The position numbers were made by a program, and so were the translations under genes. Source: a virus. Taken from it: a DNA stretch of 23,775 nucleotides. The notes below the pieces were generated by a model, which saw only the letters and a program-made list of their open reading frames with translations, was not told the origin of the DNA and did not search any database. The stretch lies in IMG/VR virus record IMGVR_UViG_3300034106_006613, positions 1-23,775 of that record; one strand, written 5' to 3'. Position 1 is the first letter of the stretch. Every line of letters begins with the position of its first letter. Below, piece by piece: positions 1 to 23,775 of the stretch.

Positions 1-351
1 ATTTACATATCCTGTTCCTGTAATCGATGGTAATAATCCACTTACGCTACTATTGAAATCTGTTATATTACTTGATAAATGATCGTGTCCGCTAACGCTT
101 ACTGGAATATTATTAATATAAAGATTACTATTAAAATTACCACTAATAGCACTCAAAACTCCGCTGATATTAGCATTTCCAGTAATATCTAAAATTGATT
201 TTAAACTATTCCAATTACTGTTTCCGTCTCCTATTTTATATATATTATTTGTAAGATCATATCCTGGTTCACCACTAGCTAATACTGGATTAGTAGAATT
301 CCATTGGGTTGATGTTCCTCGTCGTATTTGAAAAATATTATTAGCTGGCAT
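1..351 (-). CDS. Tail fibre protein, 5' part only (runs off the left edge)
   Basis: About 117 residues are visible; the gene continues past base 1. The N-terminus reads IFQIRRGTSTQWNS, then a GE-P-G-Y-D segment and YKIGDGNSNWNSL. This is the usual N-terminal attachment module of phage fibres (the Mtd-N-like 'RRGT..QW....L..GE.G...K.GDG...W' pattern), which links fibre to baseplate. It is followed by a VSGHDH segment with one H-x-H motif and a 'DFNSSVSGLLPSITG' spacer much like those in the 693-aa fibre upstream, so the two are probably related or act together. The start at base 351 is preferred over 357 because AGGA lies 6 nt before it, whereas the first ATG is only one base from that site. 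It is the last gene visible in the fibre operon. Confidence 0.75.
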   Translation of the reverse strand, partial: MPANNIFQIRRGTSTQWNSTNPVLASGEPGYDLTNNIYKIGDGNSNWNSLKSILDITGNANISGVLSAISGNFNSNLYINNIPVSVSGHDHLSSNITDFNSSVSGLLPSITGTGYVN

Positions 352-359
352 AGTCATTC

Positions 360-1265
360 CTATTTATATTTATTATATACATATTCAAGATCTATGGAAG
401 TTAAATTATAGCCACCACCAAGTTTATTCATAAAAGTGTTGACATCATTATATCTAATGCTAATAAAAGGACCAGCATTATGAAACCAAAATGCACATAA
501 CACAACCAATTCATTATCAATAATTAAAAATCCAGGATTACCACTATCTCCCGCCACCAGTGTTTCTGTAAAACTAAAAAATTGATCATTACTACTTAAA
601 TTATTAAATAAAATATTAGGAACAGGTATTAGTGGACTACCATCTCCTTTATCATAATTTCTACCCTCTAAGCCGTCAACCCTTTTAGGAATAGCCTTCT
701 CTTCCGCATCAAGAGCTAATCCGTATACAGGAGTAGTTTCTGATAATGACATATATGTACTGTAATTTAATGGTAATACTTTAGCAAATTTAATATTAGA
801 CGGCATATCACTATCTAATAAACCTATAGCTATATCAGCAAAAGGATCAAATTCATATTTTATTATTTTTCGAGTAACAATATTACTATCATCATCAACA
901 AAAAGTATAGGAGTGCCTCCACTAATTAAAGCTATAAAAAAATGCTTAGCTAATAGGATATGTCGTGGACTAATAAGTGTTCCAGCTCCAACCGTCCAAT
1001 TAGCTCCACTCAATTGAGCAGGGCTAAAACAGCTTATATTAGATACTCCATTAAGCCAACATGAAGAACTTCTGGGGAATCCGCTTGGTCCACCATAAGG
1101 ATTTCGAGAGGCGTATATTTTTCTATCTGTCGTTGGATTTTTCCCTGTTAATCTACTAATAAAAGAATTATTAATATGATTATTGATCACATTTTTATCT
1201 ATGGCTGGACCGGGTCTGTAAATTTTATTATTTTTTATTTTTCTAGATAGAGTTTTAAATATCAT
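360..1265 (-). CDS. Trypsin-like serine protease in the tail fibre operon
   Basis: 301 aa. The chymotrypsin-fold triad can be read in order: His108 in 'GAGTLISPRHILLAKHF' (compare 'TAAHC' in trypsin), Asp144 in 'FADIAIGLL' (compare 'DIAL') and Ser241 in 'VAGDSGNPGF' (compare 'GDSGGP'). The spacing, about 36 and 97 residues, fits the family. No signal peptide is seen; the first 50 residues are basic and polar and could anchor the protein in the virion. Its ATG overlaps the TGA of the 693-aa fibre gene (ATGA) and GGAGGA lies 5 nt upstream, so it is translated with the fibre. Possible roles, all inferred, are maturation of fibre proteins, cutting of host surface proteins at adsorption, or a structural domain that has kept its triad. 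The family call is firm; the role is open. Confidence 0.8.
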   Translation of the reverse strand: MIFKTLSRKIKNNKIYRPGPAIDKNVINNHINNSFISRLTGKNPTTDRKIYASRNPYGGPSGFPRSSSCWLNGVSNISCFSPAQLSGANWTVGAGTLISPRHILLAKHFFIALISGGTPILFVDDDSNIVTRKIIKYEFDPFADIAIGLLDSDMPSNIKFAKVLPLNYSTYMSLSETTPVYGLALDAEEKAIPKRVDGLEGRNYDKGDGSPLIPVPNILFNNLSSNDQFFSFTETLVAGDSGNPGFLIIDNELVVLCAFWFHNAGPFISIRYNDVNTFMNKLGGGYNLTSIDLEYVYNKYK

Positions 1266-3343
1266 GGGGTTCCTCCGTCTAAAATTAACCCCTGAACATT
1301 AGTTATACTAGAGCCTAAATTTATAGTAGACGATCCTAGAGTTATATAACTAAAAGCTAATTGATTATTGTCTACTCCACTATGTTTTATGGTCACCGCG
1401 CCACTAACAACACTAAAATCGTTACTACTAAAAGAGGCTATACCTAGTCCCGATGTAGAAGCATATAGTGTGTCAATATAATTTTTATTTACAGCATCTG
1501 TTCCAGAAGTTGGTGTTGCTAAATTAGTTAAGAGATAATTATTAAAAGAAACATTGCCGCTAGGAATTGTTAAATCATTAATTCTATTAAGTCTAACCCC
1601 AGTATTAAAGTCTGTAATTTCAGAATAAGTATGTTGGTGTCCCAATAAAGAAACTCCGCTAGTACTAATAAGTAAAGTATCAGTATTGCTATAATACGAG
1701 ACATCTATTCCTGCTCCCCCAGATATTGATGTAGACAGAGACGAATTAATCAATCCACTTGTTGCACTATTAAAATCCGTAATATTAGCAGAGATATGAG
1801 TATGTCCAACTAAGCTATAATCTCCACTAGGCTGTAATCCAGTAGAAGATATGGTTAGAGAGTTATTATTATCATCATAAGATAAAGAAATATAAGATCC
1901 AGCTTTTAATAAATCGTTTACTCTATCATCAACCTGTTCAGAAGATAGTCCAAGTTGACCAGTTACAGCAACAGTATAAATTCCACTATTTGTTGTAATG
2001 CTTACATTAGTTCCGCCTAAAATATTTTTAACTGGTAATAGTCCACTAACTGAACTATTAAAATCACTAATATTAGATGCTATATGATTATGAACTAAGT
2101 TTGCCTTTTGACCTAATCCGCTAGCTATTGTGGTAGCAAAATTAGGATCGTTTCCTAGAGCGGAGGCCAGCTCATTTAACGTATCAAGAGTACTCGGAGC
2201 AGAATTAACTAGACTACTAATTTCATTACGTACAAAAGCTGTACTAGCCGCTTGAGTATTGTTGGTACCACTAGATGCTGTTGGTACTGTTGGAACTCCA
2301 GAAAAATTAGGACTATTTAGTGGAGCATAGATTCCGCTAACTAAGCTATTTACTTCGCTGTTAAAATTTGTAATATCATTAGAACTATGAGTATGACCAT
2401 TAATACTATAGTTTCCTGATGGTTGTAATCCACTAACGCTAATAGTATAAGTGTTATTAGAGAAATTAGAAGATACATATTCAGATCCACTAATACTTGG
2501 TAATAAACCACTGATGCTAGTACTAAAATTAGTAATATCAGAAGTTGTATGACTATGAATACCGCTAGCATAAACCCCAGAAGGTTGCTTACTGTCTAAA
2601 GCAATTTGCAAACCAGTAACATCACCTATAATATGAAAATGTCCAACAATACTATAGTTGCCGCTTGGTTGTAAGTTTGCTAAAGTAATTCTTGAATCTA
2701 CCGAACTACTAAAGTCTGTGATCTCAGAACTAATATGAGAGTGAACACTATTAGCATAATTACCGGATGGTTGTTTAGAGTCTAATGCTAATTGTAAACC
2801 AGATACATCTGATATTGAATGTTGGTGTCCTTGTAGACTATAATTACCGCTAGGTTGTAATCCAGTCACACTAATTGTTAATTTATTATTTTCATCATCA
2901 TAATTTAATGTTGTATAATTACCAGAAACTAATAAACTACTAACCCTATCATCTACTTGTTCGCCAGTCAATCCAAACTGTCCTGTAACTGCTACAGTAA
3001 AAATTCCTTGATTATTAGCTATATCTATACCACTTCCAGCTAATAAATTTTGTACTGGCAAAAGATTAGTTGGTATACCACTTAATGATATTATTCCACT
3101 AGAATAATTAATACCACTAGTTCCTATCAAACCAGATAATCTTGAAATTGGTAAATTACCCACTGTCCAATCTAACGGATATCCTTGGGGTAAATCTCCA
3201 ACCAAAGGAATGTTAATAGAATTTATAATTTCAACATTTGACGGAGAAACTAGTTCTATCTCAATATTATTATTTGTTGCAATATTTGTTTCTATACTAA
3301 TAGAATTAGTAGTTTCTATAATTTCTATAGTAGGCTCACTCAT
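1262..3343 (-). CDS. Large repetitive tail fibre protein with H-x-H motifs
   Basis: 693 aa, low in Cys, rich in Ser, Gly, Asn and Thr. A unit of the type 'LQPSGNYS..GH.H....D' or 'KQPSG.YA...HSH....I..F' recurs along the chain, giving eight H-x-H motifs at residues 173, 201, 235, 263, 317, 418, 514 and 569. A larger block of about 90 residues is duplicated (about 94-184 and 435-525, each with 'TVAVTGQ.GL..EQVDDRV'). Residues about 350-412 carry the familiar fibre module 'NTQAASTAFV...DTLNELASALGNDPNFATT'. The last 60 residues ('NNQLAFSYITLGSSTINLGSS') look like a repeated beta-strand tip. In T4 gp37, H-x-H motifs bind iron along a trimeric needle, so a trimeric fibre with bound metal is inferred. 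ATGA overlaps couple it to both neighbours. Confidence 0.85.
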   Translation of the reverse strand: MSEPTIEIIETTNSISIETNIATNNNIEIELVSPSNVEIINSINIPLVGDLPQGYPLDWTVGNLPISRLSGLIGTSGINYSSGIISLSGIPTNLLPVQNLLAGSGIDIANNQGIFTVAVTGQFGLTGEQVDDRVSSLLVSGNYTTLNYDDENNKLTISVTGLQPSGNYSLQGHQHSISDVSGLQLALDSKQPSGNYANSVHSHISSEITDFSSSVDSRITLANLQPSGNYSIVGHFHIIGDVTGLQIALDSKQPSGVYASGIHSHTTSDITNFSTSISGLLPSISGSEYVSSNFSNNTYTISVSGLQPSGNYSINGHTHSSNDITNFNSEVNSLVSGIYAPLNSPNFSGVPTVPTASSGTNNTQAASTAFVRNEISSLVNSAPSTLDTLNELASALGNDPNFATTIASGLGQKANLVHNHIASNISDFNSSVSGLLPVKNILGGTNVSITTNSGIYTVAVTGQLGLSSEQVDDRVNDLLKAGSYISLSYDDNNNSLTISSTGLQPSGDYSLVGHTHISANITDFNSATSGLINSSLSTSISGGAGIDVSYYSNTDTLLISTSGVSLLGHQHTYSEITDFNTGVRLNRINDLTIPSGNVSFNNYLLTNLATPTSGTDAVNKNYIDTLYASTSGLGIASFSSNDFSVVSGAVTIKHSGVDNNQLAFSYITLGSSTINLGSSITNVQGLILDGGTP

Positions 3344-3738
3344 ATGTTACACTCTAGGGTATCATTAGTTTGACTAAATCTCTTAATTAAAGTGATAGTC
3401 CCATATAAAAGTCTAGTGGTATATTTGCCTCCACCTATATAGAAATCATCTGGAGATTGAAGTTCAAGATCATATTTAGCGTTAGTGAAATTAAAGTCAT
3501 TGGTTGTTGATGCTGGAAATTGTAGTATTATTTTACCATTAATTTCGTCCATTTCAAAACGATATAAATTATTAGTATTTTCTGTGGTAAAAGTTTGAAC
3601 TCCACTATTGCTTTTCCATACTAATCTGGCGCACCAGCCGCTCAAGTTGACCGGATTTCCTTCATTATTTTTGTATGTGAGAGACAAAGAGAAAGAAGAA
3701 CCTTGTTCTATACTAAAGTCGTATTTGGCAGCTTTCAT
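3340..3738 (-). CDS. Small beta-sandwich-like tail or fibre-associated protein
   Basis: 132 aa. It opens 'YDFSIEQGSSFSLSLTYKNNEG' and continues 'PVNLSGWCARLVWKS', later 'GKIILQFPASTT' and 'AKYDLELQS...LLYGTITL'. This string of short strands is a common pattern in small proteins coded just before fibre genes of tailed phages, thought to be baseplate or fibre-adaptor proteins. No catalytic motif is seen. AAGG lies 8 nt before the ATG. Its TGA overlaps the ATG of the 693-aa fibre, so the two are probably made in fixed ratio. It is the first gene after a 97-bp gap, so transcription may restart here. The fold and role are inferred from pattern and position. Confidence 0.6.
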   Translation of the reverse strand: MKAAKYDFSIEQGSSFSLSLTYKNNEGNPVNLSGWCARLVWKSNSGVQTFTTENTNNLYRFEMDEINGKIILQFPASTTNDFNFTNAKYDLELQSPDDFYIGGGKYTTRLLYGTITLIKRFSQTNDTLECNI

Positions 3739-3835
3739 ACGGTTAGCCTTATTGGTTATTTAAAAATACTATTTATATAAGATATACACTAAAATACAAT
3801 ATGGCTAAAATAGCTAAATTTTAATTATACAAACA
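3739..3835 (-). promoter_or_regulatory. Gap with a TATAAATA box before the fibre genes
   Basis: This is one of the longer gaps in the late operon. On the minus strand it has TATAAATA at 3777-3770, 31 bases before the ATG at 3738. That octamer is the consensus of T4 late promoters, which need only a -10 box read by the phage sigma gp55, and the spacing would give a leader of about 25 nt. A sigma-like gene lies at 18.1-18.7 kb. In DNA this AT-rich the octamer will occur by chance a few times in the window, so support is weak. Confidence 0.3.
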
Positions 3836-4657
3836 TCATGGTAATCCTAAAATATTTGATCCAGCTACTCCTAACGGCTTTCTATTACAGGTCACATCTC
3901 CATTAATATTTTTTTTATTAAAGGAATTATTGTTGAATGTTGCATTTCCGGTAACGGTGCCTCTGTTGGTCGAACTGTCGTTGAACGTGGCATCTTCCTC
4001 GATAATGCCGCTGATGTTATTGTACGAACTATCATTAAATGTGGCATCAGTTAATACTCCCATATTGTATGAGTTTTCATAAAATGTAGAGTATCCTGAT
4101 ACCGTTGGAATTTGATAACCCAAATTGTGCGAATAACCGTAAAAAAAAGCGTTTCCTCCAACTATGTTTTGACCAGTAGGATCATTTATTGAGGTGTCAT
4201 CAAAGGTAGCATCACCAGTTATTGAGCCTGCGTTCCTTGAGTTTTGATTGAAAGTAGCATTTCCATCTACAAAACCTTCGTTTACAACACCACTATTAAA
4301 AATAACATCTTCATTTACTGTGCCGTAAACGGAATTAAATCCATTATTAAAGGTAGCGTTGCCGTTTATAACTCCATAAAATGTGATTGAAGTTTCCTGA
4401 TCCTCATATCCGTTAATACTACCGTCTAAAGTGGCCATTCCTGTAACATTAATGGATATTCCTAAGTTAGATGATATCATGGTAAAGTTAGAGACTGTTG
4501 GAATGGAACTACTACTATTGATATTAGCAACAGCAATAACATTATCACTACTGGTTGGCAAACCAGAAGCTTGAATAGAGTATCCGCTGTTTGTCCACCA
4601 ATTGTCTAGATTATTCCAGTTTCCGTCAACCGCTCCATTAAAATAAAAAGTAGCCAT
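3836..4657 (-). CDS. Beta-repeat protein, paralogue A (ATFN-type repeats)
   Basis: 273 aa. The N-terminal ~50 residues ('TFYFNGAVDGNWNNLDNWW', later 'GLPTSSDNV') nearly match those of the next gene upstream. From about residue 95 come nine or ten degenerate repeats of 15-20 residues, consensus (G/D)(N/D)ATFN(D/N).S.N.G.(I/V), for example 'DATFNDSSYNNISG' and 'GNATFNNNSFN'. Regular Phe/Asn spacing of this kind suggests a beta-solenoid. The C-terminus 'GVAGSNILGLP' matches 'GVNGSSILGIV' of the paralogue. It begins 1 nt inside the previous stop (TAATG), with AGGA upstream. It is probably a virion surface or fibre-associated protein by position. No enzyme motif is visible and the exact function is unknown. 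Confidence 0.7.
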   Translation of the reverse strand: MATFYFNGAVDGNWNNLDNWWTNSGYSIQASGLPTSSDNVIAVANINSSSSIPTVSNFTMISSNLGISINVTGMATLDGSINGYEDQETSITFYGVINGNATFNNGFNSVYGTVNEDVIFNSGVVNEGFVDGNATFNQNSRNAGSITGDATFDDTSINDPTGQNIVGGNAFFYGYSHNLGYQIPTVSGYSTFYENSYNMGVLTDATFNDSSYNNISGIIEEDATFNDSSTNRGTVTGNATFNNNSFNKKNINGDVTCNRKPLGVAGSNILGLP

Positions 4658-5553
4658 TATACTATTCCTAATATAGAGGATCCATTAACACCCTTTGTTC
4701 GATTAACAACTACAGTACCTAAACCAACTTTATTTATTGAGTTATCATTGAATATAATATTATCTACATTATCTATTACAGCATTATCGGTCATATAACT
4801 ATTATGGTTAAAAATAACTAATGAACTATGCACTACTGAACCATCTTCTTCAATATAACTATCATCATTAAAGATAACATTATCCGAAGCAGTATAGCCA
4901 TAATTACTTATATAACTATCATCATTAAATATAATATTATCTATAGCTTGTACTCCCGCTACTTCAGCAAGTACATAAGAACTATCATTAAATATAGCAT
5001 TAGATAATTTTAATCCCCAGTTCTGACTAACATAGGAATAATCATTGAAGGTTGCAGTACCAATAATATCTAATAAGTTTGTAGAAGAAGATATCCCCTC
5101 ATCAAAATGCGAATAATCCTTAAAAACAACATCTCCATCAATTTGTGCTGAGTCTATTCCTAGAATATATGAAGTATCATTTAGAATAACATTACCACTA
5201 ACAACACAACCAATACTAGCACTAGTATATAGAGATATATCACCATTTACTGTGGTGTGTCCGGTTATATTACTATTTCCATTCAGAATAGTTTCATTAG
5301 TAACATATATGGTTATACTATCTTCTTCTGTTTGCGGCTGGATATAAGAACCATTATTCATTGTTAAACTAAGTATAGTTATGGAACTTCCAGTATTACT
5401 TGTTACAGCACCTTCATTGAGTATCACATTGTCGCCACTAGAAGGTAAACTTGTTGCTTGATTTGAGTAGTTTGTTCCGTCAAAAGTCATCCACCAGTTA
5501 TCTAGTGTGGTCCATTCAGAGTCAACAGCACCATTAAAATAAAAAGTGGGCAT
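4657..5553 (-). CDS. Beta-repeat protein, paralogue B (IFND-type repeats)
   Basis: 298 aa. It shares the head 'TFYFNGAVDSEWTTLDNWW' and tail 'GSSILGIV' with paralogue A, but the repeats have drifted: 'NVILNDTSY', 'DVVFKDYSH', 'TATFNDYSY', 'NAIFNDSSY', 'NIIFNDDSY', 'NVIFNDDSY', 'LVIFNHNSY', 'NIIFNDNS'. That gives eight units of about 17-25 residues. Conserved ends with a variable repeat body are what one expects of tandem duplicates whose middle parts evolve for binding. The Shine-Dalgarno site is weak (AGG), while the stop overlaps the start of paralogue A. It is probably displayed on the virion near the fibres, by context only. A repeat protein with no enzymatic role is the simplest reading. 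Confidence 0.7.
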   Translation of the reverse strand: MPTFYFNGAVDSEWTTLDNWWMTFDGTNYSNQATSLPSSGDNVILNEGAVTSNTGSSITILSLTMNNGSYIQPQTEEDSITIYVTNETILNGNSNITGHTTVNGDISLYTSASIGCVVSGNVILNDTSYILGIDSAQIDGDVVFKDYSHFDEGISSSTNLLDIIGTATFNDYSYVSQNWGLKLSNAIFNDSSYVLAEVAGVQAIDNIIFNDDSYISNYGYTASDNVIFNDDSYIEEDGSVVHSSLVIFNHNSYMTDNAVIDNVDNIIFNDNSINKVGLGTVVVNRTKGVNGSSILGIV

Positions 5554-5564
5554 AAAATACCTAA

Positions 5565-5858
5565 TCAGTTGATGAACAAATCTGTTAGTACTTTAGAAGC
5601 ATTGTTTCCTAATAATTCTAAAATTCTAGCTTCAGCTTGAACTTGAGTATAATCCCCTATATTTGTGTACTCTTGATCTTTCCATAAGACTAAAGCTTTT
5701 GGTATGCCCATTATTTTAGCAATAACGTTTTTTCTTTTACTATTATCTATCAATGTAATATCAAGCTCGTTTAATGTAATAGGATTAAAACTTCGTATTG
5801 TTCCATCTTTTCTTGTAAAGCTTGGAGGAGTAAAAGATATCGGGTTTGGTAGATTCAT
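5565..5858 (-). CDS. Small phage protein of unknown function
   Basis: 97 aa, not recognised with certainty. It starts 'MNLPNPISFTPPSFTRKDG', has a 'PITLNELDITLIDNSKRKNVIAKI' middle and a 'LVLWKDQEYTNIGDYTQ' segment, and ends in a helix 'EARILELLGNN...LTDLF'. This layout (short beta head, 'LW...Y...GDYTQ', then a helix) is of the kind seen in small conserved proteins of phage tail regions. AGGA precedes the ATG. It lies between a fibre-like protein (3 bp upstream) and paralogue B (11 bp downstream), so it is translated as part of the fibre operon. A baseplate or fibre accessory role is a guess from position. Confidence 0.6.
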   Translation of the reverse strand: MNLPNPISFTPPSFTRKDGTIRSFNPITLNELDITLIDNSKRKNVIAKIMGIPKALVLWKDQEYTNIGDYTQVQAEARILELLGNNASKVLTDLFIN

Positions 5859-5861
5859 ATA

Positions 5862-6440
5862 TTAGTATCCTGGTACAAAGGCGATAATGTCCCATTTGTT
5901 TCGACTACTATCATAAGTAGCGCCTAACATGTCCATAGTTCCGCTACTAGTACTAAATGGTAATGGACTAGAGGCACTACTTGGAATTCTAAAATTATTG
6001 CCAAGAGTTAGTGGGATGCCACTGTTAGCATAACTTATTCTCCATCTTAAACTTTGACCATCAACAGAACCAGAAGGATTAGCTAAGATACCACTAGAGG
6101 CTAATGTAAGATCAAAAATATCTCCAAGAGTTGCGTTAGTATTAATTGTGCCACTAACACTACCTAATTGAACAACTGTTGTTGATCCTCCTCCACCCAT
6201 TGTCCCACTAGAAACAATTGTTAAGGTATTATTCTCGCTATGATGAACAAAAGCTATGCCACTGCCAGCAAGTAAACTAGTATTAAAATAAGAACTTAAA
6301 TCCCCTCCACCCAAATTAACTAAACTTGCGGGAATTTTTTTTGTTATAGCCTCTCCTGCTGGATCATCCATTATAAGTAATAAATCATCGCTAGTTATAC
6401 CTGTTGCTAACGGTAAATCATTAATTCTATAAATTGGCAT
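5862..6440 (-). CDS. Tail fibre or short fibre-like structural protein
   Basis: 192 aa. The N-terminus 'YRINDLPLATGITSDDLLLIMDDPAGEAITKKI' is a frequent phage fibre/baseplate head ('..LP....I...D.LL...D.....TKKI'). Then come Ser/Gly-rich stretches including 'LLAGSGIAFVHHSENNTLTIVSSG', which resembles the 'NLLAGSGIDI...LTISVTG' blocks of the 693-aa fibre. The C-terminus 'YDSSRNKWDIIAFVPGY' is typical of a small globular tip ('YD....KW.....PGY'). A strong AGGAG lies upstream. It is probably a virion protein of the adsorption apparatus. The shared spacer pieces suggest exchange of fibre modules within this operon. Confidence 0.65.
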   Translation of the reverse strand: MPIYRINDLPLATGITSDDLLLIMDDPAGEAITKKIPASLVNLGGGDLSSYFNTSLLAGSGIAFVHHSENNTLTIVSSGTMGGGGSTTVVQLGSVSGTINTNATLGDIFDLTLASSGILANPSGSVDGQSLRWRISYANSGIPLTLGNNFRIPSSASSPLPFSTSSGTMDMLGATYDSSRNKWDIIAFVPGY

Positions 6441-6443
6441 GTA

Positions 6444-6650
6444 TTAAGCTCCTAATAAGTTATTATTGCCAATAGTATAATATGTTATATTACTGAATCT
6501 AGTATCATATTTATTTTGTATATCATCAATAACTGGTTTATTGCTTACATAGTTATTTTGCTGATAAAAGCGACTTTTAGAATAAACACTTACTACACTA
6601 CCATTTTTTATTGGGTTAGCGCTAACGCTTTTGCTAATATCATTAGCCAT
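6444..6650 (-). CDS. Small hypothetical protein, first gene of the fibre module
   Basis: 68 aa, polar, rich in Asn, Ser and Tyr, with no recognised domain. It is supported by a strong ribosome binding site (GGAG, then ATTATT, then ATG), the same arrangement used at the likely start of the protease-scaffold gene, and by tight spacing (3 bp) to the next gene. Composition fits a structural phage protein. Its gene starts just after the homing-endonuclease-like gene, so that gene sits between the capsid and fibre modules rather than inside either. Function unknown. Confidence 0.55.
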   Translation of the reverse strand: MANDISKSVSANPIKNGSVVSVYSKSRFYQQNNYVSNKPVIDDIQNKYDTRFSNITYYTIGNNNLLGA

Positions 6651-6682
6651 AATAATCTCCTAAGAGAAAAGTAGAAAATATA

Positions 6683-8077
6683 CTACTCTATACACCTAAA
6701 AGAATATTTGGCTTGTCCACAATCATATATCTTAAATAGGTTATGATCATATCCACTATTGCCTGGAAATTTAAGTCTATGAAAAGTTTCAAAACCGTCT
6801 GTCCATCGAAAACTAGGATAAACATGAATATATTCAAATCCTAAACTAGCTAAATAATCTCCTTTACCATATCTACGATCTATAAAAGTAAAGATACTCT
6901 CTGGGTTATATTTTTTAATACTATATTTTAAAAGCTTACTAAAAGCTCCAGCCACACTATGCTCAAGAATATTGCAAAATCTACTAACTTCATAAACGTT
7001 TCCTTTGCTTCTTTTAACTCTTAAAGCAGCTACTATTCTATCATCTTTTTTCAATGCTAAAGTTTGTCCTCTTCCCTTACCCATTAAATGATTAGTTTCA
7101 AAATAATTGTCCGCAGTTTTATCATCTAAACTAACCAATTCACATTTTCGTGCAAAAATTCGTTTACATTTATTAAGCTTATTTAAGACCACACTTTTTA
7201 CAATTTTAAATTTATCTCTTAATTCATCTTCTCTAAAAAATAAACTATCATAACCACTTTGTTCATAACTTTGTTTTTTATTAATATGATAGTTTGGATC
7301 TATTTTTGCAGCATCGCTGTGCCAGTATAGTCCGTCTACCTCTATAAGTAGATTGTCTATTTTGAAATCAGCAATTTTTTTATTTATTCTAAATTGTGAT
7401 TCATAATTAATGTTGTGTTGTTGTAAAAATATCTCAAAATTTTTCTCTAATTTGGTTTTAAATGGTTCCATTTTTACAGCTTCTTCGAAGCCATACTGAT
7501 TTACCAATTTGCCAAATTGGGATCTAGAAAATCCTATTTCCCTAGCTATTTCGGGTCGAGTTTTGCCTTCATATATTTTAATAATCCCTTTATTTATTTT
7601 GGTTTGTTTCATTTTTTTTGCGGCTTCTTTGGCCGTATCTTCGTATTTCATAATATTATCCACACCATACCTATCTTGTATAGTAGCTTTTTGTTTATTT
7701 GAAATTTCTTTGACTTGCATAGGAAAAATATTTCCATATTTTAATAAATTTGTTTGCTTAGCCTGATTTTTAAATTCTTCTGATTGTAATCTATCTGTAT
7801 TGGTATCTCTAATTTTATCTCTAATCTCTTGTCTTTGAGCAGAATTTTTTACTCCATGAGTAACTAAACTAATTTCTTCTCTTTTTTTATATCTACATGC
7901 TGTATTAGCACAGGAATCTTTTTTGATAACATCTCTTTGTTTCATATAAAATTTATAGTTTTTAGTATTAGGTTCTCTACAATAATCACAAATAAAACAT
8001 ACTAATTTATTTGATCCTAAAGATAAAGATTCTGGTAAATAACCATATTTATCTAATGTTAACTCCGCATTTATCAT
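6683..8077 (-). CDS. Homing-endonuclease-like protein with PD-(D/E)xK (Vsr-like) nuclease core
   Basis: 464 aa. Residues 27-61 hold two Cys pairs (CFICDYC and C..TAC) of a likely zinc site. Residues 70-165 carry tandem 'HGVKNSAQRQEI', 'KYGNIFPMQVKEI' and 'RYGVDNIMKYEDT' units, a DNA-contact repeat found in phage homing enzymes. Residues 173-197 look like a helix-turn-helix ('TRPEIAREIGFSRSQFGKLV'). The nuclease core is 'IADFKIDNLLIEVDGLYWHSD', with Asp237, Glu246, Asp248 and His253 as likely active-site residues, as in Vsr/EDxHD enzymes such as I-Bth0305I. The C-terminal 150 residues ('RFCNI..HSVAGAFSKLLK', 'IFTFIDRRYGKGDYLASLGF', 'YDCGQAKYSF') are the domain often found after such nucleases. 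It is free-standing, has AAGGA upstream, and lies just past the capsid terminator. It probably spreads by cutting a related phage at this site. Confidence 0.8.
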   Translation of the reverse strand: MINAELTLDKYGYLPESLSLGSNKLVCFICDYCREPNTKNYKFYMKQRDVIKKDSCANTACRYKKREEISLVTHGVKNSAQRQEIRDKIRDTNTDRLQSEEFKNQAKQTNLLKYGNIFPMQVKEISNKQKATIQDRYGVDNIMKYEDTAKEAAKKMKQTKINKGIIKIYEGKTRPEIAREIGFSRSQFGKLVNQYGFEEAVKMEPFKTKLEKNFEIFLQQHNINYESQFRINKKIADFKIDNLLIEVDGLYWHSDAAKIDPNYHINKKQSYEQSGYDSLFFREDELRDKFKIVKSVVLNKLNKCKRIFARKCELVSLDDKTADNYFETNHLMGKGRGQTLALKKDDRIVAALRVKRSKGNVYEVSRFCNILEHSVAGAFSKLLKYSIKKYNPESIFTFIDRRYGKGDYLASLGFEYIHVYPSFRWTDGFETFHRLKFPGNSGYDHNLFKIYDCGQAKYSFRCIE

Positions 8078-8115
8078 ATCAAAATTCCTTATAAGTCAGA
8101 ACAAATCAAGCATAA

Positions 8116-8133
8116 TATCTTATTATAAAGATA
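8116..8133 (-). promoter_or_regulatory. Possible -10 box inside a 6-bp inverted repeat, before the nuclease gene
   Basis: On the minus strand TATCTT and AAGATA flank TATAAT, about 40 bp upstream of the endonuclease ATG. A -10 element framed by an inverted repeat could be a private, repressible promoter for this selfish gene. No good -35 box is seen, and the site touches the U-tract of the capsid terminator, so it may be chance. Confidence 0.25.
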
Positions 8134-8159
8134 AAAAGAGCCATCGTCAAGATGGCTCT
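8131..8159 (-). terminator. Rho-independent terminator after the major capsid gene
   Basis: A perfect 9-bp stem (AGAGCCATC / GATGGCTCT at 8137-8145 and 8151-8159) with a 5-nt loop. On the minus strand it is followed by TTTTTATCTTT. It lies 35 bp after the capsid stop codon and ends the head transcript, separating it from the endonuclease gene. Confidence 0.9.
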
Positions 8160-8193
8160 AGTTATTTGTTATAGCTATATTAAAATATAACTA

Positions 8194-9204
8194 TTATAGT
8201 GAACCTAATATAACACGACGATTATCTAGAACGGCAAATCCTTGTTCTTGCCATCCGTAATAACCGGCTCTCTTCTGACGATGAAGTGTTTCATCTTCGA
8301 AGATTTGAACAGCTTCTCTTACTGGCATAATAAAGCTGTCTCTCTTGCTAAGATCAAGACCAACAACAACTTCACTATCACCAGAAGGAAGTGTTCCGCT
8401 AAGAACATTGCTATAGAATAGCTGATATTCTTGGCCAACACCTAGTTCATCAAGATCATGAAGATTAACACCGAAAACACGATTGAGTGTTCCATCGGCA
8501 GCAGTGTAGATCTCACGACGAGTGATTTCGTCAACTTGGTCAAGATTCCAGTTGCGAATATCTTCCATAGCTTCTGGACTAACATAGAGGTCAGTCAATC
8601 TGCCACGGTTGTTACTAGCACTATTACCACCACCATTTCTACGCATTACTGTTTTCATCAAGCTTACCAATCTCTTGGTAAATTGATTAGCAGCAGCATC
8701 GCTGTCATAAACAACGATATTGCGATCAACAGCGGCTGCTAATAGAGTGTGCCAGCCGTCATCATTCATCTTCTTGACAAATGAACCTTCTAGAACCTCC
8801 ATAGCACGACCGACAACATCCCAACGAGCATCACGAGCATACTTTAAGAGATAATCGATGCTGGCACCGATGTCATAGGTTGGAACCATGACGTAATCGC
8901 TTTCAACATGACGCTCTGGAATATAGCCATGATTAGGAAGGGTATAAGCAACAAAGTCTTTTTCTGTTCCAGGAGCAAGGAAATCTAGTGGAAATTCAGG
9001 AGTAGCACCTTGTTGGAGCTGAATTGGCTCGAAGATACCATCTAGAATATCACCACTAAGAAGACCTTTTCTCAATGGAAGCTCAAGAGCTTTAGCAATT
9101 TCCGCATTTGCGGCTAAAGAAACCTCTCTATTTGCTGATCCGGATCTAACAAGAAGTTCTGTTAGTTCTGGAGTTGGCTGAAATTTTTCGGTATTAGCTG
9201 ACAT
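8194..9204 (-). CDS. Major capsid protein (HK97 fold likely)
   Basis: 336 aa. It is placed as expected after portal, protease/scaffold and decoration gene. Features include a helical N-arm (residues 1-60), 'ILDGIFEPIQLQQGATPEFPLDF' (E-loop region), 'YVMVPTYDIGASIDYLLKYARDARWDV' (spine helix region), 'LYVSPEAMEDIRNWN' and a C-terminal strand run 'GYYGWQEQGFAVLDNRRVILGSL', typical of phage capsid proteins of this length. Its AGGGAG ribosome site and a terminator directly after it fit a very highly expressed product. Base composition is more GC-balanced than the flanking fibre genes, as is common for abundant proteins. The N-arm has no clear cleavage site, so removal by the protease cannot be shown here. 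Confidence 0.88.
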   Translation of the reverse strand: MSANTEKFQPTPELTELLVRSGSANREVSLAANAEIAKALELPLRKGLLSGDILDGIFEPIQLQQGATPEFPLDFLAPGTEKDFVAYTLPNHGYIPERHVESDYVMVPTYDIGASIDYLLKYARDARWDVVGRAMEVLEGSFVKKMNDDGWHTLLAAAVDRNIVVYDSDAAANQFTKRLVSLMKTVMRRNGGGNSASNNRGRLTDLYVSPEAMEDIRNWNLDQVDEITRREIYTAADGTLNRVFGVNLHDLDELGVGQEYQLFYSNVLSGTLPSGDSEVVVGLDLSKRDSFIMPVREAVQIFEDETLHRQKRAGYYGWQEQGFAVLDNRRVILGSL

Positions 9205-9226
9205 TTTTTTCTCCCTGTGATGAAAA

Positions 9227-9685
9227 TTATAGATTTACTGATACTTTGGCGTAACCATCGGCATCTTTGGCGCTCAAAAATTGACCAATTTTAACAGCAT
9301 TGGTTGAACTTGTACCGATCAAACCACTTGCTCCAACATAAGCGTCAACTCCAGCCGCTGGAGTAGCGCCAGTAACAATTCTATTTGTTGTTACTTGACC
9401 TTGACGAAGAAGAGTGACTTTGCCACCTTTTTGCATCTCGTCACGATACCAATTGATATGTTGACGAGTAAGATCAAGATCAACAACGTCATTTAGTAGT
9501 ACGCCGACAGGTTTGGCACCAGAAGCGACGGCAGCATACTCTACGACAGCATTAGCGTCGTCCATGCTAACACCAACACCACTAGTAGCTGTTACGACAC
9601 TTACCACTCCGCCTCTTTCAGCTACGGTATTCATGAAGAATGAAACGTCTGTTTGTAATTCAATTCTATCTGGTTTAAGAGCCAT
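9227..9685 (-). CDS. Probable head decoration (capsid-stabilising) protein
   Basis: 152 aa, rich in Ala, Val and Gly, with few aromatics. Recognition rests on position (between scaffold and major capsid, 22 bp before the latter), size and composition. Segments such as 'YAAVASGAKPVGVLLNDVVDLDLT', 'GGKVTLLRQGQVTTNRI' and 'AGVDAYVGASGLIGTSSTNAVKIGQFLSAKDADGYAKVSVNL' resemble the beta-barrel head proteins of many phages, where 'G.V.....G...DG...V.L' is common at the C-terminus. A strong AGGGAG site like that of the capsid gene suggests a similar high copy number. A minor capsid role or a vertex protein is possible. Confidence 0.65.
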   Translation of the reverse strand: MALKPDRIELQTDVSFFMNTVAERGGVVSVVTATSGVGVSMDDANAVVEYAAVASGAKPVGVLLNDVVDLDLTRQHINWYRDEMQKGGKVTLLRQGQVTTNRIVTGATPAAGVDAYVGASGLIGTSSTNAVKIGQFLSAKDADGYAKVSVNL

Positions 9686-9703
9686 TGTATTTTCTCCCTG
9701 TAA

Positions 9704-10414
9704 TTATAGTTTTTTACCTAGTCTACTCGAAACAAAATCTATTAGAGCGGCGCGTGTGGTTTCCACAGCATCTTCTGTTTCTCCACCTACACCAAGATTA
9801 ACACTTGCTTCAACTTCAGCTGTTTCCAGAACTTCTGGATCAGTTGATTCTGTAGAAGCTTTTTTCTTCATCATCATTGCTTCTTCATCTTCAACCATTT
9901 TTTCCTCTTCTTTTTTCATAGGAGGTTTTTTGGCAGCGATAAGAGCGGCGATGGTGTCAAAAGCATCATCATCCAAATGTTCAAATTTATCTACTGTGGC
10001 GGAGGCCACTTCTGATTCAATTCCATTTTCGATGAGTGCGGCCATTCTTTTCATTTTCTTTTCGGCCTTCATCATCTTTTCTTCTTTATCTTTATAAGCA
10101 GCGATAGTCTCAAGAGCACTATCTAGTTCTGCTTTCATTTTTTTCATTTCTTCTTCTTTATCTTCCATATCTTTTTGCATTTTTTTAGCAGCTTCTTCTT
10201 TTTCGAGTCTTAAAGCTTCGATTTCTGCTCTTGTTTGAGTAAGAGCTTCTTCACTAGCTTTAACAGTTTCGGATAGTTCTTGAATTTTGGTTTCAGCAGC
10301 ACTGACTGAGGCGTAGGCTTCTCTAACAGCAGTATTGCAATCTACTGATGCTACTGTGTTTGTTAATGTCTGAATGCTGCTTTTGATATCTACAATTTCG
10401 TTTTCTAGATTCAT
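9704..10414 (-). CDS. Possible nested scaffold protein (internal start)
   Basis: The ATG at 10414 lies in frame within the protease-scaffold gene exactly where the protease domain ends and the coiled coil begins. GGAG stands 9 nt upstream of it. The product, 236 aa starting 'MNLENEIVDIKSSIQ', would be scaffold without protease, as with lambda Nu3 inside gene C. The sequence shows the site and the domain boundary; use of the start is inferred. Confidence 0.45.
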   Translation of the reverse strand: MNLENEIVDIKSSIQTLTNTVASVDCNTAVREAYASVSAAETKIQELSETVKASEEALTQTRAEIEALRLEKEEAAKKMQKDMEDKEEEMKKMKAELDSALETIAAYKDKEEKMMKAEKKMKRMAALIENGIESEVASATVDKFEHLDDDAFDTIAALIAAKKPPMKKEEEKMVEDEEAMMMKKKASTESTDPEVLETAEVEASVNLGVGGETEDAVETTRAALIDFVSSRLGKKL

Positions 10415-11236
10415 TGTAATATTCTCCACTTCTTGTTTAGGATCGATATTAGATACACCTGATGTTGCCAAAATTAGTTTTTTTTCTGAATCATCAATAT
10501 CATTTTTAGTAAAAATAATACTTTCTGGATTAGCAGGCTTGTCAACAAAACCTTTACCTGAAAAGGTTATATTTCGTAAAACTCTACCAATTTTGTATTG
10601 TTGATGTTCTCCTCTTCCACCATAAGCTCTTAAATGTTTTGTTAAATAAGCTGTTTGTTCATTACGAGCTAAAATTTTATATTCTCCAGTTTCTTTATTT
10701 AATAACCCATAATCAAAGCCTTTAAATAAACATTCCATACTAACATATTTTTGACCGTTTTCAATTTCACTAATGAGTTTTTCAGCCCTTTCTCTTAGTT
10801 CTGGCTTAGAAAACGCTCTATAAATAACGGATCCTGTTAAAATATGAAATTTTTCTGGAAGTTCTTCTGATGTGGTACTATCGCTAATAAGTTGTCCATC
10901 TGTATTAATTGGCCAATTAGATGTTATATGGCCTATTATCAAACTTTCATCATGTTCTAAATTAGTTGGTTTATCTTCTGGAGTATTTCTGGCTGCCCAA
11001 ATTTCTTGCTTATCAAAAATATCATCATTTTTATTCCAGTTAGATGTGACTAGAATAGATTGAAGATAATATAAATCTTGATCTTCTAATGAGGCTAATG
11101 ATTTAATATTTTGTAAATTGTGTCTAGCTAGAGCTTTATCAATACACGGCTCAGCTAAACTTGCATAACTAATACTGTTAGCTTTTTCAATTGCTGTAGC
11201 TATACCATCTAAATATTCTTGGTGATAAATATGCAT
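9704..11236 (-). CDS. Prohead maturation protease fused to scaffold
   Basis: 510 aa from the preferred start. The first ~245 residues are a prohead-protease-like domain: 'TNLEHDESLIIGHI' with a candidate catalytic His, 'KYVSMECLF' with a candidate Ser, and 'ITFSGKGFVDKPANP' near the end, the usual order in this family. Residues ~275-400 are a charged coiled coil (runs of E, K, A and M), the scaffold that sets the shell and is later degraded. Acidic/Met-rich linkers and a short C-terminal helix 'TTRAALIDFVSSRLGKK', probably for capsid binding, follow. The ATG at 11248 overlaps the portal stop, but a second ATG at 11236 has GGAG 6 nt before it and is the better start. A further in-frame start at 10414 may give scaffold alone. 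Confidence 0.8.
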   Translation of the reverse strand: MHIYHQEYLDGIATAIEKANSISYASLAEPCIDKALARHNLQNIKSLASLEDQDLYYLQSILVTSNWNKNDDIFDKQEIWAARNTPEDKPTNLEHDESLIIGHITSNWPINTDGQLISDSTTSEELPEKFHILTGSVIYRAFSKPELRERAEKLISEIENGQKYVSMECLFKGFDYGLLNKETGEYKILARNEQTAYLTKHLRAYGGRGEHQQYKIGRVLRNITFSGKGFVDKPANPESIIFTKNDIDDSEKKLILATSGVSNIDPKQEVENITMNLENEIVDIKSSIQTLTNTVASVDCNTAVREAYASVSAAETKIQELSETVKASEEALTQTRAEIEALRLEKEEAAKKMQKDMEDKEEEMKKMKAELDSALETIAAYKDKEEKMMKAEKKMKRMAALIENGIESEVASATVDKFEHLDDDAFDTIAALIAAKKPPMKKEEEKMVEDEEAMMMKKKASTESTDPEVLETAEVEASVNLGVGGETEDAVETTRAALIDFVSSRLGKKL

Positions 11237-11247
11237 AATAATCTCCA

Positions 11248-13452
11248 TTAGTTATTGTTATTATACACCAATAAATAGAATGATGATTTAGCCTGTTTAT
11301 AGTCTTCAGCTAATAAAGAATCATTAAGTGAATTTGATATATTTTTTAAATATTGTTGATAAAATTTATATAGCTCTAAATTATAAATATCATTAACAGA
11401 AGCCGCTGCTACGACCACAGATTCTTCATCTATTTTTGAAAAAGGTTTTATGCAGAATAGTATTTTTGTTTTTGTCTCTTCTAACTCTTTATATTCTTGG
11501 GCGGTTAGGCTTCTTACATTTTTTTTATTATAAAAATCTAATAAAATTGGATTCATTATTTCATTAATTTTATCTTGTGTTTTGTTAGCCCATATAAGTA
11601 AACTTGCTCCTGTCTGTGGGGCGAATTCTTTTTGTTTTCGTGGTTTTTGATCCTTTGAAGTTTTTGGTCTTCCTTGTCCTGGTACTCCCGGCAGCGATTC
11701 TGGAGAATCGCTTGCCAACGGGGTTGGTTTACTAGGTTTCATCTGTTGTTGTAGTTCTAGTGGACTTGATTCACCTTTTTTCTTTTTCTCTAATTCTAAT
11801 CCAACTTCACTAGGCGCTACTGTACCAGATTGTAAAATAATTTTTTTAAGAGATAATTCTGGAGTTGGGTCATGCCATGGGCCAGCTTTTTTAACCATTC
11901 GATCTCCGTTTCTTTCTCTATATTCTCTATTTAGTCTGACTTTCTCTATATCTGGATCTAAACCAAATCTAGTTTGTATATGTTCATCGCTGATAATATT
12001 TCTATCTGCTAATTGAACTAGCAGTGCTTTTTCAGAATCCTCATTACTAAGATCCATTCTATCAAACTCTACCTTAGCAGGATATTTAAATCCCATAGCT
12101 TTTTGAATTAGTGCTATTTCTTGCTCCCAGAAACTAACTAAAACATCTCGTCCGTATTGAAGTCTTTGAGTTAAAGTTTTGAGACTTATGAAATTATTAG
12201 TTGTTCCCGCTGCTCCGTAAGTACCAGTAAGAGTAGGAGGAATACCTAATCCTGCATAAATACTATTTAAATGAGGAGTATACTTTCCTTCTCCTAAGAA
12301 TTGATGAACATTAGTATTGCTTTCTATTAATTCGAGATCAGGCCCCCAGATCAAATCCATAGTGCCTCCACCAACATTATTTCCTAATATGCTAGCTAAT
12401 TTAGCTGTTGCTGCTTTTGTAGGAGCTATCTTGTGTTCTAGACTTCCTAATTTAAAAATTCGTATATTACTTATAGCTCCATCAAGAGCTGCCATATCTG
12501 CTAATTTAAGCTTCTCATAAACTGTAATATCATCCATAATAGCATATATCATAGGATATGCCCAAGCCTGCCAATCATCTTTTTTATAATGAAAAACAAG
12601 AGTCTTATTAGGATCCAACGGATAATTCTTTTTAGTTTTAGCTGCTTCTACGATTTGTTCTGGTAATTGACTAACTATATTTTTTTCAGCTTCTGTTTTG
12701 GGACTATTAATAATTTTTCTTAACATAGGAGGAACTTGTAACTCATACGTTTTATTATCTACGAAGGAAGATAAAGATCCCGCACTAACATCAACAAATA
12801 CTGGATCAATAAAAGTATACTTCCAAGGAATTTCTCTTTTTTCTATATCTGCTATAGGAAAATCAGTAATTATAGAATCACTAGCTCCTAATGATTGATA
12901 TAATTTATCTGCTACTTTTAAACTAATTTTAGCTGTTCTTCTATCTACTACTATATTACCACTTTTATATAGATTATTTAAAAATCTTTCACTACGATCT
13001 TTACCATTAATTTTTTTAAACCATTGACGATAAAATCTTTCTATTCTTTTATTTCTATGTACTAGTCTTATTCCTTGACTAGCAAAATCTCCCATGAGAT
13101 CAATAACGTTTTTGACCAAACCTACTCTTTGATAAATATCATCCGCTCTTCTTAGTATCGCTTTAACTTTGTTTGGAGGAGCTTCTTCTGGTCTAAAATT
13201 GTAATAATCGCTTTTAGTTAATCCTGGGCGACCTCCAGTAGGACCATCTAGATTAGAAAAATCATGATAATATCTACGACCACTACCGGCGGCGGTTGCT
13301 TTATCTATTAATGTATATTCATCCAAAGAGGATGCTGTAGATTTTAAAGCCTCTTTTTTAGATTCTAAATCATCTCCCCACGTAACATAAGCATCTTCTG
13401 GTATAGTATTGACATTATCAACAATATCTGCTTTTGTTTTATGTTTGGCCAT
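11248..13452 (-). CDS. Portal protein
   Basis: 734 aa. It forms the dodecameric DNA gate at one capsid vertex. The N-terminal part 'YYHDFSNLDG', 'DDIYQRVGLVKNVIDLMGDFA' and 'FYRQWFKKI' and the wing/clip region 'AWAYPMIYAIMDDITVYEKLKLADMAALDGAI' match the usual portal pattern. Later, 'LNSIYAGLGIPPTLTGTYGAAGTTNNFISLKTLTQRL' is the hallmark 'lG.pp......G....' loop followed by the long helix. Residues ~520-620 are a Pro/Lys/Gln-rich linker and the last ~110 residues a helical extension that many portals lack; it may contact the packaged DNA or the next head protein. It lies between large terminase and protease, and its TAA overlaps the first ATG of the protease gene. A TATAAT-like box about 36 bp upstream (13488-13493, minus) could add transcription here. 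Confidence 0.88.
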   Translation of the reverse strand: MAKHKTKADIVDNVNTIPEDAYVTWGDDLESKKEALKSTASSLDEYTLIDKATAAGSGRRYYHDFSNLDGPTGGRPGLTKSDYYNFRPEEAPPNKVKAILRRADDIYQRVGLVKNVIDLMGDFASQGIRLVHRNKRIERFYRQWFKKINGKDRSERFLNNLYKSGNIVVDRRTAKISLKVADKLYQSLGASDSIITDFPIADIEKREIPWKYTFIDPVFVDVSAGSLSSFVDNKTYELQVPPMLRKIINSPKTEAEKNIVSQLPEQIVEAAKTKKNYPLDPNKTLVFHYKKDDWQAWAYPMIYAIMDDITVYEKLKLADMAALDGAISNIRIFKLGSLEHKIAPTKAATAKLASILGNNVGGGTMDLIWGPDLELIESNTNVHQFLGEGKYTPHLNSIYAGLGIPPTLTGTYGAAGTTNNFISLKTLTQRLQYGRDVLVSFWEQEIALIQKAMGFKYPAKVEFDRMDLSNEDSEKALLVQLADRNIISDEHIQTRFGLDPDIEKVRLNREYRERNGDRMVKKAGPWHDPTPELSLKKIILQSGTVAPSEVGLELEKKKKGESSPLELQQQMKPSKPTPLASDSPESLPGVPGQGRPKTSKDQKPRKQKEFAPQTGASLLIWANKTQDKINEIMNPILLDFYNKKNVRSLTAQEYKELEETKTKILFCIKPFSKIDEESVVVAAASVNDIYNLELYKFYQQYLKNISNSLNDSLLAEDYKQAKSSFYLLVYNNNN

Positions 13453-13509
13453 ATTAATTAATAGTATTGGAGTAGTATTGTAAAAGAATTATAGTATTAA
13501 AATACACAA

Positions 13510-15537
13510 TTATCTATAAATTCCGGTATAAATATCATCATTAGCCATATTAACAAACCACTCAGGTCCTTTATACAATTTTTGATCATTATTATTTACT
13601 GCATCACGAGCATCAGATCCTATAATATCATATTCAATTGGTTTTAGTGATCGAGCAATGCTTCTTGCTATCATATTAGCTATTAATAAAGAACTATATC
13701 TATCTTTTCGCAATTTGCCTTTTCTATGTCCTGATCCTTTAGTATCTGGAGTATCCCATCTGTCTCTTGCATTTGCACTATTACTGGTTTGACTCATAAC
13801 TATAGTGGTTAATTCATTCTTAAGTTCTTCTATTTCTAAAATACATTCACTTAAGCTGTCATATAAAGGATTTAAATCTGATTCTAATATATTTTTACCT
13901 TCCATTTCCATTGCTAATCCTAGAGTTAAATTATCAAATCTAGGGAATAGTAATACTTTATCTTCAAAATCTTTTCTCATTCCATGATTAGCTTGTGCTG
14001 TCCATTCGGCTTTGGCGAACTGTATTAATTCTAGAATATGCAATCCTTGCTGAGAATCAGTATCCTTAGATTTGTCATAATCTATAATTGGCCAAATTAA
14101 TTGTTCTCCTGGTTCTACTTTTGAAGGATCATGCAAAGCTTCTTCTATAGCAACTCCTCCTCCCTGAGCATCCATTCCTATCCTGATAGGAGTAAAAGTT
14201 TTCATTAAATTTCTAATTTTTCTAACACAAAAACCATAGAAATCATGCTCGTTAATTAATCCAGTTTTTTGTCTTTCTTTAAAATTAGAACGATTAGTAG
14301 TCCAGCAATAAACTATTCTTGAGTGAGATTGATTAACCTCTAATATTACAATACTAAAATTATCTTGTTCACTAGCCGGATCTATTCCATAGATGTATTG
14401 CTTATTTGGATCTCCTTTAATTGTGGCATCAAAATTTATTTGCTCATTGTTTATCACGATAGGATTATTAGAAATAACACAACTCTCAATTAAACTTCTA
14501 CGAAAAAAACCTTCGCTATCTTTAACGAAAGTTGCTCCATATTCCATATTATATATGCCTGCATGAATAGTGGCTTTAGCTCGACTAACTTGCTTATCAT
14601 CCATAAAACCTTTTGGAATTAATTCATAGGGAATACGTATAATGCTGTAGTCTTTCCAATTAAAATTAGGAGGAATTTCTCCTTTAAAAACTTCATTTAA
14701 TATTCTTTCATCTCCTTTGCTTTCTATAATACTTTTATATCTTTTCCAATAGCTAGCAAAATGTTTAAAATCATAATCTGCTGTACCGCTAATAACAGCC
14801 TGATTACCCATTTTTTTATTTAGTGTGTCAAGCTCATTATTCCAAACTCCAGCATCTATCATAGCTTGTCTTTTAGCCGCTTCTTTTACATTAGAAATAG
14901 GACTAGCACTAACAGCTGCGAATCCAGAAACCACTGTTTCATAAATATCTGGACTAATACTAGAAAATTCGTCTGCTAAAATAATATGCGCTCTAAGACC
15001 TCTAATTTTTTCACCAGTACCCATAGGAATAGCAATAGCCCAGCTATCTCCTAATCTCATTGTGCATCTATCTACATCTCTTCTAGGACCGTCTTCATTT
15101 CCACTAAAGATACTGCGTAAAATAGGACTATTACGCCACATAGTTTCCATATATTCAAAAATAATTTTACTTTGTCTAAAAGCTGAACCAACAATAACAA
15201 CCTTGGTTCCCGGATAAAAAGAACATTTAAGTATAGCATATAATGCTAAACTAAAACTTTTACTAAAACCGCGACTACCTATAAGCATTGGAAAAGGAGT
15301 ATTCCATATCTCTTGTAAAACTGCTATTTGTATGGGATGTAATTCAATATTAAATAAAATTTTACATGTACTACCTAAATACCTTGGATTTCTTAGCACT
15401 TTAATAAGATGTAAATCTGGATTTTCTATTTCTTTTTCATTTCTATGAATCATGGGGTTATGAGTCAAAACAAGTTCAGATAAATCCCCTAACCCTAACC
15501 ATGCATCATCAAAAGGCGTAAGTATTTTTGTATCCAT
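13510..15537 (-). CDS. terL: Terminase large subunit
   Basis: 675 aa, the DNA-packaging motor and nuclease. The ATPase domain has a Walker A-like 'GSRGFSKSF' (residues 87-95, with Arg89 and Lys93) and a Walker B 'IILADEF' with Asp189 and Glu190. The RNase H-like nuclease shows Asp386 in 'YIYGIDPASE', Asp456 in 'IRIGMDAQGGG' and a probable third Asp612 in 'LRKDRYSSLLIANM'. A conserved 'GTADYDFKHFASYWKRY' lies between the domains. All key residues are present and the length is normal to slightly long. It begins just after the ERCC4-type nuclease gene (1 nt gap) and precedes portal by 57 bp, the standard packaging-to-head order. Confidence 0.95.
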   Translation of the reverse strand: MDTKILTPFDDAWLGLGDLSELVLTHNPMIHRNEKEIENPDLHLIKVLRNPRYLGSTCKILFNIELHPIQIAVLQEIWNTPFPMLIGSRGFSKSFSLALYAILKCSFYPGTKVVIVGSAFRQSKIIFEYMETMWRNSPILRSIFSGNEDGPRRDVDRCTMRLGDSWAIAIPMGTGEKIRGLRAHIILADEFSSISPDIYETVVSGFAAVSASPISNVKEAAKRQAMIDAGVWNNELDTLNKKMGNQAVISGTADYDFKHFASYWKRYKSIIESKGDERILNEVFKGEIPPNFNWKDYSIIRIPYELIPKGFMDDKQVSRAKATIHAGIYNMEYGATFVKDSEGFFRRSLIESCVISNNPIVINNEQINFDATIKGDPNKQYIYGIDPASEQDNFSIVILEVNQSHSRIVYCWTTNRSNFKERQKTGLINEHDFYGFCVRKIRNLMKTFTPIRIGMDAQGGGVAIEEALHDPSKVEPGEQLIWPIIDYDKSKDTDSQQGLHILELIQFAKAEWTAQANHGMRKDFEDKVLLFPRFDNLTLGLAMEMEGKNILESDLNPLYDSLSECILEIEELKNELTTIVMSQTSNSANARDRWDTPDTKGSGHRKGKLRKDRYSSLLIANMIARSIARSLKPIEYDIIGSDARDAVNNNDQKLYKGPEWFVNMANDDIYTGIYR

Positions 15538-15538
15538 A

Positions 15539-16033
15539 TTAATTTTCCGATTGATTCTGGTTATTTTTTATGTTTTGTTTTTCTATATAATAAATTTTCT
15601 TAAAAATATATTCTGCCATTTTTTCAGCATCTGATGCATTACCACAAAAATATACAATAATATTATGATTAAGTTGTAATTCTAAAAGATTTTTCAAAAG
15701 AAAAGCTGGAGATATTTTAATTTTATCCCACATTCTTTTAGGAACAGTACTTCCAATAGGATAAATAAGAACATCTTCAAGACTAAATTCAAGTAATAAA
15801 AATGAATATTTAAGCTGACTCATTCGTATCACAACATCTTTAAATCTTGATTCAATAATATTATTAGCAAATTCACTAATACTTTTTTTACGCTCTATAC
15901 ATAAAAGATGCTGAAGTCCTTCTATACTATAATCTCCAGTATCTAATTTTTTATTAGCTACGGCAAAATTATCAAAACTCCACGGTTGTTGTTCTCTAGT
16001 ATCAACAATAATAGTAAAATCAGGATTTTTCAT
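15539..16033 (-). CDS. ERCC4-type (XPF/Mus81-like) nuclease
   Basis: 164 aa. The active-site signature is complete: 'IIVDTREQQPWSF' (Asp11, Glu14), 'LDTGDYSI' (Asp34) and 'CIERKKSISEF' (Glu47-Arg48-Lys49), that is D...GDY...ERK. The rest of the small domain follows, with no helicase or HhH tail, so this is a stand-alone nuclease domain. Such enzymes cut branched DNA. Next to the terminase genes it may resolve branched concatemers before packaging, as endonuclease VII does in T4 (inference). The gene starts 14 nt inside the HNH gene and ends 1 nt before large terminase, so the three are translationally linked. Confidence 0.88.
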   Translation of the reverse strand: MKNPDFTIIVDTREQQPWSFDNFAVANKKLDTGDYSIEGLQHLLCIERKKSISEFANNIIESRFKDVVIRMSQLKYSFLLLEFSLEDVLIYPIGSTVPKRMWDKIKISPAFLLKNLLELQLNHNIIVYFCGNASDAEKMAEYIFKKIYYIEKQNIKNNQNQSEN

Positions 16034-16295
16034 TAGCTTTATCTGATAAAATCTTTAAAAATATTGATGAATATATACTTTCTAGTCCAGTAATCATTTT
16101 ATGATGTTTATGACATAATGTGATACCATTTGAAACCAAATATCTTAATCCTGGATTATCAGCCCATTTTAGTATATGATGAGCATTTAATTTTTTAGAT
16201 TGATCGCAATATGGCCACTGACACTTCCAATTATCTCTGGTATAAACTTGTAGTCTCCATTTTTTATAAATAGGATCATTATAGTTTCTTTTCAT
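16020..16295 (-). CDS. HNH endonuclease
   Basis: 91 aa. The HNH motif is clear: Cys25 and Cys30 ('CQWPYC'), His39-His40 in 'LNAHHILKW', Asn56 in 'SNGITLC', and Cys61 with His64/His65 in 'CHKHH'. The four metal ligands, catalytic His and Asn are all present. HNH proteins coded beside the terminase are required for terminase cutting in several cos-type phages such as HK97, so a packaging role is favoured over a homing role. It overlaps the dehydratase gene by 17 nt and the ERCC4 gene by 14 nt. It lacks a good Shine-Dalgarno site, which fits coupled translation. Confidence 0.88.
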   Translation of the reverse strand: MKRNYNDPIYKKWRLQVYTRDNWKCQWPYCDQSKKLNAHHILKWADNPGLRYLVSNGITLCHKHHKMITGLESIYSSIFLKILSDKANEKS

Positions 16296-17283
16296 TTTGA
16301 TAATAACTAATATCGCTAGTTACCATTTCTTTTACTAGTTGATCAAATGATATTTTAGGCTTCCATCCAAGATTATTTAATGCTTTGGAACTATCTCCCT
16401 TAAGATAATTAACTTCGCATGGTCTATAGAACTCAGGATCAATATACACATAATCTTTATAATTTAAGCCGATTAATCCAAATGATCTATTTAAAAAATC
16501 CTCTACAGTATATGATATGCCTGTGCTAATAACATAATCATCAGCAATACTGCTATCTAGCATAAGAAACATAGCTTCTACATAATCTTTAGCATGACCC
16601 CAATCTCTACTAGCAGATAAATTACCTAAATGTAATTTTTGATTATTATGCAGTAAGTTGTTGGATAATTGGCCTATATATTTGGTAATTTTTCGTGTAA
16701 CAAAATTTTCTCCTCGTCGTGAACTTTCATGGTTAAATAATATACCAGAGCATGAGAATAAATTATAGGCTTCACGATAAATTTGAACTAATCTATGGGA
16801 TGCTAATTTGGCAATAGCGTATGGACTTTGAGGTAAAAATGATGTATTTTCATTTTGAAATTTTTGTCCATTAATTTCAGTATAATTACTACCAAACATT
16901 TCGCTGGTGCTAGCTTGATAAAATTTAGTCTGTGGACTATCTTGTTTTATAGCTTCTAATAAATTAATAACTCCTATAGTATCAATTTGGAATGTTGTGG
17001 ATGGTTGTTTAAAGCTGGTTCCAACATGACTTTGGGCGGCTAAATTATATAAATGATCTGGCTGATATTTTCTGAGTATATTACTACATCCCGACGGATC
17101 TGTAATATCAAATTCTTCTAAAGTTAAATTTGGATGATTTAGAATATGTTTAATTCTACCTGTTGTATCTGTGCTGGATCTTCTATATAATCCTATAACC
17201 TTATATTCTTTTTCTAGGAGTAATTCGGCCAAATAACTACCATCTTGTCCGGTAATTCCTGTTATAACTGCTGTTTTAGTCAT
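16279..17283 (-). CDS. gmd: GDP-mannose 4,6-dehydratase
   Basis: 334 aa, an extended short-chain dehydrogenase that converts GDP-D-mannose to GDP-4-keto-6-deoxy-D-mannose, precursor of GDP-fucose, GDP-rhamnose and related sugars. Visible signs are the nucleotide loop 'GITGQDGSY' (Gly9, Gly12, Gly15), 'LYNLAAQSHV', the catalytic set Thr126/Glu128 ('STSEMFG') with Tyr155-x3-Lys159 ('SPYAIAK'), 'LFNHESSRRGENFVTRKI', 'LGNLSASRDWGHAKDYVEAM' and 'YRPCEVNYLKGD'. Length matches the family and nothing is broken, so it should be active. It sits inside the packaging operon, 4 nt after the small terminase candidate and overlapping the HNH gene, which is an unusual place. It may alter host surface sugars to block superinfection, or supply sugars for phage components (inference). 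Confidence 0.95.
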   Translation of the reverse strand: MTKTAVITGITGQDGSYLAELLLEKEYKVIGLYRRSSTDTTGRIKHILNHPNLTLEEFDITDPSGCSNILRKYQPDHLYNLAAQSHVGTSFKQPSTTFQIDTIGVINLLEAIKQDSPQTKFYQASTSEMFGSNYTEINGQKFQNENTSFLPQSPYAIAKLASHRLVQIYREAYNLFSCSGILFNHESSRRGENFVTRKITKYIGQLSNNLLHNNQKLHLGNLSASRDWGHAKDYVEAMFLMLDSSIADDYVISTGISYTVEDFLNRSFGLIGLNYKDYVYIDPEFYRPCEVNYLKGDSSKALNNLGWKPKISFDQLVKEMVTSDISYYQNEKKL

Positions 17284-17287
17284 AAAA

Positions 17288-18100
17288 TTATTCTACAGTA
17301 TCTGGGGTTAAAAATGGTTTGTCTTGAGTATTATCAACATAAGTATGATAATTACTAAGTTTATTTTTATATTTTTCTGTGGCTAATGCTAAAATTTCCA
17401 TTTCTCTTCCTTCTTTTTCTCTTATTTGTTCGTCTTCTAGCATGCGTATTAATCCTATCCAACTACTTTTACCGTCCTCTATTCTTTTGATTCTTTGTTC
17501 TCTGGTTGCTTTAAGATCTTTACTTATCTTTTGTTGCTCATTAAGTAGCTTTGTATACTCATTTGTATAATTAGCTATACTATTACGAGCGAAACTTAGC
17601 TGGGTTTCTAGATTAGCTAATTTAGGAATATCTCTTTGATCTTCTGATTTCTCGTATTCTTTATCTACTAAGCGTTGTAGTTTTTCGGTTTCTGCTATGT
17701 GTCGTTTTCTTTCTTTCATGCTACGATTAATAAGAATATCAATAGTAATAAATTGTTTAATTTGTAATTCTTCAGCAGGAAGAACGTCCTCTCTGAACTG
17801 TTTGATAAGTCCTATCCATGTATCTTCAAAGTATTTTAGTTCTCCACTATCTTCATCAAATTGTTTTTTTATTTCGGGCCAAAATGTTTTACTGTATAAT
17901 TTTTGTCGTAAAATTTCATTATCTTTTAACTCTTGACTATTGTCTATAATTGTTAAATTATTTTCTTTAATATATCTTTTAATAGGATCAAGATTTCTAT
18001 TGAGCTGATCAGCAATTTGCTCTATAGTTAAAGATCCATAACTATCTCTAATAAATTTTTCTTCGTCTAAGCTTAGTTGTCCTCGTTTTTTATTTATCAT
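17288..18100 (-). CDS. Probable terminase small subunit (HTH plus coiled coil)
   Basis: 270 aa. Residues ~8-50 form a helix-turn-helix ('LDEEKFIRDSYGSLTIEQIADQLNRNLDPIKRYIKENNL'-like, with 'TIEQIADQL' as helix 2). A middle segment 'FEDTWIGLIKQFREDVLPAEELQIKQFITIDILINRSM' follows, then a long charged coiled coil (~130-240). DNA-binding head plus helical oligomerisation body, in the slot upstream of the large terminase, is typical of small subunits that recognise the packaging site. It is separated from large terminase by three genes, more than usual. It overlaps the sigma-like gene by 11 nt. A regulatory HTH protein is the alternative. Confidence 0.65.
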   Translation of the reverse strand: MINKKRGQLSLDEEKFIRDSYGSLTIEQIADQLNRNLDPIKRYIKENNLTIIDNSQELKDNEILRQKLYSKTFWPEIKKQFDEDSGELKYFEDTWIGLIKQFREDVLPAEELQIKQFITIDILINRSMKERKRHIAETEKLQRLVDKEYEKSEDQRDIPKLANLETQLSFARNSIANYTNEYTKLLNEQQKISKDLKATREQRIKRIEDGKSSWIGLIRMLEDEQIREKEGREMEILALATEKYKNKLSNYHTYVDNTQDKPFLTPDTVE

Positions 18101-18707
18101 AACTATTAAATTTTTTCATTAAAGATTGAATATGATTTTGTAATTTAACTAATTTTTGTTTTGTGATCTTTTCTCCATGCTTTAGTCTTAGATAAGTTTC
18201 TCTATAATCAGCATGAATATTTATATCTAAAAAATTAATTAATTCACTATTTTCGGTTAAAGCATCAAAATTAAATTTGTTAGTTATATCGTAGTCAATA
18301 TAGCTAGGTTTCATGATATTTTTTTTACTGTTGTTTCTTTTTATCCATGAAGCATATAGATCACAATCATTTTTATTCTCATATTTTTCACATTCGCTGG
18401 TGGAAACTTTGCACTTAGCATCATACAAAGGACAAGTTAGACAGGGTTTATCTGGTCTTTGATAATTATTTCTTTTGTAATTAAAGAGTCTATTTCTAAC
18501 ATGTGTCCATAAAAAGTTTTCTAAAGGACGACTATGATCATATTTTTCTAAGCCTTCTAGAGCGAATATGGCCGCTTGCTGTTTCATATCATCAATATCA
18601 TGATATCCGAATCTGAATTTATATACTAACCTTTTACTAATATTATCTAATACGGTCAAAAATTCTTCTTCGGTAACTTTTTTATTTTGATTTATTTTCT
18701 TGGTCAT
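18090..18707 (-). CDS. Phage sigma-like factor with an internal Cys cluster
   Basis: 205 aa. Residues ~33-85 match sigma-70 region 2: 'YHDIDDMKQQAAIFALEGLEKYD' and 'PLENFLWTHVRNRLFNYKRNNYQRP', the core-binding and -10 recognition helices. This is followed at once by five cysteines (89, 92, 99, 106, 115) in a probable zinc-binding insert, then a helical C-terminal part (residues 150-205) that could stand in for region 4. The layout resembles late sigma factors of large phages such as T4 gp55, which have region 2 but lack a normal region 4. It would direct host RNA polymerase to phage late promoters. It overlaps the preceding 48-aa gene by 26 nt and the HTH gene after it by 11 nt. Confidence 0.7.
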   Translation of the reverse strand: MTKKINQNKKVTEEEFLTVLDNISKRLVYKFRFGYHDIDDMKQQAAIFALEGLEKYDHSRPLENFLWTHVRNRLFNYKRNNYQRPDKPCLTCPLYDAKCKVSTSECEKYENKNDCDLYASWIKRNNSKKNIMKPSYIDYDITNKFNFDALTENSELINFLDINIHADYRETYLRLKHGEKITKQKLVKLQNHIQSLMKKFNSYDK

Positions 18708-18828
18708 CTAATAGTTCTGCTATGCTTTTGCCTTCCTCTAATTCTAGATCATAAGCAATATCAACTCCTGAAGCTTTTACTTCTAAGATTGATGATATTA
18801 GATCATTTTGATTAATTTCTGGATTCAT
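18682..18828 (-). CDS. 48-aa acidic peptide, first gene of the packaging operon
   Basis: A short frame starting 'MNPEINQNDLISSILE' and ending 'LLDDQENKSK', with a central 'SGVDIAYDLELEEGKSIAELL'. It has a good ribosome site (AAGGA, 7 nt before ATG) and overlaps the sigma-like gene by 26 nt, so it probably drives translation of that gene. The acidic, helical composition would fit a small partner or anti-sigma-like peptide, but no family is recognised. It is the leader gene after the divergent promoter region at 18.83-18.91 kb. Confidence 0.55.
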   Translation of the reverse strand: MNPEINQNDLISSILEVKASGVDIAYDLELEEGKSIAELLDDQENKSK

Positions 18829-18911
18829 AAAAATATCCTTGCGTAAAAAATATCAACCTTTAGTATAATAGTGTTGATTATTTTTCTGGCAATGTACAAA
18901 GGATAAAAATT
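18829..18911. promoter_or_regulatory. Divergent promoter region with a 6-bp inverted repeat
   Basis: This 83-bp gap lies between the plus-strand DNA-binding gene and the minus-strand packaging operon. Plus strand: TATAAT at 18864-18869, with AAAGGA before the ATG. Minus strand: TTGCCA, 16 nt, then TATTAT, each one base off consensus. The two -10 boxes overlap. ATCAAC (18852-18857) and GTTGAT (18873-18878) form an inverted repeat around the shared box. This is what a switch bound by the adjacent regulator would look like. Confidence 0.5.
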
Positions 18912-19142
18912 ATGGCTAATTACAAAAAATGGACAAATGCTGAATTGGATTTTCTTTCTAAGAATCATACTCTTTTGAATGATGCCGAGTTGGCTGCAAA
19001 GTTATCTAAAATGGGCGGAGAAAATGTTACTACTGCTATGGTTCGTCGTCAAAGACGAAAACTGAATATCAAGAAAAGCAGAGGTCGTCCACCAAAGATC
19101 AAAGAAGTATCTCAACCTGTTGATGAAAATTTAACAGTGTGA
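18912..19142 (+). CDS. Small DNA-binding regulator (HTH with AT-hook-like tail)
   Basis: 76 aa and the only clear plus-strand gene in the phage part. 'YKKWTNAELDFLSKNHTLLNDAELAAKLSKM' looks like a Myb/SANT- or HTH-type helical domain, with 'VTTAMVRRQRRKLNI' as the probable recognition helix and a basic 'KSRGRPPKIKE' tail with an AT-hook-like GRPPK core. AAAGGA lies 8 nt before the ATG, and the gene has its own promoter and its own terminator. A single small regulator facing a late operon across an 83-bp divergent region suggests it controls that operon and itself. Activator or repressor cannot be told from the sequence. Confidence 0.7.
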   Translation: MANYKKWTNAELDFLSKNHTLLNDAELAAKLSKMGGENVTTAMVRRQRRKLNIKKSRGRPPKIKEVSQPVDENLTV

Positions 19143-19173
19143 TTTGGTCTAATTAGTTTATTCAAATAAAAGA

Positions 19174-19199
19174 GGAGAGTTAAATACTCTCCTTTTTTT
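19174..19199 (+). terminator. Terminator after the small regulator gene
   Basis: A perfect 7-bp stem (GGAGAGT / ACTCTCC at 19174-19180 and 19186-19192), a 5-nt loop and then seven T. It ends the plus-strand regulator transcript. An A-rich flank on the left gives it some terminator character for the minus-strand gene that stops at 19198 as well. Confidence 0.9.
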
Positions 19200-19485
19200 A
19201 TTCTTTAAATGGAATAATATGTTTTCTGGTAAAATATAAATTAATAAAAAATCCGCAAAAAGCAGATAATACATTGCTTGAGAACCCTATATTGTAGCTG
19301 TCTAATGGGTTTATATAGAAGCTTAATAACAAGCTGATCCAAAAACTAGAACACTCATGACATAATAAAGGATCTCTAATATATGGAATTCTAGCTACTA
19401 TATTTCTTAGGGGGCGACTAGCTTCAGTATCACTCCAAGCGTAACATAATCCTAAGCTAGAGAATAAATATATTATAAATATCAT
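19198..19485 (-). CDS. Small membrane protein with CxxC (DUF1360-like pattern)
   Basis: 95 aa. Hydrophobic segments at about residues 1-16, 47-58 and 67-86 suggest two or three membrane passes. 'DPLLCHECSSFWISLLL' places a CxxC just before the second segment. The pattern 'C..C.SFW' with nearby hydrophobic helices is seen in small membrane proteins of the DUF1360 kind, found in many phages and bacteria, with unknown role. ATGA overlap with the gene upstream indicates coupling. A holin-like role is conceivable but not supported by any specific sign. Confidence 0.6.
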   Translation of the reverse strand: MIFIIYLFSSLGLCYAWSDTEASRPLRNIVARIPYIRDPLLCHECSSFWISLLLSFYINPLDSYNIGFSSNVLSAFCGFFINLYFTRKHIIPFKE

Positions 19486-19889
19486 AAGAAATAAACTACT
19501 AATTCATTTTCTCTTTCTACTACACTAAATGCTCGAAACATTCTGCCTTGATTAATATCTTGAGATAAAGCTTTCCAGGCTTCATCATTTTTAGGTATAA
19601 TTACAATTTTACCACTATAATTATTTTGTTGTTTTAATAATTCTGCTTTATTTAATTCTATAGTTAATTCTTGTTCATTATATATATATTTATTGAGCAT
19701 GGTTGGTTCTTGTTGCAGCTTATCTGTAAAAAATTTCGTTACGCGACCTCTGCATGAACAATTAGGATTATTTTTAAAAGTTGTCAAATCTGCTAGAATT
19801 TCGGGGAAGTCTGTTTTTAATCTATCAAAAGTAGATTCATTTTTAAGTAGATATGGTAAAGCTGATGATAAATTTTGAATAGTAATCAT
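19482..19889 (-). CDS. Hypothetical protein with a CxC motif
   Basis: 135 aa from the preferred start, not recognised. The N-terminal half is helical ('SSALPYLLKNESTFDRLKTDFPEILADLTTF') and is followed by 'NPNCSCRGRVTKFFTDKL'. The C-terminal half alternates strands ('SGKIVIIPKNDEAWKAL', 'RMFRAFSVVERENELVVYFL'). The ATG at 19901 is possible, but GGAG stands 6 nt before the ATG at 19889, so the latter is favoured; the same double-ATG layout occurs at 11248/11236. It overlaps the membrane protein gene by 4 nt, so the two probably work together. Confidence 0.55.
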   Translation of the reverse strand: MITIQNLSSALPYLLKNESTFDRLKTDFPEILADLTTFKNNPNCSCRGRVTKFFTDKLQQEPTMLNKYIYNEQELTIELNKAELLKQQNNYSGKIVIIPKNDEAWKALSQDINQGRMFRAFSVVERENELVVYFL

Positions 19890-20037
19890 TTTATACTCCA
19901 TAAAAGTTTAACAATATAATTTATATTAGTGTTTAAATTAATTATAATCAACATTTAATTTTATTAATTAATCATAACTATTTAGCTTAGACAGATATAA
20001 TTCGAGGTTCTTGGCCCGTTTCCAAAACTATCTGCTG

Positions 20038-22584
20038 TTACACAGTTGAAGTAGGAGTTGGCGTAAGTGTTGGAGTTGGAGTATTGGTTAGTATTATAGT
20101 AGGTGTGAGGGTTGGTGTTGGTGTGACTGTGTTAGTTGGAGTACTCGTTGGTGTGACTGTGTTAGTTGGAGTTGGTGTTGCTGTAGATACAGCTTCTATG
20201 GTCAGAATAGATGTTGATGAATCATATGTTGCATTATATGTTCCAGTAACTCCAATAAGCGTTATATTTTCTGGAATATAAGATTGTACTGTTGGAGAAT
20301 TAAATATTTTAAAATAATCTCCTACTGATGGTTCATTATTAAAATAGCAAGTCATTGTAGATGATGTAAATACAACACTACTCAAACTAAAATTAGTATT
20401 TTCGTTTCTCCAGCCAGGGACATAATTCTGATACATAGACGGACTAGAGACTTTAACCGATCCATAGGCTATATCATAATTTATGATTGAAGATGGTAAA
20501 TATGTGAAATCCAACCATACCATTCCTGTCATATTAGAAGTTCCAAATTTTATACTTATTTCTGGATTAGCATTACCATCTTGTTTTTGCCACGAAGATG
20601 GTGAAGTTAAAAATCTAACAACTCCTCCGTCATCACAGGCTAATGTTAAAGAATCACTACCAATCCTAAATGCTGAATTAGCGTCAAAAACTCCCAAAAC
20701 CCCGGTTTGACTGGGATAAGAACTTCCGCCTAAAATAACTTCAGAATTTGTAATTCCAGATGGTATTTCTAATGCTCTGGAAAAAGTCGAACCTCCTCTT
20801 GCATTTAATGGTATTTCTGTTTCATCAAATTCAAATGCTCGTTGAGCCATTAATAAAGATACTGGACCAGTATGACTAGAACTTCCAAGTCTAGGAATAG
20901 AACTATTTTGTGCTCCAATAATACTACTCCCGCCACTACCACCGTAAGCATCTCCTGCTAAAATAATGGTTCCTTCTTTAAATAATAAGAACTCGCTTCC
21001 TGATCCTGATCCTCGGGTTCTCCATATATTATTACGAGTTAAAACCCAAGTACCAGTTCCTTCTTTTTGTATTCTGATTTTTGTATCAGTATTATAGAAT
21101 ACTCTACCCACAGCATTATGCTCTGTACTAGATCCGCTAAGAATTAATGTTCTTTCTGGCATTGGAAATGGATTATATGGACATTTAGGAACATTTATTA
21201 TAGTATCCATTTGTACGGGAATATTTGTATTTGCTAATAGAGTTGTATTTTTCTCTATCGGAAATGAGTAGTTATATAGTCCACTAACTGGTATTATTGC
21301 TTCTCCTTCACACTCATAACAAAAACGGAAAACAACCGAGGTGTTTATTCCATCTCCATAATTATCTCGGGATGCTACTGTAAAAGTGCGAGGACCATCA
21401 TATGTAAAGCAATGATCTATGATATGACCAGAATTACATGGATGACCATTTAAAAATTCATTATTTTGAATAACATTACCATTAAGTAACAAATCATCAT
21501 TAACTTTTCCTATAATATGCATTATAGTAGGTATATTTATACTATTAGGTATGGTGAAATTTTGTGATCCTGCTATGCGAAATACTTCACATGGTTGTTG
21601 GCCTGTATTTCCAATGATAGAATCAGAATAATTATATATTAGGGGTGTTGTTGTACTATAATAATCGTCACATAATGAGCAAGGACAACCACAACTTCCA
21701 GGATTTAAACTATAACTCCATACCGGAGGACCTGTAGGATCACCAGTTTCTTCACAAGAAGTTATAATTCCTGTAATAGAAATATCACCATCAGGACAAT
21801 CTGTAGATACTGTATTTGACCATTTTTCACAACCTTCTACTAAAAGATCACAATTAATAACTGATAATATTGAATGAATTCCGTCTCCTAATGCTTTTGT
21901 AGTCATTCCTGACCAACTGCATGTATAAGGATCAAAAGAGTATGATATTGGAATTGGTTCTACTTCACAAGGAGGAGAAACGTCTAATAATGCTTGACCA
22001 TTCCATTCAGTATAACAACATTCTGGCATAGGGGATGGTGTTGGGTCTGGTGTTGGCTCTGGAGTTGGGTCTGGCGTTGGCTCTGGCGTTGGCTCTGGAG
22101 TTGGGTCTGGCGTTGGGTCTGGTGTTGTTGTGCTAGTCGGAGTTGATGTGCTAGCTGGTGTTGTCGTATTCGTTGGTGTAGCGCTATAAGTTGGAGTAAC
22201 CGTATTAGTTGGAGTAACCGTATTAGTTGGAGTAACCGTATTAGTTGGAGTAACCGTATTAGTTAGAGTAACCGTATTAGTTGGAGTTACCGTATTAGTT
22301 GGAGTTACCGTATTAGTTGGAGTAACCGTATTAGTTGGAGTTACCGTATTAGTTGGAGTTACCGTATTAGTTGGAGTTACCGTATTAGTTGGAGTAACCG
22401 TATTAGTTGGAGTTACCGTATTAGTTGGAGTAGCGCTATTAGTAGGCGTTGGAGTAAACGTATTTGTAGGAGTAATAGTAGGTGTTGCTGTTCTGGTAGA
22501 AGATGGCGTAACCGGAATTGCTGGTGCAGGACAGCATTGTGCTATTTTATTGTCTACTTCTGGTATATCGTATTTTATAGGCAT
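20038..22584 (-). CDS. Large PT-repeat, Cys-rich surface or tail protein
   Basis: 848 aa. Residues ~33-185 are Thr/Pro repeats: 13 copies of (T/A)PTNTV, then seven PDPT/PEPT units, a stalk-like linker. Residues ~188-440 hold about 25 Cys in scattered pairs, e.g. 'CGCPCSLC', suggesting disulphides or metal. Around residues 500-550, 'IQKEGTGTWVLTRNN...LFKEGTIILAG' matches the autotransporter-associated beta-strand repeat (PATR), which suggests a beta-helix. The rest is beta-rich ('VILGGSSYPSQTGVLGVFDANSAF'), closing with another PT-rich tail. No signal peptide or membrane anchor is visible, so a virion adhesin is favoured over a secreted protein. This gene has no Shine-Dalgarno site; TATAAT lies 9 nt before the ATG, so a leaderless mRNA is possible. 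Confidence 0.7.
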   Translation of the reverse strand: MPIKYDIPEVDNKIAQCCPAPAIPVTPSSTRTATPTITPTNTFTPTPTNSATPTNTVTPTNTVTPTNTVTPTNTVTPTNTVTPTNTVTPTNTVTPTNTVTPTNTVTLTNTVTPTNTVTPTNTVTPTNTVTPTYSATPTNTTTPASTSTPTSTTTPDPTPDPTPEPTPEPTPDPTPEPTPDPTPSPMPECCYTEWNGQALLDVSPPCEVEPIPISYSFDPYTCSWSGMTTKALGDGIHSILSVINCDLLVEGCEKWSNTVSTDCPDGDISITGIITSCEETGDPTGPPVWSYSLNPGSCGCPCSLCDDYYSTTTPLIYNYSDSIIGNTGQQPCEVFRIAGSQNFTIPNSINIPTIMHIIGKVNDDLLLNGNVIQNNEFLNGHPCNSGHIIDHCFTYDGPRTFTVASRDNYGDGINTSVVFRFCYECEGEAIIPVSGLYNYSFPIEKNTTLLANTNIPVQMDTIINVPKCPYNPFPMPERTLILSGSSTEHNAVGRVFYNTDTKIRIQKEGTGTWVLTRNNIWRTRGSGSGSEFLLFKEGTIILAGDAYGGSGGSSIIGAQNSSIPRLGSSSHTGPVSLLMAQRAFEFDETEIPLNARGGSTFSRALEIPSGITNSEVILGGSSYPSQTGVLGVFDANSAFRIGSDSLTLACDDGGVVRFLTSPSSWQKQDGNANPEISIKFGTSNMTGMVWLDFTYLPSSIINYDIAYGSVKVSSPSMYQNYVPGWRNENTNFSLSSVVFTSSTMTCYFNNEPSVGDYFKIFNSPTVQSYIPENITLIGVTGTYNATYDSSTSILTIEAVSTATPTPTNTVTPTSTPTNTVTPTPTLTPTIILTNTPTPTLTPTPTSTV
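22034..22130 (-). repeat. 12-bp tandem repeat coding PTPD/PTPE
   Basis: About seven to eight 12-bp units coding alternating PTPD and PTPE (order D, D, E, E, D, E, D). The acidic repeat follows the neutral TPTNTV block, making a charged second part of the stalk. Unit length is a multiple of three, so copy-number change would not shift the frame. Confidence 0.8.
22193..22426 (-). repeat. 18-bp tandem repeat, 13 copies, coding TPTNTV
   Basis: Thirteen exact-length 18-bp units (234 bp). Reading along the plus strand, a single synonymous position (GTA or GTT for Val) gives the order A A A A A T T A T T T A T, and unit 5 alone has a Pro-to-Leu change. Near-identity of units points to recent expansion by slippage or unequal crossing over, and to likely length variation between relatives. 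Confidence 0.95.
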
Positions 22585-22710
22585 TTGATTATATTATAAT
22601 ATTTAATTTAACAAAGTTGCTTATGTTTTAAATTACACTAGATATTAAGATATTTAAGAGTTATATTAACATTAAAATTTAGGTCATATATTATAAGATT
22701 ATTATCTTAA
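22585..22710. other. AT-rich spacer, no gene seen
   Basis: This stretch has no open frame of note and no clear stem-loop. It contains the TATAAT box (22593-22598, minus strand) next to the start of the PT-repeat gene. It divides the minus-strand phage genes from the plus-strand subtilase remnant, so it may hold an integration or insertion junction, but no repeat marking one was found by eye. Confidence 0.4.
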
Positions 22711-23316
22711 AAACCTCTTGACTTCCTAGATGATATTAATGGGTGAAATTTTGTATCTTTTAATAATAAGGTTCAAGATGACTACTATCATGGTACAGTA
22801 ATAGCTGGCATAATTGGGGCTGTAGCATTTTTAAAGAGTATAGATATTAGGTACTCAGCATCTCAAATTAAAAAAGCATTATTAGACGGGGCATCTTATA
22901 TAACAGGAGTAGCTTCTAGGGTGGGAAATGGTGTTTTAAATTTGGTGGGGGCCGTTAAACAATTAAAGATGATAAATTTATCAACTCCTGTTATGCGTTC
23001 GGTTCCCATAGTGCCACCTTCTGTTGGAGTTATACAGTATAAGCTGGATGTTGTTAATAGTTCTAGAATTAAAGGGTGGGCGAATAATAGCATCAATGTT
23101 AACAATAAAATGTTAGTGGAAGTATCAATTAATAATGTTGTGAAGCATTTGTCGTGGGCAAATCTTTATAGAAGTGATACTAAGAAATACAACGGATTTG
23201 ATGTAGCATTGTCTAGGAAACAGTTTGTGAGCGGCTGGAATTTGGTAAGTATCAAAATTAAAGATACTATCAACAAGAAGGAGCTATTGGTTTATAGCAA
23301 CTATATGAGAATATAA
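22711..23316 (+). pseudogene. Decayed subtilisin-family (S8) protease with a central deletion
   Basis: In one frame, with a single internal TGA (22744-22746), it reads 'DFLDDING*NFVSFNNKVQDDYYHGTVIAGIIGA' and runs straight on to 'VAFLKSIDIRYSASQIKKALLDGASYITG'. Intact subtilases have '..DDINGW.F......D..GHGTHVAG.IGA' near the catalytic His, and about 150 residues later 'GTS.A.PHVAG.AALL......S..QIK..L...A' at the Ser. The two ends are fused here at the shared GT..AG stretch, losing the Ser box and all between; the Asp box is absent too. TGA stands where Trp is expected. The C-terminal 100 residues ('RIKGWANNSINV...VEVSINN', 'ANLYRSD', 'GFDVAL', 'SGWNLVSIKIKD') are a beta-domain often found after such proteases. 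The part from 22921 on is still open. No active enzyme is expected. Confidence 0.8.
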
Positions 23317-23340
23317 TGGCTAATAAACTGGCTAATTATT

Positions 23341-23362
23341 ATAGGGGGTGCCTATTGTTTTT
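23341..23362 (+). terminator. Weak terminator after the subtilase remnant
   Basis: ATAGG and CCTAT form a 5-bp stem around GGGTG, followed by TGTTTTTA. It lies 25 bp after the stop codon of the remnant, which suggests that this was once a normal gene end. The stem is short, so confidence is moderate. Confidence 0.45.
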
Positions 23363-23402
23363 ATACCACCCGGCGGTTTTGTCGAAAAATCCACAGACTC
23401 CT

Positions 23403-23445
23403 TGAAAAACAAAAAAACCCCCCATCTTGCCAGGATGCCTAGCAA
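23403..23445 (-). terminator. Possible minus-strand terminator
   Basis: TTGC-C-AGG / CCT-A-GCAA at 23427-23445 folds into a stem of seven pairs with one mismatch and a 3-nt loop. On the minus strand it is followed after nine bases by seven T, one G and five more T. No minus-strand gene is seen to its right in the window, so it would have to serve a gene beyond the edge or be fortuitous. Confidence 0.3.
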
Positions 23446-23499
23446 ACTGTGTGCCAATCGGCCGGAAAAATTCCAGAAAGTTTTTCTGATTTTCTTTTC

Positions 23500-23527
23500 T
23501 TGATTTGCCGATAACCTAATGTATAAT
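23500..23527 (+). promoter_or_regulatory. Sigma70-like promoter
   Basis: TTGATT at 23500-23505, a 16-nt spacer and a perfect TATAAT at 23522-23527, about 20 nt upstream of the ATG at 23548. The transcript would have a short leader of about 14 nt with a purine-rich AGAAAGAGAGA. It drives the 62-aa gene and the one after it. This is one of the best host-type promoters in the window. Confidence 0.7.
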
Positions 23528-23547
23528 CGTGGTATAAGAAAGAGAGA

Positions 23548-23736
23548 ATGAAAATGAAAATTGGTGATTTTGCTTTCGTCGAATATAACAACGGCAAACT
23601 GTATACGGGTGAGGTTGTGGGCGTGAAGGATATGTCGGAAAATCGCATGCTGTTTACCGTGAATGATCCTGTGGGGTTCAAGTCTCTTTATCTTGACAAG
23701 TGTGTTTCGGTTGAAGTTTGGGAAGCCTCTAAGTAA
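23548..23736 (+). CDS. Small beta-rich protein of unknown function
   Basis: 62 aa: 'MKIGDFAFVEYNNGKLYTGEVVGVKD' then 'LFTVNDPVGFKSLYLDKCVSVEVW'. The strand pattern with a 'GD...VEY..GK.Y.G.V..V' opening recalls small SH3/KOW-like barrels, which often bind nucleic acid or protein. No known family is claimed. The start could be the ATG at 23548 or the one at 23554; both lie close behind the purine-rich leader. GC content and codon choice (more GTG, GGC, CTG, GTC) differ from the phage genes to the left, so it probably belongs to other DNA (host or another module). A second gene follows 12 bp after its stop. Confidence 0.6.
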   Translation: MKMKIGDFAFVEYNNGKLYTGEVVGVKDMSENRMLFTVNDPVGFKSLYLDKCVSVEVWEASK

Positions 23737-23748
23737 AAAGGAAAATCC

Positions 23749-23775
23749 ATGAACATTCACGAAATGATTTGCAAA
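23749..23775 (+). CDS. Start of a downstream gene (cut by the window edge)
   Basis: Only nine codons (MNIHEMICK) are visible. AAAGGA lies about 6 nt before the ATG, a good ribosome site, and the gene follows the 62-aa gene closely, so the two form an operon. Too little is present to name the product. Confidence 0.5.

Follow-up and report, generated by a model that had tools for sequence, protein, structure and literature searches.

Prohead (head maturation) proteases are phage-encoded, adopt folds other than that of chymotrypsin and are coded in the capsid operon. Phage enzymes that clear the host surface are mostly regarded as glycan-degrading, and the tailspike depolymerases cut glycans using folds unrelated to that of chymotrypsin-like proteases. 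Canonical trypsins are rare in phage records, and the trypsin fold can also serve non-catalytic roles. Among published descriptions, one cluster of phages of Alphaproteobacteria is said to have a 'trypsin-like serine protease' (PMC10783043), and a weak similarity to trypsin was noted for phi29 p9 (PMC11476376); a virion-borne family of S1 proteases was not found described in the literature searched.

The gene analysed here lies in an IMG/VR virus record of 23,775 nucleotides (referred to throughout as the window) and codes for a predicted protease that resembles the prohead enzymes in being phage-encoded and differs from them in fold and gene position. Tailspike depolymerases, tail-carried enzymes that clear the host surface, offer an analogue of its proposed working, with the difference that the window enzyme is a predicted protease. 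The Ig-like domains of phage virions are likewise grafted onto unrelated virion proteins, to which pattern the protease domain adds a conserved catalytic triad. With the S1/PA-clan proteases (chymotrypsin, trypsin, thrombin) the window protein shares a predicted double β-barrel, the order and context of His, Asp and Ser, and a GDSG-P motif; it differs from them in showing 10-13% identity in structural alignments, in having GDSGNP in place of GDSGGP, in lying below detection by Pfam Trypsin and, at the level of the family, in a specific N-terminal helix region. In the trypsin/chymotrypsin zymogens, activation cleavage creates a new N-terminal Ile/Val that forms the Asp194 salt bridge; an IVGG-type motif for such a site was not recognised in the family sequences read.

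A collection of 50,697 phage records was searched for further examples. Only MW202510, from an uncultured podovirus, matched the family queries convincingly, so that the collection holds a single, unannotated member. The protein concerned (UOF78081.1, annotated as hypothetical) belongs to the same family, has the same triad and follows a fibre-like gene, which it overlaps at the end of the structural operon, but it is 26% identical to the window protease, carries an extra N-terminal region and comes from a different phage type; MW202510 also has a separate protease gene adjoining its capsid gene. Bovine trypsin as query retrieved 1 of the 50,697 records at E<=0.01, gp109 of Rhodococcus phage Shagrat, a trypsin-like phage protease like the window protein, which was not retrieved by the family queries and which, unlike the window gene, is located among DNA-binding, glycosyltransferase and HNH genes and not among tail genes. 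The closest viral model in BFVD was an uncharacterised protein of an uncultured phage. The enzyme class is known; its deployment as a tail domain that is grafted widely appears to be undescribed.

The genes of the window considered here are listed in Table 1. The protease gene is situated within the fibre cluster, ~7 kb from the capsid gene and not beside the portal and major capsid genes. A 4-bp overlap joins its start codon to the stop of the 693-aa fibre gene; its own stop at 360 is followed by the next gene with an ATG at 351 and a further in-frame ATG at 357, giving a gap of 8 or 2 bp. The three catalytic residues are found within TLISPRHILLAKH (H108), FADIAIGLLDS (D144) and AGDSGNP (S241), and the 301-aa protein is without a signal peptide. 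Both the chymotrypsin-family triad and the gene order given in the original prediction, in which the start overlaps one fibre stop and 8 bp separate the gene from the fibre gene that follows, were thus confirmed by sequence and coordinates, as were the H-x-H fibre and the pair of repeat paralogues.

Table 1. Coordinates of the protease gene and of other genes in the window.
Feature	Position	Strand	Details
Chymotrypsin-like serine protease gene (predicted)	360..1265	minus	301 aa, ATG start; catalytic H108, D144, S241
Tail fibre with phage tail repeats (H-x-H)	1262..3343	minus	693 aa; PF12789 E 2.4e-19; PHROG tail fibre families
Next fibre gene, 5' part, runs off the window	1..351	minus	full-length L001 orthologue (5172-6842) matches tail and spike PHROGs
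PHROG 1084 protein, recurrent fibre and protease partner	3340..3738	minus	PHROG 1084 E 1.6e-15; synteny
Two repeat paralogues	3836..5553	minus	273 and 298 aa; ~32% mutual identity; N-terminal domain fused behind the protease in L012/L013
97-aa protein and 192-aa fibre-like protein	5565..6440	minus	both recur near the protease in relatives
Possible nuclease	6683-8077	minus	464 aa; between capsid gene and fibre cluster
Capsid gene	8194-9204		
Gene between portal and capsid genes	9704-11248	minus	514 aa; no family match
GDP-mannose 4,6-dehydratase-like gene	16279-17283	minus	in a virus record
Repeat protein	20038-22584	minus	848 aa; long TNTVTPTNTVTP repeat, second Thr/Pro-rich segment at C-terminus; no Pfam match

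Outside the fibre cluster, the 464-aa open reading frame has a 70%-identical copy on the contig L001 (325-1713), where it stands directly before the PHROG-1084 gene, so that gene order differs between the two. The N-terminal half of the 514-aa protein, read by eye, resembles a prohead protease, joined to a region that is charged and scaffold-like.

A template-free AlphaFold2 model of the window protease, built from 12 homologues, reached a pLDDT of 74 and a pTM of 0.77, with dips in confidence at approximately residues 51-90 and 201-240. Foldseek gave 605 PDB matches to this model at E<=1e-3, and the 50 matches listed comprised S1-type chains such as chymotrypsin, thrombin, plasmin and tryptase, together with HGF, a growth factor that is S1-like and non-catalytic, and with chains from an umbrella toxin particle. 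Alignment to delta-chymotrypsin using VIA-align covered 186 residues (model residues 44-282) with a Z score of 14.4 and 3.6 A. At the sequence level, a family profile aligned, with weak scores, to chymotrypsinogen C at the His motif and to a plasminogen activator at the Ser motif, and Pfam Trypsin (PF00089) was matched by 2 of 50 relatives (best E 7e-5). The window protein itself had no meaningful match in Pfam (including PF00089 at its curated cut-off), PHROGs, among them the prohead protease families, or a single-sequence PDB search. Three further matches were set aside: a weak one of the window protease to Castor1_N, regarded as chance; a weak PDB profile match to a GH6 glucanase, which covered a short stretch; and one to bglH, which fell before the protease domain on sequence resembling fused Ig domains. 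Structure prediction and, weakly, sequence therefore support the chymotrypsin fold, and the assignment of the window protein as a two-β-barrel, S1-like (PA clan) protease is, as a prediction, well supported. A fold of another kind, which the original prediction had named as speaking against it, was not obtained.

Successive scans of IMG/VR viral contigs returned 2, 17, 104 and 189 relatives, the last set including matches through fused domains only (e.g. L160), and well over 100 viral members of the family were detected. The triad was present in 80 of 80 retained loci of the first large set and invariant in its 59 non-redundant domains (59/59); in the combined set 82 of the 84 non-redundant domains had it intact and the remaining two are partial matches, and it is also kept in a homologue 47% identical to the window protease. 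Loss of the triad in all close relatives, likewise named beforehand as adverse, did not therefore occur. In the scan yielding 104 relatives the Ser motif formed part of one of the two search patterns, and because neither H108 nor D144 was in any pattern, the conservation of these two residues constitutes independent evidence. Conservation extends to D240, the residue before the serine, and to E234, seven positions before it (Glu in 58 and Asp in 1 of 59 non-redundant domains), a residue that may determine the P1 preference, a basic P1 being the guess. Three members (L007, L008, L009) hold two protease domains in one 634-aa open reading frame, a tandem duplication with the full triad in both copies.

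Relatives are joined to virion parts of several kinds. On the contig L107 the protease is fused behind the T4 gp15 tail-sheath stabiliser (PF16724, E 1.5e-61; PHROG 227, E 1.8e-64), and the same architecture was found on an independent contig, L124, with 55% identity over 522 aa; since two independent contigs carry it, the gp15 fusion is not an assembly chimera. The gene upstream of the L124 fusion resembles, in our reading, a T4-type neck protein. In the L124 protein (1079-2653) the Ser motif reads YDSASP against GDSGNP, with the triad aligned and the oxyanion-hole glycine altered. Two further contigs (L017, L018) place the protease C-terminal of a tail-like protein, joined via a Pro-Glu linker; the carrier ends without a protease in eight other contigs, and one relative of it matches minor tail PHROG 290 (E 8.5e-6). 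Identification of the L017 and L095 carriers as tail tubes was not supported by hhalign and PDB profiles (the AF2 model of the L017 carrier had a pLDDT of 51), and they are therefore called tail-like only. In L012/L013 a domain corresponding to the N-terminal one of the repeat paralogues in the window comes after the protease, Big_2 Ig-like domains occur in 8 of 50 representative members, and other members bear FN3, LamG-like or collagen segments together with tail PHROG matches. In L109 and L099 the protease shares one protein with segments that look like β-propellers and with Cys- or Ser/Thr-rich low-complexity stretches.

The original prediction had proposed a search for the same protease beside fibre genes in metagenomic phages, and relatives proved to be widespread in IMG/VR and to adjoin tail genes: the adjoining genes matched tail fibre, collagen-like tail and virion families, with sparse annotation, no more than 2-3 of the 94 neighbours matching each tail PHROG. 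On the same contigs, genes at distances above 4.5 kb matched mainly replication and metabolic families (PhoH, dCMP deaminase, RNR, DNA polymerase and HNH), with a few structural genes among them. The window protease, a separate polypeptide, has no recognisable virion-attachment domain; the fusions of its relatives and their tail-gene neighbourhood nevertheless strongly suggest that it is virion-borne. Of the virion protease originally predicted, the intact S1-type triad and the association with fibre genes were upheld and fusions of relatives to virion parts were added, from which its place on the particle is inferred. In place of the accompanying suggestion of an undescribed adsorption system, a more fitting description is that of a protease family, itself undescribed, whose members are grafted onto many different tail proteins; the H-x-H motif is a common phage tail repeat.

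Comparison with L001 indicates how the gene moves. Positions 1 to about 2673 of the window, comprising the 3' half of the fibre gene, the protease gene and the start of the next fibre gene, show 93% nucleotide identity to L001, against ~52-78% for the DNA further upstream; given this difference, these three parts are taken from the sequence to have been exchanged as one block. The window protease is 98% identical to the L001 copy (4258-5163), and of the 35 codons that distinguish the two, 28 are synonymous and 7 non-synonymous changes. With the triad kept in homologues, these mostly synonymous changes and the chymotrypsin fold of the model, the open reading frame is not a chance one. Residues 257-264, a strand and loop that according to the alignment should line the S1 pocket, hold four of the seven replacements, a clustering noticed post hoc and only suggestive. 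Relative to the PHROG-1084/fibre pair, the protease comes first in L002 and L010 and last in the window, and from this varying position it is concluded that the protease moves within the cluster.

Cellular relatives were sought in 392 sampled Planctomycetota genomes, that phylum alone being covered. Strong matches were obtained on two chromosomes of one small class (L030 and L031; E 2e-48 and 2e-51; 33-36% identity), with the same protease domain and an intact triad; they differ from the window protein in having a signal peptide (clear in L031), another N-terminal domain and a position outside any phage gene cluster, no recognisable phage genes being found around them. On account of the clear signal peptide of the L031 homologue, this type of enzyme is taken to work outside the cell in Planctomycetota. 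Two weak matches in the phylum were not counted as members, one (G304) lying within an ATPase-like open reading frame and the other (G017) being a distant secreted trypsin-like protein. A pattern scan of genome contigs gave one relative, on a Phycisphaerae MAG contig that is considered a phage or prophage because of its portal-, capsid- and neck-like genes. The viral contig L014 carries DUF1501 and DUF1552 genes (10377-13115); these are common in Planctomycetota, not exclusive to them, and possibly hint at a planctomycete-like host. A planctomycete host for part of the family is a reasonable guess, in a comparison confined to Planctomycetota, and the phages with gp15 fusions may have other hosts. 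The protein tree of the family has long branches and few supported forks, and in view of this poor support no claim is made as to whether transfer ran from cells to phages or the reverse.

On balance, the window gene probably codes for an active protease carried on the tail that cuts an extracellular protein on the host surface or close to it, the activity, the location on the particle and the external substrate each being inferred from the comparisons above. The phage-producing cell would make the protein with no signal peptide, and the protein would be built into the tail beside the fibres to which it is translationally coupled and face outward on the free particle. Its target there would be a protein of the host surface or its vicinity, such as an S-layer or wall protein, a pilus, a receptor-shielding protein or matrix, which would help the phage to reach its receptor or to penetrate, as a proteolytic counterpart of the tailspike depolymerases. 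Coupling to the fibres and exchange together with fibre segments would be expected of a morphogenetic protease that, as the particle is assembled, cleaves neighbouring fibres or the protein that carries it, for example to mature or release fibre trimers. This is considered unlikely, as the fusions of relatives involve gp15, tail-like proteins and Ig domains, beyond any linkage to fibres, the place relative to the fibre varies between the window and L002 or L010, and no cleavage signature was identified in the fibres; the fusions to the tail terminator, tail-like proteins and Ig domains make an enzyme maturing fibres alone less likely than an outward-facing one.

A virion-borne protease could instead degrade trapping matrix or debris, remove decoy vesicle proteins or act on competitors. 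The evidence for a virion location applies here too, and the neck (gp15) fusions are not obviously at the receptor-contacting tip; the window gene, however, belongs to the fibre cluster and travels together with segments of fibre genes, a sign of host contact that leaves such roles rather improbable. It is very improbable that the enzyme acts inside the cell against host or defence proteins during infection and came to the fibre cluster by chance: the missing signal peptide and the separate polypeptide in the window agree with this, but tail-protein fusions and a tail-gene neighbourhood recur across many contigs, and the cellular homologue L031 has a signal peptide. Least credible is a catalytically dead trypsin-fold module that serves for binding only, as the Umb1 umbrella toxin particle chains among the best Foldseek matches might suggest, given a triad intact in nearly all domains whose His and Asp, in distinction to the Ser motif, were absent from the search patterns.

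A wider proposition, about as likely as not, is that environmental tailed phages possess a widespread, uncatalogued class of virion enzymes, chymotrypsin-like proteases mounted on fibres, tail or neck proteins that cut host protein coats and have perhaps been exchanged with secreted bacterial proteases, for example those of Planctomycetota. If true, these would be the protein-cutting equivalent of the polysaccharide depolymerases. Well over 100 viral members with an intact triad and tail fusions that include T4 gp15 suggest that uncultured aquatic phages commonly employ proteolysis at the surface of their particles, which would make the family a target for proteomics and enzymology and a candidate route through proteinaceous cell envelopes.
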